Part shown: in pieces, positions 1 through 64,000 of the stretch | Position numbering within the stretch: the first letter of the stretch is position 1 | Layout: each line of letters begins with the position of its first letter | Source of the DNA: Mesorhizobium sp. B2-7-2 | Lineage (GTDB): Bacteria; Pseudomonadota; Alphaproteobacteria; Rhizobiales; Rhizobiaceae | Reading direction: 5' to 3' | Length of the DNA stretch: 64,000 nucleotides | Assembly (NCBI RefSeq): GCF_006440775.1 | Contig: NZ_VFTZ01000016.1 | Span: 1-64,000 of the forward strand | The notes under the pieces: generated by a model | Told to the model about the DNA's origin: nothing | The model's input: the letters and a program-made list of their open reading frames with translations, nothing else | The model's database searches: none | Translations under genes and position numbers: made by a program

Positions 1-150
1 TTCGCTCCTTGCTCCGCCATAGAATGACGAGGTTGGGGCGGCTTCAACCAATCTCCGGCGTTTGCGCTGATTTCACGCAAATGAACGGAAATCTTGCACC
101 AAGACAAACCAACCTTTCAAAATCCCTGTGTCGGGAAACTAGTTCGACGC
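1..150 (-). repeat. Composite intergenic repeat, copy A (partial at window edge)
   Basis: The first ~150 bases are nearly identical to the reverse complement of 51081-51214, including the segments TTCGCTCCTTGCTCCGCC, the block around 55-85 and AATCCCTGTGTCGG near 121-134. The element is cut by the window start, so only the outer arm is present. No open frame of quality crosses it. It belongs to the same family as 15560-15840. Confidence 0.8.
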
Positions 151-282
151 CGATTCTAGTCACTGCATCACACTGAACCGCGTCAGCCCCTTCGGCAGGA
201 ACAGCATCGCCAGCATGATCGGCCCCGAAACCCTTCAGCATTGCGGACATTCCGGGTTCGACGTCTATGCGGCTGATGCCTT

Positions 283-636
283 TCACACTATAGAGCGCAG
301 AAGGGCCTGCATGTGTTCTGGCAGGTCGAGCTCGCCGCGCGCCTCGATCTCCAAAAGGTATCGGGCCTTGGCCAGGCGGTCGCCTTCTTTGACCGCCCGA
401 TAGGCGCAAATGGCCAGCAGCGTCCTCTCCTCCTCTCGGCCGGCCTCGATGTGGTCGCGGCTATGGCTGCCCCTTTTGTGGACGGCCTTGCCGAACGCTG
501 CGTACGCTGCCTTGTGCGCCTCAATCAGGGCGAACAGATCATTGGATGGTTGCCGGTCACGCCTCGGCGCCCTTGTGCTGTGACCGTTTGCTGCGACGGT
601 CGAGGCGACGACCGCGCAGCCGGAGTGAAAGAGCAA
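283..636 (-). CDS. Small hypothetical protein of a rhizobial helical family
   Basis: A 117-residue protein. From about residue 30 it has the composition of a widespread rhizobial hypothetical family: an ALIEAHKAAYAAF helix, an acidic AGREEERTLL segment and an AKARYLLEIE helix near the C-terminus. The N-terminal ~25 residues are alanine-rich and could be a degraded signal or an over-extended start. No catalytic motif is visible and no function is proposed. It stands alone between repeat copy A and the region downstream of the dioxygenase gene. Family assignment is by pattern memory only. Confidence 0.55.
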   Translation of the reverse strand: MLFHSGCAVVASTVAANGHSTRAPRRDRQPSNDLFALIEAHKAAYAAFGKAVHKRGSHSRDHIEAGREEERTLLAICAYRAVKEGDRLAKARYLLEIEARGELDLPEHMQALLRSIV

Positions 637-748
637 GGCGCGGCGACTGATCCTGGACGTGGCGAACTCTCCTCTTCACTTGACGGCAGGCCCGAGCGGA
701 TGCCGTGAACATCACCAACACCGTAACACAACGGTTCGCGTATTCATG

Positions 749-895
749 TCAGGATGGATAGCGAGGAAACCGCGCTTGAGGCTCGAGCGCGAAATATTCG
801 AGCAGGCGGCGGCTGACCGGACCGGAGCCGGTGAACGGGTCGACATCCAAATGCAGGCCGAGCGCCTCGCCGGTCTGATCGGTGGATTCCCGACG
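749..895 (-). pseudogene. Possible C-terminal gene remnant
   Basis: On the minus strand the translation from about 895 to the stop at 749 reads like a genuine protein end (LDVDPFTGSGPVSRRLLEYF near the C-terminus). It has no credible start because the in-frame stretch upstream runs through the terminator hairpin at 909-933. It may be the tail of a deleted gene. I cannot name the family, and chance coding-like composition at high GC is possible. The rest of the 637-1099 gap holds nothing else that I can support apart from the terminator. Confidence 0.25.
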
Positions 896-900
896 CAGAT

Positions 901-933
901 AAGAAAAAGGCCGGGCGCGAAAGCGGCCCGGCC
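901..933 (-). terminator. Rho-independent terminator of the dioxygenase gene
   Basis: GGCCGGGC (909-916) pairs perfectly with GCCCGGCC (926-933) around a GCGAAAGCG loop. On the minus strand this stem is followed at once by a T-rich tract (complement of 901-908, TTTTTCTT). It lies about 165 bases past the stop of the minus-strand oxygenase gene. Confidence 0.8.
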
Positions 934-1099
934 AAAGTATGAAGGTCATAACCTTCAGAGGGGAACATCGCCCGGCGCAATGGGAGGAAAACACCGAGCG
1001 ATGGTTCCTATGTGGGCCTGGAGCGGCAGATTTTCCACGAACGGAATTCCAAAAAAGACGAGAAACGCGAAAAAATCTCGCTCAAATCCGACGAAATCG

Positions 1100-2119
1100 T
1101 CAGCCGATGGCCGCTGCTTTTTCCAGAAGGTCGGCATAGTGACGCCGCGCCACGTCGGGATGCGACCGCAGGCGGCTTTTCAGTACATTGGTTCCGACGT
1201 TGCGGAAGAGCGGATTGTCGGGATCGCTGGCCGGGCCGCGCGCTTCGGCAGCGAGTTCCTCCGGCAGGTCGAGCAGCGGGATGGTGGCATCGAGCCGGGC
1301 GCTGAAGAAGAATGGCACCGAAATGCGTTCGACGCCAGCCGGCGGCGTGACGACGCGATGCACGGTCGCCCTGAGATAGCCGTTCGAGGCGAGCTCCAGC
1401 AACTCGCCGATGTTGACGACGAGCGTTCGCGGGATCGGGTCGACATCGACCCAGCTGCCGTCATATTCGACCTGCAGGCCCTTGTTCTCATCCTGCAGCA
1501 GAAGCGTGAGAAAGCCGCCATCCTTATGCGCGCCGACGCCCTGGTCGTCGCCGGTGGCGTGGCGGCCAGGATAGCGCACGATCTTCATGCGGTGGTTCGG
1601 CTCACCGCGATAGATCGGATCGAAAGCATCCTCCGGCTGGTCGAGCGACAGCGCGAAGGCTTTCAGCAGCCGGATCGCCACGTCGGTCGCCTTGGCCTGC
1701 CAGGCAAGCAGCGCGGGCTTCAGGTCGGGAAGCGCGGCCGGCCACTGGTTCGGACCCTGCAGCCGCGTCCAGGCCGGCACGCCCGGCCCTTGCGCAATCG
1801 TCGTGCGTTCGACGCCGATGTCGAGCTGCTCGCGCCAGTCGGCCTTGCCTTTGGTCAGCTCGCCGCCGGCGCGCGTATAGCCACGGAACTGCGGCGACTT
1901 GACCATCTCGATGTCGAGCTTGTCGGCCTCCGGCAAGGCGAAGAAGCGACGCGCGGCGTCGAGCACTGCATCGATCTCCGGCTGCGTGATGCCGTGGCCG
2001 CTCAGATAGAAGAAGCCGACATCGCGAGCGGCGGTACGCAGATCGAACAGAAATGTCCGCAGTTCCGATGCGCCCTGCTCCAGGCGGTCGAGATCGAGCA
2101 CCGGAATTATTCTGGGCAT
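1100..2119 (-). CDS. Isopenicillin N synthase-like 2-oxoglutarate/Fe(II) dioxygenase
   Basis: A 339-residue cytosolic oxygenase. The N-terminal DIOX_N-type region (IIPVLDLDRL to about residue 110) precedes the 2OG-Fe(II) jelly roll. The iron triad is visible as HxD in GVGAHKDGGF and the distal His in ATVHRVV. The RIS segment just after (RISVPFF) is the usual 2-oxoglutarate-binding Arg-x-Ser. Length and layout match the IPNS/flavonol-synthase-like bacterial oxygenases; the substrate cannot be told from sequence. The start is supported by AGAGGAG seven bases upstream of the ATG. The gene is monocistronic and ends at the hairpin at 901-933. Confidence 0.85.
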   Translation of the reverse strand: MPRIIPVLDLDRLEQGASELRTFLFDLRTAARDVGFFYLSGHGITQPEIDAVLDAARRFFALPEADKLDIEMVKSPQFRGYTRAGGELTKGKADWREQLDIGVERTTIAQGPGVPAWTRLQGPNQWPAALPDLKPALLAWQAKATDVAIRLLKAFALSLDQPEDAFDPIYRGEPNHRMKIVRYPGRHATGDDQGVGAHKDGGFLTLLLQDENKGLQVEYDGSWVDVDPIPRTLVVNIGELLELASNGYLRATVHRVVTPPAGVERISVPFFFSARLDATIPLLDLPEELAAEARGPASDPDNPLFRNVGTNVLKSRLRSHPDVARRHYADLLEKAAAIG

Positions 2120-2329
2120 GGACAGGCTCCTCTTGGCGGTAACTCTTTTTTTCGCAATCCCGGACGGAAAACCCTGGAATTGTGACTGCGATCCCTTCGC
2201 ACGATGACATCAGCATCATTGCCGGTGAAGAAACGCACCGCCCAATCTCATTGCAAACGGAGCAAGCCGGCGCTCAATTCCCAGCTTTTGCGGCAAATTG
2301 CGTTCGCGCCGGCATCCCTGCCCGACGGG

Positions 2330-2800
2330 TCAGCGATGATCCAGCCGCGCAACCAGCCGGTCGCCGATCCACTGGATGCCGCACACCAGAACGATGAGAA
2401 CGACGACCACGGCGACCATGACGCTGGTCTCGAAGCGCTGATAGCCGTAGCGGATGGCCAGATCGCCGAGACCGCCGGCGCCAGCCATGGCCGAGGCGCC
2501 GACCAGCGTCACCAGCGTCACGGTAAAGCCGGCGACGATGCCCGGCAGCGCTTCCGGCACCAGCGCCTCGCGGATGATCGCCCATCGGTTGCCGCCCATG
2601 GCGCGCCGCCTCAATCAGCCCGTGATCGACCTCGCACAGCGACACTTCGGCGATGCGGGCGTAGTAGGGCGTGGCGACGATCGACAGCCGCACGATCGCC
2701 GCCCAGGTGTCGATCGAGGTGCCGACGATCAGCCGCGTCACCGGAATCAATGCCACCAGCAGGATGATGAAAGGCACCGAACGGAAGCCGTTGATGATGG
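2330..2800 (-). pseudogene. metI: Broken methionine ABC transporter permease (metI-like)
   Basis: The minus strand encodes recognisable D-methionine permease sequence (RSVPFIILLVALIP, TRLIVGTSI, then EALPGIVAGFT, TLVTLVGASAMAGAG, DLAIRYGYQRFE) but in two frames. The switch is near 2605, where GLIEAAR should run into AMGG and instead a one-base gain or two-base loss shifts the frame. The first ~60 residues of a normal MetI are also missing beyond about 2800, and no metN or metQ is adjacent. A broken gene left by a rearrangement ending near 2800-2820 is the simplest reading; a sequencing error could explain the frameshift but not the missing 5' end. Confidence 0.8.
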
Positions 2801-2878
2801 GAAATATTCTCTCAAAGATTTGATGACTTGGAGCACACCCGGCGAGCGGATGTTCGATACGGCAAAGGCGGGCAGCGC

Positions 2879-3676
2879 CTATGAAGCGCGCCGGGCAAGA
2901 CGCAAAGGCAATCGGTCGCCTCCCGGCAGCGACGAGACGGTCGGCAAGCCGCGCGCCTCCTGCGTGGCAAAGCCCAATCGGGTCAGGCAGGCCCGTGCCA
3001 GGGCCGCATTGCTGTCGATGACCACTAATCCGGCCGGATCGTTGAGGTTGGCGGCCACCACGGACAGTTCGGTGCAGCCGAGAAGCGCTGCATCGGCACC
3101 GGCCATTTGCGCGAGATCGAGCGCGCGCTCGGTCTCAGCCGCGGCTTCCGCAATCGAACCGGCCTTGACGAGCATGATTGCGCTGTCGACGCGCTCCTGA
3201 AATTCGGCGTCCTGCGCAAGGCAGAGGTCGAATCCCGCCGACGATATCCTGTCCTGATAAAAGCCGGAGACCAGCGTGCCCCGGGTTGCGAGGTTCGCGA
3301 CCTTGCCCCGGTCCAGGCTGCGGCGGATCTCCGCCACGACCGCGTCGGCGATGTGGATGATCTCGGCTGGCGAGTTCGCCGCCAGCCTGTCGTACCAATG
3401 ATGTGCGGTGTTGCAGGGCATGGCGATACAGGCAACGCCGAGCGCGTTGAGCGTCGCGACCGCAGCTTGCAGCGACGCCAGCGGCCCGTCATGGCCGGCC
3501 AAGATCGCTTCGGTTCGGTCGGGCAGTTGCGGCACGCTGAGGATGACGGAAGGCACATGCTCGTTGTCGCGCAGCGCCCCGGTCATCCGGGTCAGCTTGA
3601 AGTAAAAGTCGGCCGATGCGAGCGGCCCGAGACCGCCGATGATGCCGAGCTGCGGACGGATCCCGTCGTCGATCAT
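2879..3676 (-). CDS. Aspartate/glutamate racemase family protein
   Basis: A 265-residue cytosolic enzyme of the cofactor-independent Asp/Glu racemase fold. The two catalytic cysteines are in MPCNTAHHW (residue ~80) and LLGCTEL (residue ~195); the N-terminal GIIGGLGP motif is typical of the YgeA/RacD branch rather than MurI. It interconverts amino-acid enantiomers, by family knowledge Asp or Glu, although the branch is broad in specificity. Its start overlaps the stop of the upstream transporter gene by four bases, so it is the last gene of a binding protein-transporter-racemase operon. Confidence 0.85.
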   Translation of the reverse strand: MIDDGIRPQLGIIGGLGPLASADFYFKLTRMTGALRDNEHVPSVILSVPQLPDRTEAILAGHDGPLASLQAAVATLNALGVACIAMPCNTAHHWYDRLAANSPAEIIHIADAVVAEIRRSLDRGKVANLATRGTLVSGFYQDRISSAGFDLCLAQDAEFQERVDSAIMLVKAGSIAEAAAETERALDLAQMAGADAALLGCTELSVVAANLNDPAGLVVIDSNAALARACLTRLGFATQEARGLPTVSSLPGGDRLPLRLARRAS

Positions 3677-5037
3677 CGGGCGGGCTCGGCTTCGAGCTCT
3701 TGCGCGACGGTTTCAGCGGCCTGCGCCGCTTCCCGATGGCTGGGCGCGATCATTGCCGTGCTTGCGGCCACGGTGGAGACGCTGGACAGCGTCATCAGCG
3801 TGTCCACGGCCGCGTCCACCGCGACGAACAGGACGAACGCCGCCTCGAAGGGAAGCTTCAGATAGCCACAGACAATGGACATCTGCGACAGGATGAGCAG
3901 GCTGCCCATGCCGCCTGTCGTCAGCGCCAGAAGCGCGGAGACGACACCGACAAGCAAGAGGTCCGGGATCGCCAGCGGATGGCCGTAGAGCTGGGCGATG
4001 AACAGGACGCCCGAGGTGTAGACCAGCGCCGGGCCGGTCCGCAGCAGCGCCGCCTGCAGGGGCACGAGCAGCTCGACGACCACCAGGTTGAATCTCAGGC
4101 GCTCCGTCAAAAGGTTGATGACCCAGGGCAGCGAGGCGACCGTGGAGCGCGTTGTGATGGCCACCATCAGAAGCGGCTGAAGGGTCTTGATCGTGGCCCA
4201 ATAGCTTCGCCGCGAGCGTATGGCGATGACGGCAAACGCGCCGGCGAGGAATGTCACGCAGGAAAGGCCCATCACCAGCAGGTAGCCACCCATCAGCATC
4301 AGCGGCTTGATGCCGGTCGACGCGGTCTGGTCGGCGATCAGGATGAAGGTCGCGAAGGGCAATCCCCAGACGAACCAGTTGGTCAGCACGGTGCAGGCCT
4401 TGTACACCGCGTTGAGCGCCTGTGAGAGGCTGAGCGACGAGGGCTGGGGAATCCTGCCCATCGCGAGCCCGAAAAGCAGGCAGAACAACAGGACCTGGAT
4501 GGTCTGGCCCGAGGCCAGCGCGTTGAAGACGTTGTTCGGCACCAGATCCAGGAAGATCGAATGAGCGCTGCTCGGATCGCCGGTGGGCGGTGGCGGCTGG
4601 AAGGGGAAGGCGAGATCGGTGGAGACGCTGCCTTGCGAATTGATGAACTCGCCGAGCTCGATGCGCGACTGCGGGTTCTCGATCTGGCCGGGCTTGAGGA
4701 TCAGCGAATAGGTGCCGCTGACCAGCACGGCGAGGAACGACACGACAAGAACGGCTATGCCCACCTTGCCGAGGTAGCGGACCGATTTCGGGTCCTGGAC
4801 CATGGCGGTGATGGAGAAGATCACCGACGAGACCAGGTAGGGCAGGACGACCATCTTGAGGAAATTCAAGTAGACCTGCGCGACAGGGCTGATCGCATGG
4901 GCGAAGGCCGGGTAATAGAGGCCGCACAGGATCCCGGCCAGGATCATGATGATCGTCGTCGCCGGCGAGCGCAGGATGCGCTTTGCCGCCAGGCGCCAAT
5001 CGAAAGGCATGGCTGCGGCTACATCCGAGACGGCCAT
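3673..5037 (-). CDS. Divergent DAACS (SLC1-type) transporter
   Basis: A 454-residue inner-membrane transporter with the fold signature of dicarboxylate/amino acid:cation symporters: an N-terminal TM block, KMVVLPYLVSSVIF as TM2-like, a serine/threonine hairpin TTRSTVASLPW and C-terminal TM7-HP2-TM8. The classical motifs are degenerate. The NMDG sodium motif reads RTGP, HP2 reads GGMGSLLILS, and TM8 reads DAAVDTLMTLSSVS, where well-studied homologues have an Arg that contacts the acidic side chain and an Asn that binds sodium. Substrate or coupling is therefore probably different. It sits three bases after a binding-protein gene and overlaps the racemase gene. Confidence 0.8.
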   Translation of the reverse strand: MAVSDVAAAMPFDWRLAAKRILRSPATTIIMILAGILCGLYYPAFAHAISPVAQVYLNFLKMVVLPYLVSSVIFSITAMVQDPKSVRYLGKVGIAVLVVSFLAVLVSGTYSLILKPGQIENPQSRIELGEFINSQGSVSTDLAFPFQPPPPTGDPSSAHSIFLDLVPNNVFNALASGQTIQVLLFCLLFGLAMGRIPQPSSLSLSQALNAVYKACTVLTNWFVWGLPFATFILIADQTASTGIKPLMLMGGYLLVMGLSCVTFLAGAFAVIAIRSRRSYWATIKTLQPLLMVAITTRSTVASLPWVINLLTERLRFNLVVVELLVPLQAALLRTGPALVYTSGVLFIAQLYGHPLAIPDLLLVGVVSALLALTTGGMGSLLILSQMSIVCGYLKLPFEAAFVLFVAVDAAVDTLMTLSSVSTVAASTAMIAPSHREAAQAAETVAQELEAEPAR

Positions 5038-5039
5038 TG

Positions 5040-5882
5040 TCAGGCTTTGCTCCCGTGGCGATAACGCGCGATGATCTCGTCGGTGTTGAGGACCTGCTGG
5101 CCTCGTGCGAGATCGAGATAGAGATCGACGAAGGCCGCCAGATGCGGATTGTCCGGACTGATGCCGACGGCGATCGTATCGACCTTGTCGGTCAGCGTGA
5201 TCGAGCGCGCGACCACCGTCATCGACGGATCGTCCACCATCAGCTTCTTGATCTCGAAATCGTCGCGATAGGCGAGGTCGATCGTGCCGTTGCGGATCGC
5301 ATCGATAACGGTATTCCAGCCGGCGAAGCGCTGGATCGTCGCGTGCGGAAACGTGGCGGCCGCGTAGGTGGCGAAGGACGAGCCTTCGATCACGCCGAGA
5401 TCGCCGGAGAAATCACGGATGATCTGTTCAGCCGGCTTGCCCTGCGTGATGCGCGCCAGGTTGACGCGGTTCGCCAGCAGCCCCTGGTGCAGCATGGCGT
5501 AAGGCCGCGAATAGAGGATCGAGCGGCCGCGCCGGAGGGTGCGGCTCAGCTTGCCGATCGCCAGGTCCGCCTGGCCGGACGTCAGCTGCTGCACCATGGC
5601 GTCGAAGGTCCCGGCTGATCGGTCGAACACCGGTTCGACGCCGAGTTCCGCGGCTATGCCACGCGCCAGGTCCATATCGATGCCGCTATCCCCAGAGCCG
5701 TCGGCCGGGAAGAAGGGATCGGAAGCGAAGGCCGGCATGGCGATGCGTAGCTTGTTGTCGCTGACGATAGGCTTGGGAACGTCTTGCGCCTGGGCCGGCG
5801 TGGCCAAGGCTTGCGCCTGCGCGAGCAGCAGCCCTCCGCCTCCGGCTGCAAACAGCGTGCGACGTGTAAGCGGCATGCGCAT
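5040..5882 (-). CDS. Periplasmic solute-binding protein (SBP_bac_3 family), Tat signal
   Basis: A 280-residue binding protein. The N-terminus carries a twin-arginine motif (TRRTLFAAGG) and an alanine-rich hydrophobic stretch ending at AQAQD, implying Tat export to the periplasm. The mature part has the family-3 polar amino-acid binding fold, with SGIDMDLARGIAAELGV and a second lobe with GVIEGSSFATYAA. Such proteins normally serve ABC importers, yet no ABC permease or ATPase follows. The next gene, three bases on, is the divergent DAACS transporter. It is first in the operon; a probable promoter lies in 5883-6080, which is otherwise empty. Confidence 0.8.
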   Translation of the reverse strand: MRMPLTRRTLFAAGGGGLLLAQAQALATPAQAQDVPKPIVSDNKLRIAMPAFASDPFFPADGSGDSGIDMDLARGIAAELGVEPVFDRSAGTFDAMVQQLTSGQADLAIGKLSRTLRRGRSILYSRPYAMLHQGLLANRVNLARITQGKPAEQIIRDFSGDLGVIEGSSFATYAAATFPHATIQRFAGWNTVIDAIRNGTIDLAYRDDFEIKKLMVDDPSMTVVARSITLTDKVDTIAVGISPDNPHLAAFVDLYLDLARGQQVLNTDEIIARYRHGSKA

Positions 5883-6080
5883 TTCTCTATCGTGCAGGAG
5901 AGCCGGACAACAATTCTGACCGATGCGCAGTATGCACGCCGAAGTTAAGTAAAGGTATCTTTTGTTTTGCGCTTTTTTACATTGCAGACCGCTAAAATGG
6001 CATCAGGATACATGCAGATTTTCTAAAGTAAACGAGGTCCGCGGCGAGGCGTGTTGTCGCGCGGTTCGTGCGATGGATCG

Positions 6081-6770
6081 TCAGAACGTCTCGACCCAAG
6101 GCCTCAGCTCGACCTCGAAGCTCCAGGCGCTGCGATGCTGGCGATGGACGGCGAGATAGGTCTCGGCGATCGCATCGGGGGAGAGGCGACGATCCGGCCG
6201 GTCGGACTCGGGCGCCTGTCCGGCCGGCTCGATCTGGCCGTCGATGATGAAATGCGCGACGTGGATGTTCTTCGGACCGAGCTCGCGTGCCATCGATTGC
6301 GCCAGCCCGCGCAGGCCGAATTTCGGCATGGCGAAACCGGCGGAACCGGAGAACCCTTTCAGGCTTGCGCTGGCGCCGGTGAACAGGATCGAGCCGGAAC
6401 CACGTGCAAGAAGCCGGCGCGCCGCCTGCTGGCCGACAAGGAAGCCGCCATAGGCACCGACGAGCAGGGCTTGCTTGACCGCTTGCGCGTCGAGCTCGGC
6501 GATTGGCCCGCGCGTGCGGCCGCTGGCATTGAAGACGGCAATTTCGAGGGGACCTGCCTTGTCGACCGCCTCGAAGAGCCGCTCCACGGAGGCTGCGTCC
6601 GATACGTCTGTTTCGACGGCCTGCGCACCGGTTTCCTTGGCCAGCGCGGCCAGTTTGTCGACGTTGCGGGCGGCAAGGACGATACGGAAATCCTCCTTGG
6701 CGAGAAGCCGCGCCAGCGAGGCGCTCAATCCGGAACCGGCGCCCGCGATCACTGCGACGTTGGCTGCCAT
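6081..6770 (-). CDS. SDR-family oxidoreductase lacking the catalytic tyrosine
   Basis: A 229-residue short-chain dehydrogenase-like protein. The start is set by AAGGAGG seven bases upstream of MAANVAVIAGAG; a longer in-frame reading to 7007 has no ribosome site and overlaps the divergent anmK gene. The nucleotide-binding glycine pattern is GAGSGLSAS and the active-site segment reads GFAMPKFGLRG, so the usual Tyr of YxxxK is Phe while Lys is kept. The C-terminal ELGPKNIHVAHFIIDG is typical of a rhizobial SDR subgroup. The reaction is unknown; classical SDR chemistry is doubtful without the Tyr. Confidence 0.8.
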   Translation of the reverse strand: MAANVAVIAGAGSGLSASLARLLAKEDFRIVLAARNVDKLAALAKETGAQAVETDVSDAASVERLFEAVDKAGPLEIAVFNASGRTRGPIAELDAQAVKQALLVGAYGGFLVGQQAARRLLARGSGSILFTGASASLKGFSGSAGFAMPKFGLRGLAQSMARELGPKNIHVAHFIIDGQIEPAGQAPESDRPDRRLSPDAIAETYLAVHRQHRSAWSFEVELRPWVETF

Positions 6771-6997
6771 GGCGTTTCCTCCTTGAGATAATCCATCCGG
6801 GCAGTCGCCCGGCCGATGGCCTTGTTCGCAGCCTCGCGCCTTCTTCGCCGAGAGGCAAGAACGGCGTTGCTCCGTTTTTCGCCATTCTATGCAAAAAGCC
6901 GTCGGTCTATGCGCCGGCCTGCTCGGGTGTAGCGAGACACTTGCCTGCCGGGCCGATCCGTCCGACACGTGAATGAAGGGCGATTCGAGGAACGACC

Positions 6998-8113
6998 ATG
7001 GAACCAATCTGGGCCGTCGGTCTGATGACCGGCACGGTGCTCGACGGCAATATCGACGTGGCGCTGATCAAGACCGATGGCGAGCGCATCGCCGACGCCG
7101 GCACCTACACGCTGGCCCCCTACCCGCAGTCGATCCGCAGCTTGCTCGAAGAGACGCTGCGCCAAGCGCGCGCCTGGAATTTCGAAGGGCCGGAGCCGGC
7201 GATTTTTCGCGAGGCCGAGGAGGCGCTGACGCGCGCGCAATCGGCGGCGGTCAGGGATCTGGTCGAGAGCCAGGGCATGCGCATGGCCGATATCGGCGTC
7301 GTCGGCTTCCACGGCCAGACCGTGCTGCATCGCGCTCCGCAGCCGGGCAAGATCGGGAAGACTCGCCAGCTCGGCGACGGCGAGCTGATGGCCTCGCTGA
7401 TCGGCACCAGGGTCGCCTATGATTTCCGCTCGGCCGATGTCGCGGCCGGCGGGCAAGGCGCGCCTTTGGCTGCAGCCTATCATGCCGCGTTGCTCAAAGA
7501 GGCGGACGCCAGCGGCGACACCGCCGTCCTCAATCTCGGCGGCGTTGGCAACATCACCTGGTGGGACGGCAAGGACGTAATCGTCGCTTTCGACACCGGG
7601 CCGGCCAATGCGCCGGTCAACGATTTTATCAAGTCGAAAGGCCTCGGCGAGATGGACCGTGACGGCAGGCTGGCCGCCGGCGGCAAGGTCGATGAGGAAC
7701 GGCTCGCCAGGCTCTTGCAGCATCCGTACCTGACGAAGCCCTATCCGAAATCGCTCGACCGCTTCGACTTCACCGCGGCGATGGCCGAGGGGCTGAACGC
7801 CGAGGACGGCGCTGCGACGCTGACCGCCTTCACCGTCTCCGCCGTCGGCAAGGCGCTCGACCTATTGCCGCGCCGGCCGAAGCGGCTCGCGGTCAGCGGC
7901 GGCGGCCGTCACAATCCCACGATGATGGCGATGCTCGAAAGCCGCGCCGGCGTCGAGGTGGTGCAGGCCGAGACGCTCGGATGGAAGGGCGATGCCGTCG
8001 AGGCGGAATGTTTCGCTTTCCTCGCCGTGCGCGTGCTGCGCGGCCTGCCGATCAGCTTTCCGAGCACCACCGGCGCGCCCGAGCCGCTGCGCGGCGGAAA
8101 ACTGGCGGGCTGA
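6998..8113 (+). CDS. anmK: Anhydro-N-acetylmuramic acid kinase
   Basis: A 371-residue sugar kinase of peptidoglycan recycling: it opens the 1,6-anhydro bond of anhMurNAc and phosphorylates it to MurNAc-6-phosphate in the cytosol. Family landmarks seen are [10 protein letters not shown] near the N-terminus, [10 protein letters not shown] (residue ~105), [12 protein letters not shown] (residue ~180), [12 protein letters not shown] and the C-terminal [11 protein letters not shown]. The start has GAGGAACGACC before the ATG. It is transcribed away from the SDR gene at 6770 and meets the acetyltransferase gene tail to tail with no gap (stop at 8111-8113). Length is normal. Confidence 0.93.
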
Positions 8114-8539
8114 TCAGGACGACAGTTTCTTCTGCAGGAAGGTGCGGCTGCGGCCGGCCGGGAAATCAGGCAGCTCGCCGAACGGCTTGTAGCCCTGGCG
8201 CCGATACACCTTTTCGGCGATCGGATTGAAAGTGTCGATCCAGGCGCCGTGGCAGCCGCGCGCGGCAGCCTCCCGTTCGGCCGCGTCGAGCATGCCGGCG
8301 GCAACGCCTTTTCCGCGCAGTTTTTCGTCGACCCACAGCCACTGCACATAGAGCCAGCCCCAGGCGGTGTAGCCAGAAATACCGGCAACGAGGGCGCCGG
8401 TTTCCTCGCGCACGAATACGGCCAGCGACTTTCGGCCTGACGCTCCGACATCGGCATCGTTGAAAGCGGTGAGGCTTCCGCCCAGGAAAGCGAGGTCCTG
8501 CGGCGAGGGCTCGGCGGTGATCTCGAGGCTCGTCTTCAT
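8114..8539 (-). CDS. GNAT family N-acetyltransferase
   Basis: A 141-residue acetyltransferase starting at MKTSLEITAEPS. The acetyl-CoA loop is visible as KLRGKGVAAGML (the R/Q-x-x-G-x-G/A motif, residue ~85). It is preceded by the strand VQWLWVDE and followed by WIDTFNPIAEKVYRRQGYK, typical of GNAT strands beta-4 and beta-5. The substrate is unknown. The same frame stays open far upstream to 9304, but that part is antisense to the MFS gene and has no protein character. The gene is convergent with anmK. Confidence 0.85.
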   Translation of the reverse strand: MKTSLEITAEPSPQDLAFLGGSLTAFNDADVGASGRKSLAVFVREETGALVAGISGYTAWGWLYVQWLWVDEKLRGKGVAAGMLDAAEREAAARGCHGAWIDTFNPIAEKVYRRQGYKPFGELPDFPAGRSRTFLQKKLSS

Positions 8540-8570
8540 CGGCTGCGACTCCGGTTCGCAAGCCAGCCTT

Positions 8571-8594
8571 AGAGCAATTCCAGGAAAAGTGCGA
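8571..8594 (+). repeat. Short copy of a dispersed AGAGCAATTCCAGG motif
   Basis: AGAGCAATTCCAGGAAAAGTG here recurs as its reverse complement at 45031-45051, where it forms half of a long hairpin. Only one arm is present here, in the 95-base gap between the GNAT and MFS genes. Confidence 0.65.
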
Positions 8595-8634
8595 AACAGT
8601 ATTCTGGCCGCAAGCGAAGACTGCGGCAGGCCTG

Positions 8635-9819
8635 TTACCGAGGACCGACTGACCGCCAAGCCGCCGCGCCCGTCGCCACCAGCATCAGTGCCGCCGCGAT
8701 CAGCGCGCAGTTGGCGAAGCCCAGGCCTGTGTAGAGCGGGCCGAAGCCTGCCGTGCCGACGGTGACGGCGAGATAGGTGACCGTGCTGTTCAAACCCATG
8801 ATGGTGCCGCGGCGCGCCGGGTCGAGCGCGGTGAGGCGCATGACCAGCACGTTCAGCCCGAAATGATTGGCAAGGCCCCAGGCGGCGATCGTCGCGATCA
8901 GCAGGCCGAAGCCGCCGCTTGCCAGGGCAATCGCGACATAGACGGCGGCGACCAGCAGATAGGCAAAGGGCATGACAAGGCGCGCGCCGAGGCGATCGAT
9001 GACGCCATCGAGCAGAGCGGCCGCGCCGAAACCGAGGCCGTAGGCGACCGCCGCCAGGCCATTGGCGCTGACCGGCTCGCCGAGGGCTTCGTGGAGATGA
9101 TCGCCGAGATAGCCGTAGACGCCGTAGAAGGCGGTCATGAAGGCGCCGCAGGCAATGAGCAGCGGCAGGATGCCGGGAACGGCGAGCGCGCCAAGCGGCG
9201 ACGGCGCGGGGCCGCCTTTCCTGATATCGTGCAGCGAGCTCATCGCCAGACCGGCAACGGCCGCCCCTGCGAGCATTGCAACGGCCGCGAAGACGGCACG
9301 CCAATGGATGAGATCGGCAATCACCGCCGACAGCGAGACGCCGGCGACCATGGAAAGCGTCCAGCCGGTCAGCACGACGCCGATGGTGCCGCTCTCGCGG
9401 CCGGGCGGCGCGATCGCGGCCGAGCTGGCATAGATCGCCGGCATGGCGATACCGGCGGCGATGCCGGCAACGAGCTGGGCGGCCACCAGCATCGCCACTG
9501 TCGGCGCCAAGGCGCTGGCGACCAGCGCGATGGCCAGCAGCAGCAATGCGCCCTGAAGCATGCGGCGCGCGCCGATCCGGTCGATGTAGCGGGCAAGGAA
9601 GAGCGCGCTGGCCGATGTGCCGAGGCCGAAGGCGGCGGCGGCCGTCATTACCGCCGGCACGCTTGCGCCGAATGACGCCGCGACGGCGGGCGCGATCGGT
9701 CCCAGAACCAGCGAATTGGAGCCGATGACGGCGATGCAGCCGGTCAGCAGATAGGCGGCTGCAGGGATTGGCGCGCGGGGCGCCTCAGTCATAATTGCTG
9801 ATTGATTGCTGTTCGACAT
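8635..9819 (-). CDS. MFS transporter (drug/arabinose efflux type)
   Basis: A 394-residue inner-membrane protein with twelve predicted membrane segments. The loop ARYIDRIGARRML (residues ~75-87) corresponds to the MFS motif between TM2 and TM3, and a second pseudo-symmetric copy, GVIDRLGARLV, occurs in the C-half. Overall composition resembles DHA1/AraJ-like exporters; the substrate is unknown. It is divergent from an Lrp/AsnC-family gene whose start lies 48 bases away, so local control by that regulator is likely (inference). An alternative start at MTEAPRAP (9792) is possible; neither has a strong ribosome site. Confidence 0.88.
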   Translation of the reverse strand: MSNSNQSAIMTEAPRAPIPAAAYLLTGCIAVIGSNSLVLGPIAPAVAASFGASVPAVMTAAAAFGLGTSASALFLARYIDRIGARRMLQGALLLLAIALVASALAPTVAMLVAAQLVAGIAAGIAMPAIYASSAAIAPPGRESGTIGVVLTGWTLSMVAGVSLSAVIADLIHWRAVFAAVAMLAGAAVAGLAMSSLHDIRKGGPAPSPLGALAVPGILPLLIACGAFMTAFYGVYGYLGDHLHEALGEPVSANGLAAVAYGLGFGAAALLDGVIDRLGARLVMPFAYLLVAAVYVAIALASGGFGLLIATIAAWGLANHFGLNVLVMRLTALDPARRGTIMGLNSTVTYLAVTVGTAGFGPLYTGLGFANCALIAAALMLVATGAAAWRSVGPR

Positions 9820-9867
9820 ATCATCATAATGGCCGAATTAAATTCCGCATCAATGGAGAATTTCCAT

Positions 9868-10407
9868 ATGGACACAGAAACAGATGACATTCAGCGGAAC
9901 AAGCATCCGACCCGCGAGGTCGACCCGATCGACCGAAAGATATTAGGCGTCCTGATCGAGGACGCGACCATCAGCTATGCCGAGCTCGGCGAGCGCGTCG
10001 GCCTGTCGGCGCCGGCGGCGCATGAGCGGGTCAAGCGGCTGAAGCGCAGCGGCGCCATCCGCGCCACATCGGCGATCATCGATCCGAGGGCGGTGAAGAA
10101 GCCGCTGCTTGCCTTCGTGCATATCGACACAAGGGGCTGGGGCAAGACGCCGGAGCTGATGGCGGTCTCCAAATATCCGGAGGTCGAGGAGATCCACACG
10201 GTCGCCGGCGACACCTGCATGCTGCTCAAGGTGCGCACCGAGGACACGCGCGCGCTGGAGGGCCTGCTGGCCCGTCTCTACGACACGCCCGGCGTGACCT
10301 CGACGCGCAGCTATGTCGTGCTCTCGACCTATCTCGAGCGCCCGGTGCAGCCCGAGATCACGAGCGAATGGCCGGCGCCGAAGCATATGGCGACACCCAT
10401 GTATTAG
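9868..10407 (+). CDS. Lrp/AsnC family transcriptional regulator
   Basis: A 179-residue regulator. The start at 9868 is chosen because GGAG lies nine bases upstream; a longer frame from 9802 has no such site. The winged helix is DPIDRKILGVLIEDATISYAELGERVGLSAPAAHERVKRLKRSGAI (residues ~20-65, given only as its ends elsewhere), followed by the RAM effector domain with the HTVAGDTCMLLKV strand. It probably controls the divergent MFS exporter. Its last codons overlap the end of the convergent membrane-protein gene by four bases. Confidence 0.9.
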   Translation: MDTETDDIQRNKHPTREVDPIDRKILGVLIEDATISYAELGERVGLSAPAAHERVKRLKRSGAIRATSAIIDPRAVKKPLLAFVHIDTRGWGKTPELMAVSKYPEVEEIHTVAGDTCMLLKVRTEDTRALEGLLARLYDTPGVTSTRSYVVLSTYLERPVQPEITSEWPAPKHMATPMY

Positions 10408-10904
10408 GTCGCCGCCAGCTGGCGCGTGGAACGCGCCAGCAGATAGAACGCCGCGACATGCGTGATCATCAGCAGCGGCACGTAGAGGATCGGGATCGCG
10501 TAAGCCGCGCCCAACTGTCCGGCCTGCCCCGGAAGGTCGAGCACGGCGCCGTGATAGTAGTCGACGACAATGTCCACCACGCCTACGACGTTAAAGGCCA
10601 CGACCAGCGGCCAGAAGATCACGGGCCTCGACACCGCGAATAGCGCCAGCATGGCGAGCAAGCCGGTGGCGAAGTCGCCATAGGCGGCGAAGCTTGCGAA
10701 GGCAGGAGCAAGGTCGGGGCCGACGACGCCCGGGATGAGGAAGACGAGGCCGAAGAAGCGGAAGCTGTGCAGCGTTGCGATGGCGCGTTGCGCCGCCATC
10801 GGCTCCATCGACCTCAGCCTTGGCCAGATATAGGCGGCGAAGCAAAGCAGCCACGGCACGTAACCGAGCACGAGATGGATGTTGAAGATCATCGCAGGTG
10901 ACAT
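10404..10904 (-). CDS. Integral membrane protein, function unknown
   Basis: A 166-residue hydrophobic protein with four or five predicted membrane segments (residues ~5-25, 50-70, 75-95, 100-120 and 140-160). No enzyme or transporter motif is evident. The start has GGGAG five bases before the ATG. It begins 12 bases after the stop of the methyltransferase gene and is probably co-transcribed with it, so the pair may act on the same membrane-associated substrate (inference). It is convergent with the Lrp-family gene. Confidence 0.75.
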   Translation of the reverse strand: MSPAMIFNIHLVLGYVPWLLCFAAYIWPRLRSMEPMAAQRAIATLHSFRFFGLVFLIPGVVGPDLAPAFASFAAYGDFATGLLAMLALFAVSRPVIFWPLVVAFNVVGVVDIVVDYYHGAVLDLPGQAGQLGAAYAIPILYVPLLMITHVAAFYLLARSTRQLAAT

Positions 10905-10916
10905 CTTCGCTCCCTA

Positions 10917-11753
10917 TCAAGCCTTGACCGGAACAGCCTCGAACACTGCCGTCAGAATGCCCAGCCGTCCCTCCATGAGATTGCGCCCGAGATTGGTGGC
11001 GAAGTCGGCGAAACCCTGCCCCATGACGACGCCGAGATTGAGCGAAGGCGGCGGGCCGGAGGCACGGAGCTCGGCGAACCAGGCCTTGGCGGCAGCCGTG
11101 TCGTCGCGACGGACGAGCGTGCCGAAGCCAGCGGCTTCGATCGCCTCGCAGGTCGCTTCGGCCGTCAGCAGGAAGCTTTCGCCCGGCGTCTTCGCCCAAG
11201 GCACTGGATAGTGCGGATCGCCGCCATTCAGCACGACGTCGAATGTCGCGAATTTTCCGCCCGGCTTCAAAACGCGCCTGATCTCGCGGTAGAGCAGCGG
11301 CCGGTCGGCGATGTTCATCGCCACATGTTGCAAAAGCGCGGCATCGAAGCGGCCATCCTCGACGGGAAGCGACAAAGCGCTGCCGGTTTCGAACGACACT
11401 TTGGCGTCTTGGCCGGTGCGCGTGGTCAGGTAACGCGCGGCCTCGACGAAGGGTTCGCTGAGATCGACGCCGGTCACCGCGCAGCCATAGGTCTCGGCAA
11501 GAAACCTGGCCGGCCCGCCGACGCCCGATCCGACGTCGAGCACGGACATGTCGGCGGTGATGGCGGCGAGGCTGGCGAGTTCCGCAGTCGCGGCCAGCCC
11601 GCGGGTATGGAACTGGTCCAGGGTCGCCAGCTGTTCGGACTTCAGCCGCTGTTGCTCAGGCCCAAACACCGCCAGTGCGTTCTTCAATCGATCGGTCAAG
11701 CCGGTCGCGCGATAGTGATCGCGCACGCGATCGAGTTCATCGGTCATTGCCAT
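10917..11753 (-). CDS. Class I SAM-dependent methyltransferase
   Basis: A 278-residue cytosolic methyltransferase. Motif I VLDVGSGVGGPARFL (residue ~70), the acidic end of strand 2 in GVDLSEPF, motif II DGRFDAALLQHVAMNI and post-II KPGGKFATFDVVL give the Rossmann methyltransferase order. It resembles UbiE/sterol-type enzymes in layout; the acceptor is unknown. An N-terminal helical cap precedes motif I. It is the first gene of a two-gene operon with the membrane protein at 10404-10904 and diverges from a LysR gene at 11833, which may control it. Confidence 0.87.
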   Translation of the reverse strand: MAMTDELDRVRDHYRATGLTDRLKNALAVFGPEQQRLKSEQLATLDQFHTRGLAATAELASLAAITADMSVLDVGSGVGGPARFLAETYGCAVTGVDLSEPFVEAARYLTTRTGQDAKVSFETGSALSLPVEDGRFDAALLQHVAMNIADRPLLYREIRRVLKPGGKFATFDVVLNGGDPHYPVPWAKTPGESFLLTAEATCEAIEAAGFGTLVRRDDTAAAKAWFAELRASGPPPSLNLGVVMGQGFADFATNLGRNLMEGRLGILTAVFEAVPVKA

Positions 11754-11832
11754 TTCCCTTCAGGCTTCCAACGTCATGGATGAAATAACGCCGCTTTCCG
11801 CGAACCACTATCCACGATAATGTCGATGGGTC

Positions 11833-12747
11833 ATGAAGCAGAACTTCACAGTCAGGCACGGAGCGCTCGACGGCGTCGAAGCATTCCTGAGCGTCGCAAG
11901 GCATCGCAATTTCCGTAAGGCGGCGGCCGAGCTCGCCGTCACCCCGTCAGCGATCAGCCAGGCGATACGAACGCTCGAGGCGCGCATCGGCGCCGCGCTG
12001 TTCATCCGCACGACGCGCAGCGTCGGCCTCACCGAAGCCGGCGAGCGCTTCTTCGCGCGCGCCCGGCCCGCCTTCGAGGAACTGATCGCCGCGAGCGAGA
12101 TCGCGCGCGGGATGGGCCAGCGGCCGGCGGGGCTCTTGCGCCTCTCGGTACCGCCGGCCGTGGTGCCGATGCTGCTGGAGCCGATGGTCGCCTCCTTCTG
12201 CCAAGCCTATCCTGAGATCGAGCTGGAGATCGTCGCCAGCGGCGAGCTCGCCGATCTCGCCGCTGAAGGATTCGACGCCGGCATCCGGATGGGCGACTTG
12301 ATCGCGCCCGACATGGTCGCGGTCCGCCTGACGCCCTCCTTTCCGATGGCGGTCGTCGGCAGCTCGGATTATCTGCGCCGGCGCGGGGCGCCCGAGCGCA
12401 TCGAGGACCTGCGCGACCATGCCTGCTTGCGCCTGCGCCGCTCGAATGGTTCGGTCGCGCCCTGGTCCTTCGTCGACGGCAACAAGGCCGTCGAGGCAAT
12501 CGTGTCGGGACCGCTCATCGCGCACGATTATCCGTCGCTGCTCGGCGCGGCGATCCAGGGTGTCGGGCTGGCGCAGGTGCCAGGCCCGATCGCCGAAGCG
12601 CCGATCGCCGACGGGCGACTCCAGGCACTGCTCGGCCGTTTCGCGATGACCACGCCGGGCGTTTTCCTCTATTATCCGGAAAGGCATCAGGTTCTGCCCA
12701 AACTGCGCGCCTTCATCGACCACATCAGGCAAACCGAGCGGCGTTGA
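11833..12747 (+). CDS. LysR family transcriptional regulator
   Basis: A 304-residue regulator. The N-terminal winged helix is typical (VEAFLSVARHRNFRKAAAEL, then TPSAISQAIRTLE and LFIRTTRSVGLTEAGERF, residues ~15-70) and is followed by a linker helix and the two-lobed effector domain (LLRLSVPPAVVPMLL onward). It belongs to the DhbR/CrgA-like group in which the effector domain carries GFDAGIRMGD. It is divergent from the methyltransferase operon with 79 bases between the starts, the usual LysR arrangement with its target. Confidence 0.9.
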   Translation: MKQNFTVRHGALDGVEAFLSVARHRNFRKAAAELAVTPSAISQAIRTLEARIGAALFIRTTRSVGLTEAGERFFARARPAFEELIAASEIARGMGQRPAGLLRLSVPPAVVPMLLEPMVASFCQAYPEIELEIVASGELADLAAEGFDAGIRMGDLIAPDMVAVRLTPSFPMAVVGSSDYLRRRGAPERIEDLRDHACLRLRRSNGSVAPWSFVDGNKAVEAIVSGPLIAHDYPSLLGAAIQGVGLAQVPGPIAEAPIADGRLQALLGRFAMTTPGVFLYYPERHQVLPKLRAFIDHIRQTERR

Positions 12748-12872
12748 CGCCGCCCCGAAGCGATCAGGCCGGCGACGGTCAAGCTGACGCTTCGAAAGCC
12801 CGTGAAGGCAGTTGAGCCAAGCGACAAGTCGCTCGACCGCAGCCGAGCAGCGATGCTGCGCGGGGACACGAC

Positions 12873-13208
12873 CTACTCCCTCGCGTGCCAGGCAAGGAAT
12901 CTGCGTATCTCCTCCCGCTTGTCTTCGGACAAACCGGCAAGCAGGTTCTCGTCCAAGTACCCTTCCCGTATGAGAACGGCGAAACCGAGGATAAGCTGTG
13001 AATAGCGATAGTCGAACATGTGGTCGATCTCTCGCCGCTGCTGCCGCAGATAGTCTTCGACCTCCCACATGTCGGCCGGCGTCGTCGCATCGCTGGCCTT
13101 CTTTTTGAATTCGGCCATTGTCTTGCCGAGCGCCGCATCCAGCGCTGCATCGAAAGCGGCGCGAGCGACTTTCTTCTCGGACGGAGACCACTTTAGACCG
13201 AAGCTCAT
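12873..13208 (-). CDS. Fluorescence recovery protein (FRP)-like protein
   Basis: A 111-residue all-helical protein that aligns by eye with cyanobacterial FRP, the protein that detaches the orange carotenoid protein from phycobilisomes. WSPSEKKVAR corresponds to the first helix. DMWEVEDYLRQQRREIDHMFDYRYSQL (residues ~48-75, ends quoted) matches the conserved DLWxxxDxLxxxRxEID-KYDxR core. REGYLDENLLAGLSEDK matches the C-terminal helices. FRP-like proteins occur in non-photosynthetic proteobacteria with unknown role, and no OCP-like gene is seen here. The ribosome site is AAGGAGG before the ATG. Family call is from memory, without a search. Confidence 0.75.
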   Translation of the reverse strand: MSFGLKWSPSEKKVARAAFDAALDAALGKTMAEFKKKASDATTPADMWEVEDYLRQQRREIDHMFDYRYSQLILGFAVLIREGYLDENLLAGLSEDKREEIRRFLAWHARE

Positions 13209-13263
13209 GAAACACCTCCTTGCGGCCTCAGATGCTTGGCACGTTGCGACACGAATGGTCGCT

Positions 13264-14100
13264 TCATTGGCCAGCGCGGGATTCGATCAAGGATCGGATA
13301 CGTTCCGCATCCGACTGCGCGACCGGATTGTAGACGATCATGCCGAGCTCGGGTCGACCGTCAACAGCAAAGACCGAGAACTCCAACTCGATAAGCCCGA
13401 TCTCGGGATGCCGCAGACGCTTCACGCCCTCGCCATGCGCCGCAACGACGTCATTGTCGCGCCAGAGTGCCGCGAACTCGGGGCTGATCCTGGAAAGCTC
13501 CTCGACGAGTTCCGTGACCTCCGCGCCGGCGCCGGCCCGAACGGCGTCGGCTCTGAAGGATCCGACCACGAAACGCGCGACACTCTGCCAGTCGTCCTGC
13601 GCATCGCGCACGCGCGAATTGCCGAACATCAGGCGCAGGATGTTGCGCTGCTCGCGCGGCAGCTTGGAATAGTCGGTCAGCATCGCGGCCGCGGCACGGT
13701 TCCAGGCAACCACATCCCAGGTCGCGGTCTTGATGATCGCCGGGCTCGGGTCCAAAGCGTCGAGGACACGCTGGAGGCGCGGCGTCACGCTGTCCACGCT
13801 TTTGTAGCGAACTTCCGGCGGCCGCCCGAGACCCAGCATGAACAAATGCTCGCGTTCGGGCTCGGTCAGCATCAGGCCGGTGGCGATGCGGTTCAGCACG
13901 TCCGCGGACGGCGCGCCGCCCCGCCCCTGCTCCAGCCAGGTGTACCAGGTTGGGCTGATATTGGCGCGCTGCGCCACCTCTTCGCGACGCAGCCCTTGCG
14001 TGCGCCGGCGCCCCGTGGCGAAGCCGAAGGCGGCGGGATCGAGGCGCATGCGGCGATCTCGCAAAAAGGTGCCAAGCTTGTTGGTCGTCTCGACGGGCAT
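13264..14100 (-). CDS. XRE-type regulator with MmyB-like ligand domain
   Basis: A 278-residue regulator. The N-terminal helix-turn-helix is GLRREEVAQRANISPTWYTWLEQGR with the family hallmark LGTFLRDRR before it (residues ~10-75). The remainder is the PAS-like MmyB ligand-binding domain (WDVVAWNRAAAAMLTDYSKLPREQRN, then LIELEFSVFAVDGRPELGM). Regulators of this type are commonly divergent from a single SDR target and respond to an unknown small ligand. Here the divergent gene at 14200 is an SDR, and the intergenic dyad at 14129-14144 is a candidate operator. Confidence 0.88.
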   Translation of the reverse strand: MPVETTNKLGTFLRDRRMRLDPAAFGFATGRRRTQGLRREEVAQRANISPTWYTWLEQGRGGAPSADVLNRIATGLMLTEPEREHLFMLGLGRPPEVRYKSVDSVTPRLQRVLDALDPSPAIIKTATWDVVAWNRAAAAMLTDYSKLPREQRNILRLMFGNSRVRDAQDDWQSVARFVVGSFRADAVRAGAGAEVTELVEELSRISPEFAALWRDNDVVAAHGEGVKRLRHPEIGLIELEFSVFAVDGRPELGMIVYNPVAQSDAERIRSLIESRAGQ

Positions 14101-14128
14101 TGCGATCCTGTTGACTATTATACCATGA

Positions 14129-14144
14129 TAAAGTCACTACTTTA
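14129..14144. promoter_or_regulatory. Candidate operator between XRE regulator and SDR gene
   Basis: TAAAGT-CACT-ACTTTA is a perfect 6+6 inverted repeat in the 99-base space between the divergent starts at 14100 and 14200. It is AT-rich and the only strong dyad there. Confidence 0.5.
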
Positions 14145-14199
14145 ACAGAATGAGTTATAGCGCAAATAAGGCCTCCGAACAACCACAGGAGACCCTCCC

Positions 14200-15102
14200 A
14201 TGCGTGTATTCCTTACCGGCGCGACCGGCTTCATCGGTTCCAGGATTGTGCCCGAACTTCTTGCCGCCGGGCACAAGGTGCTTGGTCTGACCCGCTCCGA
14301 TGCAGGCGCGCGGTCGCTTGTCGCCGCGGGCGCCGAGCCCCATCGCGGCGACCTCGAAGACCTCGACAGCCTGCGCGACGGCGCGGCGAAATCGGATGCG
14401 GTGATCCACACCGCTTTCGATCACAATTTCTCGAGTTTCGTGGCCAATTGCGAGAAGGACAAGCGCGTCATCGAAGCGCTGGGCGGGGCGCTGGCCGGCT
14501 CGGACCGGTTGCTGATCATCACGTCCGGTGTGGGCATGGGTTCCGCCGAGCACGGACAGCCGGCGACAGAAGACGTTTTTAACACCGACCATCCCAATCC
14601 GCGCATCCTGTCGGAGCTTACCGGCGCGGCGATGGCCGAGAAGGGCGTCAAGGTGTCGGTGGTGCGGTTGCCGCAGGTGCATGACACGGTGAAGCAGGGC
14701 CTGATCACACCGCTGATCGCGCAGACGCGCGCCAAGGGCGTGTCGGCCTATCTTGGCGAAGGCCGGAACCGGTGGTCGGCGGCGCATGTGCTGGATGTCG
14801 CGAAGCTCTACCAGTTGGCGCTGGACAAGCAGGAAGCCGGCGTGCGCTACAACGCCGTCGCGGAGGAAGGCATCCCGGTGCGCGAGATCGCGGAAGTGAT
14901 CGGCGCCGGTCTCAACGTGCCGGTGGTCTCGCTCTCGCAGGAAGAGGTTGCCGACCATTTCGGATGGCTTGCCATGTTCGCCGGCCTCGACATGCCGGCG
15001 TCGAGCGAATGGACGCGCGCGCACCTCGGCTGGCAGCCGACCGGACCCGGCCTCATCGCCGATCTCGAGCGAATGGATTACATGCAGGCGGCCGCAGCCT
15101 GA
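14200..15102 (+). CDS. NAD(P)-dependent atypical/extended SDR oxidoreductase
   Basis: A 300-residue protein with the extended-SDR nucleotide motif VFLTGATGFIGSRIV at its N-terminus and later strands LLIITSGVGMG and VSVVRLPQVH. The classical YxxxK is not apparent (the region reads NPRILSELTGAAMAEKG), as in atypical SDRs that act as reductases or isomerases of small ligands. Substrate unknown. It faces the XRE/MmyB regulator and is probably its target. It ends before a strong hairpin at 15131-15172, shared with the convergent gene. Confidence 0.85.
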   Translation: MRVFLTGATGFIGSRIVPELLAAGHKVLGLTRSDAGARSLVAAGAEPHRGDLEDLDSLRDGAAKSDAVIHTAFDHNFSSFVANCEKDKRVIEALGGALAGSDRLLIITSGVGMGSAEHGQPATEDVFNTDHPNPRILSELTGAAMAEKGVKVSVVRLPQVHDTVKQGLITPLIAQTRAKGVSAYLGEGRNRWSAAHVLDVAKLYQLALDKQEAGVRYNAVAEEGIPVREIAEVIGAGLNVPVVSLSQEEVADHFGWLAMFAGLDMPASSEWTRAHLGWQPTGPGLIADLERMDYMQAAAA

Positions 15103-15130
15103 CTCTGCGTTTCCTTATCCAAGGGTCTCC

Positions 15131-15172
15131 GAGAGCGGATCAGCCCCTGTTTTGAAGGGCTGACCCACTCTC
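15131..15172. terminator. Bidirectional hairpin between convergent genes
   Basis: Arms 15131-15146 and 15157-15172 pair at 14 of 16 positions (the core TCAGCCC/GGGCTGA is perfect) around a 10-base loop. It lies between the stops at 15102 (+) and 15184 (-). There is no T-run, so it may work as a shared stem or mRNA end rather than a classical intrinsic terminator. Confidence 0.6.
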
Positions 15173-15183
15173 AGGGTCAGCGA

Positions 15184-15456
15184 TTACTTCCCGCAATAGT
15201 GGTCGTTGATGTCGTTGACCGCATCCGCATCCGGCCCGACGCGGTGATACGCGCAGGCGCCCGCCGACGTGGTGGGCATCTGCCGGTCGTAGTAGCGCGG
15301 ACCGCCGAACAGCGTCTCGATGATGTCGTCACTGGCTGGAACATAACGCTCCTGTTTGACGACGCGGTAGCGATGCTGTTCGCCAGCGGCGGCCGGGCCA
15401 GCCATCGTGGCTGCCGCGGCAAGCACGAGCGCGGCGATTGCAAAATATTTCGTCAT
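15184..15456 (-). CDS. Small secreted hypothetical protein
   Basis: A 90-residue protein with a clear Sec signal peptide: MTKYF, then a long alanine/leucine core ending in AGPAAAGE, so cleavage near residue 24 is expected. The mature ~65 residues hold two cysteines (GACAY and DHYCGK) that could form a disulphide in the periplasm. No known domain is recognised. Upstream, 15496-15521 has GTTCC with TTT at the right distance on the minus strand (GGAAC-N17-TTT), a weak match to the stress sigma consensus. It is convergent with the SDR gene. Confidence 0.65.
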   Translation of the reverse strand: MTKYFAIAALVLAAAATMAGPAAAGEQHRYRVVKQERYVPASDDIIETLFGGPRYYDRQMPTTSAGACAYHRVGPDADAVNDINDHYCGK

Positions 15457-15559
15457 GGCAGCGACCTTCCGGCAATTCGGATCTGCAGCATAGCCAAAAT
15501 CGCCAGCGGAACAAAAGTTCCCGTTTCGCGCTTGCGGCCGGTGAGTTCCTCGACAGAAA

Positions 15560-15840
15560 TCTGTGTGTTTGCGTTGGCGGTTGGCATGCTTTGGAGATTG
15601 GCCGAAGCGCGCATCGCGACGTCATCCACGGGCGGAGCAATGGGCGAAGCGACGCGCGCAGACCGAGAATCCGTGACTTCAGAGCGCTGCTGCGGTGCAG
15701 AATTCTGCTCCGTTGCACTCCGCGGCTCAGGTCACGGAATGGATTCCAGGGTCTCCGCGACGCCGCTTCGCGGCTGCTCCGCCCTGGAATGACGAGGTTG
15801 AGGGAGGCTTCAGCCAATCCCAGGCGTTTGCGCTGATCCC
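15560..15840. repeat. Composite intergenic repeat, copy B
   Basis: This stretch shares long segments in the same order with 51190-51415: GCGAAGCGACGC, GGTGCAGAATT, TGCTCCGTTGCA, TGGATTCCAGGGTCT, CTGCTCCGCCCTGGAATGAC, plus CCAATC and GCGTTTGCGCTGAT blocks at its end that also match copy A. Internal arms CCAGGG/CCCTGG make it a long imperfect palindrome. It accounts for most of the 15457-15974 gap; no gene is supported there. Confidence 0.75.
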
Positions 15841-15974
15841 GGCAGAAATGATTGGTGAATCGTCAGCGAACGGCAATCGCAACGGCGAGCCCGTCTCGCG
15901 AATGACCGCGATTGGTTTCCGCGACAGCCGACAACAGATGGGAGAGCCGATGGCCAGAGCCTGCGCGGTTTCGA

Positions 15975-16871
15975 TCATTCTTCAAGTGCAATCAGCGAAC
16001 GCATCAGGGTTGCCCTTGCCGAAGCGAGATGCGCCCGGCAGGCCTTTGCAACCCAGGCGGGGTTTCGGCTTTCGAGCGCGTCGATATAGGTGATGTGCTC
16101 AAGGAGCGCTGCCTTGTTGCGCTGCTTTTCATCCTGCTTGTTCCATTGGTAGTGATAGTGAAAAATGAAGCTGATGATGTCGTAGAAACCGTCGATGAAG
16201 CGGTTTGGCGATGCCTCGTTTATGAGCCGGTGAAACCGGTTATCGAGGCCGGAGAAATCGTGAAAGCGGCTTTCGATCCGCTTCAGCAGGTCGACATGTG
16301 CGATCTTAAGCGCGGCGAGCTTGGTCCACAGCGGGGAATTCTCAGGCTGCTGTGAAAACAGATGCGCCGAGCGCAATTCGAACATCACCCTGATCTCAAA
16401 CAGCTCAAGTGCGAAATCCTCCGTGAAGCCCTTGAAAAGCCAACCGGTATTCGGCCTTTTCTCGATCAGCCCAAACCGGCTGAAGCGGATCAGGAACTCG
16501 CGGATTCCGTTGGTCGCAACACCGAACTGCCGCGCAAGCTCAAGTTCGTTTATGCTCGTGCCTGGTCTGGTATCGCCCCGCAGCATCCACTCCATGAATT
16601 GCTGCTCGACATGTTTGGCACGCGGCGTGGTTTCGGCGTCGGGATAGTAATCATTTTCGTCGACCGCGCGCTCCGCAATCCGGATACCGTTGCGCTCGGC
16701 GATCAGTTTGCGACGAACAAGTTCCTGTAGAACCTTTCGGACGGTCGTGCGGCTGACGCCCATTCGCCGTTTCAACTCGTTCTCGGACGGAAGCTCTCCG
16801 ACCAGTTGTCCATCATGCAGCATACTGGCGACGCGGTTGAACGCCTTCTTGTAGACAGTGTCGGTTCTCAT
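15975..16871 (-). CDS. GntR family regulator with two DNA-binding-like wings and FCD domain
   Basis: A 298-residue regulator starting at MRTDTVYKKAF. The first GntR winged helix spans residues ~8-65 (LPSENELKRRMGVSRTTVRKV). A second winged-helix-like segment at ~90-155 contains SINELELARQFGVATNGIREFL and IEKRPNTGWLFKGF, and the C-terminal helical FCD ligand domain follows (ALELFEIRVMFELRSAHLF onward). Most FadR-type proteins have one HTH, so the tandem is unusual. It is divergent from the sugar ABC operon and likely controls it through the 16921-16961 dyad. Confidence 0.85.
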   Translation of the reverse strand: MRTDTVYKKAFNRVASMLHDGQLVGELPSENELKRRMGVSRTTVRKVLQELVRRKLIAERNGIRIAERAVDENDYYPDAETTPRAKHVEQQFMEWMLRGDTRPGTSINELELARQFGVATNGIREFLIRFSRFGLIEKRPNTGWLFKGFTEDFALELFEIRVMFELRSAHLFSQQPENSPLWTKLAALKIAHVDLLKRIESRFHDFSGLDNRFHRLINEASPNRFIDGFYDIISFIFHYHYQWNKQDEKQRNKAALLEHITYIDALESRNPAWVAKACRAHLASARATLMRSLIALEE

Positions 16872-16920
16872 AGGACTTTCCCGAAATATTAGCTTGTTCT
16901 TTTTAGCATGAACTTTATCC

Positions 16921-16961
16921 ATAAAAAACAACTTGACCCGATCAAGCTCGTTGTTTTTTAT
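16921..16961 (+). promoter_or_regulatory. Operator dyad overlapping the promoter of the sugar ABC operon
   Basis: ATAAAAAACAAC (16921-16932) and GTTGTTTTTTAT (16950-16961) are perfect 12-base inverted repeats. TTGACC at 16934-16939 with TTTTAT at 16956-16961 gives a plausible plus-strand -35/-10 pair with 16 bases between. A repressor bound to the dyad would cover the promoter, fitting the divergent GntR gene. Confidence 0.65.
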
Positions 16962-17036
16962 CGATAAGAGGAGGAATTCGACACGATCTGGGTTTTTGAC
17001 GACGCGGCGCAACCAGCCTCGGCGGGGAGAGAAATT

Positions 17037-18089
17037 TTGCCTGAAACGGGAAATACCGGCACCACCGTCGGCGAGAGCGCATTACCAGCGCCCAAGAAGA
17101 AAGACGCTGTTCCCGGCCTTGCACTTGGCCTGACTTTGCTGAGCGCTGGGCCGGTCGTCATCCTGGCCTTGCTGATCGTCGTCCTCGGTTTTCTGTCGCC
17201 CTATTTCCTGACAGGGCGCAACCTCGGCAACATCCTCGCCCAAACCGCCGTGATCTCGGTTGTGGCGATGGGCCAGCATCTGGTCATTCTGACACGCGGC
17301 ATCGATCTTTCCGTCGGATCGAACCTTGCACTGGCCTCCGTCGTCGGCGCCCTCGCCTTTCATGGCGGCGCGCCCGCATTCGCAGTGATCGCGGTGATGG
17401 TTGGCTGCGGCGCGGCGGTGGGCGCCATCAACGGGCTCTTCTACGTCTTCGGCCGGCTGCCGCATCCTTTCATCATCACGCTGGCAACATTGAGCATCGC
17501 CAAAGGCTTGGCGCTCCAACTGGCCGATGGGCGCGCCATACCGGGGATGCCGGATTCGATAGATGCGCTCGGCCGCGATGCGGTCTGGGGTCTGCCCGGA
17601 TCGGTCTTTGTCGTTGCAGGCGTTGCCGCGGTCCTTCTGGTCATGGCCAAGACCATGGTCTGGGGCCGGTGGATTTATGCCGTCGGCGGTCGACCAGACG
17701 CCGCCCTGCGCATGGGCATTCCGGTGTCCTGGGTCCTGGTTTCGGTCTATGTGATCTCGGGGCTGTGCGCCGGCATCGGCGCGGTCATACTCGCCGGCCG
17801 CACCGACGCCGGTTCCCCCTTGTTCGGCAATCTGCTTGAACTGGATACGATTGCGGCGGTGATCATCGGCGGCGCCAGTTTTCTTGGCGGCCGCGGCCAT
17901 CTCGGGCACGCCTTGATCGGCGCCATCATGATCGGCGTCATCCGCAACGCGCTCAACCTGCTCAACGTCAATGTCTTTTTCCAGCTCATCGTCATCGGCG
18001 TGGTCATCGTCATCGCCGTCGAGTCCGACGTGCTGCGCAACTATCTCGAAGGGCGGGTGCGCGTCATGCAGGCCGGGAGGCAGTCATGA
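17037..18089 (+). CDS. Sugar ABC transporter permease (RbsC family)
   Basis: A 350-residue inner-membrane permease. Family signatures are GRNLGNILAQTAVISVVAMGQHLVILTRGIDLSVGS (residues ~55-95, ends quoted), the inner loop segment GRPDAALRMGIPVSW and the C-terminal GGASFLGGRGHLGHALIGAIMIGVIRNALNLL region. It transports monosaccharides as a homodimer with the ATPase encoded next. It starts with TTG preceded by GGGGAGAG; the N-terminal ~25 residues are hydrophilic. Its stop overlaps the ATPase start by four bases. Confidence 0.9.
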   Translation: MPETGNTGTTVGESALPAPKKKDAVPGLALGLTLLSAGPVVILALLIVVLGFLSPYFLTGRNLGNILAQTAVISVVAMGQHLVILTRGIDLSVGSNLALASVVGALAFHGGAPAFAVIAVMVGCGAAVGAINGLFYVFGRLPHPFIITLATLSIAKGLALQLADGRAIPGMPDSIDALGRDAVWGLPGSVFVVAGVAAVLLVMAKTMVWGRWIYAVGGRPDAALRMGIPVSWVLVSVYVISGLCAGIGAVILAGRTDAGSPLFGNLLELDTIAAVIIGGASFLGGRGHLGHALIGAIMIGVIRNALNLLNVNVFFQLIVIGVVIVIAVESDVLRNYLEGRVRVMQAGRQS

Positions 18090-18871
18090 GCGCCGTTGCG
18101 GCCAACGCCGATCGTGCCGCCACCGCCGACCAACCCGTGCTCGCCGTACGCGGTGCCACCAAGCGGTTCGGTTCGGTTCTGGCGCTGGACGATGTCAGCA
18201 TCAAGGTGCGGCGAGGCGAGATCGTCGGCCTGCTCGGCGACAATGGCGCGGGCAAATCGACGCTGACCAAATGCATCAGCGGCGTGCACCAACTCGATGC
18301 CGGCGAAATTGCCCTGGACGGTGCGCCAACCCAGATACGCTCCCCTGCGGATGCGCGCTTCGCCGGCATCGAGACCGTCTACCAGGATCTGGCGCTGTTC
18401 GACAATCTGACGCCGGGACAAAACTTCTTTGCCGGTCGCGAGCTGGCTCGCCCGCAATGGCTTCCTCGCGGCTTGCGATTTCTCCAGCAACGCAGGATGG
18501 ACGCCGAGACCCGTGTTCTGCTGGCAAACCTCAAGGTGACGTTGCCGCGCTTGGACGCCGTCGTCGCCATGATGTCGGGCGGTCAAAGACAAGCCATCGC
18601 CGTGGCCCGGTCGACCGTGTTTGCCCGCAAGGTCGTGATCCTGGACGAGCCGACGGCCGCGCTTGGCCTGCGTGAATCGCGGCAGGTGCTCAACCTGGTC
18701 GCCGCCCTGCGCGACCAGGGCAATGCCGTCATCCTGATCACCCACAATATGGAGCACGTCGTCGAGCTTGCCGATCGCGCCGTGGTGCTGCGCCAGGGCC
18801 GCAAGGTCGGCGAGCTTGTCCCGACCAGGGAAAACAAGCAGGAGCTGGTTTCCATGATCGTTGGAGCCTGA
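18086..18871 (+). CDS. Sugar ABC transporter ATP-binding protein (single-domain)
   Basis: A 261-residue ATPase. Walker A is GDNGAGKST (residue ~52), the signature is MSGGQRQAIAVAR, Walker B is VVILDEPTAAL and the switch His is in LITHNMEHV. Ribose-type RbsA proteins are usually two fused ATPase halves of ~500 residues. This is a single half, as in the FrcA-like branch of rhizobial importers. It couples ATP hydrolysis to the RbsC-like permease encoded just upstream, with which it overlaps (ATGA). Confidence 0.92.
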   Translation: MSAVAANADRAATADQPVLAVRGATKRFGSVLALDDVSIKVRRGEIVGLLGDNGAGKSTLTKCISGVHQLDAGEIALDGAPTQIRSPADARFAGIETVYQDLALFDNLTPGQNFFAGRELARPQWLPRGLRFLQQRRMDAETRVLLANLKVTLPRLDAVVAMMSGGQRQAIAVARSTVFARKVVILDEPTAALGLRESRQVLNLVAALRDQGNAVILITHNMEHVVELADRAVVLRQGRKVGELVPTRENKQELVSMIVGA

Positions 18872-18959
18872 TCCGTTCGAGATTTGGGGATCGTTCCGGT
18901 CCGCAAATGCCTGAAGCGACTTCCGCCGGAAGACGCCTCAATTCCAAGGGAGGAATGGA

Positions 18960-19880
18960 ATGCCAATGAACCTGAAACTGTTCGCTGGGCTGGCCATCGC
19001 CGTTACATTCGCGATGCCGGCTTCCGCCGCCGACAAGATCAAGGTCGGCCTGATCACCAAATTCCCCGTGCCGTTCTATTCGACCATGGAGGATGCCGCC
19101 AAGAAATACGCGGCCGCTCATCCCGAAATCGAGCTGGTCACCGGCCAGGGCCAGGCAGCTACGGACATCGAGGGCCAGATCGCGCTCATCGAGTCCATGA
19201 TCACCCAAGGCGTCAAGGGCCTGGCGATCACTCCGGTCGACCCGACCGTCGCGCCGGCGCTCGACAAGGCGGTTGCCGCCGGCATCAAGGTGGTTCTCGT
19301 TGACAACAGCATTCCCAACTGGAAAGGCCAGACGGCTCTGGTCTCGACCAACAACCTCAACGGCGGCAAGATCGCCGGAGAGTATCTGAAGACCGTGCTG
19401 AAAAGCGGCGACAAGATCGGCATCCTGCAAGGTGTTCCCGGAGTGCCGGCTCTGGATGATCGGGTCACCGGCATGATGGAGGGCCTCGGCGACATCAAGG
19501 TTGATGTTGTCGGCAAGGGCGCAACCAACTGCACGCTCGAGCTCGGCACGTCGGTGGCCGAGGACATCCTGACCGCCAATCCCGATCTCAAGGCGATCTA
19601 CTCGGCCTGTGGCCCGCCCATCCCCGGCGCCGTCAAGTCGATAAGCAATGCGGGCATTGCCAACGACAAGATCATCCTGGTCGGCTTCGACGCCTGCTGC
19701 GGCGAGATCGAAGCGATCAAGTCCGGCGCGGAAGACGCCAGCGTTGCACAATTTCCGGCGAAGATGGGCGAGCTGGGCATCGACACTGTCGTCAAGGCAA
19801 TCCACGGGGAGGCGGTCGAAGCCAATGTGGATACCGGCGCCGGCCTTGTGACGCTGCAGAACGTCAAGGACTTCGAGTGA
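18960..19880 (+). CDS. Sugar ABC transporter substrate-binding protein
   Basis: A 306-residue periplasmic protein of the ribose/LacI-like Peripla_BP_4 fold. The signal peptide runs to about ASAAD (residue ~24). The mature part has KVGLITKFPVPFYSTMEDAAKK, then GLAITPVDPTVAPALDKA and VLVDNSIPNW typical of sugar-binding proteins; two adjacent cysteines (DACCGE, ~residue 235) are a less common feature. Start 18960 has GGGAGG six bases upstream. It is the third gene of the importer operon; the sugar is unknown, though the following dehydrogenases suggest a polyol or deoxysugar. Confidence 0.9.
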   Translation: MPMNLKLFAGLAIAVTFAMPASAADKIKVGLITKFPVPFYSTMEDAAKKYAAAHPEIELVTGQGQAATDIEGQIALIESMITQGVKGLAITPVDPTVAPALDKAVAAGIKVVLVDNSIPNWKGQTALVSTNNLNGGKIAGEYLKTVLKSGDKIGILQGVPGVPALDDRVTGMMEGLGDIKVDVVGKGATNCTLELGTSVAEDILTANPDLKAIYSACGPPIPGAVKSISNAGIANDKIILVGFDACCGEIEAIKSGAEDASVAQFPAKMGELGIDTVVKAIHGEAVEANVDTGAGLVTLQNVKDFE

Positions 19881-19889
19881 TCCAACAGA

Positions 19890-19914
19890 GGTCCGGCGGC
19901 GGCGCCGCCGGACC
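19890..19914 (+). terminator. Perfect GC-rich hairpin after the binding-protein gene
   Basis: GGTCCGGCGGCG and CGCCGCCGGACC form a 12-base perfect stem around one base, ten bases after the stop. There is no T-run. Such stems often stabilise the binding-protein end of an importer transcript and partly reduce read-through into the dehydrogenase genes. Confidence 0.6.
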
Positions 19915-19970
19915 ACTTCTACCGCAGGACTGTTGCGGGTTCGCCTTAGCGAAGGGGTGAAATCACAAAC

Positions 19971-21008
19971 ATGGCCCCCACCATCAAAGTCGTCAGATGC
20001 GCCGCGCCGGGCAAGCTGGTGCTTGAGGAGCACGAGGCGCCAGGGAGCCCGCCGGAAGGCTGGGCCTTGGTCGATGTCGCCTATGTCGGCATATGCGGGA
20101 CGGATTACCACATTTTCGAGGGCAGGCATCCCTACCTCGCCTATCCACGTATCATGGGCCACGAGGTTTCGGGAACGATCGCGGCCATCAACGCACCCGC
20201 GAACTTATCGGTCGGAAATCAAGTCCTGATCAATCCCTATCTCGCCTGCGGAAAATGTTCGGCCTGTCGCCATGGCAAGCCGAACTGCTGCGTCGCGATA
20301 GAAGTGCTTGGCGTGCACCGCGACGGTGCCATGAGCGAGCAGATACTGGTGCCGGCGCAGAATTTGATCGCGGCGACGGGTCTGTCGCCGGTCGAGGCTG
20401 CCACGGTCGAGTTTCTGGCCATCGGTGCGCACGCGGTTCGCAGATCCATGGCCGGTCCGGGCAATCGGACGTTGGTCGTCGGCGCCGGACCGATCGGCCT
20501 TGGTGTCGCGCTTTTTGCGCGCATCGCGCAGCAGGATGTGACCGTCATGGACATCGATGCCGAACGGCTGGCCTTTGCTGGCAGCCAATTGGGATTCGAC
20601 GTGATCGACGAATCGGACGGTTCGGCCGCCGAAGCGATAGCCGAGCGAACTGCCGGAACGGGTTTCGATATCGTCTACGACGCTACGGGAAACAGCCGTT
20701 CCATGGAGTCTGCCTTCGCCTTTGTTGCCCACGCAGGCGTGATGGTGATGGTCAGCGTTGTACAAGGCGATATTACCTTCTCCGATCCGGAGTTTCACAA
20801 GCGTGAAATGATGCTGATCGGCAGTCGTAACGCGACGCATGCGGATTTCCAGCACGTCATCGCCTCGATCCATGCCGGCAAAATAGCGATCGACCAACTC
20901 GTCACCCATCGCACGACGCTGCGGGACAGCCCACGCGACATTGCGATCTGGGCGAAGGAGAAGGCCGGTCTGATCAAGGCCGTCATCGAGGTGGGGCGAC
21001 CTGTCTGA
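19971..21008 (+). CDS. Zinc-dependent medium-chain dehydrogenase (sugar/polyol type)
   Basis: A 345-residue MDR dehydrogenase. The catalytic zinc ligands are in GICGTDYH (Cys ~38) and GHEVSG (His-Glu ~63). The structural zinc loop is CGKCSACRHGKPNCC (~90-104). The nucleotide motif is VVGAGPIGLGVA (~170), with acidic MDIDAERL after it suggesting NAD preference. It resembles L-galactonate/sorbitol-type dehydrogenases, oxidising a secondary alcohol on a sugar acid or polyol. It lies downstream of the sugar importer and probably starts the catabolism of its cargo. Confidence 0.88.
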   Translation: MAPTIKVVRCAAPGKLVLEEHEAPGSPPEGWALVDVAYVGICGTDYHIFEGRHPYLAYPRIMGHEVSGTIAAINAPANLSVGNQVLINPYLACGKCSACRHGKPNCCVAIEVLGVHRDGAMSEQILVPAQNLIAATGLSPVEAATVEFLAIGAHAVRRSMAGPGNRTLVVGAGPIGLGVALFARIAQQDVTVMDIDAERLAFAGSQLGFDVIDESDGSAAEAIAERTAGTGFDIVYDATGNSRSMESAFAFVAHAGVMVMVSVVQGDITFSDPEFHKREMMLIGSRNATHADFQHVIASIHAGKIAIDQLVTHRTTLRDSPRDIAIWAKEKAGLIKAVIEVGRPV

Positions 21009-21233
21009 CTTGAGCAAACACGTTCAAGATACGCCGTGCCGCCTGGTGCTGGCACGGGATGCGCCTCATGGAGGGAAGCAGTTCGCGCTCGAGGTGTCGA
21101 TCGATCGCCGCCACGTTCAGCAGCAGCGTTTGAACGACCAGCAAGGATGGGATGCGACAAAACCGCAGCCGAGACCAAGACTCCTGTATGTTCGCTCGAT
21201 TGCGCGATCAAGGAATCAAGAAGGAATTACCCA

Positions 21234-21998
21234 ATGGACTTGTTCAAACTGGATGGCGACGTCGCGCTGGTCACCGGCGCCGGCAGTGGCATCGGTCAGG
21301 CCATAGCGGTCGGCCTTGCTGAGGCCGGTGCCGACGTCGCGTGCTTCGGTCACGCCTCGAAGGGAGGTCTCGAGGCAACGGCGCAAAGGATCACCGCGCT
21401 CGGCCGCAAGGCGCTTGCGATAACCGGCTCGGTGACGTCGGAAACCGATCTTGCCGCCGCCGTCGAGCGTATCGAAAAGGAGCTCGGCGCGCTTACGGTT
21501 GCCGTCAACAATGCAGGTATAGGCGGCGCGCACGCGGCCGAGACCTTGCCGCTGGCCACGTGGGAAGAACTTTACCGCATCAATGTCGGCGGTGTGTTCT
21601 TGTCCTGCCAGGCCGAGGCTCGCGTGATGCTGCCACGCCGCAAGGGATCGATCATCAACGTGGCCTCCATGTCCGGCTCGATCGTCAACCGCGGTCTCCT
21701 CCAGGCGCACTACAACTCGTCGAAGGCAGCCGTCATTCACATGACCAAGAGCCTGGCGATGGAATGGTTGGACCGCGGACTGCGGCTCAACGTGCTCAGC
21801 CCCGGATACACGCTGACCCCGATGAACCGGAGGCCGGAAGTCGCCGAGCAGGTGAAGAACTTCGAGCGCGATACGCCCATGGGTCGCCTCGCGGCGCCCG
21901 AGGAGATGATAGGCCCGGCGGTGTTTCTGGCCAGTCGAGCCGCGTCTTTCGTTACCGGCATCGATCTCATCGTGGATGGCGGCTTCGTGTGCTGGTAG
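21234..21998 (+). CDS. SDR family oxidoreductase (polyol/ketose type)
   Basis: A 254-residue classical SDR. The start MDLFKLDGDVAL is preceded by AAGGA nine bases away; the longer frame from 21036 is not supported. Motifs are VTGAGSGIGQA (cofactor), NNAGIGG, INVASMSGSIVN (Ser) and HYNSSKAAV (Tyr, Lys), ending in the usual DGGFVCW. Similar enzymes reduce ketoses or oxidise arabinitol-type polyols. It follows the MDR gene by 225 bases with no supported gene between them, and belongs to the same catabolic module by context. Confidence 0.88.
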   Translation: MDLFKLDGDVALVTGAGSGIGQAIAVGLAEAGADVACFGHASKGGLEATAQRITALGRKALAITGSVTSETDLAAAVERIEKELGALTVAVNNAGIGGAHAAETLPLATWEELYRINVGGVFLSCQAEARVMLPRRKGSIINVASMSGSIVNRGLLQAHYNSSKAAVIHMTKSLAMEWLDRGLRLNVLSPGYTLTPMNRRPEVAEQVKNFERDTPMGRLAAPEEMIGPAVFLASRAASFVTGIDLIVDGGFVCW

Positions 21999-22152
21999 CA
22001 GAAGCGAAGCACGGCGCGCTTCGCACTCAATCGAAGGACGTCGCGGCCTTGGCAAAGGCCGCGGGAAACTCGCGGCGGTCCGACACGAACCGGGACCGCC
22101 GCTGCATTTGTGCCAAGTCGCCCGCCTTCTCAAGCGCAGCGGCCGGCAGTGG

Positions 22153-22746
22153 CTAGTTATGGTGGATTTCCGTGCCCAGCACCTTCAGACACTCACGAAT
22201 GAAGGCGGCAAGTGCGGTCCATCCTTTGGCCGAAACCATCGTGCCGTCTACATAGGCGTCGGTGGGCGAGAGGTCGATATAGGTGCCGCCCGCAAGGGTG
22301 ACCTCCGGCTCGCAGGCCGCCAGCGCACCGACCTTCTTGCCGCGCACGACACCGTCCACCGCTATCAGAATCTGCACGCCGTGGCAGATCGTGAAGATCG
22401 GCTTCCCGGTCTCGTGGAAGTGGCGGACCATGGCCTGAACGCGCTTGTCTGTGCGGATGTATTCCGGCCCGCGGCCGCCGGCGCAGTAGACCGCATCATA
22501 TTGGTCGATCTGCCTTTCCGCCTCGGAAAACGTCTTGTTGATCAGCGCGTAGTGTCCGGGTTTCTCGGTATAGGTCTGGTCGCCCTCAAAGTCGTGCAGC
22601 GAGGTCTTGATCCGGTCTCCGGCGTTCTTGTCGGGGCACACGACATGGATGGTGTGGCCTACGGCTTCCATGGCCTGCTGATAGACAAAGATTTCGTACT
22701 CCTCGGTGAACTCTCCGGTCAGAATCAGTATCTTTTTGGCTGGCAT
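22153..22746 (-). CDS. DJ-1/PfpI family protein
   Basis: A 197-residue protein of the class I glutamine amidotransferase-like fold. The nucleophile elbow is FTICHGVQIL (Cys ~119), preceded by YDAVYCAGGRGPEYIR and an upstream Glu in the first strand region (GEFTEEYE). Family members are glyoxalases/deglycases, chaperones or proteases; PfpI-like sequences of this length often detoxify reactive aldehydes. The start has GAGAGGAAG before the ATG. It is convergent with the SDR gene and lies downstream of the GntR gene on the same strand, about 105 bases away. Confidence 0.87.
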   Translation of the reverse strand: MPAKKILILTGEFTEEYEIFVYQQAMEAVGHTIHVVCPDKNAGDRIKTSLHDFEGDQTYTEKPGHYALINKTFSEAERQIDQYDAVYCAGGRGPEYIRTDKRVQAMVRHFHETGKPIFTICHGVQILIAVDGVVRGKKVGALAACEPEVTLAGGTYIDLSPTDAYVDGTMVSAKGWTALAAFIRECLKVLGTEIHHN

Positions 22747-22853
22747 GGTCTTCCTCTCGGTTGTGTAGCAGGGCGAGGCGCGCCTTGGGTTTTGGCTTCG
22801 GATTGTGGATGTCAGGAAGAGGCATGTTTCACCCGCCTGGAACGTCCGTCTGA

Positions 22854-23552
22854 CTATTCGAACGCAGGCAGGAGCCTGTCACGCGAGTTCTCGATGTGCA
22901 CCCGCATCGCCGTTCGCGCCGCGTTTGCATCGCCGGCTGCGAAAGCCGAGAGAATGGCTTCGTGCTCGTCCAGCGCTTCCTCGGTTACGCGCGAGTGGTA
23001 CATCAGCCGGAAAATGTGAAAATGCGTGTGCTGGTGGTTCAGCGTCTCGCGGATGATCTCGTTCTGCGCGAACTCCATGATCTTGTCATGGAAGATCGCA
23101 TCCTGTCGGGCGAAGTTGGAATAGCGAAGGCGCTCGTCCCTGCCCTCGCCGCGGGTCATGACCCCCGCCGCCTCTTGCAGGGCCGCCAGCCGGGCAGCGT
23201 CCAGGCCGGCCGCTGCCTTGGCCGCGGCGGCAGGCTCAAGCAAAAGGCGCAACTCGTAAAGCTCGTCAAAACGCCGGCGTGTGATCTGCGGTGCGGCGCG
23301 ATAGCCGACCAGGTGGGTCTTGATCACCAGGCCTTCGCCTTCCAGACGCCCGAGAGCCTCGCGGATCGGCGTATGCGAGACATCCAGTTCCCGGACGAGA
23401 TTGTCCACGGTTATGCGCGACCCCGGCGCGATCTTGAGCGACATGAGTTGCTGGAAGATCGCCTCGTAGACGTCTCCCGCGAGGCTGTTCGCGCGCTGGA
23501 TCCTGCCTGTCGGCCGCGCGTCGTCATCAAGCTTCACATCGGGGTTCTGCAT
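22854..23552 (-). CDS. GntR/FadR-type regulator with FCD domain
   Basis: A 232-residue repressor. The N-terminal winged helix is ITVDNLVRELDVSHTPIREALGRLEGEGLV (residues ~40-75, ends quoted) and the C-terminal FCD helical domain runs from about residue 95 (RFDELYELRLLLEPAAAA) with the metal-binding Asp/His pattern (QDAIFHDKI, HQHTHFHIF). It is divergent from the alcohol/aldehyde dehydrogenase operon and presumably binds the dyad at 23610-23637, releasing it when a pathway acid or aldehyde binds. Confidence 0.88.
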   Translation of the reverse strand: MQNPDVKLDDDARPTGRIQRANSLAGDVYEAIFQQLMSLKIAPGSRITVDNLVRELDVSHTPIREALGRLEGEGLVIKTHLVGYRAAPQITRRRFDELYELRLLLEPAAAAKAAAGLDAARLAALQEAAGVMTRGEGRDERLRYSNFARQDAIFHDKIMEFAQNEIIRETLNHQHTHFHIFRLMYHSRVTEEALDEHEAILSAFAAGDANAARTAMRVHIENSRDRLLPAFE

Positions 23553-23609
23553 CTTTTTGCCTCTTGACAGGAAGGACCACTAACACGATGCTCCGGCCAA
23601 TTCAATCCT

Positions 23610-23637
23610 ATATCCTATACGATTTTATAGCGGATAT
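23610..23637. promoter_or_regulatory. Candidate GntR operator before the dehydrogenase operon
   Basis: ATATCC (23610-23615) and GGATAT (23632-23637) are inverted, with AT-rich TATAC and TTATAG between. This is the only strong dyad in the 135-base space between the divergent starts and resembles the spacing of FCD-type GntR sites. Confidence 0.5.
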
Positions 23638-23687
23638 GTCTAAATGGAAGCGATGGATCGCCGAGCCATATTGGAAGAGCCCACTCG

Positions 23688-24914
23688 ATGACCTTGTTCG
23701 CCGCAGCGCGATTGCCGCGTGAGATTTTGTTCGGCAAGGGCCAGCGCCAGGTGCTGCCGCACGTCGCGTCCAGGCATGGCAAGCGCGCGCTCGTCTGCAC
23801 GGACGAGCGCTTCGCGGCAACGGCCATATTCGGCGAGATGATGGCCGCGCTGAGGAATGCCTCGGTTGAAATCCTTGTCCATGACCGCACGCTGCCGGAC
23901 GTGCCCCGGGACAGCGTCGCGATCTGTGTTGCCGAGGCGAAGGATTTCAAACCCGACATGGTCGTTGGGATCGGTGGCGGAAGCTGCCTCGACATGGCCA
24001 AGTGCGCGGCGCTGCTGATCAGTCATGGCGGCAGGCTTCAGGACTACTATGGTGAGTTCAAGGTCCCAGGCCCAACGCTGCCGTTGATTGCCGTGCCGAC
24101 CACCGCCGGCACCGGCTCGGAGGTAACCCCGGTAGCCGTCATTTCCGATCCGGAGCGCCTGCTGAAGGTTGGCATTTCAAGCCCCCACCTCATCGCCGCC
24201 GTCGCACTGTGCGACCCGGAGCTGACCGCGACCTGCCCGCCCGCGCTCACGGCAATTGCCGGCGCCGATGCCCTGACGCACGCCATCGAAGCCTTTACGG
24301 CGGCGAGACGCGGAACCGATCCGACACTTCCGCAGCAGCACGTCTTTGTGGGCAAGAGCGCGCTCACCGACCATTTCGCGCTATTGGCCGTCAAGCTTCT
24401 TGGCCGCAGCCTGGAAAGGGCCTACCGGGACGGAGCGGACGAGGATGCACGCGCCGATGTGATGATGGGCGCCTTGGCGGCCGGCTGCGCCTTCGGCACG
24501 GCCGGAACGGCTGCCGCCCATGCCGTGCAATATCCGGTTGGCGCGCTCACCCACACGCCGCATGGATTGGGGGTGGCGACCATGCTTCCCTATGTGATGA
24601 ACTACAACTTGCCCGCCGCCGCAAGCGAGTTTGCCGAGGTCGGCGCCGCGCTCGGTCTGCCCCAGGCCGACATTGAGCTCAAGGACAGGGCTTCCGCGAC
24701 CATCGCAGAGGTCTCACGGCTTTTCGGCGCGATCGGCATCACACGGACGCTGGCCGAGCTGGGCTTGCCTGCCGGCAAGGTCGAGTGGACCGCCGAGCAG
24801 GCGCTCGGCATCGACCGCCTGATCAAGAACAACCCCCGCCCTTTCGACGCCGCCGCGATGCGACGGCTGGTGCAAGCGGCCTATGACGGCGACATGCCCG
24901 CCGTTCTGATGTGA
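23688..24914 (+). CDS. Iron-containing alcohol dehydrogenase
   Basis: A 408-residue type III (Fe-ADH) enzyme. The N-half dinucleotide fold contains GIGGGSCLDMAK (residue ~88) and IAVPTTAGTGSEVTP (~130). The metal ligands appear as DALTHAIEAF (His) and HTPHGLGVATMLPYVMNYN (His), with an Asp earlier. The group includes maleylacetate reductases and lactaldehyde/hydroxyacid dehydrogenases, so the exact alcohol is open. It is the first gene of an operon with an aldehyde dehydrogenase, which would oxidise the aldehyde it forms. Confidence 0.88.
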   Translation: MTLFAAARLPREILFGKGQRQVLPHVASRHGKRALVCTDERFAATAIFGEMMAALRNASVEILVHDRTLPDVPRDSVAICVAEAKDFKPDMVVGIGGGSCLDMAKCAALLISHGGRLQDYYGEFKVPGPTLPLIAVPTTAGTGSEVTPVAVISDPERLLKVGISSPHLIAAVALCDPELTATCPPALTAIAGADALTHAIEAFTAARRGTDPTLPQQHVFVGKSALTDHFALLAVKLLGRSLERAYRDGADEDARADVMMGALAAGCAFGTAGTAAAHAVQYPVGALTHTPHGLGVATMLPYVMNYNLPAAASEFAEVGAALGLPQADIELKDRASATIAEVSRLFGAIGITRTLAELGLPAGKVEWTAEQALGIDRLIKNNPRPFDAAAMRRLVQAAYDGDMPAVLM

Positions 24915-24931
24915 AACAGGAGACAGACCTC

Positions 24932-26416
24932 ATGAACGCTTCTCCAGGGCTTTTGGATGAGGAGGACGTCTCCGAATATGCCACGTTCTCACACGGGCTC
25001 TATATCGGTGGGCAATGGCGGCCCTCGTCGGACGGGTGCGTTATCGAGGTGGTCGATCCATCGACGGAATCCGTCATCGCGGCTGTTCCCGATGCTACGC
25101 TGGCTGACGCCGCGGCCGCCGTCGACGCCGCGGCCAAGGCGGCGGCGGCCTGGCGCGAAACCGCCCCGCGCAAACGGTCGGAGATCCTGAGACGTTGCTT
25201 CGAGCTGATGACCGAGCGGGCGGAGACGCTGGCCGTGCTGATTTCGTTAGAGAACGGCAAGGCGCTGCGCGATGCACGCGGCGAAGTCGCTTATGCGGCC
25301 GAGTTCTTTCGGTGGAACGCCGAGGAAGCGGTTCGCATCAGCGGCGAGTTCGGCCTTGCGCCTTCTGGAGCAAACCGTATCGTCGTCGACTACCAGCCGA
25401 TAGGCATATGTGTGCTGATCACGCCATGGAATTTTCCAGCTGCCATGGCTACACGCAAGATCGCGCCGGCGCTCGCAGCCGGCTGTACCGTGATCCTGAA
25501 GCCCGCCAGCGAAACGCCACTGACCGCCTATGCGCTTGCCGCGCTGTATGAGGACGCCGGCGTCCCGCCCGGTGTCGTGAACGTTCTCACCACGTCCAAC
25601 CCGGGACCGCTGAGCGCTGCCATGCTGGCCGACCCGCGAGTGCGCAAACTCTCGTTCACCGGCTCCACCGGCGTTGGGCGCGTTCTTCTGGCCGAAGCCG
25701 CCAGGCACGTCATCTCCTGTTCGATGGAGCTTGGCGGCAACGCTCCCTTCGTCGTGTTCGACGATGCCGACCTGGAGGCCGCGCTCGACGGAGCGATGAT
25801 TGCCAAGATGCGCAACGCCGGCGAAGCATGCACCGCCGCCAATCGGCTCTATGTCCAGGCGGGCGTCCATGACGCGTTCGCGGAGGGACTGCGCAAGCGC
25901 ATGGCCGCCCTCAAGGTAGGCCCCGGCACGGATGTCGAGACCGAATGCGGCCCGATGATCACTCGCAAAGCCATCGAGAAAATCGACCGGCTCGTCAAAG
26001 ACGCGGTCCGTCGCGGTGCAAAGGTGCTGTGCGGAGGCGCAGCCTCGGATGACAAGGGCTATTTCTACCCGCCGACGGTTCTTTGCGACATTGCCCCGGA
26101 TGCGGAGATGGCGCACGAGGAAATATTCGGTCCCGTCGCTCCAATCATGCGCTTCAACGATGAGGCCGAAGTCATCGCACGCGCCAATGACACCGAATAC
26201 GGGCTGGCGGCCTACATCTATACGCGCGATCTGGCCAAGGGCATGCGCGTGGCATCAAGGATCGAGTCGGGTATGATCGCGCTGAACCGGGGCCTGATGT
26301 CCGACCCTGCGGCTCCCTTCGGCGGCGTCAAGCAGAGCGGCCTCGGACGCGAAGGCGGACAAAAGCACGGCATCAGCGAGTTCCTGGAAGCCAAGTATAT
26401 CGCCGTGACGATATGA
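24932..26416 (+). CDS. Aldehyde dehydrogenase, succinate-semialdehyde dehydrogenase-like
   Basis: A 494-residue NAD(P)-dependent ALDH. The start MNASPGLL is chosen because CAGGAGA lies about ten bases upstream; the ATG at 24911 overlaps the previous stop and lacks a site. Landmarks are [33 protein letters not shown], the general base Glu in MELGGNAPF and the nucleophile Cys in [11 protein letters not shown]. GabD/glutarate-semialdehyde enzymes share these patterns. It follows the Fe-ADH gene and precedes a hydrolase gene by ten bases. Confidence 0.9.
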
Positions 26417-26426
26417 GGGCGCAGGC

Positions 26427-27242
26427 GTGACCAGGGATCCATTTCGCATCCGCGACCACGTTACAGAGTTCGATGATATCGTCGCCGAGATCGTTCGCCG
26501 CAGCGCGGAGACCCGGGCGAAAATCGAGAGCGTCGCCGACGTCGCCTATGGACCGGACGCCGCCGAAACCATCGATATGTTCTTTCCCCAAGGAAAACGC
26601 GACCGCGTGCCGGTGCACATGTTCATCCATGGCGGCTACTGGCGCATGTTCTCCAAGCGCGATTATTCCTATGTCGCGGACACGGTGACGCGGGCGGGCG
26701 CGATCGCGATCATCGTCGACTATTCACTGATGCCCTCAGTGAGGATGGCCGCTATCGTCGAGCAGGTGCGCCGGGCCAAGCGTTGGGTGCTCGAGCACAT
26801 CGCCGAGCACGGCGGCGATCGCGGCCGCCTGACGGTCAGCGGGCACTCCGCCGGCGCCCATCTGGCGACGATGCTGTTCAACGATGACGGCCGATCATCA
26901 AGCGTCAAAGGCGCGCTGCTGCTTGGCGGCTTGTACGAGTTGAAGCCTCTGCAGACCTCCTTCCTTGCCGCCGAGATCGCCATCACGGACGACGAGGCTG
27001 CCAGCCTGTCGCCGCTGACACATCGCTTCGATCCCTCCGTAGAGGTCGAGATTGCAGTTGGAGCCGAGGAAACGCCGCCGTTCCACAGCCAGGCCGAGGC
27101 ATTTGCGAAGCATCTGCGAAAGCAAGGGCTGGCAGTCTCTCAAACCGCCCTCTCCGGTGCCAATCACATGAGCAGCGTTCGCGATCTTGGAGTGAGTGGA
27201 ACCGAGGCATCGGATCGTTTGGCCAAGCTCATCGCCACATAG
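26427..27242 (+). CDS. Alpha/beta hydrolase, kynurenine formamidase/BD-FAE-like
   Basis: A 271-residue hydrolase starting at GTG. The oxyanion motif is MFIHGGYWRMFSK (HGGYW, residue ~68), the nucleophile elbow is VSGHSAGAHLA (Ser ~137) and the catalytic His is in SGANHMSS near the C-terminus. The HGGYW plus GHSAGAH combination is typical of formamidase-like amide or ester hydrolases. As the third gene of the Fe-ADH/ALDH operon it may release the pathway's alcohol from an ester or amide (inference). Confidence 0.85.
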   Translation: MTRDPFRIRDHVTEFDDIVAEIVRRSAETRAKIESVADVAYGPDAAETIDMFFPQGKRDRVPVHMFIHGGYWRMFSKRDYSYVADTVTRAGAIAIIVDYSLMPSVRMAAIVEQVRRAKRWVLEHIAEHGGDRGRLTVSGHSAGAHLATMLFNDDGRSSSVKGALLLGGLYELKPLQTSFLAAEIAITDDEAASLSPLTHRFDPSVEVEIAVGAEETPPFHSQAEAFAKHLRKQGLAVSQTALSGANHMSSVRDLGVSGTEASDRLAKLIAT

Positions 27243-27330
27243 AGTCCCATCCAGATATCGGGCCGCTGGCTAATTGGCCGACGCCGGAGACCGGCGCATG
27301 ATTGCCTTGGCGGCGATCTCGGCCGGCCGG

Positions 27331-29820
27331 CTACGCAGTCCTGCCCCGCAGGCTGTCGGCGAGGGAGGACAGCGCATCGGCGAGTTGCCGCGCGGTCTCC
27401 GGCGGCGGCAGCGGCATTTTCAGGCTCCGCACGCCGGTTGCCGAATCGCGTTCGATCCATGGATGCGCCGGAGCCTTGGGATCGTTGGCGGCCGCCAGAG
27501 CGGCAACGAATTGCGCACCCACCTGCGCCAAGGCTAGCCACGGATCGGAACCGGGATCGCTCCGCGGCACCATGGGCCCGTTCGAGTGCGCGACATCGCC
27601 GGCATCGAGATCCGAATCCGCCTTTGAGTCTACCGCAGGTCCTGCGTCCTCGGCAGCGGCAATGCTGTTTCCGACCTCTTCCGCCGGCGTCACGGCCTCG
27701 CTTTCACCCATGCTCCCGGTGACGTTCTCCACCTCCTTCATGAAGCGATTGAGACGCGAGCCGCCCAGCGAAATCTCGCCGCTGCCACCGTCGAGAATTC
27801 CAGCCGACAGCGAGCGCTTGAACGCCAGCACCGACAGCATCCCCTCCTCGATGGTGCCTTTAGCGACGAAATTGATGACCCGCACGGGCCGTGTCTGACC
27901 CATGCGATGGATGCGTGCGATGCGCTGCTCGAGCACGGCCGGGTTCCACGGCAGGTCCATGTTCACGAGAGTCGAGGCATGCTGCAGATTGAGGCCCGTG
28001 CTGCCGGCATCGGTGGACAGGAACACGCGACAGGCGGGGTCGTGACGAAAGCGCTCGACCAGCGCTGGCCGCTTGTCCGACGGCACGCCGCCGTGGAAGC
28101 TGACATAGCCCAAGCCGCGCGCTTCGAGACGCCGGATGACGATGTCGTGGGTCCGTGTCCATTGCGAGAACACCACCGCCTTGGCTTTCGGCTCGGCGAA
28201 CAGATCGTCGAACAGGGCCGCCAGCTCATCGGCCTTGACGCCATGGTCTGTCTCCTGGTCCAGGAGATAGGTGCTGTTGCACGACATGCGCATATTCTGC
28301 AGCGCGCAGGTCAGTCGCCGCTGATCCTTGTCCGACAAAAATCGCGTCCTCCGCCAGCGCTGCACGATTTTCGCCACCACGTCGGCGTTTTCCTGATGAT
28401 GGAGCATCTGCATCTCCGTCATCGGCACCAGAAGATTCTGGTCGAGACGATGCGGCAATTGCTTCAGCACCTCGGATTTGCGGCGGCGGATCATGATCGG
28501 CGCCAGTGTCTGACCAATCTTCTCGAGCCCGGTGTAGCCGGTCACGCGACCGCCTTCGTCCTTGACCTGGTGCTCGTGCAGCAGCTTCCACGTCGGCCCC
28601 AGCCGGTGCTGATCGACGAACTGAACGATCGAGATCAGCTCTTCGAGCTTGTTCTCCAAGGGCGTCCCGCTCAGCACGATCGCATAGGGACTGTCGATGC
28701 GCTTCAAGGCCCGCGCCGCAATGGTGTTCCAGTTCTTCACCCGTTGCGCTTCATCGACGATCACGAGATCGGGCGCCCAGTCGGCGATCAGATCAACGTC
28801 GGGCTTGAGCTTCTCGTAATTCGTGATCTTGCAGAAATCGTCCAAACGATAGTCGTTCTGGCGCTGCGCCCGCCCGCCATTGATGACCCGCGCCGCGTTC
28901 TCGCCTTTCCTGCCGGAGAAACGCAGAATCTCGCTCTGCCACTGGTATTTGAGCGAGGTCGGACAGATCACGAGCACTTTTGTGACGCCGAAATGCCGGG
29001 CCAATATTTCCGCCGCTGCAATCGCCTGGATGGTCTTGCCCAGCCCCATGTCGTCGCCGATCAGCGCCCGGCCCGCCCGCACGGCGAACAGGGCGCCCTC
29101 GGCCTGATAGGGATAGAGCGGCACCGTCAGATGCTTTCCGACTTCGGGGTCGGCGGCCCCAAGCGGAAACAGTTCCTTGAGCTTAGCGGCGCGGCGCTCC
29201 GCATCGCGCTTTCCCGCGATGAAATCGAGCGCATCGTCATAGGCGCGGAACTCGTGACCCGACTTCGATGCCATGGCCATGAAAGACTCGAGCTTGTCCA
29301 GGCGGTCGTCCGGCAGCATCCCATCATGTTCGGCGTCGAACAATGCCGCGGCCGCCTCGCGCAACGCTTGTGGGCTATCCGTTCCGGCGCGGAAATGGAG
29401 ACGGCGCCTGCCGTCGTTGCGAAGATACAGCTCGGAAAACGCCGGCTGGTAGCCGCGAGCAAACGCGGCCTTGGCGCCGCGCTTCTTCTCCAGCTTGGCG
29501 AGGGTAAATTCGATGTGCTTGCAGGTGCCGAGCTCGCTCGTCGCATAGTCGGGGCATGAGCAGAAATTGCCGCCGGGTCCCATGCCCCGGATCGCCACGC
29601 GGTAGCTCGATTTCGAGGCGGGATTGCTGACCCGAAACTCAGAGAAAAACGGTTCGCCAGTCAGATTCTCGAGCCCGAAGGCTTGCTCGCGGCCGAACTG
29701 GCGGCGCAAGCCGCGCTGCCAGTCCACAGGCGACAGATCGGCGGGCGCATGGCTGCGCGAGAGCTTGGGTTCCCTGTTCGGCTTGATCGCCGACTTCGTG
29801 TTTCCGCGCTTGGATCTCAT
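27331..29820 (-). CDS. SWIM zinc finger + SNF2 family DNA-dependent ATPase
   Basis: An 829-residue helicase-like protein, taking the ATG with GGAG nine bases upstream (a further in-frame ATG at 29859 has none). A SWIM zinc finger CSCPDYATSELGTCKH (CxCx10CxH, residues ~87-102) precedes a SNF2 motor: GDDMGLGKTIQA (motif I, ~256), VIVDEAQRVKN (II), VLSGTPLENKLEEL (III), STDAGSTGLNLQ (V) and EQRIARIHRMGQ (VI). The last ~150 residues are low-complexity. SNF2 proteins translocate on duplex DNA without unwinding. It is the last gene of the abiE-primase operon, 134 bases after the primase-helicase gene. Confidence 0.88.
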   Translation of the reverse strand: MRSKRGNTKSAIKPNREPKLSRSHAPADLSPVDWQRGLRRQFGREQAFGLENLTGEPFFSEFRVSNPASKSSYRVAIRGMGPGGNFCSCPDYATSELGTCKHIEFTLAKLEKKRGAKAAFARGYQPAFSELYLRNDGRRRLHFRAGTDSPQALREAAAALFDAEHDGMLPDDRLDKLESFMAMASKSGHEFRAYDDALDFIAGKRDAERRAAKLKELFPLGAADPEVGKHLTVPLYPYQAEGALFAVRAGRALIGDDMGLGKTIQAIAAAEILARHFGVTKVLVICPTSLKYQWQSEILRFSGRKGENAARVINGGRAQRQNDYRLDDFCKITNYEKLKPDVDLIADWAPDLVIVDEAQRVKNWNTIAARALKRIDSPYAIVLSGTPLENKLEELISIVQFVDQHRLGPTWKLLHEHQVKDEGGRVTGYTGLEKIGQTLAPIMIRRRKSEVLKQLPHRLDQNLLVPMTEMQMLHHQENADVVAKIVQRWRRTRFLSDKDQRRLTCALQNMRMSCNSTYLLDQETDHGVKADELAALFDDLFAEPKAKAVVFSQWTRTHDIVIRRLEARGLGYVSFHGGVPSDKRPALVERFRHDPACRVFLSTDAGSTGLNLQHASTLVNMDLPWNPAVLEQRIARIHRMGQTRPVRVINFVAKGTIEEGMLSVLAFKRSLSAGILDGGSGEISLGGSRLNRFMKEVENVTGSMGESEAVTPAEEVGNSIAAAEDAGPAVDSKADSDLDAGDVAHSNGPMVPRSDPGSDPWLALAQVGAQFVAALAAANDPKAPAHPWIERDSATGVRSLKMPLPPPETARQLADALSSLADSLRGRTA

Positions 29821-29954
29821 CGAATAGACTCCGTTCAGCAAATGTTTCCCGCGTGACATTCATCCGTATCCGATGCCCCATGTGGGCTCTACTTCTATTC
29901 CCAGCGGCGCCGGTGACCATCGTCCACGAAATCAAGATCGGCACATCACAGCTC

Positions 29955-32492
29955 TCACGAGTGTCCAACCGGTACTGCCGTGGCGGCAGACGGCTCGACT
30001 GTATAGCCGAGCGCCCGGTATCCAGATCGCCGCTTAGCCGCCATTCGCGTGAGAATGGGCACAAGGTCATCGACATAGTCGACAACGAGAACCTCTGTTT
30101 TACCAGCATGTTGCCGGTGAAGCCGACCGATATATTGGGCCAACGTGCCTTTCCACGAAATGGGCATCGTCAAGAACAGCGCGTCCAACCTTGGATCATC
30201 AAAGCCCTCGCCGATGTAACGCCCTGTCGCGAGGATGAGCCGCTCCTGATGGTCTGCCACTCGCAGGGCAGCATCTGACGCCTTGCGTTCGGCCGCTGAC
30301 ATTCCTCCTCGAAGGACGACAAGATTGCGCACGAAGCGCGAAAAGCGGCCTTGCAAATATTCGAGATGATCCCGGCGCTCGGTGAGCACGATCGGTGAGC
30401 GCTTTGCCTCCAGCGCCTTCAACACGTCGTCGAAGATCAGGTTATTACGTGTCTCGTCCTGCGCGATGGCCGCGTAAATCGCTGGCATGGCAGGACGATC
30501 CGAGTCCGCCAAAGGCGGTGGCAGTTGAAACTGCGTCGATCGAGTCTTCGCGCGGTGAACAATTCCCCGCCCCGCTGCTTGGGCACGCGCATCAACGCGA
30601 TGCCGAACTGGGCCACATTGCATGAAGATGATTGGATGGTGACCGTCTTTGCGGGCCACCGTCGCGGACAGTCCGAGGACATAGCGCGCTTTCGCCCGGC
30701 GGGCCACAAGCTCAAAGCTCGCCGCCGAAAGATGATGGCACTCATCGACAACCAGATGACCGTAGTTCGCTACCATGTCGGATACTTCACCTCGGCGCAC
30801 GAGGCTCTGGATCAATGCGACATCAATGATACCAGTCGGCTTGCGGCGTCCGCCGCCAATGACGCCGATATCTTTCGGATCGATATCGAGGAATGTCCTT
30901 AGCCGCTCCACCCACTGGGTGAGCAATTCGCGGCGATGGACAAGAACAAGCGCATTGCGTCCGCGTTGCGCAATCAAGGCTGCGGCCACCACCGTCTTGC
31001 CGAAGGCGGTCGTCGCCGCAAGCACGCCATGCTCATGCGGAAGAAGGGCGTCAAACGCCTTGACCTGCGGCTCGTACAACGTCCCCTGAAACCGTATTCG
31101 GCTCGCAAGCGGATCGCCGATCGCCCTCAGATCATTCAACTCAACCTCGGCGCCCTCGCCTTGGATCAGCTCAACAGCTTCGTCAAGGCATCCGCGGGGC
31201 AGCCCCACATGACGCGCGTGAAGTTCGGCGCAGGAGATGATCCGAGGCTTGCCGAAGGTCGAGAGACGCATGGACTGCGCACGATAGAACTCAGGGTTTT
31301 GGAAGGCCGCCAGGCGTATGAGCCGCGTCGACATTGCCGACGGCAAATCGGTCCGGTCTATATAGAGCTGGTCGGCGACCACTATCGTGATCTTGCCCGA
31401 CAGGGGACTGCCGACCGGCCCCGCTTTGGGGCGCCGAGACGGTGTCATGCGCCAGGGCTCGTCCGCTTCTTCATCTTCGACGGGCATGCGGACGCCCAGA
31501 ATACGGCCACGCGTCTCCGCATCGTCGACGATTTCTGCGGCGGCCTTGGCCGATAGCCGTGGCATCGCCGCCAGAAACGCCCTTTGGTCGTCGTATGGAC
31601 GAAGATCTTGGTCGATGAAGACACTGTTTCCAAGCTCGCGCGCGCGGCGCTGCAAAGGTAAAGCGATCAGATTGCCGAAGCCGCCGACCGGCATGATATC
31701 CTGGCTCGGAAAAAGGCGATCGTATGAGGCGAAACCTATTTCCGGGCGACGCTCCATCGTTTCCGTCAGCATTGTCGCGCCAAGTTGCCGAGCGGTGCGC
31801 GCCGAAACCGGCTCAGAGAAGAAAATCCACACATGACCACCATTGCCGGATCGAGACCGCTCAAGGGCCGCAGCAACGCCCTTGGCCTGGCAAGTCTCCA
31901 GCATGGCCAAGGCGTCAGCCACCCAGTTCTCCTCGTCAAAATCGGCGGCCAGAAACCAGCAGGTCTCGTCAGGAAGCAGCGGATAAACACCCGCCACGAA
32001 ATCGCCGCCAAAGCCGCGTGCGGCCTCGCCGCGCAGATGCTTTTCGATGATGTCGTCGGCGACCGGGATGAAGGCTTGATGAGGGCACTCGCCGCATTTG
32101 ACCTGAGGCTTCCCGCATACCCCTTTCACCCACTCGTTGGCGCACGCGGGCGCATAGCCGGACTTTGCGGCCTTCCGATTTTCCCATCTGACAGGGAATA
32201 CGTCAGCACGGCCTGCGAATAGGCCCCGAAACAGCGCGATCTTTTCCGTGGTGGGTGACGCGGCAGTGACCCCCGGCGCATCTGCAATGACGGGTGGTGA
32301 ATAATTTGCGGCCGCGGCCGAGCGCCGGCTCACCAGATTCCTCAGCGCGGCCTCAAGCTCTTTCCGCTCGGCCTCATTTGCGGCTAGGCGGTCGCGAAGC
32401 CGCTCAATCTCGACCTCGAGTTCGTGCGCAGTCTCGGCGCCACTGCCCAGCACCAGTCGTTTCGACACAGCTCCGCTCAGCCAAGTCTTCAT
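29955..32492 (-). CDS. Archaeo-eukaryotic primase + SF2 helicase (TOTE conflict-type) protein
   Basis: An 845-residue protein. A short coiled coil (residues ~24-56) leads into an archaeo-eukaryotic primase-like domain (~85-300). This has a Cys cluster at 117-136 (VCGKPQVKCGECPH), the metal motif AADFDEENW (~183), the SRSGNGGHVWIFF motif with its His (~220) and SYDRLFPSQD. The second half is an XPB-like SF2 helicase: ATTAFGKTVVAAAL (~495), VVDECHH (~582), LGLSATV and QYIGRLHRQHAGK. This combination is what I know as the TOTE conflict-system primase-helicase. Start overlaps the abiEii stop by four bases (ATGA). Confidence 0.85.
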   Translation of the reverse strand: MKTWLSGAVSKRLVLGSGAETAHELEVEIERLRDRLAANEAERKELEAALRNLVSRRSAAAANYSPPVIADAPGVTAASPTTEKIALFRGLFAGRADVFPVRWENRKAAKSGYAPACANEWVKGVCGKPQVKCGECPHQAFIPVADDIIEKHLRGEAARGFGGDFVAGVYPLLPDETCWFLAADFDEENWVADALAMLETCQAKGVAAALERSRSGNGGHVWIFFSEPVSARTARQLGATMLTETMERRPEIGFASYDRLFPSQDIMPVGGFGNLIALPLQRRARELGNSVFIDQDLRPYDDQRAFLAAMPRLSAKAAAEIVDDAETRGRILGVRMPVEDEEADEPWRMTPSRRPKAGPVGSPLSGKITIVVADQLYIDRTDLPSAMSTRLIRLAAFQNPEFYRAQSMRLSTFGKPRIISCAELHARHVGLPRGCLDEAVELIQGEGAEVELNDLRAIGDPLASRIRFQGTLYEPQVKAFDALLPHEHGVLAATTAFGKTVVAAALIAQRGRNALVLVHRRELLTQWVERLRTFLDIDPKDIGVIGGGRRKPTGIIDVALIQSLVRRGEVSDMVANYGHLVVDECHHLSAASFELVARRAKARYVLGLSATVARKDGHHPIIFMQCGPVRHRVDARAQAAGRGIVHRAKTRSTQFQLPPPLADSDRPAMPAIYAAIAQDETRNNLIFDDVLKALEAKRSPIVLTERRDHLEYLQGRFSRFVRNLVVLRGGMSAAERKASDAALRVADHQERLILATGRYIGEGFDDPRLDALFLTMPISWKGTLAQYIGRLHRQHAGKTEVLVVDYVDDLVPILTRMAAKRRSGYRALGYTVEPSAATAVPVGHS

Positions 32493-33517
32493 GGAGTAGG
32501 CTCCGCAGGTCGTCGTCCTCGTCTCGCACGTGGCGCCAGCGACTTGTCACCGGATTTCCAAGCTTTGACGTTCTGCGCCTTCCATCGCAACGCCGGACAG
32601 GCTTCTATCGCGGCGCTCACGGATTCCGGAACGTCCATAGGAGACGCGCCTATCTCGCCTCGATCAAGTATACTGTCCAAGAACGCTCTCTCGCCTACCG
32701 TGAACTGAAACAGCAGCGCGAGTTTCTCTCGACACTCGGCCGTGACCTTGTCGATCCATGCCGCTGGGCCGCCGAAGGCATCGAAATATCGGTCATGTAG
32801 GCACATGGTCAGCTTGCCGGTGATGTCGCCGACCTCACATCCGATCGTTGCGGGTGAGGCGGTGCGCCAATCGAAGCTCTTGGCGCTTGCGCCGATCATC
32901 AAAGTGGCGGCCTTGATCTTTGCCCAGTCGAGAGACGGCATGGCGATGATCCGGTGTGCGTCGAACAGATCGCGTGCGGTGCGCCGCGTAACCAGCGCGA
33001 CCATCTTGCCGGCGATGATCTCGTGGATGTCAAGGACCGGCACGTCCATCGCTCGATACGATCCGATGGCTGCCGACGGCATGCGGCCCACGCCGTAAAG
33101 GGGAGCACGGAAGAGATAGTTGATATCGATCTCGACCGTCCCCGCCCCGCCCAGCGCGGAAGCATAGCGGTAGATCCATTTGCCGCCGGCGTGCTCGGAT
33201 GGCCCGCGCCGCGCGGCGTAGCCTTTCGATTCCATCAGCCGCTCGATCCGGTCCTCCAGCCCCGGCCGGTCCGCATCCATCCTCTTCTTCTCGATTGCAC
33301 CGACATAGTTGATATCGATGTCGACCGAGAGGCGATCCAGATTGGCATGGAAGACATTGAGCGCCGTTCCGCCCTTCAAGGCGACGCGCGGTCCGATCAG
33401 CGCGTCGGCGCTCAACGCGTCGAGAATGTCGATCAGCCGGATCACCCTCTCCAACGTCGCCGGCTGGAGCTGCCGCTCGGCCGCAAGGTCCTGAAGCGTT
33501 TCTCGCGATGCGACCAT
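32489..33517 (-). CDS. abiEii: AbiEii-type nucleotidyltransferase toxin
   Basis: A 342-residue nucleotidyltransferase-fold protein of the type IV toxin-antitoxin/abortive-infection family (DUF1814). The active-site motif is VALKGGTALNVFH followed by RLSVDIDINYVG (GG-T/S plus DxD, residues ~45-75). The second conserved block is IIAGKMVALVTRRTARDLFDAHRI with the RDxxD pattern. Known AbiEii members transfer GTP or modify tRNA and arrest growth. The start MVASRETL overlaps the abiEi stop by one base (TGATG); an in-frame extension to 33571 would run into abiEi. Confidence 0.9.
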   Translation of the reverse strand: MVASRETLQDLAAERQLQPATLERVIRLIDILDALSADALIGPRVALKGGTALNVFHANLDRLSVDIDINYVGAIEKKRMDADRPGLEDRIERLMESKGYAARRGPSEHAGGKWIYRYASALGGAGTVEIDINYLFRAPLYGVGRMPSAAIGSYRAMDVPVLDIHEIIAGKMVALVTRRTARDLFDAHRIIAMPSLDWAKIKAATLMIGASAKSFDWRTASPATIGCEVGDITGKLTMCLHDRYFDAFGGPAAWIDKVTAECREKLALLFQFTVGERAFLDSILDRGEIGASPMDVPESVSAAIEACPALRWKAQNVKAWKSGDKSLAPRARRGRRPAEPTP

Positions 33518-34353
33518 CAGACGCCTTCGAAGGAGGCGTCGACCGCCTGCGTCGGGAGAAGCACGCGCCACGGCTGGACGAGCACAGCGTGACCGGGCTC
33601 GGCGCCCAGCGCGTAGTGCTTCGAGCGTGGAAGACGTGCTCGCAGGCGTAACAGAACGTCATCGGTGACGCCTAGCGCGCGTTGCCGCTTTTCGAGCCAC
33701 CAGCCGCAAACCGAAGCGAGCGAGCTGTTGTCCAGCAGTTCGACATAGTCGGCGACTTTCGCCGGATCGAGATAGCGGACCAGGTCCAGTGACTTCAGAA
33801 CTTCCTCGGCGCCGCCGGCGAGTTCCGGTCGGTGCAGGACATCGACGATCGTGCGTTCGACCGCCGTCACGCGGACCGTCACCCCCTGCCGATCCATGGT
33901 CGTGGTCAGGTAGTCGGCCTTGCCGGTCGCCGCCAACGTCTTTGGCGGCGTGACGAAGCGGCAAGCGCCAAACGACAGTTCCACGCGTTCGGTTCGGCCG
34001 GCGCTGATGAGCTGGACTTCGTTGAACTCGGAATAGGCTATGCCATGCAGCTCAAGGCCGGAGTGAAATCCCAAAACGCCATCGGGGCGCAGCCTGCTCG
34101 CCGCGGCGAAGCGGTCGATCACCATCCGGTCCGCTGTCAGGTGAGCCGGTACGGCCGCGAACACCTCGCGGCTGACGCGCTTGATGTTACCGGCCCGCAG
34201 ATGGTACCGGAGCAGGCTCGTCACATTGGCCCCGCCCGCCGGGTGGCCGAGGGCCACTGCGAACTCTGCGCGGGTGAATACCGGATGAGCCGACAGGAAG
34301 CTGGCCGTTTTGCGCTGGCGAGGTTGCGTAGCGAGTCTTCGATTCTGCTCCAT
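33517..34353 (-). CDS. abiEi: AbiEi-type antitoxin and autoregulator
   Basis: A 278-residue protein with the AbiEi layout: an N-terminal winged helix (residues ~15-75, FLSAHPVFTRAEFAVAL to NIKRVSREVFAAV) that binds operator DNA, then the C-terminal antitoxin domain containing GFHSGLELHGIAYSEFNEVQL and VTAVERTIVDVLHRPEL. Type IV antitoxins of this family repress their own promoter and block the toxin without binding it directly. First gene of the four-gene operon. The inverted repeat just upstream (34355/34461) is a natural operator candidate. Confidence 0.88.
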   Translation of the reverse strand: MEQNRRLATQPRQRKTASFLSAHPVFTRAEFAVALGHPAGGANVTSLLRYHLRAGNIKRVSREVFAAVPAHLTADRMVIDRFAAASRLRPDGVLGFHSGLELHGIAYSEFNEVQLISAGRTERVELSFGACRFVTPPKTLAATGKADYLTTTMDRQGVTVRVTAVERTIVDVLHRPELAGGAEEVLKSLDLVRYLDPAKVADYVELLDNSSLASVCGWWLEKRQRALGVTDDVLLRLRARLPRSKHYALGAEPGHAVLVQPWRVLLPTQAVDASFEGV

Positions 34354-34354
34354 A

Positions 34355-34471
34355 ATGGGTAATTAATTGCCGTTACGACGCATATCTGTCAACAAACCCA
34401 CGCATGGACGGCCCCGATGGCCCTGCTTTCCGGTTGCGAAAAACGCGCCGTATAGGCTATAAATTACCCAT
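34355..34471 (-). promoter_or_regulatory. Inverted repeat pair upstream of abiEi
   Basis: ATGGGTAATTA (34355-34365), two bases before the abiEi start, and AAATTACCCAT (34461-34471) are inverted copies matching at 10 of 11 positions, 95 bases apart. AbiEi proteins are known to repress by binding inverted repeats in their promoter, so these are probable autoregulatory sites. The minus-strand TATAGCCTATAC just inside the distal arm may hold a -10. Confidence 0.55.
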
Positions 34472-34583
34472 CTGAACGCATTTTCTAGAACTAACGATGT
34501 ATTGCCGATTATCCTCAGCCTCAATAAGCCGTTGAATAAATGGAATCTTGTAGGCGACGGCCGCCCCCTATTCCTACTCGATT

Positions 34584-34732
34584 GTCCTGAGCCATCGTAG
34601 TGCGCTGATTTGGCACCGCAATTTATTTTTGCATAACAGAGAACCGTCTCGCCGATTCATCAGAAAATTGCACTCTTGATTTCAAAAGAGAATATCGCCG
34701 ATTCGGGACGACGATGGCGGTCTCAGGCTGAC
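34584..34732. mobile_element. Possible MITE or insertion-sequence remnant
   Basis: GTCCTGAG-CCATCGT at 34584-34598 and the inverted GTC(AG)CTGAGaccgCCATCGT at 34711-34732 (read on the minus strand) form imperfect terminal repeats around 149 bases of AT-rich sequence. TCGCCGATTC occurs twice inside (34649 and 34695). No open frame is present. The remaining 34472-34583 and 34733-34850 hold nothing that I can name. Confidence 0.35.
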
Positions 34733-34850
34733 GAAAAAAGGACTACCAGCCTCCATCTGTTTCGGTGTTCAGCGCCCGCGCGATTAAGAGCGCGAGTCCC
34801 AGGCGCGACAGAGCCGCGGAAACCCTCGGTTGGATGAGGCGTTCTTAATC

Positions 34851-35684
34851 ATGACCCGACGCATGAGCGAGCGCGTAGCTATCGTGACTGGTGCAGGACG
34901 CGGCCTTGGGCGCGCCATGACGATGGCTCTGCTGGGCGCAGGCCATCGCGTATTTCTGACGTCGACCGATATCGAGTCGCTCGACGAGACACGACGCGCC
35001 AGCGGAGCGGGCGAGCGCGCTGCCGTGAAGACTGCCGATCTCGGCAATGAACAAGAGCTGGCTGACCTGGTCGATGCCGCCATGCGCGCATTCGGGCGCG
35101 TCGATGTCCTTGTCAGCAACGCGGGCGTCCCAAACCCGCCGGTACAACGGCCTCTTGACGTCACACCGGATCAGTTCCGGCAGTTGTTCGAGATCAACAC
35201 GATTGCCTCGATCAATTTGATCCGGCTGGTCACCCCCGACATGGTCGCGCGCAGATGGGGTCGGATCATCTTCATCTCCACCAGCCTTGATACCATGCTC
35301 GAACCGGGTCACGTCGCGTATGGAATGACCAAGGCGGCTGGAGAAGCCTTCATCGCGGCTCTCGCAACGTCGCTTCAGTCGACGGGCGTCACGGCCAACG
35401 TACTTTCGCCCGGCGGCGCAGTTGCAACGAGAATGGCGGCAGGTGTTGCGGACCCAAAGGCCCTACTTCAGCCCGAAATCATGGCGGCGCCCGTTGTGTG
35501 GCTGGCGTCGGATGACTCGAATAACGTAACCGGCCGACGCTTCATCGCCGCGAAGTGGAATGCTGCGCTCAATCCCGCTCAAGCGTCGCAGGCCGCAAGC
35601 GCGCCGGCTGCATGGGGCGGCTATGGCGACAAAAGCGTCAAACCCGTAAGAGGCGGTAGCCGCTCAAAAAGTTCTCCGCCTTGA
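34851..35684 (+). CDS. SDR family oxidoreductase with C-terminal extension
   Basis: A 277-residue SDR. Cofactor motif VTGAGRGLGRAM, then SNAGVPNPP, IFISTSLDT (Ser) and AYGMTKAAGEAF (Tyr, Lys). Instead of the usual DGG ending, the last ~45 residues read GRRFIAAKWNAALNPAQ and a basic serine-rich tail, a pattern seen in SDRs of unknown substrate. The exact start is uncertain: 34830, 34851 and 34863 are all in frame and none has a strong ribosome site. It is the first of four SDR genes in 6 kb and ends 58 bases before the convergent LysR gene. Confidence 0.8.
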   Translation: MTRRMSERVAIVTGAGRGLGRAMTMALLGAGHRVFLTSTDIESLDETRRASGAGERAAVKTADLGNEQELADLVDAAMRAFGRVDVLVSNAGVPNPPVQRPLDVTPDQFRQLFEINTIASINLIRLVTPDMVARRWGRIIFISTSLDTMLEPGHVAYGMTKAAGEAFIAALATSLQSTGVTANVLSPGGAVATRMAAGVADPKALLQPEIMAAPVVWLASDDSNNVTGRRFIAAKWNAALNPAQASQAASAPAAWGGYGDKSVKPVRGGSRSKSSPP

Positions 35685-35741
35685 AGCCTCCCGTCGCCCG
35701 AACCGTCAGATGCGCAAGCGTCCCCGGCGACCTGCCGCGGG

Positions 35742-36638
35742 TCAGTCGCGCGGTATGGACAGCCCCGCGAGAAGCGGCGCGTGCGCGGCAAGCCTGCGAG
35801 ATATGAACTCGGTGAAGAGCCGCACGCGCTTCGTCTTGCGGGACTCCCCCTGCGTGAGAAGCCAGAGCGTTCCGTACGTGTGCAGGTCGGTTCCCGGCAC
35901 CCTCACCAGGAGGGGGTCGGCGTCGCCGACGAAGCACGGCAGCGTCGTCATCCCGAGCCCTTGCCGTACGGCAACGATCTGCGCCTCGCCATCCGTGACC
36001 CTGAACGGAACCCCGGTGGTGCGAACCTCGCCGTCGCTCGCCCAATCCGGAATTCCATGAATGCTTATGACGATCCATCGGATGGGATCAGGCGCGCCCG
36101 CACGCCACGCGGCCAGTCGATCGCGAGACATGTAGACGCCGCCGAACACCTCCGGCCCCTTCAGGCCGTGGAGATTGAGCGGCAGGGTTTTGCGGTCGTA
36201 GACAACGCGGATCGCGACGTCGGCCTCCCGGTTGGTCAGATTTGCCAGCTCGCCGGATGACAAGATGTCCATCTCGATGTCCGGATGCAGACGCGCGAAA
36301 TCGGCGAAGTCCGGCATGAGCAGGTGTGTCGCGAGGGGCGGCGCCAGCGTCACCCGCAGAAGCCCGCGCACGCTCTGGTCGCGCCCAAGGATGCGCGTCT
36401 CCAGCAGGTGCGACGACGCTTCCATCTGGTCCGCGAACTCGAGGACCTCCTCGCCCGCAGCCGTCAGGCGGTAGCCCGAAGGCAGCTTTTCGAACATGTG
36501 CACCCCGAGGCGCTCCTCGAGCTGGGCGATGCGTCGCAGCACGGTCGAGTGGTTCACACCGAGGCGCTCAGCGGCAGCCCGCACGGAGCCTCCGCGCGCG
36601 GCGGCAAGAAAGTAGCGAACGTCATCCCAGTCGATCAT
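35742..36638 (-). CDS. LysR family transcriptional regulator
   Basis: A 298-residue regulator. The N-terminal winged helix DVRYFLAAARGGSVRAAAERLGVNHSTVLRRI and FEKLPSGYRLTAAGEEVL (residues ~5-70, ends quoted) leads into the effector domain (LLRVTLAPPLATHLL; GLGMTTLPCFVGD). The VNHSTVLRRI recognition helix marks the subgroup that often controls neighbouring SDR genes. It diverges from the SDR gene at 36865, which it probably controls. Confidence 0.9.
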   Translation of the reverse strand: MIDWDDVRYFLAAARGGSVRAAAERLGVNHSTVLRRIAQLEERLGVHMFEKLPSGYRLTAAGEEVLEFADQMEASSHLLETRILGRDQSVRGLLRVTLAPPLATHLLMPDFADFARLHPDIEMDILSSGELANLTNREADVAIRVVYDRKTLPLNLHGLKGPEVFGGVYMSRDRLAAWRAGAPDPIRWIVISIHGIPDWASDGEVRTTGVPFRVTDGEAQIVAVRQGLGMTTLPCFVGDADPLLVRVPGTDLHTYGTLWLLTQGESRKTKRVRLFTEFISRRLAAHAPLLAGLSIPRD

Positions 36639-36864
36639 GGTGCATTCCTGCCGCGGAGTGCGGTTTGCAAAGCCCGTTCTAACACGCTCAGCCGTGGTTC
36701 GCGCGGTCGTCGCGGCGTTCGATCATCTGACTGGATCGTTTTCGCACCACCGATGTGCGCGATTGCGCACTCACCGCCCGACTTCAGCGAACCCATCTCA
36801 AGGCTCTCGCGGGACTTCCCCGTACAGCCAAGGACACGAGACGGCGAAACGAAGGATGCATGAC

Positions 36865-37599
36865 ATGAACAGACTGAATGGAAAGACCGCCGTCATCACC
36901 GGCGGCGCCACCGGCATCGGCCGCGCCGCGGCAAAGCGCTTCATCGAGGAAGGCGCCTTCGTCTTCATCTTTGGCCGCCGGCAGGAAGCGCTCGACGCCG
37001 CCGTGGCCGACCTCGGGCCCAGTGCCCGCGCGGTGAAGGGCTCGGTCTCGAATGGGGCCGACCTCGACCGGCTCTACGCGGCGGTGAAGGCCGAGCGCGG
37101 AAGCCTCGACATCGTCTTCGCCAATGCCGGGGCCGGCGGCCCGCTTCCGCTCGGCCAGATCACCGCCGCGCACATTGACGAAACCTTCGACACCAACGTG
37201 AAGGGTACGATCTTCACGGTTCAGAAGGCGCTGCCGCTGATGGGCCAGGGCGGCTCGATCATCCTGACCGGATCGAGCGCCGGCACCACGGGCGCCCCGG
37301 GATTCACTGCCTACAGCGCGAGCAAGGCGGCCGTACGCAACCTTGCGCGGACCTGGGCGGAGGACCTGAAGGGCACCGGCATCCGCGTAAATGTGCTGTC
37401 GCCCGGGGCGACTGCGACCGAACTCGCGAAGGAGGCGCTAGGCGAGGAAGGCCAGAAGGCCTACGGCGCGATGACTCCGCTCCAGCGCATGGCCGATCCG
37501 GCGGAGATCGGGGCGGTGGCTGCGTTTCTCGCGTCGTCGGACAGCAGCTTCATGACCGCCAGCGAGGTCGCCGTCGACGGCGGCCTGGCGCAACTCTGA
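36865..37599 (+). CDS. SDR family oxidoreductase
   Basis: A 244-residue classical SDR. The start MNRLNGKTAVITGG has GAAGGA eight bases upstream; two closer ATGs (36856, and a long extension to 36637) are less well placed. Motifs: TGGATGIGRAA, NAGAGGP, IILTGSSAGTTG and AYSASKAAVRN (YxxxK), ending DGGLAQL. Substrate unknown. It is divergent from the LysR gene and leads a plus-strand series with the next SDR (64-base gap) and the F420-reductase-like gene. Confidence 0.87.
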   Translation: MNRLNGKTAVITGGATGIGRAAAKRFIEEGAFVFIFGRRQEALDAAVADLGPSARAVKGSVSNGADLDRLYAAVKAERGSLDIVFANAGAGGPLPLGQITAAHIDETFDTNVKGTIFTVQKALPLMGQGGSIILTGSSAGTTGAPGFTAYSASKAAVRNLARTWAEDLKGTGIRVNVLSPGATATELAKEALGEEGQKAYGAMTPLQRMADPAEIGAVAAFLASSDSSFMTASEVAVDGGLAQL

Positions 37600-37663
37600 C
37601 CCGCCTCGTCCGGCCGCTCCCTCCACCGATCCGATTATTCGCACACCCACGGAAGAAAATAAA

Positions 37664-38431
37664 ATGGAACAAGCACTTAAAGGCAAAACTGCTCTCGTTA
37701 CCGGGGCATCGCGGGGCATTGGCCGCGCTATCGCCGAACGTCTTGCAAGAGATGGTGCGACGGTCGCGCTGACCTACAACGCCAGCAAATCTGGTGCAGA
37801 CGAGGCGGTCGCGGCCATCGAGAAAGCTGGAGGTACTGCGTTCGCAATCCACGCGGACCTCGTTGACCCGGCGACCGTCCCGACCTTGTTCGAGAAACTC
37901 GACGCCGAGTTCACCAAGCGGAAGGGAAGCAAAGCCCTCGATATCCTGGTCAACAACGCTGGCAATATCGGCTGGATTGGCTTCAAAGACGCGACGCCGG
38001 ACAGTTGGGACACCCTGATCGCCGTCTATGCCCGCGCGCCCTTCTTCATCGTTCAGGTCGCCATGGGTCGTCTCGCCGATGGCGCGCGCATCATCAACAT
38101 CTCTTCCGCTGCCGCGACGAAGCCCGTGACAGCCGCGCCCATTTACTCGATGGCCAAAGCGGCCATCAACAATCTTACCCAAGCACTCGCGTCCGAGCTG
38201 GGGCCGCGCGGAATTACCGCGAACGCCGTAGCGCCGGGCTACACGCGAACCGACGCGAACGCCGCGTTCCGAGAGAATTCCGAACTCGTAAAGGCGGTCG
38301 AGGCACAGATCGCGCTGGGACGCTTTGGCGAGCCTTCGGAAATCGCCGCCGTCGTGGCGTTCTTGGCTTCCGATGAAGGCCACTGGGTGACCGGCCAGAC
38401 GATTGAGGCAAGCGGCGGCTACAAGCTCTGA
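37664..38431 (+). CDS. SDR family oxidoreductase (FabG-like)
   Basis: A 255-residue classical SDR: VTGASRGIGRAIAERL, NNAGNIGW, INISSAAATKP (Ser), YSMAKAAINNL (Tyr, Lys), ending GQTIEASGGYKL. GASRGIGRA with ALTYNASK shows an NADPH-type pocket common in 3-oxoacyl reductase-like enzymes of this group. It is the second gene after the LysR divergent promoter and is followed after 29 bases by the F420-reductase-like gene. No ligand can be assigned. Confidence 0.87.
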   Translation: MEQALKGKTALVTGASRGIGRAIAERLARDGATVALTYNASKSGADEAVAAIEKAGGTAFAIHADLVDPATVPTLFEKLDAEFTKRKGSKALDILVNNAGNIGWIGFKDATPDSWDTLIAVYARAPFFIVQVAMGRLADGARIINISSAAATKPVTAAPIYSMAKAAINNLTQALASELGPRGITANAVAPGYTRTDANAAFRENSELVKAVEAQIALGRFGEPSEIAAVVAFLASDEGHWVTGQTIEASGGYKL

Positions 38432-38460
38432 CCGCAACGAAAGAAGCAAAGGAGAATATA

Positions 38461-39060
38461 ATGAGCTACGCAATTATCGGCTTCGGCAAGATCGGCCAGG
38501 CCCTCGCCCGCGCCTTCGCCCGCAAGAACATCGACGTGGCCGTCGCGAGCCGCCGGCCCCCCGAGGCATTGGCGCCGCAGGCTCGAGCGATTGGACCCAC
38601 GGTGGTCGCCAAGTCGCTGCGGGAAGCACTCGAGGCCGACACAATCATCTTGGCGGTCCCTTTCGGGGAGCATCGCGAGGTTGCGAAAGCCCTGCCGAGC
38701 TGGAACGGCAAGACGGTCATCGACGCGATGAACGCGTTTCCTGAACCCGAAGAGCTGGACGGCCTCCCGTCCTCCGCCTTCGTTGCGAAGTCGTTCACCG
38801 GCGCCAAGTTCGTGAAAGGCTTCAATCACCTCATTGCAGCCACCCTGGCTGCCGATCCGGTCGTCGAGGGCGGCCACCGGGTGGTCTTCCTGTCGAGCGA
38901 CGACGAGGACGCGACCGCTCCCGTGGCGGCCTTGGCCAAACAGCTCGGGTTCGCACCCGTCAAGCTGGGAAAGCTCAACGAGGGCGGCGCGCTGGTGCAC
39001 GCACGCGGCCGCACCTGGGGCCGGCTCATCTTCCAGGATCTGTTCAAGAAGGAGCAGTAA
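38461..39060 (+). CDS. NADPH-dependent F420 reductase-like NAD(P)-binding protein
   Basis: A 199-residue protein with an N-terminal Rossmann motif (YAIIGFGKIGQALARAF), SRRPPE after strand 2 suggesting NADP use, IILAVPFGEH as strand 4 and GAKFVKGFNHL as the later conserved block. This is the F420_oxidored/NADP oxidoreductase family; most bacterial members do not use F420 and their substrate is unknown. The ribosome site AAAGGAG precedes the ATG. It follows the SDR by 29 bases and precedes a frameshifted SRPBCC gene by three. Confidence 0.85.
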   Translation: MSYAIIGFGKIGQALARAFARKNIDVAVASRRPPEALAPQARAIGPTVVAKSLREALEADTIILAVPFGEHREVAKALPSWNGKTVIDAMNAFPEPEELDGLPSSAFVAKSFTGAKFVKGFNHLIAATLAADPVVEGGHRVVFLSSDDEDATAPVAALAKQLGFAPVKLGKLNEGGALVHARGRTWGRLIFQDLFKKEQ

Positions 39061-39063
39061 TCG

Positions 39064-39563
39064 GTGTACGACCGTGTGATTTGGCCCGAGAAGTACAACC
39101 CCAAGACGTCGGCGATCTATGCGCTCAACGACATCGACGTGAAAGCGCCCCCAGAAGTGGTATGGAAGCTGCTGGTCGATGCTGAGAACTGGTCGAGCTA
39201 CTTTCCTGCTGAAGACCAGGTCAAAATCCTGAGCGGCGAAAGGCAATTGGCGCGCGGGACCAAATACAGCCGAGTGACCGTCGGATTCCCGATGAGCCTG
39301 GTTGTTACGGAGTGCGAGCCCTTCCGCCGACTTGCGTGGGCGACTACTGTCGATGGTGACGACACCGGCTCGAGCGCCATGGCTGGGTCATCACTCCCAC
39401 AGATGATGGCTGCCACGTGCTGATCGAGGAAACGCAACAGGGCTCATGGTTCCTCGAGGAACTCGGGCGCAAGCGTCCCGGTGGGCTCTATCGCTATCAC
39501 CAGGAATGGGTCGAACGCCTCGCCGGCGCGGCAGAGGCGAAAGTAGAAGTCAAGGCAGGTTAA
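39064..39563 (+). pseudogene. Frameshifted SRPBCC (START-like) domain protein
   Basis: The first frame gives KAPPEVVWKLLVDAENWSSYFP and VTVGFPMSLVVTECEPFRRLAW, the start of an SRPBCC lipid/polyketide-binding fold, then stops at 39423 after nonsense residues. From about 39380 the next frame continues perfectly (HGWVITPTDDGCHVLIEETQ to a stop at 39563), restoring a normal ~166-residue protein. One base is missing near 39380. This is either a recent inactivation or an error in the sequence. Confidence 0.8.
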
Positions 39564-39651
39564 CCTGCGGGTCCTTGGACTTGGGCTGCCCAGCGCCTCA
39601 GCACATTGAGCGGGATAAGGGCAGCGCCGGCCAAGATTGGAGATAGTTGAA

Positions 39652-40464
39652 ATGAATATAGACCTCAAAGGTAAGAAGGCGATCGTCACCGGGTCAACGG
39701 CGGGCATCGGCCGTGCCACTGCGGAAGGTTTAGCCCGTACAGGGGCGTCAGTCGTTATCAGCGGCCGTGGGAATGCCCGGGTCGACGAGGCGGTGCAACA
39801 AATTCGGCAGACCATTCCTGGGAGCAATATCACTGGCGTTGCAGCAAACTTGGCCACCGTCGAAGGTGTCGAGGCTTTCATCGCGCAGGTGCCGGACGCC
39901 GATATCCTCGTGAACAACGTGGGTACGGCATATATCCGGGACTACAACGGCATCGAAGACATTGCGAATATCCCCGACGAGGACTGGCTTGGCCTGTTCC
40001 AGCTGAATGTCATGAGCGGCGTGCGCATGACGCGCCACTACCTGCCGCGCATGGTGAAAAAGGGCTGGGGCCGAGTCGTGTTCGTCAGCAGCGAGTCCGC
40101 GGTCAATATCCCCAAGGAGATGCTCGACTACGGCATGACAAAGACCGCGCAACTGGCGGTCTCGCGCGGGCTTGCCGAGGCGGCCGCGGGCACGGGCGTC
40201 ACCGTCAATGCCGTCCTGCCGGGCCCTACTCGGTCTGAGATCCTGGGTGACTTCATGGCAAAGCAGGCGGAGGCGAACGGGATCACGCAGGATGAGGCCG
40301 AGCAAGGTTTCCTGAAGGCGATGCGCCCGACCACCCTCATACAGCGTTTTGCGACCACCGATGAGGTGGCCAACATGATCGTCTACGCCTGCTCGGAGCA
40401 GGCTTCGGCGACCACCGGTGCGGCTCTGCGCGTCGACGGCGGCGTAGTCCGCTTCGTTGCCTGA
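39652..40464 (+). CDS. SDR family oxidoreductase
   Basis: A 270-residue SDR starting at MNIDLKGKKAIVTGS with GGAG nine bases upstream. Motifs: TGSTAGIGRATAEGL, NNVGTAYI (NNAG variant), VFVSSESAVNI (Ser) and DYGMTKTAQLA (Tyr, Lys), ending LRVDGGVVRFVA. The insertion around FMAKQAEANGITQDEAEQGF before the C-terminal strands is typical of the 265-270-residue subgroup. It follows the broken SRPBCC gene and abuts the remnant of an MDR gene on the other strand, so the locus is probably a recombination join. Confidence 0.87.
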   Translation: MNIDLKGKKAIVTGSTAGIGRATAEGLARTGASVVISGRGNARVDEAVQQIRQTIPGSNITGVAANLATVEGVEAFIAQVPDADILVNNVGTAYIRDYNGIEDIANIPDEDWLGLFQLNVMSGVRMTRHYLPRMVKKGWGRVVFVSSESAVNIPKEMLDYGMTKTAQLAVSRGLAEAAAGTGVTVNAVLPGPTRSEILGDFMAKQAEANGITQDEAEQGFLKAMRPTTLIQRFATTDEVANMIVYACSEQASATTGAALRVDGGVVRFVA

Positions 40465-40466
40465 TC

Positions 40467-40549
40467 GTGCGGGCGGGCTTCGGCACCGGAAGCCGATGCA
40501 GCGTCAGGGCTGACGGCGGACCAAATCGATCAACAGCTACAGCTTTCAT
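40467..40549 (-). pseudogene. N-terminal stub of an MDR/quinone-type dehydrogenase
   Basis: The minus strand from 40549 reads MKAVAVDRFGPPSALTLHRL then PVPKPA, the standard beginning of zinc-type/quinone oxidoreductases of the MDR family. The homology stops after about 26 residues at 40470, at the very end of the SDR gene, and continues only as arginine-rich nonsense antisense to it. The rest of the dehydrogenase has been lost. Confidence 0.6.
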
Positions 40550-40742
40550 GTCGTTGCGCGCGCCCCTTCCCCGCCAGCACGCTGAATCCTCGAAGACGGG
40601 GTTTAGACTTGACGGCGGACATCTGCTGCAAATCCTTTCCAGCTTCTAAAACCCTGGAACCACCAATGAGCGAAATCATTTAGACCGGGAGGTTTCTGGC
40701 CCGCTCGCGCATCATTCTTTGGCTCGGTCGCTTGTGGTGGTC

Positions 40743-41915
40743 ATGATGAAGCGCTCGTCCGATTTCACAGATTCGCCTGCACTTCGCTTCGTCCTCATGA
40801 TGGGCGTCGTCAATCTGTTTGGTGACGTCACCTATGAGGGAGGCGCCGCGATCAACGGCCAGTTCCTGGGTGCGTTGGGCGCCAGCGCGGCCGCTGTCAG
40901 CATCATCGCCGGGTCTGGCGAGTTTCTCGGCTATGCCTTGCGTTCGGTCTCCGGCTACGTCGCCGATCGGACCGGCCGCTACTGGTTGGTGACTTTCGTG
41001 GGCTACGCCATCAATCTCTTTGCCGTCCCCGCCATGGCGCTGGCGGGCAGCTGGCAGATCGCGGGCGTCCTGATCATCGCCGAACGCATCGGACGGGCTA
41101 TCCGCAAGCCGACCGTGGAGGCGATGATCTCTTATACCACCGGCAAGCTGGGACGCGGCTGGGCCTACGGCCTGAACACTGCCCTCGACGAGACGGGCGC
41201 AACGGTCGGCCCGCTGATCATCGCACTGGTGTTGTTGCTGGGTGGCGACTACCGGACTGGTTTCGCGTGGTTGTTCGTCTCGGCGATCCTTGCGGGCGCC
41301 GCCCTGGTGGCCGCGCGCGTCGGCTTTCCGGTCCCCGCACGCCTCGAGGACCGGCCCACAGCGGAGGCAAAGGGATTCGGCGCACCCTATTGGCTCTATA
41401 TGGTTGCGGCCGCGGTCTTCGCCGCAGGGCTGATGAGCTACGAGCTCGTCGCTTTCCACCTGGCACGGATGCAGTTGGTTGCAGGACCATGGATACCTGT
41501 GCTGCTGGCGCTCTCGACCGGCTGCGGCGTGATCGCCAACCTCGTGCTGGGCAGGCTCTATGACCGCATCGGCCTCCCGGTGATTCTGGCGGGCGTGGTC
41601 CTTTCGGCGCTGTTCGCACCCTTGGCGTTCCAGAACACCCTGCTGCCGATCGTCCTTGCCATGCCGTTGTGGGGCGTCGGCTACGCAACGCAGGACACCC
41701 TGCTGAAGGCAGTCATCGCGGGAATCCTGCCGGAAGGGCGGCGCGGTCTGGCGTTTGGGCTCTTCTACGCCGCCTATGGCGTCGGCTGGCTCGTTGGAAG
41801 CATCGCGGCTGGTCTGCTATACGAACGCTCCCTGCCTGCGGTTATAGCTTTCGTCGTGATCGCGCAGCTTGCGTCGCTGCCGTTGTTCCTTCTTGCGGGG
41901 CGCGGCCTCCGATAG
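40743..41915 (+). CDS. MFS transporter
   Basis: A 390-residue inner-membrane protein with twelve predicted segments. The N-half loop SGYVADRTGRYWLV is the motif-A equivalent and GRLYDRIGLPVI its C-half copy; AERIGRAIRKPTVEAMISY and LDETGATVGPLIIAL are conserved in a bacterial MFS group of unknown cargo. The true start is likely 40743 or 40746 (MMKRSSDF). Upstream, GGAAC at 40656 followed by ATT at 40678 is a weak stress-sigma match. No other gene is transcribed with it. Confidence 0.82.
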   Translation: MMKRSSDFTDSPALRFVLMMGVVNLFGDVTYEGGAAINGQFLGALGASAAAVSIIAGSGEFLGYALRSVSGYVADRTGRYWLVTFVGYAINLFAVPAMALAGSWQIAGVLIIAERIGRAIRKPTVEAMISYTTGKLGRGWAYGLNTALDETGATVGPLIIALVLLLGGDYRTGFAWLFVSAILAGAALVAARVGFPVPARLEDRPTAEAKGFGAPYWLYMVAAAVFAAGLMSYELVAFHLARMQLVAGPWIPVLLALSTGCGVIANLVLGRLYDRIGLPVILAGVVLSALFAPLAFQNTLLPIVLAMPLWGVGYATQDTLLKAVIAGILPEGRRGLAFGLFYAAYGVGWLVGSIAAGLLYERSLPAVIAFVVIAQLASLPLFLLAGRGLR

Positions 41916-42005
41916 CTGACCTGGCGCCCATTCAGGAGGACTCAGAAGGGCTCGCATTCGGCGCCAATGAATTCATCGATCTCGAGAAGGATGCCCCTGG
42001 CCGGC

Positions 42006-42755
42006 TCAGATCTCGAGCAGCGCATAGGGCCGGCCCGTCGGCTTCGCGACGTGCATGGCGACATTGTAGACTTTCGCGCCGCCGGGAGTTTGACCTTCGA
42101 AGGTGCCTCGATGCGCGTGACCATGCACGACGGCGCTCACCTTGAACCGGTCGATCGTTTCCGCCAGCCGGGAAGAGCCGAGGAACGGGAAGATTTCGGG
42201 CGGCTCGCCAGCGACCGTTTCCGCGATCGGGGCGTAGTGAAGCACCACGAGCGTCCGCTTGGCGCGGACTTGCCGCATGGCATTTTCCAGCCGCATCGCC
42301 TCGCTGACGCTCTCGGCCACCATGGCCTTGATTGCCGGCTCACCGAAGGACCCGAGCATCCTCGAGCCGAACCCGCCAACAAAACCCTTGACGCCGACAA
42401 AGCCGACTTCCATCAGTTCCGTCGCCTGTCCGTCGAGGAGGTAAACGCCGGCCTGGCGAAGTGTCGCCGCTATCTGCTCGGCGCAACCGGATTCGTAGTC
42501 GTGGTTGCCGAGCACCGCGACCACGGGAATCGAGCAGGCCCGGAGATCCTCCGCCAAAAGCTCGGCCTCCTTCGGCTTGCCGAGATTGGTGAGGTCCCCC
42601 GCAAGTACCAAGATGTCGGCTTCGCGCGAAACCTCCCCGAACAGGTCGCGATGGGAGGTCTGCGCATCTTCCTGCACATGCAGATCGCCCACCGCGGCGA
42701 CTTTGACTTTGCCGTTTCCGCTCGTTTTGCCGCTTGCCCTGCTTTGTTCAGCCAT
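42006..42755 (-). CDS. Calcineurin-like metallophosphoesterase
   Basis: A 249-residue phosphoesterase. All family motifs are present in order: AVGDLHV (Asp, His), LVLAGDLTNLG, VVAVLGNHDYESG, VVLHYAPIAE and VVHGHAHRGTFEG, which together bind two metals. The start MAEQSRASG has GGAG ten bases upstream. It overlaps the end of the nucleotidyltransferase gene by eight bases and so is translated with it, from the stress-type promoter at 43594-43618. A phosphatase paired with a nucleotidyltransferase suggests opposing chemistry on the same nucleic-acid or nucleotide end (inference). Confidence 0.9.
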   Translation of the reverse strand: MAEQSRASGKTSGNGKVKVAAVGDLHVQEDAQTSHRDLFGEVSREADILVLAGDLTNLGKPKEAELLAEDLRACSIPVVAVLGNHDYESGCAEQIAATLRQAGVYLLDGQATELMEVGFVGVKGFVGGFGSRMLGSFGEPAIKAMVAESVSEAMRLENAMRQVRAKRTLVVLHYAPIAETVAGEPPEIFPFLGSSRLAETIDRFKVSAVVHGHAHRGTFEGQTPGGAKVYNVAMHVAKPTGRPYALLEI

Positions 42756-43554
42756 CGTGAAATTCTCCAACGCCGCCGACACCGGCAAAGCCCCATTCCT
42801 TGACATCGATCTCGTAGTCGACCTGTGACAGCAGTCGACCGCGGCAGATCTTCATCCTCGGTGAAGGCAATTGCCGCTGCCTGGCGAGCCGGTCGAGCAG
42901 ATCGTCAAGCAACCAGTCGGGAATGCGGTCGCGTTCGCTGGGATAGATCCAGCGGAAATTCAGCAACTGCATCAGCAGCACCTCCCAGTGGATGTCGAGA
43001 TAAGACAGCAGCCTTTGCCAGTCGATCTGCTCATGTGCCTTGAGGATGGTATGGGCGATATCGGCGCCGTCGTGCCGTCCCCTGTCCTGGATGAAGCATT
43101 TCGACCAGATAAGTTCCGTAGGTCCGATGATCCTGACCCGGCTGCCCAGCAGCTCGACCTGCCGGGCATGCTCCAGCCACTGGTCCTCGACCTGCATGGT
43201 GCCGTTGGCGGAAGCAAAGATCACGTCGAAGAAATGCGGACCTTCGAAGACCTTCCCCAGCCAGCGATCGTCCTCGATCACGACGGCGTAGCCGATATCC
43301 TTGAAATGGGCGAGGATGCGCGAACAATCGCCTGCCTTGCAGAAGATATCGAGGTCCTTGGTCTGGCGCACGACGCCGGTATAGGCGCTCACCGCATATG
43401 TCCCGGCAACCAGAAAAGGAATGTCGGTGGCGGCGAGCTCGCGGATCGCGTGCGTATAGAAAGCTTCCGCCTCCGCGCTCTTCAGCGTCGGCTCCGCTTT
43501 GGCGTCGATCACAGGCAGCGTCGCCAGCACGCCCGGCAACTCGTCATCGGCCAT
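42748..43554 (-). CDS. Nucleotidyltransferase-fold protein
   Basis: A 268-residue protein of the DUF1814-like/MNT-type nucleotidyltransferase superfamily. The core is FLVAGTYAVSAYTG followed by QTKDLDIFCKAG (G-[ST] helix and DxD, residues ~55-85) and a later Asp in EDDRWLGKVFEGPHFFDVIF. The start at 43554 is chosen over a TTG at 43575 because GGAG lies eight bases upstream. It may modify RNA, protein or a small molecule; no antitoxin partner of the usual HEPN or AbiEi type is adjacent, only the metallophosphoesterase gene. Transcribed from the stress-type promoter at 43594-43618. Confidence 0.8.
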   Translation of the reverse strand: MADDELPGVLATLPVIDAKAEPTLKSAEAEAFYTHAIRELAATDIPFLVAGTYAVSAYTGVVRQTKDLDIFCKAGDCSRILAHFKDIGYAVVIEDDRWLGKVFEGPHFFDVIFASANGTMQVEDQWLEHARQVELLGSRVRIIGPTELIWSKCFIQDRGRHDGADIAHTILKAHEQIDWQRLLSYLDIHWEVLLMQLLNFRWIYPSERDRIPDWLLDDLLDRLARQRQLPSPRMKICRGRLLSQVDYEIDVKEWGFAGVGGVGEFHDG

Positions 43555-43593
43555 CGACCGTTGCTCCGAGCTCAAATCTTCATCCGGGATGTA

Positions 43594-43618
43594 AACAGCA
43601 ACCTGACCGGCTGGTTCC
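43594..43618 (-). promoter_or_regulatory. Sigma-EcfG-type promoter for the nucleotidyltransferase-phosphatase operon
   Basis: On the minus strand GGAAC (43618-43614), 17 bases, then GTT (43596-43594), 40 bases before the start. It matches the alphaproteobacterial general-stress consensus GGAAC-N16/17-GTT. Confidence 0.7.
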
Positions 43619-43647
43619 GTCGCCGGCGACTGTGGGTGGGCCTCACC

Positions 43648-43809
43648 TCAGTCCCCTTGCTTGCGGTATAGGCGCTCGGTTGCACGATCGCTCTCGCGGC
43701 GTTCGGCCGGTCCTCGGTGCCGGCGAGTCAAAAGAGCATAAACGAGCACGAGCAGGAGAATAGTCGGCCCGCCGATCACGACGAAGGCCCACAGATCGAT
43801 ACCGAGCAT
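43648..43809 (-). CDS. Small single-pass membrane protein
   Basis: A 53-residue protein, MLGIDLWAFVVIGG followed by a hydrophobic segment (PTILLLVLVYALL, residues ~14-28) and a charged C-terminal tail RRHRGPAERRESDR. The start is fixed by GGAAGGAAAA before the ATG; a longer frame lacks a site. Topology suggests N-out/C-in. No function is known. It has its own stress-type promoter at 43846-43870 and lies upstream of the nucleotidyltransferase gene on the same strand. Confidence 0.7.
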   Translation of the reverse strand: MLGIDLWAFVVIGGPTILLLVLVYALLTRRHRGPAERRESDRATERLYRKQGD

Positions 43810-43845
43810 GGCTTTTCCTTCCCGGTTGGAGGCGGTCGTCCGGCT

Positions 43846-43870
43846 AACCGAGTTGGCGGCCAAAGGTTCC
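43846..43870 (-). promoter_or_regulatory. Sigma-EcfG-type promoter for the small membrane protein
   Basis: Minus strand GGAAC (43870-43866), 17-base spacer, GTT (43848-43846), 37 bases before the start at 43809. The rest of 43871-44193 shows no supported gene; a 38-codon frame from about 43927 has no ribosome site. Confidence 0.7.
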
Positions 43871-44193
43871 GCCGGCCGTCCATGCGAGGCGACAGTTAGG
43901 CCAATCTCGCCACACGGCGGCGCCCATGCTCGACAAGACGGAAATCGCAGCGGTCGCGTCTATGTCTATTGAAGAAGCGCGCTTTCGAGGGAGGATGAGA
44001 TCGCTGAAGGCCTTTACCCGCACGCATTGCGAAGCCAATTGAAAGCCCGGTCTGCTTATCCTCGTTGGTGACACAGGAGCGCAGATCGGGCCTGCCTCGG
44101 TGAGGGAACTAAGGCGGCCGCACTTTGCGCCACGATCGGTCGCGCCGCCTTAACATAGGTTGTTGTCGCAAACGCCGATTGAAGGATGATGCC

Positions 44194-44487
44194 GTGTCCG
44201 ATCACCGTTTCAGCGGCAAAGCGGCCATGCGCTATCGCATCAAACGTTTTCGCAAACCGGTCGTGGTGCAGCCAGGTCGCATCGACCGCGACCGCGTCGT
44301 CGTGTCGGTGCTGGACGCGGCTGACGTGCTTTTGCACGATTGGCCCAAGCCCGATTTGAGGACACGGCACCGCGCGATCCAGGCCTGTCTTGCGGTGTTG
44401 CGCAATCAGGAGCCGCCAAGGGTCGCACGCCAGGCTTTCATCGCCGCTGCCGAGGACGCCAGAATATTGCTTGGCGACCAGAGCTGA
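44194..44487 (+). CDS. DUF982 family protein
   Basis: A 97-residue protein starting at GTG, with AAGGA seven bases upstream. It has the DUF982 pattern: VVVSVLDAADVLLHDWP, then HRAIQACLAVL and ARQAFIAAAEDARILL. This family is abundant in rhizobia as small cytosolic proteins, often many paralogues per genome, with unknown role. An internal ATG at 44227 is an alternative start. No stress-type promoter of full match was seen upstream (GGAAC at 44105 lacks the -10). Confidence 0.8.
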   Translation: MSDHRFSGKAAMRYRIKRFRKPVVVQPGRIDRDRVVVSVLDAADVLLHDWPKPDLRTRHRAIQACLAVLRNQEPPRVARQAFIAAAEDARILLGDQS

Positions 44488-44716
44488 GATCAGGATGCCG
44501 GCGGCTCTGCCGCCCCGGTGTGCTGGCCGGCATCCATCGGCGAGCCGAGATTTTGTCCGCCCCGATCTGATCCAGCTGCCAGCGGGATCGTTCCGGCAAA
44601 AAGGCGGCCCCTCGCGACGGCCACCCCGTTTCTTCGATCAGGCGCTCGGTACGCCGGCGGGTGCGACGGAGGACTTCCGAACCGCACCGAGCCGCATGTT
44701 CGGTGCAGCGGCCGGC

Positions 44717-44741
44717 GGAACGTTTACCGGCGGACGTTGTT
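44717..44741 (+). promoter_or_regulatory. Sigma-EcfG-type promoter for the DUF3606 gene
   Basis: GGAAC (44717-44721), 17 bases, GTT (44739-44741), 20 bases before the start at 44762. Between 44488 and 44716 no gene is supported. Confidence 0.7.
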
Positions 44742-44761
44742 CTTCACCAGGAGGAACGGTG

Positions 44762-44950
44762 ATGGTCGACGACAAGAACAAGCGCGATTTCCGCGACCGC
44801 GACCGCGTATCGGGCGACGAAGAATATGAGGTCGCGTATTTCGCGCGGAAATTCCAGCTGACGATGCCCGAAGCCCGGGAGCTTATTCGCAAACACGGCA
44901 ATGACCGCGCAACGCTGGAGCGCGAAGCCAAGGCGCTCGGTTCTCGCTAG
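44762..44950 (+). CDS. DUF3606 family small stress protein
   Basis: A 62-residue charged protein. DKNKRDFRDRDRVSGDEEYEVAYFARKF and the helix PEARELIRKHGNDRATLEREAKAL are the DUF3606 pattern. Members are small soluble alphaproteobacterial proteins commonly found in general-stress regulons; molecular role unknown. The start is marked by AGGAGGA six bases upstream, downstream of a stress-type promoter. A strong hairpin begins at the stop codon. Confidence 0.85.
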   Translation: MVDDKNKRDFRDRDRVSGDEEYEVAYFARKFQLTMPEARELIRKHGNDRATLEREAKALGSR

Positions 44951-45053
44951 AGCGATTCACCGTTTCACGGAAACGGCGAACCGCTCTATCTCTTTGTTTT
45001 GACGCAATTCCAGACGGAAAACCGCTCACACTTTTCCTGGAATTGCTCTAGCC
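44949..45053. repeat. Double-hairpin intergenic palindrome (terminator of DUF3606 gene)
   Basis: Hairpin 1: AGAGCG...GTTTC (44949-44966) pairs with GAAAC...CGCTCT (44970-44987) with a three-base loop. Hairpin 2: GCAATTCCAG (45004-45013) pairs perfectly with CTGGAATTGC (45037-45046). The second arm continues as the motif shared with 8571-8594. The whole unit is a dispersed palindromic element placed so that it also ends the DUF3606 transcript. Confidence 0.7.
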
Positions 45054-45182
45054 CGGAATGACCTGGCGCGGATGCGTTTGGCTGAAGCCGCCGGCGAAGG
45101 GAATGCGCGCAAAGCCAGTGTGATTAACCGAAGCGCCAACGCCTCGACCACTTGCTTGCGGCCTCGCAGGACCTCGCCCTCG

Positions 45183-45566
45183 TCACTGCCGCTGGAGTCC
45201 GTCCAGCGCCTTGGAGATGGCTCCGACGACTTGCCTGAGTTGCACCGGTTTCTGCAGCCGCTCGATGTCGTCGAACCGGCCGGGAATCACATCCTGGTCG
45301 TAGCCGGTGATGAAAACGAACGGGACACCGATGTCCTTGAGGGAGTCGGCCAAGGTGAATGACGGCCCGGGTCCAAGATTGATGTCCAGCAGAACCGCAT
45401 GAGGGCGCCGCTCTTCGAGTTCGGCCCGCGCAGCCCGATCGGATGGACAAGGCCCGATGACTTCGGCGCCGGCGCAGCTGAGCGCGCGCGCCACCTCGAG
45501 GGCGATATAATACTCGTCCTCCACGATCAGGACGGTGCGGCCGCCGAGCTCAGATTTCTCTATCAT
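45183..45566 (-). CDS. Single-domain response regulator (FATGUY-like)
   Basis: A 127-residue receiver without output domain, starting at MIEKSELGG (GAGGAG upstream). The phosphorylation site and switch are visible: VLIVEDEYY (acid pair), AVLLDINLG (Asp ~61), PFVFITGYDQ (Thr) and RLQKPV (Lys). The PFxFxTGY motif is characteristic of alphaproteobacterial FATGUY receivers, known to modulate the PhyR-NepR-EcfG stress response. Likely partners are HWE kinases such as the one at 47390. It is transcribed alone. Confidence 0.85.
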   Translation of the reverse strand: MIEKSELGGRTVLIVEDEYYIALEVARALSCAGAEVIGPCPSDRAARAELEERRPHAVLLDINLGPGPSFTLADSLKDIGVPFVFITGYDQDVIPGRFDDIERLQKPVQLRQVVGAISKALDGLQRQ

Positions 45567-45945
45567 GGCCAGGGCTCCTCGACACACCATAGCGCTGCTC
45601 GACGCGCCTCTTGCCGGTGCCGGGCGGTCTGCCACCGAATGGTGCGGCAGTTATTCTCCGGAGTCGAGTTGAATGACCGCTTTTTTGATCCTTTCGCATC
45701 CACCCTGCGCACCAGCGACCGCCGCGACGACATCTCGCGGCCGATGCATCTCGGAACGGAAAGGGTCCGCGGCCCGAAATCTCAATGGCGGCGCATCTTC
45801 AGATGCCGGCTGCTCCAGACGTGTCGTTGCAGCGCCGAAGCTTGAAAGAATTTCCACCTCCCTCTCATGGGTTAATGCGCGACCGCGAGACCGGGAGCAT
45901 TCGTTGGCTGCAAGAGAAATAAAGCGCGGCTTAGGGAGGTGCAGC
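45567..45945. other. Intergenic stretch without supported gene
   Basis: Open frames here (for example minus 45651-45953) lack protein character and ribosome sites. The one notable item is CATGGGTTAATGC at 45866-45878, a 13-base word that recurs at 51992-52004. Confidence 0.4.
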
Positions 45946-46164
45946 GTGATCAAATATCATCCTGTCCGTCTGAACGAACTCATCGAGCACTATATGGAAA
46001 CGCGTTCCTCGCACCGCTCGCCGGTGTCGGTGGCCGCGGCCACGCGGGCCATCCTGACTGTCATGCCGGATTGCTCGATAGAGTCTCCTCAATTGAGCAA
46101 CATGATCGCGCGGTCGGCCGTCAAGCACGGACACGCCGTCAGCTTCGACTTGATGACAGTCTAA
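45946..46164 (+). CDS. Small hypothetical protein
   Basis: A 72-residue protein beginning at GTG with GGGAGG five bases upstream. It reads VIKYHPVRLNELIEHYMETR, then SPVSVAAATRAILTVMP and LSNMIARSAVKHGHAVSFDL: amphipathic helices with no known domain. The ribosome site and composition favour a real gene; the family is unknown to me. It is followed by about 480 bases before the Crp-type regulator. Confidence 0.55.
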   Translation: MIKYHPVRLNELIEHYMETRSSHRSPVSVAAATRAILTVMPDCSIESPQLSNMIARSAVKHGHAVSFDLMTV

Positions 46165-46379
46165 TCCGGCGAGGATCTCTCAAGGGTCGCAGGCCGGAGC
46201 GTCATGTCCAGCGGGTGGCGCGCCGGATCGGTCGGCAGTGGCTTGTCAAGCCCGCGATTTCGGCAACACGAGAGGGACGCGGCTGCGTCGTAGCCGGTGG
46301 CGGACACCCGCGGCAGCCGCTTCTCAGCGCTTGGCTCACGACGCATGATCAATCGGCGGCTCCGGCCGGTCGAGATCGG

Positions 46380-46580
46380 TCATGCCCATCTGGACGCGAT
46401 CTTGACCAGGCGCTTCCAAGCCTCTTCGCACGTCGCAACGGGATCGGTAGCCGTGAAACCGAGCGCGAAAATCGCCGCTGTGATATCCTGCTCCGGAAAA
46501 TACGCGTCTCCAGGACGGTGCGCGAGCATCGGCGACTTTCTCGTCCATATGCGCTTCCTGCGCGCAGTCGTGCGCGGCAA
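46380..46580 (-). CDS. Possible small hypothetical protein
   Basis: A 66-residue frame. The C-terminal part (PGDAYFPEQDITAAIFALGF then VATCEEAWKRLVKIASRW) is protein-like with two amphipathic helices, whereas the first ~17 residues are arginine-rich and may not be translated; MLAHRPGD at 46529 is the likelier start. No strong ribosome site or promoter was seen, so this could be spurious. Nothing else is supported in 46165-46646. Confidence 0.35.
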   Translation of the reverse strand: MPRTTARRKRIWTRKSPMLAHRPGDAYFPEQDITAAIFALGFTATDPVATCEEAWKRLVKIASRWA

Positions 46581-46646
46581 ATGGACGTTAACATAGGTAA
46601 GGTCATTGCCCGGTCGTTCTGTGTATCACAGACAAGAAGGACAAGG

Positions 46647-47390
46647 ATGAGGCGGCCTCTGATCCGGAAGCTCGAGAAGTTCACGCGGCTCTCGCACGCC
46701 GACAAGGACATGCTGCTCAGAATAGCGGCGCAACGGGTCCGGCGTTTCGCCGCGCGCGAGGATATCATCCACGAGGGCGAGAAGCCCGAATTCATCAATC
46801 TGATCAGCGAGGGCTGGGCCTGCCGCTACAAGACCCTCGAAGACGGCCGCAGGCAGATCATCGCATTTTTCCTGCCTGGGGACCTGTGCGATCTGAATGT
46901 CTTCGTCCTGAAGGAAATGGACCACTCTATCGGCGCCATCACGCCGGTCGTGGTGTCGGAAATCTCGCGCACGGCCTTCGACGAGATGATGATTGGGCAT
47001 CCGCGCATCACCCAGGCGCTGTGGTGGGAATCGCTCGTCGCAGCGGCGATACAGCGCGAGTGGACCGTCAACCTCGGGCAGCGCGATGCACTGGAGCGCA
47101 TGGCGCATTTATTATGCGAGCTGTTCATCCGGCTTGAAGCCGCCGGCTGCACGAGCAATAGCAGTTGCGAGTTCCCGTTGACGCAGACGGAACTGGGCGA
47201 GACGCTGGGCATGTCGACGGTTCATGTGAATCGCACCCTGCAGGAGCTGCGCGCTTCGAATCTCATCGTGCTAAGGGACAGGACGCTGACCATTCCCAAC
47301 CTTCAGGCATTGCAGGACGTCGCGCTGTTCAATCCCAATTATCTGCATCTCGATCGTGAAGGCAGGCATCTCGATGCCAATGAAGAGTGA
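46647..47390 (+). CDS. Crp/Fnr family transcriptional regulator
   Basis: A 247-residue regulator starting at MRRPLIRKL (AAGGA upstream). The cyclic-nucleotide-binding-type beta barrel covers residues ~15-130 (IIHEGEKPEFINLISEGWACRYK; FFLPGDLCDLNVF) and the C-terminal winged helix has LTQTELGETLGMSTVHVNRTLQELR (~185-210). No Fnr-type N-terminal Cys cluster is present, so oxygen sensing by an Fe-S cluster is unlikely. Rhizobial relatives act in stress or microaerobic control. It overlaps the kinase gene that follows by one base, implying a shared job. Confidence 0.9.
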   Translation: MRRPLIRKLEKFTRLSHADKDMLLRIAAQRVRRFAAREDIIHEGEKPEFINLISEGWACRYKTLEDGRRQIIAFFLPGDLCDLNVFVLKEMDHSIGAITPVVVSEISRTAFDEMMIGHPRITQALWWESLVAAAIQREWTVNLGQRDALERMAHLLCELFIRLEAAGCTSNSSCEFPLTQTELGETLGMSTVHVNRTLQELRASNLIVLRDRTLTIPNLQALQDVALFNPNYLHLDREGRHLDANEE

Positions 47391-48460
47391 TGTCAAAGGG
47401 TCCGCCCAAAAAGCCGCTTGAACGTAGCCTGGCCGAGGCCAAGGCGGCCCTGCACGAGCATGCGAGCGCCGAAGCCGGGCTGCGCGCAAGCGAGGAGAAC
47501 CTGCAGAATTTCGGCGAGGCCGCCTCGGACGTGCTTTGGATCCGGAACGCCGAGACGCTGCAGTGGGAATATCTGACCCCCGCTTTCGACGCCATTTACG
47601 GCACGAGCCGTGAAAAGGCCCTGGCCGGCGACAACTTCGCCAGCTGGATCGAGCTTGTCCTGCCTGAAGACCGCGAGCATGTGCTGGCCCAGATCGAGCG
47701 CATTCGCGACGGCGAAAGCGTCACCTTCGAATACCGGATATGCCGGCCGGCCGACAATGAGATACGCTGGCTGCGCAACGCCGATTTTCCGATGCGCGAT
47801 GAAGCGGGAAAGGTCGCCCAGATCGGGGGCATCGGTCAGGACATCACGCGTCAGAAGGAATGCGAGGAACAACAGCAGGCCCGCTTCGCCGAATTGCAGC
47901 ATCACGTGCGCAACACGCTGGCCGTCATCCGCTCGATCGTGCGGCGCACGATGGAGAAGAGCGAATCCCTGGACGAAGCCGCGGCCCATCTGGAAGGCCG
48001 CATCAACGCCTTCGCCCGGGTCCAGGCGGCCATCACACGCCGCCCGTCGATCGGTATCAGTCTGGCATTGATCGTGGCGGAAGAATTGCGTGCTGCGGGC
48101 GGCCGGGAAGGCGAGAATCTGACGATCGAAGGTCCGCCCTTGACGCTTGCGCCCAAGGCCGCCGAGACAATGGGGCTGGCCATTCACGAGTTAGCGACCA
48201 ACGCCCTGAAATACGGAGCACTGTCCAGCCGCGCGGGCCGCATCGACATCCAATGGCAGCTGGAAGAGGACCTGCTCCATTTCAAATGGATCGAGAGCGG
48301 ATCCCACCATTTCAAACCCGTCGAGCGGCGCGGCTTCGGCTTGGAGGTTCTGGAGGGCACCTTGCCGTACGAGCTCGGAGCGACAGTGGACTTGCGGCTC
48401 GCTCCGAGCGGGCTCAATTTCACGGCTGCCATCCCGCTTGGCGCCATAGGCGGCCAGTAG
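47390..48460 (+). CDS. PAS + HWE-family sensor histidine kinase
   Basis: A 356-residue soluble kinase. An N-terminal coiled coil (residues ~10-40) precedes a PAS/PAC sensor (~45-165: WEYLTPAFDAIYGTSREKAL; WLRNADFPMRDEAGKVAQIGGIGQDIT). The HWE/HisKA_2 kinase core has the phospho-His motif LQHHVRNTLAVIRSIVRRT (~180), the N-box HELATNALKYGAL (~265) and FKWIESG. HWE kinases are the usual phosphodonors for PhyR-type stress signalling. No membrane segment is present, so it senses a cytosolic cue. It overlaps the Crp-type regulator gene (TGATG). Confidence 0.9.
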   Translation: MSKGPPKKPLERSLAEAKAALHEHASAEAGLRASEENLQNFGEAASDVLWIRNAETLQWEYLTPAFDAIYGTSREKALAGDNFASWIELVLPEDREHVLAQIERIRDGESVTFEYRICRPADNEIRWLRNADFPMRDEAGKVAQIGGIGQDITRQKECEEQQQARFAELQHHVRNTLAVIRSIVRRTMEKSESLDEAAAHLEGRINAFARVQAAITRRPSIGISLALIVAEELRAAGGREGENLTIEGPPLTLAPKAAETMGLAIHELATNALKYGALSSRAGRIDIQWQLEEDLLHFKWIESGSHHFKPVERRGFGLEVLEGTLPYELGATVDLRLAPSGLNFTAAIPLGAIGGQ

Positions 48461-48749
48461 CACGACCACGGCTATCGGCGACGCTGTTGCCGCCCTCTTC
48501 AGACTCCCGGATTCGGCTTTCGTTCCACCCGCGAGCAGAGCTCTGAGACAAAGGCCGGTTCGCATCGGTGCTGAGCGCCTGATTGTGGCAAAGGCCCAGT
48601 TGTGAAAAAGAGCCGATCCTCATCGACGAATTCACCGACTCCTCTCTTGCCCGCTGACCGGGCTTCGCCATGGTCGATCGATCAGAAACCCGCCCGGCCG
48701 GAGCAGGCGGGGTTCCATTTCGGTCTTTTGAATTGCCGCAGTCTGTCGC

Positions 48750-48774
48750 GGAACAAAGGCCGGGAATAGCGGTT
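48750..48774 (+). promoter_or_regulatory. Sigma-EcfG-type promoter for the DUF4142 operon
   Basis: GGAAC (48750-48754), 17 bases, GTT (48772-48774), 33 bases before the start. Nothing else is supported in the 48461-48749 gap. Confidence 0.7.
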
Positions 48775-48807
48775 CGGTCCCATCAAACAGCAAGGGAGCC
48801 TTCAGCC

Positions 48808-49536
48808 ATGAGCATGCGTATGTTGCTCGTTCCATCGACGGCCGTCGCGTTGATGCTTGCCCTTCCGGCCTTCGCGGCCGACGACGCGCAGACCTTCGTC
48901 GACAAGGCTGCCATCGGCGGGATGTTTGAGGTGGATACCAGCAAGATCGCGCAAGACAATGCGAAGGATCAGCAGATCAAGGATTTCGCCAAGCGGATGA
49001 TCACCGACCACGGCGCAGCGAACGCCAAACTGCAGAAGATCGCCGCCGAGCAGAAATTGCAGGTACCGACGCGATCCGATGCGCAGCATAAGAGCGATCT
49101 GGAACGGTTGCAGAGCACGACGGCCTCGCTGGATCAGCCTTACGTGGAGATGCAGCGCAAGGCACATGCGGACGCAGTCGGCCTGTTCGAGGCCTACGCC
49201 AAGGACGGAGACAACCCCGCGCTCAAATCTTTCGCGGCGCAAACCTTGCCGACACTGAAAATGCATCAGGACATGATCGAAAAGATCGCCCGCGCCAGCG
49301 CGAGTATGCCGGCGGTCAAATCGGCATCGACACCCAAACCACCCGCTCCGGTTTCCGGCGCAAACAGCTTCACCGAAGCGCAGGCGAAGAAGCGCATCCA
49401 GGATGCCGGCTATGCGGACGTGTCAGCGCTCACCAAGGACGAGCAGGGCATCTGGCGCGGCCAGGCGACGAAGGACGGCAAGGGCACCTCCGTTGCACTC
49501 GACTATCAGGGCAACGTCTTCGCCGGTCAACAATAG
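48808..49536 (+). CDS. DUF4142 periplasmic protein with C-terminal PepSY-like domain
   Basis: A 242-residue exported protein. The Sec signal MSMRMLLVPSTAVALMLALPAFAAD ends near residue 24 (ends quoted). The DUF4142 ferritin-like helical domain runs to ~170 (TFVDKAAIGGMFEVDTSKIAQDNA; FAKRMITDHGAANAKL; LPTLKMHQDMIEKI). A PepSY-like ~55-residue module follows (FTEAQAKKRIQDAGYADVSAL; GKGTSVALDYQGNVFAG). DUF4142 proteins are common stress-induced periplasmic proteins. First gene of an operon with the two following genes, under the promoter at 48750. Confidence 0.88.
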   Translation: MSMRMLLVPSTAVALMLALPAFAADDAQTFVDKAAIGGMFEVDTSKIAQDNAKDQQIKDFAKRMITDHGAANAKLQKIAAEQKLQVPTRSDAQHKSDLERLQSTTASLDQPYVEMQRKAHADAVGLFEAYAKDGDNPALKSFAAQTLPTLKMHQDMIEKIARASASMPAVKSASTPKPPAPVSGANSFTEAQAKKRIQDAGYADVSALTKDEQGIWRGQATKDGKGTSVALDYQGNVFAGQQ

Positions 49537-49550
49537 ACAGGAGAACCGAC

Positions 49551-50150
49551 ATGCAAACGATCACCGCGCTGTTCGACGATTATGACGACGCCGCTGACGC
49601 GGTAGGCGAGCTGGAATCCACCGGCGTCCCGTCATCCGACATCAGCATCATGGCCAACAACGCCCGCGGCTGGTATCGAAACACGCAATCGCCGGCCGCT
49701 GAGGATGCCGCCAGCGGCGCCGGTATCGGCGCGGTCGTGGGCGGCGCCGGAGGCTTGGCAACAGGCCTGGGCGCCATGGCGATACCCGGCGTCGGGCCGG
49801 TCGTTGCGGCCGGCTGGCTGGCGTCGACAGCCGCGGGCGCCGTCGCCGGAGCGATTATGGGCGGCGCGGCCGGCGGCATTATCGGCAGCCTGACCGATGC
49901 CGGCGTGCCGGAGGAAGACGCGCATGTCTATGCCGAAGGCGTCCGCCGCGGCGGCACGCTGGTGACAGCTCGCGTCGAGGACGACCTCGCTTCGGAAGCC
50001 CGGGAAGTCCTTCACAGCTCCGCGTCAGTCAACATCGCCGACCGCCGCAGCGAATATGAAGCGGACGGGTGGGCAGCCTTCGATCCGGCTGCCGGCGGTT
50101 ATTCGGCTGAGGATGTCGAGCGGGAAGCGGCGCGCCGAAGGACGGCCTAA
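49551..50150 (+). CDS. General stress protein 17M-like membrane-associated protein
   Basis: A 199-residue protein. The first ~40 residues are the GSP17M-like alpha/beta module (TITALFDDYDDAADAVGELESTGVP; ISIMANN). A very glycine/alanine-rich hydrophobic middle (~55-120, GAGIGAVVGGAGGLATGLGAMAIPG and a repeat of it) looks like a membrane hairpin or glycine-zipper. The end returns to the soluble fold (EDAHVYAEGVRRGGTLVTARV). It begins 14 bases after the DUF4142 gene and is surely co-transcribed. Family function unknown, stress-associated. Confidence 0.87.
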   Translation: MQTITALFDDYDDAADAVGELESTGVPSSDISIMANNARGWYRNTQSPAAEDAASGAGIGAVVGGAGGLATGLGAMAIPGVGPVVAAGWLASTAAGAVAGAIMGGAAGGIIGSLTDAGVPEEDAHVYAEGVRRGGTLVTARVEDDLASEAREVLHSSASVNIADRRSEYEADGWAAFDPAAGGYSAEDVEREAARRRTA

Positions 50151-50199
50151 CCTCGCCGTCGGCGGCCACAACAGACGCAAAGCCAGCCAGGAGTTCGAC

Positions 50200-50412
50200 A
50201 TGAGACGGGTGCTTCTGCCACTGATATTGGCTGCGGTGGTCCTGGTGCTCTGCTATTGGGCCTTTGTCTATGTCGGCACAGGCTGGCAAACAGCGCCCGT
50301 CAAACGGGCACCCGAACAGAACCAGGGCGGGAACGCGCCGCAGGATACCTCGCCGGCCGCCGGCATCACGAAGAATCCACAGGATGCCAGCAAGATGCCG
50401 GGGGTTCGGTGA
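50200..50412 (+). CDS. Small single-pass membrane protein
   Basis: A 70-residue protein: MRRVLLPLILAAVVLVLCYW gives a signal-anchor, followed by a hydrophilic proline/asparagine-rich tail (APEQNQGGNAPQDTSPAAG) probably in the periplasm. GGAG lies seven bases before the ATG. It follows the GSP17M-like gene by 49 bases in the same direction. A similar design (MRRILIALGILAIVLVAVWV plus polar tail) recurs at 53962-54099. Confidence 0.7.
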   Translation: MRRVLLPLILAAVVLVLCYWAFVYVGTGWQTAPVKRAPEQNQGGNAPQDTSPAAGITKNPQDASKMPGVR

Positions 50413-50447
50413 CAGTTCGAGCGCGATATCCGCTCTTTCCTGGAGGC

Positions 50448-50711
50448 CTACTCACGCGCGATGAATTTGTTGAACCGGCTGATGGTACCCTCCGCGGTCA
50501 TGTCCTGGTGGACGAACGCCAAATTGTCGTCGTCCAGCACTTTGAAGAAGTCTTCCCATTCGATCGGCCTCAGATCTTCGTCGCCCGCGCCGAAATCGAC
50601 CCGCAGGATCGCGCCCTTCCCCGGCCCGGCGACGACGGCAGGCCTGCCCTCGCGCGCCTCGATCCAAGCTCGGATCACTTCGTGATTTGAGGTCGTCATA
50701 GCCTCGCTCAT
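50448..50711 (-). CDS. Small hypothetical protein, paralogue of 63476-63748
   Basis: An 87-residue soluble protein. TTSNHEVIRAWIEAREGRPAVV, then ILRVDFG and PIEWEDFFKVLDDDNLAFVHQD and SRFNKFI align end to end with the product of 63476-63748. Homologues in rhizobia are sometimes labelled as 1,4-alpha-glucan branching enzyme, which this length and lack of any glycosidase motif cannot support. The role is unknown; a compact alpha/beta fold is likely. It has a stress-type promoter at 50750-50774. Confidence 0.8.
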   Translation of the reverse strand: MSEAMTTSNHEVIRAWIEAREGRPAVVAGPGKGAILRVDFGAGDEDLRPIEWEDFFKVLDDDNLAFVHQDMTAEGTISRFNKFIARE

Positions 50712-50749
50712 TGCGGCCTCCTGGTTGACAGTCCCCGCTATCTCAGAGG

Positions 50750-50774
50750 AACCCGAAGATATCCCGCTTGTTCC
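50750..50774 (-). promoter_or_regulatory. Sigma-EcfG-type promoter for the 50448-50711 gene
   Basis: Minus strand GGAAC (50774-50770), 17 bases, GTT (50752-50750), 39 bases before the start. From 50775 to 51080 nothing else is supported. Confidence 0.7.
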
Positions 50775-51080
50775 CCTTGCGCCCGGTTCGCGAGCCCCGC
50801 GGCAATCGAAGATCCACGCGGCGATCCAGACGAAGAAGGCCCGCTGCCTGCATGCGGCAACGGGCCATGGGCCTGATGGGACCCTGGATCGCTAGAGGGA
50901 GGGCGATCGGCTTTCGAACCGGCAGGCGGCAGAAATGTTCCGGAGAAAGTTTCACGTTCCAGTGCGTCGGGTGAACATTCAGGATTTGACGACAATCTTC
51001 TCGCCCACGGCCGGAGCTTGCGGCAAGCTTCCATGAAAGTGCGCGCTGAATTGCCTGACGCAAGCTTAACCAGTCCTCGC

Positions 51081-51470
51081 CTAGTTCCCCGACACAGGGA
51101 TTTTGAAAGGTTGCCGTTTGTCTTGGCGCAAGATGTCCGTGAAATCAGCGCAAACGCCGGAGATTGGTTGAAGCCGCCCCAACTTCGTCATTCTATGGCG
51201 GAGCAAGGAGCGAAGCGACGCGGCGCAGACCATAGAATCCATTCCGTGACTTGGAAGCGCCGCCTCGGTGCAGAATTTTGCTCCGTTGCATTCCTTGGCG
51301 AAGGTAACGGCATGGATTCCAGGGTCTTCGCGACGGAGCTTCGCTCCTGCTCCGCCCTGGAATGACGATCGCGATGGGCGTTTCGGCCAATCTCCAACGC
51401 ATGCCACCTGACAACGCAAACAGAGCCGACCGGTCAAAATCCCTGTGCAGTGGCACTAGCCGAAATGATG
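51081..51470. repeat. Composite intergenic repeat, copy C (most complete)
   Basis: 51081-51214 is the near-identical reverse complement of 1-150, and 51190-51415 shares its blocks with 15640-15800. Two inverted halves are visible: CATTCTATGGCGGAGCAAGG...CCATAGAATCCATTCC (51190-51246) and GGATTCCAGGG...CCCTGGAATGACG (51313-51366). The unit is bordered by TCAAAATCCCTGTG-like ends (51090-51105 inverted, 51437-51450 direct). No coding frame is credible. Confidence 0.8.
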
Positions 51471-51788
51471 TTGCCGAACGAGCAGTCGGACGAGATTTCA
51501 GCCGGCGGAGCGGGCATGCCCTAGCTTGCGCTATCTTGGAACTTCATCCGATCCTTCCTCTGCCCCGGTCGCTTGAGAACTGTCCGATTCTACCCGCGAG
51601 AACGCACGAACCGGCGCTTGCCTCGGTGCCGGGCCGCGAGATTTTCGGCGCCACCATCGCGGCAGGAACTCGGCAATCAGGCTTTGAATTATGCCCTTCA
51701 TCCGATCGCCTCATGGAAGGTTTGGAGACGAACAACTGCCGGCCATGATGGTTCCGCATGGTCGCGATCAGAACGTCCCAGTCGACAA
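51471..51788. other. Intergenic stretch without supported gene
   Basis: Several open frames cross on both strands (for example minus 51544-51792, starting at TTG) but none has a ribosome site or convincing composition. The stretch lies between repeat copy C and the small minus-strand gene at 51789. Confidence 0.35.
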
Positions 51789-51977
51789 TCAATTCGGGCG
51801 GGCTTTGCGCGTCCGCAACGCTATCGCGGCGTCGAGCTTACGCGCCAGTGCCAACATTCGAGACGGTGCATTCTCGTATCTCAGCGCCTCCAACGCGACG
51901 CACGTCTCACGCTCCGGCGTCGTGATCTTGGAGGGTTCCTCCTCCGATCTGAGCACTTGACGAACCTTGCGTGTCAC
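51789..51977 (-). CDS. Small hypothetical protein with stress-type promoter
   Basis: A 62-residue charged protein. The start is taken as GTG at 51977 with AGGGGA six bases upstream; the ATG at 52013 would lie upstream of the predicted transcription start. The sequence ends in a helix (NAPSRMLALARKLDAAIALRTRK) and contains one Cys. No known domain. The evidence for a gene is mainly the well-placed promoter at 52015-52039 and the ribosome site. Confidence 0.5.
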   Translation of the reverse strand: MTRKVRQVLRSEEEPSKITTPERETCVALEALRYENAPSRMLALARKLDAAIALRTRKARPN

Positions 51978-52014
51978 GGCCGTTCCCCTAACATGGGTTA
52001 ATGCCTGCCCCATT

Positions 52015-52039
52015 AACCCACTGATGGGAAAAAGGTTCC
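52015..52039 (-). promoter_or_regulatory. Sigma-EcfG-type promoter inside a GGGTTAATG palindrome
   Basis: Minus strand GGAAC (52039-52035), 17 bases, GTT (52017-52015). The -10 lies in one arm of the perfect inverted repeat GGGTTAATG (51995-52003)/CATTAACCC (52011-52019), so another protein may bind over the promoter. Confidence 0.6.
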
Positions 52040-52112
52040 TGTCTCGTCCGTCTGCTGGACCAACGAACTTCCGGTCGGGCGCAGCTGTCCCGAATATCGA
52101 AGTCGGCGCAGC

Positions 52113-53009
52113 CTATCGCCTGCCGAAGCTTATCAGGAAGCTCTCCAGCGCCTCTCGGATCTGCTCAGGCGCCTCGCGGGTCGGAAAATGGCCGACGCCC
52201 GGCAGAAGCTCACGTTCGTAGCTTGCCGAGAAATACTCCTCCTTGCCTTCGGAGGAACCCGGCAGAACGACGCGGTCGTCATCGCCATGAAGGACCAGTG
52301 TCGGCACCGAGATGACCTGCGCCTCAACCTGCTTGCGCGCGAGCTCAGCGTAGCGCGGATCGGGATCCGCCTCCCCCCAGCGCACGCGATAGGAATGCAG
52401 CGTCACGTCCGGCCAGTCCGGATTTTTGAAGGACCTCGCCACACGTTCAAACAGCGCGTCGTCAAACCAGCCTGGCGGGCTCCAGCTGCCCCACTGGAAT
52501 CGAGCGAAGGAGTGGCCGTGCTGTCGCACGAACTCCTCGCCGCGCTTGGTCGCCATGAACCACTGGTACCAGAAGGCCCTCGTCTGCTCCAAAGGCGGCG
52601 TCGGAAGCGAGCCGGGTTGCCATCCCAGCGAAAGCGCCGCGCAGCATCTTATCCTCTGCGGAAAGACGGAGGCGAGCAGGTAGGCGATGCGTGCCCCCCA
52701 GTCGTGGCCGACAACCGCGAACCGTTGGAGGCCGATGGCATCGGCAAAGTCGAGCGCGTCCTGCGCCATGGCGGCGATCTCGCCGGAGCGCATCGTTTCG
52801 GCGGAGTGGAACACAGTCCCTCCAAACCCGCGCAGCCATGGCGCGAAGGTGCGAAAGCCCGCGGCGTGAAGAAGTGGCGACACGTCCGCAAAAGTGGTCG
52901 CATCGTCTGGCCAACCATGAAGGAGCAGCACAGGCGCTCCGTCCTCGGATCCGCCGCTCACATAGGCGACCCGCAGCAGCGGCGTGTCGCAGAAGACAGG
53001 CTCTTCCAC
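52113..53009 (-). CDS. Alpha/beta hydrolase (haloalkane dehalogenase/epoxide hydrolase-like)
   Basis: A 298-residue hydrolase starting at GTG with AGGAGG five bases upstream. VLLLHGWPDDATTF carries the HGWP oxyanion motif (residue ~30), AVVGHDWGARIAY the nucleophile Asp (GHDWG, ~105), VLHGDDDRVV a late acid and GVGHFPTREAP the catalytic His (~275). An Asp nucleophile in GHDWG with HGWP is the epoxide hydrolase/dehalogenase signature. Substrate unknown. Its promoter at 53047-53071 matches the stress sigma consensus, suggesting a detoxification role under stress. Confidence 0.87.
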   Translation of the reverse strand: MEEPVFCDTPLLRVAYVSGGSEDGAPVLLLHGWPDDATTFADVSPLLHAAGFRTFAPWLRGFGGTVFHSAETMRSGEIAAMAQDALDFADAIGLQRFAVVGHDWGARIAYLLASVFPQRIRCCAALSLGWQPGSLPTPPLEQTRAFWYQWFMATKRGEEFVRQHGHSFARFQWGSWSPPGWFDDALFERVARSFKNPDWPDVTLHSYRVRWGEADPDPRYAELARKQVEAQVISVPTLVLHGDDDRVVLPGSSEGKEEYFSASYERELLPGVGHFPTREAPEQIREALESFLISFGRR

Positions 53010-53046
53010 AGATCCTCCTCAGAGCAGCACATTGCAGTGGCCGCCC

Positions 53047-53071
53047 AACCTTGTGCAACCGGGTTTGTTCC
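53047..53071 (-). promoter_or_regulatory. Sigma-EcfG-type promoter for the hydrolase gene
   Basis: Minus strand GGAAC (53071-53067), 17 bases, GTT (53049-53047), 38 bases before the start. The 53072-53263 interval has no supported gene. Confidence 0.7.
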
Positions 53072-53263
53072 TTGTGGCCGCCGGCCCGGCCCGATCCGAC
53101 GAGGGAACCAACCGTGGCGCCGTCGGATGGTCGATGTTCATCTCGGCGGCCGCGGCATCCCGGATCGGGAAAATCCTGGCGGCGATATCAGAGGTTCCGC
53201 GCAAAATCTTCGTGGACCCAGGTTACGAGGAATTGGCCTATGGGACGGCCCGCGTTCATTCCT

Positions 53264-53578
53264 TTACATAGGCGCCGGGCTGACGGCCGCTCCTGGGCTC
53301 CTGGGCGCCTTGGCGTCCTTGGAATGCTCCGCGACAGTGGGACCGGCCCCTGAGCTCTTTTCCGTCGCCGTGCTTGGCGTCGGCTGTCGCGGCGGATTGC
53401 GGCCCTCAGATTGACGGGTCTTGTCCTCGACCTCGCCCTGCTTTCGGCTGAGGCCCGGATCGACATGGGGTCTTTCATTGCCGGCGGCGTCCTGGGAAAA
53501 TTCGTCGCTCGGATCCGGATCGGTATTGGCGGGATATTTCGTGGCGCCGGTCTCGCGACGGTTCTGGCTGTTCTTCAT
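53264..53578 (-). CDS. Small, probably disordered stress protein
   Basis: A 104-residue hydrophilic protein rich in Pro, Ser, Lys, Glu and Asp (MKNSQNRRETGATKYPANTD; then LSRKQGEVEDKTRQSEGRN). It has almost no hydrophobic residues and no Cys, so it is likely intrinsically disordered, as many desiccation/osmotic stress proteins are. GGAG lies eight bases before the ATG and the stress-type promoter at 53606-53630 is 28 bases upstream. No family is recognised. Confidence 0.65.
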   Translation of the reverse strand: MKNSQNRRETGATKYPANTDPDPSDEFSQDAAGNERPHVDPGLSRKQGEVEDKTRQSEGRNPPRQPTPSTATEKSSGAGPTVAEHSKDAKAPRSPGAAVSPAPM

Positions 53579-53605
53579 GACTCTGTCTCCGGTTGGATGA
53601 AAGAT

Positions 53606-53630
53606 AACACCGGCGCGAGAGCGGCGTTCC
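53606..53630 (-). promoter_or_regulatory. Sigma-EcfG-type promoter for the disordered protein gene
   Basis: Minus strand GGAAC (53630-53626), 17 bases, GTT (53608-53606), 28 bases before the start at 53578. Confidence 0.7.
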
Positions 53631-53740
53631 CAACTGCTGGCCCAACTGCCGGGCAGTCCGTTTCAAGTCCGGTGGAACAAACCTCCAGGCATCCGATTAG
53701 GCGCAGACAGTGCAGTTCAGCCGTGCGAGAGGAGCCAGGC

Positions 53741-53944
53741 ATGGACAGGGAAGAACGCATCAGGCAACGCGCCCATGAGATCTGGGAGCGTGAAGGCCGA
53801 CCGGAGGGCCGTCAGCAGGAACACTGGGATCAAGCCGTCCAGGAGATCGAGTCGGAAGGTTCGGAAGTCGAGCGCGGTCCGGTGGCGCCCGATCCCGCGG
53901 TTGGCGCCGGCTCTGACCCCGCCGCCAACAGGCCAGGCGGCTGA
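53741..53944 (+). CDS. DUF2934 family small protein
   Basis: A 67-residue protein. MDREERIRQRAHEIWEREGR, PEGRQQEHWDQAVQEI is the DUF2934 pattern (xxRAxxIWexeGrPeGrxxxHWxxA), followed by an acidic-proline tail. GGAG is six bases before the ATG. Upstream, GGAAC at 53674-53678 with ATT at 53696-53698 is a near match to the stress promoter (GGAAC-N18-TT form). DUF2934 proteins are small soluble proteins common in rhizobia; role unknown. Confidence 0.8.
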   Translation: MDREERIRQRAHEIWEREGRPEGRQQEHWDQAVQEIESEGSEVERGPVAPDPAVGAGSDPAANRPGG

Positions 53945-53961
53945 AGCACGTCGGCCCGCGG

Positions 53962-54099
53962 ATGCGTCGTATCCTAATTGCGCTCGGCATTCTGGCGATC
54001 GTCCTGGTCGCCGTTTGGGTCTGGGCTGACCAAAACGGCCGGCGCCCGAGCGGTGGCGCCCAGCAGCCCTCGCCGCACGCTATCGACCAGAATGGCTGA
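53962..54099 (+). CDS. Very small single-pass membrane protein
   Basis: A 45-residue protein that I translated from the sequence: MRRILIALGILAIVLVAVWV, then WADQNGRRPSGGAQQPSPH and a short end, stopping at 54097-54099. A signal-anchor plus polar tail mirrors the product at 50200-50412. It lies 17 bases after the DUF2934 gene and is probably read from the same promoter. No strong ribosome site is visible (GCGGATG), which lowers confidence. Confidence 0.5.
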   Translation: MRRILIALGILAIVLVAVWVWADQNGRRPSGGAQQPSPHAIDQNG

Positions 54100-54113
54100 G
54101 AGGACAGCCAGCC

Positions 54114-54716
54114 TCAGCGCGTCGCCGTGTTGCCGGGCTCATGCCGCCTCGCCTTGTCAGGCACCAGCCGGCCCGAGTTGGCGCGCAGGCCTCTGAAGAA
54201 CTCCTCCACATAGGGCAGCAGCTCGAACAGCACGATCACGATCATCACGGCGGCAATGTATATCACCGGCAGTTGCTGTTCTTTCCAGGTTAAATCGAAG
54301 CGAGCCCTTTCCGTTCCGGCGCCGAACAGCGCCAGGAATTGGCCCCAATGCAGCGCCACCACGATGACCAGCCCCATCAGCGGAATCATTTCCAGAAAGC
54401 TGTGCACGTGCTGCTCGACGGGGCTCACCGTGCGAGCCGTGGTCGCATAGCGCACGTCCCATATCGCCGTCGCTTCGTGAACGAAGAAGGTGACGATCAT
54501 CACGGCGATGACCAGGGCGTTCACCTCCAGGAACATTGCCGCAAGCAGCGGGATTCCAACCTCGGCGAACATCAGCAAGTGAATGAGCGATTCCTTCGCA
54601 CCGGTCGTCGATTCGATATGGGTGGCGCGATGGCAGAGCCAGTCGGCAAAGCCCGCAACCAGCCAGACCGGCAGGATGAAGTACATCAGGATGAGGACCA
54701 TGGGATCGGCCAGCAC
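54114..54716 (-). CDS. Multi-pass membrane protein, function unknown
   Basis: A 200-residue protein starting at GTG (GGGAG eight bases upstream). About five membrane segments are predicted (residues ~5-25, 45-62, 63-82, 105-130 and 150-170). Histidines sit near the membrane edge (LCHRATHIES; FFVHEATAIWD; QHVHSFLEM; ALHWGQF), a pattern that could bind metal or haem. The C-terminal tail is basic. No family function is known to me. It lies 11 bases after the small gene at 54728-54919 and shares its promoter. Confidence 0.75.
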   Translation of the reverse strand: MLADPMVLILMYFILPVWLVAGFADWLCHRATHIESTTGAKESLIHLLMFAEVGIPLLAAMFLEVNALVIAVMIVTFFVHEATAIWDVRYATTARTVSPVEQHVHSFLEMIPLMGLVIVVALHWGQFLALFGAGTERARFDLTWKEQQLPVIYIAAVMIVIVLFELLPYVEEFFRGLRANSGRLVPDKARRHEPGNTATR

Positions 54717-54727
54717 GCCGCAACTCC

Positions 54728-54919
54728 CTATCTGCCGCCGTTCGCGTCGCGCCTGAACTTTGCAGCCTCGCGATCGAGCACGCTCGGCTCGTTGGCGTAT
54801 TTCAGGATCAGCGCCAGCGCCGACCCGCTTGGAATTCTCGTTCTTTCCGCAAGGTCGCGGACACAGTCGGCATTCTGGCGCTCACTGTCTTCCCTGGAAG
54901 CTTCGCCGTGCGGCGTCAT
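54728..54919 (-). CDS. Small hypothetical protein, first gene of a stress-type operon
   Basis: A 63-residue charged protein: REDSERQNADCVRDLAERTRI, then SALALILKYANEPSVLDREAAKF. It is mainly helical with one Cys. No strong ribosome site is visible. It is supported by the well-placed stress-type promoter at 54955-54979 and tight linkage to the membrane-protein gene that follows. No known domain. Confidence 0.55.
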   Translation of the reverse strand: MTPHGEASREDSERQNADCVRDLAERTRIPSGSALALILKYANEPSVLDREAAKFRRDANGGR

Positions 54920-54954
54920 GGGTCGTGGTACCCGGCCGACTCCCGCTGGTGTCG

Positions 54955-54979
54955 AACCGCCGGCCGGCGGAATGGTTCC
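54955..54979 (-). promoter_or_regulatory. Sigma-EcfG-type promoter, minus strand of a divergent pair
   Basis: Minus strand GGAAC (54979-54975), 17 bases, GTT (54957-54955), 36 bases before the start at 54919. Its partner on the plus strand is 55011-55035. Confidence 0.7.
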
Positions 54980-55010
54980 ATACCTGTCGGATCCGGCGCA
55001 GCGAACCGCC

Positions 55011-55035
55011 GGAACGGTTCACCCGTCGCCGCGTT
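55011..55035 (+). promoter_or_regulatory. Sigma-EcfG-type promoter for the receiver-sigma2 gene
   Basis: GGAAC (55011-55015), 17 bases, GTT (55033-55035), 110 bases before the GTG start at 55145, leaving a leader of about 100 bases. Confidence 0.7.
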
Positions 55036-55144
55036 CTACCAGTTGGCTTCCCTGCGACCTCATGAATACACGCGCCGGTATCGACGCGGCATGCCCCGTG
55101 ACTGAGGTCTCACCAACGTCAGAATATGAATTAAGGAGCTTCGT

Positions 55145-55747
55145 GTGCGAAACCTCAGGGGACTTCACCTCTTGATCGCGGAGGACGAGTGGCTGCTGGC
55201 CAGCGATCTGGCGACCTTCTTCGCTGGGATGGGCGCTATCATCCTCGGGCCGGCGGCGACAGTGGAGCAGGCCGGGCGACATGCAAAGGCGGCGGACGCA
55301 GCGATTCTGGATGTGAACCTGCATGGCCGCCTCGTCTTCCCGGTCGCGGACGAATTGATGCGGCGCAACGTGCCCTTCGTCTTTTTCAGCGGTTATGACG
55401 AGATCGCCATCCCCGAGCGTTTGCGTTTCGCGAGCAGCCTGAGCAAGTCCTCGAACGGCGCGGTCGTGGTCGATGCGCTGTTCCCGCCGGAACCCTTTGC
55501 GGAGCCAGTGACCGTCGCGCAGCCGGCGCCCGCGGTGGAGGACGTCGTTGCGCTGCTCCCCAAGCTCCGGCTCACCGCGCGTCTGCTGCTGGACGATGCC
55601 GGCGCTTCCGACCGCCTTGTCGAGCACACTTTGGAGCAGGCGCTTGAAGATATCGACAAAAGGCCCGAGGGGTCATCGATCGCCGAATGGCTGAACGCCA
55701 TCATGCGCAAGATAGCGCGGCTGCGCGGAGCTTGCCTGCTGCACTAA
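55145..55747 (+). CDS. Receiver domain + sigma-region-2-like domain (inverted PhyR-like) protein
   Basis: A 200-residue protein starting at GTG (AAGGAG four bases upstream). Residues 1-~115 are a receiver: LLIAEDEWLL (acid pair), AAILDVNLHG (phospho-Asp ~59), PFVFFSGYDE (Ser) and SLSKSS (Lys). Residues ~138-196 resemble sigma-70 region 2 of ECF factors: LLPKLRLTARLLLDDAGASD, then LVEHTLEQALEDID and SIAEWLNAIMRKIARL. No region 4 follows. PhyR has sigma-like then receiver; here the order is reversed and half the sigma part is absent. It could compete for the anti-sigma factor NepR (inference). Stress-type promoter upstream. Confidence 0.7.
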   Translation: MRNLRGLHLLIAEDEWLLASDLATFFAGMGAIILGPAATVEQAGRHAKAADAAILDVNLHGRLVFPVADELMRRNVPFVFFSGYDEIAIPERLRFASSLSKSSNGAVVVDALFPPEPFAEPVTVAQPAPAVEDVVALLPKLRLTARLLLDDAGASDRLVEHTLEQALEDIDKRPEGSSIAEWLNAIMRKIARLRGACLLH

Positions 55748-55799
55748 TCGCAGGCAGCCGAGCCGCCGGCGACCTGCGCTCGCCTGGCGACCAGCATTC

Positions 55800-56231
55800 T
55801 CAATGCGTCAGGCGACTTCTGAGCCAGGCAATGATCCGGTTGCCTTTTACGATCCGACGGACCCGCGCGGCAGCCCAGCTGGCCTGCATCGTCGCGCCGG
55901 CATGGCAGCTGCACACGACATCATGCAATTGCCAATCGGACAATTCGAAAAAGCGCTTCGCCTCGCCGTAGGTGTCGGACTGCAAACCGGCCGCGCGCAG
56001 CAACGGATCATCGAAAGCAACCGCGAGCGGCGATCCGTCCGCCCGCACCTGTTCGCGAACCTCGGGATCGACATATTCAGTGCCCGTCAGCGCGGAGAGA
56101 CACCGAAGCGGATTGCGGTCCAGCAGTTCCGCCCACCGCTCGATCCGCTGCGTTCTCGTGGCAAGGGGGATCAATCCAAGCCGGTCGACGACTGCCACCG
56201 ATTGAAGTTCATATGAGGTCTGATGCTTCAT
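55800..56231 (-). CDS. Hypothetical protein with C-terminal Cys-His pair
   Basis: A 143-residue protein starting at MKHQTSYELQSVAVVDRLGL with GGAG nine bases upstream (a longer frame to 56399 is less likely). Features: RWAELLDRNPLRCLSALTGTEY in the middle and DWQLHDVVCSCHAGATM near the C-terminus with a CxCH cluster that might bind metal. No known domain is recognised. It is convergent with the receiver-sigma2 gene. A full stress-type promoter lies at 56387-56411, implying a leader of about 150 bases. Confidence 0.7.
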   Translation of the reverse strand: MKHQTSYELQSVAVVDRLGLIPLATRTQRIERWAELLDRNPLRCLSALTGTEYVDPEVREQVRADGSPLAVAFDDPLLRAAGLQSDTYGEAKRFFELSDWQLHDVVCSCHAGATMQASWAAARVRRIVKGNRIIAWLRSRLTH

Positions 56232-56386
56232 TGCTGTCTCCTGTGGTTTTGGCGGCGACATCTGTACAGCGGCGCGGCAGACCTGCCGGGCCTGAAGCCC
56301 GCGCTTGCGAGGGACAGGCGCAGACCGATCAGCTGTTGCCCACCGATCTTCGACAAACGCCTGGCGTGGCGTCTGAAGCGAACCCG

Positions 56387-56411
56387 AACTGCCAGTCATC
56401 CCCTATGTTCC
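56387..56411 (-). promoter_or_regulatory. Sigma-EcfG-type promoter, minus strand of a divergent pair
   Basis: Minus strand GGAAC (56411-56407), 17 bases, GTT (56389-56387). It reads toward the gene starting at 56231. Confidence 0.6.
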
Positions 56412-56447
56412 CGCCATCCTTCGCGACGAGCCTGGCCGGCAGCAAAC

Positions 56448-56472
56448 GGAACTTCGTGCAGGTTGCAGGGTT
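56448..56472 (+). promoter_or_regulatory. Sigma-EcfG-type promoter for the cheB-kinase operon
   Basis: GGAAC (56448-56452), 17 bases, GTT (56470-56472), 96 bases before the cheB start. It is back to back with 56387-56411. Confidence 0.65.
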
Positions 56473-56567
56473 AAACATCTGACCTGTCGCTGAACCGCGA
56501 TGATGCCGTCACCCAACGGAACACTTCTTACAGCCCATTACAGCCCAGTTTGGAGGCTCGTAGCGGA

Positions 56568-57623
56568 ATGGCCCGTTCCAAAGGTCTATCCAACCGCCAT
56601 AACATCATCGTCATCGGCGCGTCGGCCGGCGGAATCGAGCCGTTGAAGCAGATCGTCGCCAACCTTCCGGCCGATCTGCCGGCGACCATCTTCGTCGTGT
56701 TGCATATCGGCCAGGTCAGCTGCCTGCCGGAGATCCTGGACCGCGCGGGCACGCTCGAAACGCAGTCGGCAACGAACGGCGAAGAGTTCAGGACCGGCTG
56801 CATCTATGTCGCGCCGCCCGGCTTCCATCTTCTCCTTCACGATGATCACATGATGCTGCGACGCGGCCCGCGCGAGAATCTTGCCCGGCCGGCCATCGAC
56901 CCCTTGTTCCGCTCGGCGGCGCTGAGCTACGGCGCGAGTGTCATCGGGGTTCTGCTGTCGGGCGCGCTTTCCGACGGCACCGCCGGGTTGAGGGCCGTCA
57001 AGTCCGTCGGCGGGCTGGCAGTCGTCCAGCACCCCAAGGACGCGCTGGTGCCGGCGATGATTGAAAGCGCGCTGCGCTATGTCGAGGTCGACCACTGCCT
57101 GCCCGCTGCCGAGCTCGGCCCTTTGCTGGCAAAACTTGCGGTCGAGCCGGCCGGAGAATCCTTTCCTCCCCCGCCGGCAGTTAGATTGGAAGCGGCTATT
57201 GCCGCGCAGGAGCATTCGACGATGCAGGAAGCGGATCGACTTGGCGAATTGTCGGTGTTTACATGCCCGGAATGTCACGGGCCGTTGTGGGAGATCGAAG
57301 ACGGTGACATGCTGCGCTATCGGTGCCATACCGGGCATGCCTTCACCGCCGACGCGGTGATGGAGGTGCAGGCGCAGGAGGCCGACGAGATCCTGTGGAG
57401 CCTGCTTCGCTCGCATCAGCAGCGGGCAGCGTTTGCCAAGCGGATGGCAGAGCGGGAGCGGGTGAAGCTCCGCTCCGGACTCGCCGCCGAAATGGGCAGG
57501 CGGGCGAAGGAATATGAGGCGGATGCCGCTGTGATCGAACGCATCCTCGAAAGCAGGCGGGTTCAGGCAAGGGATAATGGCGAAGTCAGCGCGGAAGGCA
57601 AGTACTCACAAGGCAAGGGTTAG
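56568..57623 (+). CDS. CheB-type methylesterase with C-terminal zinc-ribbon-like domain
   Basis: A 351-residue protein. The methylesterase domain (residues ~12-190) has its Ser in VIGASAGGIEPLKQ, the His in VVLHIGQVS and the Asp in LLSGALSDGTAGLRA. There is no N-terminal receiver. The C-part (~220-350) contains FTCPECHGPLWEIEDGDMLRYRCHTGHAF, a CxxC...CxxxH zinc-ribbon-like element, then a long charged helix. Stand-alone CheB proteins of this kind are found next to CheB-CheR hybrid kinases and not in chemotaxis operons. It overlaps the next gene by 47 bases. Confidence 0.88.
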   Translation: MARSKGLSNRHNIIVIGASAGGIEPLKQIVANLPADLPATIFVVLHIGQVSCLPEILDRAGTLETQSATNGEEFRTGCIYVAPPGFHLLLHDDHMMLRRGPRENLARPAIDPLFRSAALSYGASVIGVLLSGALSDGTAGLRAVKSVGGLAVVQHPKDALVPAMIESALRYVEVDHCLPAAELGPLLAKLAVEPAGESFPPPPAVRLEAAIAAQEHSTMQEADRLGELSVFTCPECHGPLWEIEDGDMLRYRCHTGHAFTADAVMEVQAQEADEILWSLLRSHQQRAAFAKRMAERERVKLRSGLAAEMGRRAKEYEADAAVIERILESRRVQARDNGEVSAEGKYSQGKG

Positions 57624-60600
57624 TTCGCGCGACGACGAAAAACAGCCGGCGTCCTTCCCCATTGTCGGCATCGGCGCATCGGCGGGTGGCATCGCGGCAT
57701 TGCGGAGCTTTTTTCCCGAGGTGCCCGCCGACAGCGGCTTCGCCTATGTCGTCATCCAGCATCTCGACGCCGAGCATGAAAGCGCGCTTGCCAGCATCAT
57801 CCAGCGCTCAACCGCGATCGAAACGCAAACAGTCGCCGAGAGCGTCGAGGTCAAACCCGACAACATCTATGTGATCCCGCCAGGTGTTTCGGTGAGGATT
57901 GAAAAGCGGCACTTTCACTTGGTCAAAATCGCGGCCGCGCGCGACAGACGGGCGCCGATCGACGATTTCTTCATCTCGCTTGCGCAGGAGCAGGCCGAGA
58001 ACGCCGCCGGGATCATTCTTTCCGGAACCGGCAGCGACGGCACTGTCGGCTTGAGGGCCATCAAGGAGCGCGGCGGACTGACGCTTGCGCAAGAGAGCGC
58101 CGAATATGACGGCATGATGCGCAGCGCCGTCCAGAGCGGCCTGGTCGACATGGTGCTGCCCGCGGATGAGATGGCCGGCAAGCTGGTCAGCTATTTCACC
58201 CACGCGAGCCGCACCGAGACCGAGCGGGACCGGCGCAAGCGCGAAGTGACCGAACAGCTTTCCCGCATCGCCGCCCTGCTTCGCTCGCGCACAGGCCATG
58301 ATTTCAGCGGCTATAAGGACAACACCATTTTGCGGCGCATCCAGCGCCGCATGCTGGTGCTGCAGATCGACGATCCCACCGTCTTCTACGAGCGACTACG
58401 CGAGGACCCGCAGCAGGTCGATCTTTTGTTCCAGGACCTGCTGATCGGCGTCACCAGCTTCTTCCGCGACCCGCAGGCTTTCGACGCTCTCGAGCGTGTG
58501 GTCATTCCCCGGCTGTTCGAGAACCGCAAGCCCAGCGAGACGATCAGGGTATGGGTGCCGGGCTGCGCCACCGGCGAGGAAGCCTATTCGATCGCCATGC
58601 TCTTGAAGGAGAACGCGCCGCGCGGCGCCGCCTCGCCCAACTTGCAGATCTTCGCCACCGACATCGACGAGCGCGCGCTGGAAGTAGCGCGCGCCGGCCG
58701 CTACTCGGCGACGATCGCGCCGGACATAACGCCGAAGCGGCTGAAGGAGTTCTTCTCGCGCGAGGACGGCACGTACCGCATTTCCGCCGACCTGCGGGAG
58801 ACCTGCCTGTTTTCGGCGCACAATCTCTTGCGCGATCCGCCCTTTTCCAAGCTCGACCTGATCGCGTGCCGCAACCTTTTGATCTATATGGGCCCGGAAC
58901 TGCAGGAAAAGATCGTCCCGATCTTTCACTACGCATTGCGCAACAACGGCTATCTCCTTCTCGGTTCCTCGGAGAACGTCACGCGCCATCCGCAGCTGTT
59001 CTCGACGGTTGACAAGACAAGCCGCATCTTCCAGAGGCGCAACGGGGCCACCGCACATCGGTTGCCGGAATTCCCGCTCGTTACCGCGGCGAGATCGACG
59101 GATCCAAGTGCGCGCCGGCGGGCAACGGCCGGAACCCTGCAGGAAATCGCAGAGCGTTTGCTCGTCGAGCGCTATTCGCCGGCCTATGTGATCGTGAATG
59201 CCGCCGGCGAGATGATGCACAGCTCAGGCGGCACGGGCAAATATCTGGAGCTCGCTGCCGGCGCCCCCACCCACAACGTCTTTTCCATGGCGCGTCGCGG
59301 GTTGCGCATGGATCTAAGGGCCGCTCTCCACAAGGCCGTAAGCACCGGACAGGTGGCGGTCCAGAACAATATCAGCATCGGTACCAATGGCGGGCGTCAG
59401 ACGATCAGCCTGGCTGTGCAGCCGCTGCCGGGCGATGGTTCTTCCGACCCGCTCTTTATGCTGGTCTTCCGGGATGTCGGCGGGATCAAGCCGGAAGCCG
59501 AGGACGAGGCCGTCCACACAACCGACGATGTCGAAAGCGCCAATGTCAGTCAGCTCGAAAGGGAGCTGAGGGAAACCAAGGAGCGCCTGCAGATTACGAC
59601 GGAGGAGCTCGAATCCTCCAATGAAGAGCTGAAATCCTCGAACGAGGAGCTTTCCTCGATCAACGAGGAGCTGCAGTCGTCCAACGAGGAACTGGAAACC
59701 TCGAAAGAGGAACTCCAGTCGATCAACGAGGAGTTGCACACCGTCAATGCCGAGCTCAGTCTGCGCGTCGACGAGCTCACCCGCGCCAACAACGACATGG
59801 CGAACCTGCTCGAAAGCACGCAGATCGCCACCATCTTCCTCGACCGCGACCTCTGCATCAAGAACTTCACACCGACCGCGCGCGACCTGTTCCGGCTGGT
59901 GGAAAGCGATGTCGGACGACCGCTGGCGCATGTCCGTCCGCGCTTCACGGCCGACGGCTTGCAGGCCGACATGGAACACGTGCTGCAAAGGCTTGGCACG
60001 ATCGAGCGGCAGGTCGAGGGCATGGACAACGGCCAGAGCTATATCATGAGGGTGCTGCCCTACCGGACAGTCGACAATATCATAGCGGGCATTGTCGTCA
60101 CCTTCGTCGACGTCACCCAGATCACGCAGGCCGAGAAAAGGATCGGCGCACTCTCGCATGACCTGCGCAACCGCGTCGAAAGCCTGGGAGCCCTGCTCGA
60201 CCTCGTGCCGATCGGCATCTTCATCGCAGAGGATGGCGCCGGCGTCGAGATCCGCGCCAACCGGCGCGCGGCGGAGCTATTGGGTCGGCCCGCTACCGGC
60301 ACCAAGCCGATATCCGTGCCCGCAATCCTGCCGCTGACGCTCAATGGAACCAAGGTGGGCACCGATGACCAGCCACTGCTCAAGACAATGCGCACCGGCA
60401 GGGCAATTCCCGGCTATGAAGCGAGTATCCAGCATGAAGACGGTACCGCTATCGACGTCATGATGTCGGCCAACCCGCTGTTCGACGAAAAGGGCAAGGT
60501 CCGCGGCGCCATCGCGGCGCTGGTCGACATATCCAGCCACAAGGAGGCCGAGCGCAGCCAGGAAAGGCTGCTGCACGAATTGCAGCACCGCGTGAAGAAT

Positions 60601-61149
60601 ATCCTGGCCACGGTCACCGCGCTGACGTCCCGCATGGTTCGTACATCCAGTTCGATGAGCGATTTTTCCACGTCCTTCCAGCAGCGGCTGCAGGCAATGG
60701 GTCGAACGCACGACGTGCTGTCTTCCTACAACTGGACAGATGCCGATCTCGAGCAGTTGCTGCGGGCAGTCTTGTCGCCTTACAGCAGCAAGGAGCGCCA
60801 GAATATCATCATCCTCGGAAGGCCTTTGCAGCTAGGCGCGAGCGCGGCCGCGACACTCGGCATGGTGTTCTTCGAGCTTGCCAGCAATGCCGCGAAATAC
60901 GGAGCCCTATCGACAGAGGACGGTCGCGTCGAAGTAGCCTGGAACACCGACAAACCGGGCATTCTGTCAATCCGCTGGAGGGAAATCGACGGACCTGTCG
61001 TCGAAGAACCGCCAAGGCGGAATTTCGGAACGAGCTTCATCCAGCAAAGTTTGGAGTACGAGCTGGGAGGGAAGGTCGATCTGAGGTTCGAACGCTCCGG
61101 ACTTGAATGCGACATAGAAATTCCGCTGGCGTCGGGCACAGGTCGCTGA
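57577..61149 (+). CDS. CheB-CheR-PAS-PAS-HWE hybrid sensor kinase
   Basis: A 1190-residue soluble protein. CheB methylesterase ~27-215 (GIGASAGGIAAL; SGTGSDGTVGL); CheR N and methyltransferase ~235-490 (SFFRDPQAF; PGCATGEEAYSIA; FATDIDERALEVA; ACRNLLIYM); a seven-residue-repeat coiled coil ~650-735 (units of SSNEEL/SINEEL); PAS ~745-860 and ~885-1000; HWE/HisKA_2 kinase ~1005-1185 with LLHELQHRVKNILATVTAL (phospho-His) and FFELASNAAKYGAL (N-box). Methyl-group enzymes joined to a kinase suggest adaptation within one sensor. It follows cheB by overlap; a receiver gene follows at 61184. Confidence 0.92.
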   Translation: MAKSARKASTHKARVSSRDDEKQPASFPIVGIGASAGGIAALRSFFPEVPADSGFAYVVIQHLDAEHESALASIIQRSTAIETQTVAESVEVKPDNIYVIPPGVSVRIEKRHFHLVKIAAARDRRAPIDDFFISLAQEQAENAAGIILSGTGSDGTVGLRAIKERGGLTLAQESAEYDGMMRSAVQSGLVDMVLPADEMAGKLVSYFTHASRTETERDRRKREVTEQLSRIAALLRSRTGHDFSGYKDNTILRRIQRRMLVLQIDDPTVFYERLREDPQQVDLLFQDLLIGVTSFFRDPQAFDALERVVIPRLFENRKPSETIRVWVPGCATGEEAYSIAMLLKENAPRGAASPNLQIFATDIDERALEVARAGRYSATIAPDITPKRLKEFFSREDGTYRISADLRETCLFSAHNLLRDPPFSKLDLIACRNLLIYMGPELQEKIVPIFHYALRNNGYLLLGSSENVTRHPQLFSTVDKTSRIFQRRNGATAHRLPEFPLVTAARSTDPSARRRATAGTLQEIAERLLVERYSPAYVIVNAAGEMMHSSGGTGKYLELAAGAPTHNVFSMARRGLRMDLRAALHKAVSTGQVAVQNNISIGTNGGRQTISLAVQPLPGDGSSDPLFMLVFRDVGGIKPEAEDEAVHTTDDVESANVSQLERELRETKERLQITTEELESSNEELKSSNEELSSINEELQSSNEELETSKEELQSINEELHTVNAELSLRVDELTRANNDMANLLESTQIATIFLDRDLCIKNFTPTARDLFRLVESDVGRPLAHVRPRFTADGLQADMEHVLQRLGTIERQVEGMDNGQSYIMRVLPYRTVDNIIAGIVVTFVDVTQITQAEKRIGALSHDLRNRVESLGALLDLVPIGIFIAEDGAGVEIRANRRAAELLGRPATGTKPISVPAILPLTLNGTKVGTDDQPLLKTMRTGRAIPGYEASIQHEDGTAIDVMMSANPLFDEKGKVRGAIAALVDISSHKEAERSQERLLHELQHRVKNILATVTALTSRMVRTSSSMSDFSTSFQQRLQAMGRTHDVLSSYNWTDADLEQLLRAVLSPYSSKERQNIIILGRPLQLGASAAATLGMVFFELASNAAKYGALSTEDGRVEVAWNTDKPGILSIRWREIDGPVVEEPPRRNFGTSFIQQSLEYELGGKVDLRFERSGLECDIEIPLASGTGR

Positions 61150-61183
61150 CATTTGCCGCTGAGCGATGAGGAGTGGACACAAC

Positions 61184-61558
61184 ATGCTCTTGTCCGGCCT
61201 GAATGTCCTCGTGGTCGAGGACGTATTTATGCTTGCGGAGGACCTCACCGACCAGTTGACCCAAGCAGGATGCACAGTGATCGGCCCGGCACCGACGGTC
61301 AGACAGGCGCTTGCACAAATCGAGGGCGTTGCTCTAGACGGAGCCGTGCTGGATGTGAACCTTCGAGGCGAGCAAAGCTTTCCCCTGGCCGAACATCTCA
61401 CGCTCGGCGGTGTCCCTTTCATTTTCCTCACCGGCTACGACAGCGTGACCGTCTTTCCCGACCGGTTTCGCGATAAGCCCAAGCTGTCGAAGCCGGTCGA
61501 TTACAACCTGTTGATCGAAGCGGTGTCGCGGTTCCGCAAGAGCGATGCGCCGGACTGA
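61184..61558 (+). CDS. Single-domain response regulator (FATGUY-like)
   Basis: A 124-residue receiver starting at MLLSGLNVLVVEDVFML (GAGGAG about 11 bases upstream; an earlier in-frame ATG has no site). Acid pair in VVEDVF, phospho-Asp in GAVLDVNLRG (~56), Thr in PFIFLTGYDS and Lys in LSKPVDY. The PFxFxTGYD motif marks stress-type alphaproteobacterial receivers. It begins 34 bases after the hybrid kinase and is its probable phosphoacceptor. Confidence 0.88.
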   Translation: MLLSGLNVLVVEDVFMLAEDLTDQLTQAGCTVIGPAPTVRQALAQIEGVALDGAVLDVNLRGEQSFPLAEHLTLGGVPFIFLTGYDSVTVFPDRFRDKPKLSKPVDYNLLIEAVSRFRKSDAPD

Positions 61559-61569
61559 GAAAGCCTCAT

Positions 61570-61932
61570 CTACGACATGGTGCGATCGCCTACCAACCGG
61601 CTCGCAAGTTCGACCAGATGCCGGATCGGCGCAGGCTTCGGCAGAAAAGGCGCGCCATGGAAGACAGGCGACTGGAAGGCCGGATCGTAGCCCGAATGGA
61701 CGACGAAAGGCACACCCGCTTCCTTGAGGCGAGCGGCGGCGGCCCCCCGTTGGCCGTCGAGCAATTGGATGTCGATGATGGCCAGATCGGGCTGGTTGTC
61801 GTCCAGCCAGGTCGCGGCTGCCCGTTCCGAGGCCACGCAGGCCACCTCGAAGCCGAGCGCTTTTAAGCCATCCGCCACATCGCAAGCGATCAGATATTCG
61901 TCTTCAATGATCAGTGCCAGGGGCGCTTGCAT
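61570..61932 (-). CDS. Single-domain response regulator
   Basis: A 120-residue receiver starting at MQAPLALIIEDEYLIACDV with AGAGGAG six bases upstream. Phospho-Asp in LAIIDIQLLDG (~54), Ser in PFVVHSGYDP and Lys in FLPKPAPIRHL. The motif PFVVHSGYD is a variant of the FATGUY form, with Ser replacing Thr. It is convergent with the plus-strand receiver gene, 11 bases apart, so three genes for phosphotransfer are packed in 57.5-62 kb. Confidence 0.87.
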   Translation of the reverse strand: MQAPLALIIEDEYLIACDVADGLKALGFEVACVASERAAATWLDDNQPDLAIIDIQLLDGQRGAAAARLKEAGVPFVVHSGYDPAFQSPVFHGAPFLPKPAPIRHLVELASRLVGDRTMS

Positions 61933-62502
61933 GACGATCTCCTCTGGCACGCTTACGTCCTCCTGGCAAACGGCTTGTTGTACTCCGCCGGCCAGGGAAG
62001 CGCACGACATTTCGCCCGCAAACGGCTGCGCGACTGCCGATTGGATTCGGGCCGGCTTGGTCCAAGCCTGCGTCCTCGCCCCGGCTGAGTTGGATCACGT
62101 CGAGGTTTGACAAGGCCGCGCGGGCCTCGAACAGGCGAAGAAATTCCGGCCTCAGCCCATCGCCCCGTGCGGCGGCAATCGCGTGCAGGGGCATAAAGGT
62201 CTTTATCGTCCGATCCTTCACAGACTTGCCTCCATCACAATGCGGCGACGGACTTTTCCTGCCTTGCCTCATCGAAAGCGACCGACAAGATTACGTCGCC
62301 GTCGCCGTCGCCGCCGCGAACCCGAACCGCCCAGCGCTCCCGCCGAGCTTCGTCTCCGTATCGAGGATACAAAGCTCCCCTGCTCCCGAAAGTTCCGCCC
62401 GAGTTCAACAATCGACTTGGATAGCCGCGCCTGGCATCCCGCAACGCTCGCGATGAACTCGAAGGCAGCGCCCTGATCGATATCCGTCTTAGTGGCGCGG
62501 TT
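61933..62502. other. Intergenic stretch with an uncertain minus-strand frame
   Basis: A minus-strand frame (61904-62272) contains a plausible stretch (PLHAIAAARGDGLRPEFLRLF and ALSNLDVIQLSRG) but then runs out of phase into the receiver gene as arginine-rich sequence, so I do not call it. GGAAC on the minus strand near 62392 has only a loose -10. No other gene is supported. Confidence 0.35.
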
Positions 62503-62527
62503 GGAACAGCGGGGCCGGAAGCAGGTT
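62503..62527 (+). promoter_or_regulatory. Sigma-EcfG-type promoter for the 62549 gene
   Basis: GGAAC (62503-62507), 17 bases, GTT (62525-62527), 21 bases before the start at 62549. Confidence 0.7.
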
Positions 62528-62548
62528 TGGAAACAAAAGAGGCGCCGA

Positions 62549-62872
62549 ATGTCACCCAACCAACGCACGCCCGCCGAAGCCCGCGGCGAAATCCAGGCCG
62601 GCAGGACGCAGGACAAGACCCCTGGGTTCGACCCTGCGGCGGCACCGCAGGAAACGGATGCCAAGGCCGGCAATGTCCCGACTTCCGCCAAGCCGGTCGA
62701 GCCGCACAAACCGAGCTTCACCAACCAGGCAAGCTTTGCCAACGCGATGCGGCCGCCAGAGAACGCGCCCGGCCTGCAGCCGCGCAGGAACGGCCCGGTG
62801 TTGGTGATCGTGGCGCTGGTCATCCTGGCCGCGGTTGTGTTTCTGCTCGCCGCGATCTTCCGCCAGGTATGA
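62549..62872 (+). CDS. Tail-anchored hydrophilic stress protein
   Basis: A 107-residue protein. The first ~80 residues are hydrophilic and Pro/Ala/Lys-rich (SPNQRTPAEARGEIQAGRTQ; FTNQASFANAMRPPENAPG). A single hydrophobic segment at the C-terminus (VLVIVALVILAAVVFLLAAIF) would insert as a tail anchor with the bulk in the cytosol. GAGG lies six bases before the ATG, just after a stress-type promoter. No family is recognised. Confidence 0.72.
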   Translation: MSPNQRTPAEARGEIQAGRTQDKTPGFDPAAAPQETDAKAGNVPTSAKPVEPHKPSFTNQASFANAMRPPENAPGLQPRRNGPVLVIVALVILAAVVFLLAAIFRQV

Positions 62873-62923
62873 AAGGAACATCGTCCCCCGTCCCAGGTTT
62901 GATAGCGCAAGGAGGTAATTGCG

Positions 62924-63061
62924 ATGCCGCGCTTGAGAAGTTTGTTTCGTCATCTATGGCGCTGGAAAGCACAGCCGACCACGGACCCGTCTCCGGTGGA
63001 CGCCATCGTGCGGCTGCTCCGCGACGCCGAAAAGCAAGGCAGATCCCGGCGTTCGGGATAA
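62924..63061 (+). CDS. Very small basic protein
   Basis: A 45-residue protein that I translated directly: MPRLRSLFRHLWRWKAQPTT, then DPSPVDAIVRLLRDAEKQG and a basic end, stopping at 63059-63061. GGAGG lies eight bases before the ATG, one of the best ribosome sites in the region. The N-terminal helix is amphipathic with Arg/Trp and may sit on the membrane. It follows the 62549 gene by 51 bases. Short length makes the call provisional. Confidence 0.6.
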   Translation: MPRLRSLFRHLWRWKAQPTTDPSPVDAIVRLLRDAEKQGRSRRSG

Positions 63062-63106
63062 TGGCTGAAAGCGTCCCTCGGCTAGCGTCTCCGGCAGTCG
63101 CCGGAG

Positions 63107-63313
63107 TCAGTCCTCGTCATAGATATGCTCGTGGATGATGCCGAGGATCTGCAGCTTCACCGTTTCGCGGGCCTCCGGCCGCACGAAGGGCATTAGAAGG
63201 TCGACCGTCTCCTCCACCCGCCGTGGCAGGTCGGCGCTCGGGTCGCTCAAATAACTGCCATGGGCGTACAGGTTTTCGGTCAGCTTCTTGTTCAGGTCGG
63301 AAAAGAGTCCCAT
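63107..63313 (-). CDS. Small hypothetical helical protein
   Basis: A 68-residue protein starting at MGLFSDLNKKLTENLYAHGS with AAGGAG eight bases upstream (two earlier in-frame ATGs are too close to the site). It continues SADLPRRVEETVDLLMPFV and VKLQILGIIHEHIYDED. The acidic C-terminus with two His could bind metal. No domain known. A stress-type promoter with an 18-base spacer is at 63336-63361. Confidence 0.65.
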   Translation of the reverse strand: MGLFSDLNKKLTENLYAHGSYLSDPSADLPRRVEETVDLLMPFVRPEARETVKLQILGIIHEHIYDED

Positions 63314-63335
63314 AGCCATTGCTCCTTGCTGATCC

Positions 63336-63361
63336 AACAGCCGGAGCGCCTACGCGGTTCC
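63336..63361 (-). promoter_or_regulatory. Sigma-EcfG-type promoter (18-base spacer)
   Basis: Minus strand GGAAC (63361-63357), 18 bases, GTT (63338-63336), 23 bases before the start at 63313. It fits the GGAAC-N18/19-TT form described for Sinorhizobium RpoE2. Confidence 0.5.
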
Positions 63362-63475
63362 CTCTGCCGACGCCATTCGCGAAAACCCTGCGCCGGGGAT
63401 GGCTACAGCCTGACCCCTGCCGCGCGCCGCAGGGCCGCCTCCCCCACGGCGCCATGACGCCAGGTTTTCGGCCTC

Positions 63476-63748
63476 TCAACCTTTCTGGCTGCGCTCGACG
63501 AATTTGTTGAAGCGGCTCGTTCCACCGCTGCCGGCTTCATCCTGATGCAGGAAGGCGAGATCGTTCTCGTCGAAGATGCGGAAGAATTCGTCCCATTCGA
63601 TCGGCTCGAGCGTGTCTTCGGGCTCGCCGAAATCGATGCGCAGAATGCCGCCCTTGCCTTTCGTGCGAACGACAGCCGGCTGGCCATTCCGTTCTTCTAC
63701 CCACTTGCGGATTTCGTCGTGGTTGGTGGTCGTCTTGGCCTCGGACAT
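63476..63748 (-). CDS. Small hypothetical protein, paralogue of 50448-50711
   Basis: A 90-residue protein starting at MSEAKTTTNHDEIRKWVEER with AGGAAA before the ATG. KGGILRIDFGEPEDTLEPIE, then WDEFFRIFDENDLAFLHQD and SRFNKFV align closely with the 50448-50711 product. It is a soluble alpha/beta protein of unknown role, sometimes mislabelled as branching enzyme. Stress-type promoter at 63789-63813. Confidence 0.82.
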   Translation of the reverse strand: MSEAKTTTNHDEIRKWVEERNGQPAVVRTKGKGGILRIDFGEPEDTLEPIEWDEFFRIFDENDLAFLHQDEAGSGGTSRFNKFVERSQKG

Positions 63749-63788
63749 GGACTTTTCCTTTCTGCAGCGGGGGCCGATGAGCGGTCCT

Positions 63789-63813
63789 AACGGCAGCCAA
63801 CAGGCAATGTTCC
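63789..63813 (-). promoter_or_regulatory. Sigma-EcfG-type promoter, minus strand of a divergent pair
   Basis: Minus strand GGAAC (63813-63809), 17 bases, GTT (63791-63789), 41 bases before the start at 63748. Confidence 0.7.
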
Positions 63814-63878
63814 AGATGGTGGAACGGCTCCCTGTCGAAGCTGCGGCACCGCCTGCGACGGGAACTTTGTTGAAGCAG

Positions 63879-63903
63879 GGAACAAACCTTTTGCCGCGCA
63901 GTT
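63879..63903 (+). promoter_or_regulatory. Sigma-EcfG-type promoter for the window-end gene
   Basis: GGAAC (63879-63883), 17 bases, GTT (63901-63903), 36 bases before the GTG at 63939. Confidence 0.65.
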
Positions 63904-63938
63904 CGGGGCGCCGAAGCAAAGTCCGCAAGGGAGTCATC

Positions 63939-64000
63939 GTGAAACGTGTATTGGTTACGGGAGGTTGCGGCTTCATTGGCCGCCACGTCGCTCAGGAACT
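63939..64000 (+). CDS. NAD-dependent epimerase/dehydratase family protein (partial, runs off the window)
   Basis: The first 20 codons read VKRVLVTGGCGFIGRHVAQE from a GTG start with GGGAG five bases upstream. TGGxGFIG at the extreme N-terminus is the extended-SDR nucleotide-sugar epimerase/dehydratase motif. The rest lies beyond the window. The stress-type promoter at 63879-63903 directs it. Confidence 0.75.
   Translation, partial: MKRVLVTGGCGFIGRHVAQE

Follow-up and report, generated by a model that had tools for sequence, protein, structure and literature searches.

AbiE (COG5340-DUF1814) is a type IV toxin-antitoxin and abortive infection system, for which passages of PMC3985639 describe plasmid stabilisation, phage resistance and autorepression by AbiEi through two inverted repeats. 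Guard modules have also been reported among toxin-antitoxin pairs, as presented in an excerpt of PMC9458426 for CreTA, whose CreT toxin is freed by the loss of CRISPR-Cas. TOTE stands for TPR, OB, TBP and Effector, as spelled out in a passage of PMC12458937. Whereas the published AbiE pairs are bicistronic, the pair studied here heads a four-gene operon, in which it precedes a primase-helicase with a TOTE-type primase domain and a SWIM-SNF2 protein.

Composition of the operon

The operon lies in a 64,000-nucleotide stretch of Mesorhizobium sp. B2-7-2 (GCF_006440775.1, NZ_VFTZ01000016.1, positions 1-64,000; hereafter the window), where the cassette region spans 27,331-34,353. The four minus-strand ORFs listed by the first-pass annotation are present: abiEi (33517..34353, 278 aa), coding for an AbiEi-family antitoxin and predicted autorepressor; abiEii (32489..33517, 342 aa), coding for a putative nucleotidyltransferase toxin; the primase-helicase gene (29955..32492, 845 aa), combining an AEP (TOTE-type) primase domain with an SF2 helicase; and the SWIM-SNF2 gene (27331..29820, 829 aa), combining a SWIM zinc finger with an SNF2 ATPase. 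Its spacing was equally accurate, with abiEi and abiEii overlapping by 1 base, abiEii and the primase-helicase gene by 4 bases, and the SNF2 gene following after 134 bases, or 95 if an upstream ATG (29859 rather than 29820) is used. The abiEii ATG gives a start at 33517 and a longer GTG alternative one at 33571. Two further starts are uncertain: the ATG used for abiEi is absent from most relatives, and the four-base-overlap start of the primase-helicase gene meets a stop in a related locus, L046. Also belonging to the unit is a putative abiE promoter/operator on the same minus strand (34355..34471), which was missing from the earlier list.

AbiEi was matched by PADLOC PDLC02270 (5.2e-111, residues 15-278) and, in its C-terminal domain, by Pfam AbiEi_1 (3.6e-5), and AbiEii by PADLOC PDLC02305 (7.6e-102) and Pfam AbiEii (3.2e-25). 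In 37 aligned AbiEii sequences, G49, G50, R62, D68, K171, R178, R182, D183 and D186 were invariant and D66 nearly so. The G50-x15-D66 spacing of the nucleotidyltransferase motif is that given in the corresponding passage of PMC3985639, the comparison being made with the published description. The predicted AbiEii model (pLDDT 91.2) resembled MenT4 (6y56; Z 22.9, rmsd 3.0 A over 269 aligned residues), a likeness to the MenT4/AbiEii-family nucleotidyltransferase toxins that comes with an identity of only 15%; an AbiEii profile run against solved-structure sequences gave no match at 0.01, although the fold comparison did match MenT4. Both proteins, the gene order, the overlap and nucleotidyltransferase motifs I-IV are thus common to the window pair and to AbiE, and at this level the pair qualifies as a type IV toxin-antitoxin; toxicity and phage resistance would be expected here by analogy.

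In the primase-helicase, Pfam AEP-TOTE (PF22548) matched residues 83-319 (5e-94) and ResIII residues 471-613 (7e-21), and phmmer returned an XPBII helicase (4.2e-21). The AEP-TOTE domain is shared with TOTE conflict systems, and the earlier label "TOTE conflict protein" was apt as a domain name. It could not be extended to a TOTE system, which we rejected since TPR, OB and TBP had no Pfam match at 1e-3 in the four cassette proteins; the phrase "TOTE conflict" itself was not found in papers within open-licence PMC text. A CRISPR-associated PrimPol assignment was not reached either (NCBIfam PrimPol_Msp, 74.1 bits against a cut-off of 200).

The SWIM-SNF2 protein contained SNF2-rel_dom (2e-41) and Helicase_C (9.8e-24) Pfam domains. 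Its SWIM motif, CxC-x10-CxH (C87, C89, C100, H102), was recognised directly in the sequence and does not vary among four aligned SNF2 proteins, and the Pfam SWIM model gave no match at 1e-3. The predicted structure, built from four sequences, was weak (mean pLDDT 60.2) and was not used. An SNF2 core is shared with DpdE, ZorD and DrmD (PADLOC DpdE 2.4e-58, ZorD 3.1e-52). The window protein differs from these in its SWIM finger and in that none of their systems' partner genes occurs in the operon. NCBIfam scores stayed far below cut-off (DISARM 157 of 610, Zorya 112 of 1500), and membership in DISARM, Zorya or Dpd was rejected, the only operon partners being AbiEi, AbiEii and the primase-helicase. 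No described function for the primase-helicase and SWIM-SNF2 pair was found in open-licence PMC text.

Distribution of the cassette

We have scanned an 84,980-species genome set and studied the loci of the best 80 of 570 AbiEii relatives. Among these, one complete four-gene copy was found besides the window: L046, a Xanthobacteraceae MAG locus with 85-89% protein identity. DNA homology to L046 is continuous at 84% over 27341..34494 on the minus strand (blastn, 7190 aligned bases); its upstream limit lies shortly before the abiE operator and its downstream limit at the SNF2 stop, directly after which it fades. In the frame read, the primase gene of L046 is interrupted by a stop after 205 codons. 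In two other alphaproteobacterial loci abiE precedes a primase gene that is cut by the contig end (L052) or reduced to a fragment (L053). A related primase-helicase also follows more divergent abiE pairs, in a gammaproteobacterium (L077) and, with one gene in between, in a Holophagaceae MAG (L090).

With dN/dS values of 0.12-0.16 against L046 and L052 (the latter lacking SNF2), and 0.13 for abiEi against L046, the cassette genes show purifying selection. This selection, together with the same gene order in a second genome, indicated that the four-gene array is more than chance. Adjacency in this strain alone, which the first-pass annotation had named as a refutation, was rejected: L046 has all four genes in order, and abiE is followed by the primase-helicase in L052, L053, L077 and L090. 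The genes form a composite cassette of defence type that is inherited together, and to this extent the earlier interpretation was supported in part.

In the places examined away from the window and these loci, the helicase genes stand without abiE. Of 30 further, distinct locations of the primase-helicase, some with short flanks at contig ends, all 30 lacked the pair; as positive control, the AbiE profiles recovered the window AbiEii (1.1e-163) and AbiEi (1.8e-109), and AbiEii was also detected in 12 of 13 viral loci (L221-L233, 24-36% identity). The fetched stretches around SNF2 relatives in G154, G064, G161, G463 and G163 contained neither abiE nor the primase-helicase by tblastn. In G154, an abiE-led restriction-modification (R-M) operon lies about 15 kb from the SNF2 relative.

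We have also considered whether the locus could be a replication or repair cassette of mobile elements, in which the primase-helicase would prime or restart plasmid-like replication and abiE would stabilise the element. Relatives of the primase-helicase (60-80% identity) occur on 101 plasmid records, and among those opened some adjoin conjugation genes or integrases and one lies behind TniB/TniQ genes. Against this, the neighbours of the cassette look metabolic (read by eye, without a family scan), and its flanking DNA recurs in sibling genomes: the right flank with G908 from about 34653-34709, on a 5.7-Mb contig, and the left one with G936 up to 27260 (96% identity). In addition, the primase-helicase stands behind type I R-M genes in L157 and L158, and R-M operons share the abiE head. 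We regard this explanation as highly improbable. The cassette had no near match in 72,556 plasmid records. For near-clade AbiEii (defined below), the best identity was 53% in plasmids and 41% in viral contigs, with the primase-helicase in none of the 26 viral loci. Primase-helicase relatives were found in 1,097 phage records, where every match stayed below 60% identity and fell short of 80% query coverage; the 10 matches listed had identities of 22-28%. A seemingly clean empty site in G936, with the flanks joined by 7 bp, was rejected as proof of insertion; it is a deletion scar, because the right-hand SDR gene, whole in G908, has lost its 5' portion there.

Operator and cargo of related abiE pairs

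Near-clade loci were defined by an AbiEii at least 70% identical, giving 16 loci: 12 of the best 80 of 570, G131, G086, G416 and the window. Behind abiEii, we recognised a cargo of one of four types in 12 of the 16, counting the remnants in L051 and L053. The primase-helicase followed in four (window, L046, L052, L053), type I R-M genes (HsdR-M-S) in four with an HsdR remnant in one more (L051), a Dcm/DruL-like operon in two and Snf2/HNH/type III methylase genes in one; the cargo was unrecognised in two (L049, L050), and two ended at contig ends. A 53%-identical AbiEii relative heads Druantia-type genes. The homology shared by the near-clade loci stops at the abiEii 3' end. The abiE tree mixes the heads of HsdR-M-S operons with those of Dcm/DruL operons at modest support (UFBoot 77 and 74); L046, L052 and L053 form a group at 100, and the deeper nodes are weak (11-39).

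The promoter and operator are kept across these cargos. The operator is an imperfect inverted repeat, with 39-nt arms at 34355-34393 and 34433-34471 that are 74% complementary in a repeat search, half-sites GGCAATTAATTACCC (34357-34371) and GGGTAATTTATAGCC (34455-34469), and a -35 TTGACA at 34387-34392. Published AbiE promoters have two inverted repeats to which AbiEi binds, and the conserved paired repeat would be their putative counterpart here. A match was obtained in 13 of the 16 near-clade loci, the consensus having been built from the same loci later matched to it. Across the 13, conservation was 0.89 at 34355-34393 vs 0.56 in the spacer, 0.85 at 34455-34471 and 0.79 for the whole left arm; the 10 bases upstream of the operator scored 0.78, with no sharp end of conservation there. 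Judged from sequence, closely related abiE pairs with their operator are thus found before unrelated defence operons.

This bears on the proposal of the first-pass annotation that the four genes form one dedicated abortive system, in which the primase-helicase and SNF2 proteins would detect or process phage DNA and activate a lethal AbiEii. The overlapping genes, their co-inheritance and similar constraint would agree with such a circuit, as would the primase tree, in which three separate branches (alpha, gamma L077, Holophagaceae L090) include a primase-helicase preceded by AbiE of this family. AbiEii is nevertheless unlikely to be wired to these helicases, because the same head carries R-M, Dcm/DruL-like and type III-methylase/HNH/Snf2 cargos, which need no such circuit. 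Moreover, the helicases occur without abiE, and no SNF2 gene follows in L077 or L090 within the length of the contig, which in L077 stops about 1 kb past the primase gene. An obligate association of the four parts was thus rejected, and we consider the dedicated sensor-effector circuit possible but not favoured, and on balance unlikely.

Of the two options offered earlier, a toxin-antitoxin pair guarding the helicases fitted better than AbiEii as their dedicated effector, though not in its strict form, in which loss or inhibition of the cargo would free AbiEii as CRISPR-Cas loss frees CreT. A guard would be expected to appear as a toxin pair fixed ahead of several defence systems, and CreTA provides a precedent. 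However, broken or missing cargo (the primase stop of L046; L049, L050 and L051) is accompanied by intact abiE ORFs, and the cargos offer no shared component as an obvious target for sensing by AbiE. The strict guard therefore seems very unlikely. CreTA-type guards and auxiliary toxins in defence loci resemble the window pair in tying a toxin-antitoxin physically to immune genes; the window abiE differs in being a protein toxin-antitoxin that keeps its own operator over unrelated cargos and persists without cargo.

L049, L050 and L051, with intact abiE and no intact defence cargo, would also be compatible with accidental neighbourhood, abiE being an independent selfish addiction pair that lands in defence islands with no link to the cargo. 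Toxin-antitoxin pairs often co-localise with immune systems, as noted in a passage of PMC8649781, and in 17 of 68 distant AbiEii loci (from the best 80 of 570) abiEii was not followed by a chain of co-directional ORFs, three of these 17 lying at contig ends, while 11 of the 68 had a first ORF of at least 150 aa within 100 bp. The ORF chooser used for these 68 loci performs poorly in AT-rich DNA. Half of the 14 proteins (10 and 4 repeats) scanned behind eight distant pairs were without a Pfam match. The Dcm/DruL-like cargo, starting 180-219 bp behind abiEii, points the same way. Opposed to this, abiEii overlaps the beginning of the cargo in the primase and R-M loci, and all near-clade cargo that was recognised follows abiEii on its own strand. 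A generic sigma-70 scan called 0 promoters, none being internal to the operon; this counts little, as the conserved abiE promoter was missed too. Taken together, we find accidental adjacency rather doubtful.

A proposed portable abiE head with exchangeable cargo

We infer the function of the cassette throughout, and the best reading is that abiE is a portable, autoregulated and addictive head, with the primase-helicase and SWIM-SNF2 genes as one of its cargos. To the broader statement, that the cassette is a defence operon moved by horizontal transfer and built from an exchangeable abiE head and one of several cargos, we assign a probability of about 0.5. The head would consist of the AbiEi-controlled promoter and the abiEi-abiEii pair, and cargo exchange takes place at the 3' end of abiEii, behind which relatives with the same head carry other cargos. 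By analogy with other AbiE pairs, AbiEi would repress the promoter and neutralise AbiEii, so that a costly cargo is held repressed and addiction stabilises the segment; intact abiE beside absent or broken cargo (L049, L050, L051) fits such an addictive head. Judging from its domains, the cargo would have DNA as its substrate, presumably foreign DNA that is entering the cell or replicating. Depletion of AbiEi by a phage might then derepress the operon, while the MenT-like AbiEii would stall growth as an abortive backup. That the head serves in this way for both ignition and backup, with AbiEi loss inducing the swapped defence cargo and arming a tRNA-type toxin, is a tentative suggestion.

Some observations count against the head-and-cargo reading. 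Defence genes cluster, and some adjacency is expected without coupling. The sole further complete copy comes from a MAG and has the primase stop, the Dcm/DruL-like cargo is not overlapped by abiEii, and the conserved stretch extends beyond the operator on its upstream side.

If the reading is true, one toxin-antitoxin head would control and stabilise unrelated immune systems, which would help to explain the frequency of AbiE in defence islands. Uncharacterised cargos could then be found by looking behind abiEii, the primase-helicase and SWIM-SNF2 pair would be a candidate defence cargo, and it would become directly testable whether losing the antitoxin induces defence genes.

The four-gene cassette and its spread

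AbiE is known as a bicistronic pair, and the first-pass annotation had placed it ahead of two further genes on the minus strand of the window (27331-34353). All four ORFs were present, and family scans concurred with their labels: abiEi, abiEii, a primase-helicase gene and a SWIM-SNF2 gene. Their spacing was likewise confirmed, with abiEi overlapping abiEii by one base, abiEii overlapping the primase-helicase gene by four, and an interval of 134 bases preceding SNF2. Each AbiE protein matched one narrow PADLOC group, AbiEi PDLC02270 (5.2e-111) and AbiEii PDLC02305 (7.6e-102; next-best AbiEii group, 1.1e-23). At 34324-34353, most relatives lack the ATG annotated in the window as the abiEi start, and with the predicted promoter this start would leave almost no leader; the true start codon may sit further in.

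An AbiEii profile scan covered 84,980 species' genomes, and the best 80 of 570 relatives were examined. Among these, the complete order occurred at one locus, in a Xanthobacteraceae MAG (L046), and hence is not confined to the window strain. Protein identities were 88% (AbiEi), 85% (AbiEii), 89% (primase-helicase) and 85% (SNF2). The DNA homology was unbroken from 27341 to 34494 (84%), beginning a little upstream of the operator and reaching the SNF2 end, and faded immediately after the SNF2 stop. An Asaia MAG (L052) carried abiEi-abiEii-primase as far as its contig end, and Methylocella tundrae (L053) a broken abiEi, then abiEii and the N-terminal 56 residues of the primase. For the genes present, dN/dS against L046 and L052 came to 0.12-0.16. 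Against this evidence stands an in-frame stop in the primase gene of L046.

The genome of the window is itself part of every count that follows. Of 81 genomes of the genus it was the only one with AbiEii (E 1e-20). The family sample gave 12/151 for the primase-helicase (1e-30), 3/151 for AbiEii (1e-20) and 2/151 for SNF2 (1e-60), and the class sample 6/385 for AbiEii and 5/385 for SNF2. We conclude that the cassette is rare and has moved horizontally. Compared with window 27261-35549, the sibling genome G936 (L192) has neither the cassette nor the 5' part of an SDR gene, and 7 bp separate the matching flanks; we read this junction as a deletion scar.

Cargo behind the abiE head

Sixteen distinct loci, window included, encoded an AbiEii with 70% or more identity to that of the window: 12 of the best 80 of 570, three from the family and class samples (G131, G086, G416) and the window, with G154 (also L070) entered once. 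The primase-helicase followed abiEii in the window, L046, L052 and L053, and a type I R-M operon in L045, L047, G416 (L034) and G154 (L033). In L034, HsdR was identified by EcoEI_R_C (4.8e-25) and ResIII (3.2e-35), and HsdS by Methylase_S (5.4e-6); the other three were assigned via protein clusters, and HsdM by eye from its NPPF motif. The alignment revealed an HsdR remnant in L051. In L032 and L048, genes for a Dcm-type methylase, a DruL-like protein and, between them, an unknown protein of 842 aa lay 180-219 bp behind abiEii, and in L031 those for a Snf2 helicase (PADLOC "HKD+Snf2", 1.3e-115), an HNH protein and a type III methylase. No defence cargo was recognised behind abiEii in L049 and L050, and the contigs of L054 and L055 end there. 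At 53% AbiEii identity, the abiE pair of G288 (L035) headed DruA (3.4e-211) and DruD (5e-137). Judged from gene content, one abiE head is common to different operons and its cargo differs.

A candidate defence block of four genes, divergent from abiEi, was common to L045:1646-5471, L049:5119-8971, L050:5172-8890 and L031:11378-15251. In L045 it encodes a 207-aa unknown, a QatC-like protein (PADLOC 3.1e-30), an HTH-ImmA/IrrE protein (RmrA-like, 3.3e-18) and a 223-aa protein (PDC-S70-like, 3.9e-9); the QatC-like gene of L050 is fragmented.

The region upstream of abiE was kept irrespective of cargo. A 30-base promoter consensus, built from the same loci it was then matched against, had at most six mismatches in 13/16 of them; L053, L054 and L055 had 16, 14 and 11, and the best base-shuffled control had 10. 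The operator halves (34433-34471, left arm, and 34355-34393) form, in the window, the longest inverted repeat among those listed for the region. In the 13 alignable loci their conservation averaged 0.85 (34455-34471; whole left arm 0.79) and 0.89, and that of the 10 bases preceding the left arm was 0.78; since shared descent also yields shared bases, the spacer of the same alignment (0.56) served as control. Between loci with different cargos, homology stopped within the final few codons of abiEii. A tree of abiEi-abiEii DNA joined three of the primase loci (UFBoot 100) and placed the window next to them, at a node without support value. The R-M and Dcm/DruL heads interleaved (UFBoot 77 and 74; 11-39 at deeper nodes), a pattern suggestive, though not proof, of an exchange of cargo.

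Immune systems with toxin-antitoxins close by have been described (PMC8649781), as have BREX loci with auxiliary toxins (PMC12839542). Searches of open-licence PMC text turned up neither an abiE head common to unrelated defence operons nor the four-gene cassette, and the first-pass annotation had likewise known of no such four-part system.

The primase-helicase and SNF2 genes elsewhere

Primase-helicase homologues occurred in 277 plasmid records, 101 at 60-80% identity; of five opened, one was unannotated and the others had conjugation, integrase or TniB/TniQ genes nearby. AbiEi and AbiEii profiles (1e-3) matched no ORF in 30 distinct other primase-helicase places (5 plasmids, 11 family and 14 phylum genomes, some with flanks shortened by contig ends). 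The same profiles recovered the window's AbiEii (1.1e-163) and AbiEi (1.8e-109), and AbiEii in 12/13 distant viral loci. At two of the 30 places (L157:682-8134, L158:6127-10103) the primase-helicase gene lies downstream of type I R-M genes; the first also has macro-domain and YgjP genes, the second RhuM. On Sphingobium plasmid pTB1 (L003:4823-10301) it follows TniB and TniQ, overlapping TniQ by 4 bases, presumably as part of a Tn7/Tn5053-like transposon.

Behind abiEii, the primase-helicase was found in five of the best 80 of 570 loci: L046, L052, L053, the gammaproteobacterial L077 (AbiEii 40%, primase 47%) and the Holophagaceae L090 (38%, 48%), where a DUF1016-like nuclease gene, labelled by eye, intervenes. 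In L090:2164-8174 a second AbiEi-like gene, also labelled by eye, follows the primase-helicase gene. In the primase tree, built with L052 and L053 left out, the abiE-linked genes occupied three separate places; the pairing thus recurs. SNF2 followed in L046 only, the contigs of L052 and L077 ending too early to show it and L053 being degraded. Neither abiE nor primase-helicase was found beside SNF2 relatives in the stretches examined of G064, G154, G161, G463 and G163. The G154 relative (L130:11244-13730, 87%, in-frame stop) shares its contig with a type I R-M operon led by abiE, ~15 kb away, and is preceded by genes labelled by eye as TatD-like and GNAT-like.

The AbiEii toxin and the proposed mechanism

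AbiEii retains the NTase motifs: G49, G50, R62, D68, K171, R178, R182, D183 and D186 were invariant in 37 sequences, and D66 nearly so. Mutating motifs I-IV of the published AbiEii abolished toxicity, the one exception being the second glycine of motif I (PMC3985639). The predicted structure (pLDDT 91.2) resembles MenT4 (Z 22.9, rmsd 3.0 Å over 269 residues, 15% identity); because MenT toxins extend tRNA acceptor stems (PMC10435456), a putative tRNA-type target is plausible. The published AbiEi represses its own promoter and binds two inverted repeats there (PMC3985639), and the predicted window promoter likewise carries a paired inverted repeat, from which AbiEi is predicted to control the entire operon. 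With its AEP primase, SF2 helicase and SWIM-SNF2 domains, the cargo would be expected to act on DNA. We infer every functional step of this mechanism. The abiE ORFs were intact in L049, L050 and L051, which have no intact cargo, and in L046 next to the stop-bearing primase gene. This favours addiction to the segment over a strict guard, in which cargo loss would free AbiEii.
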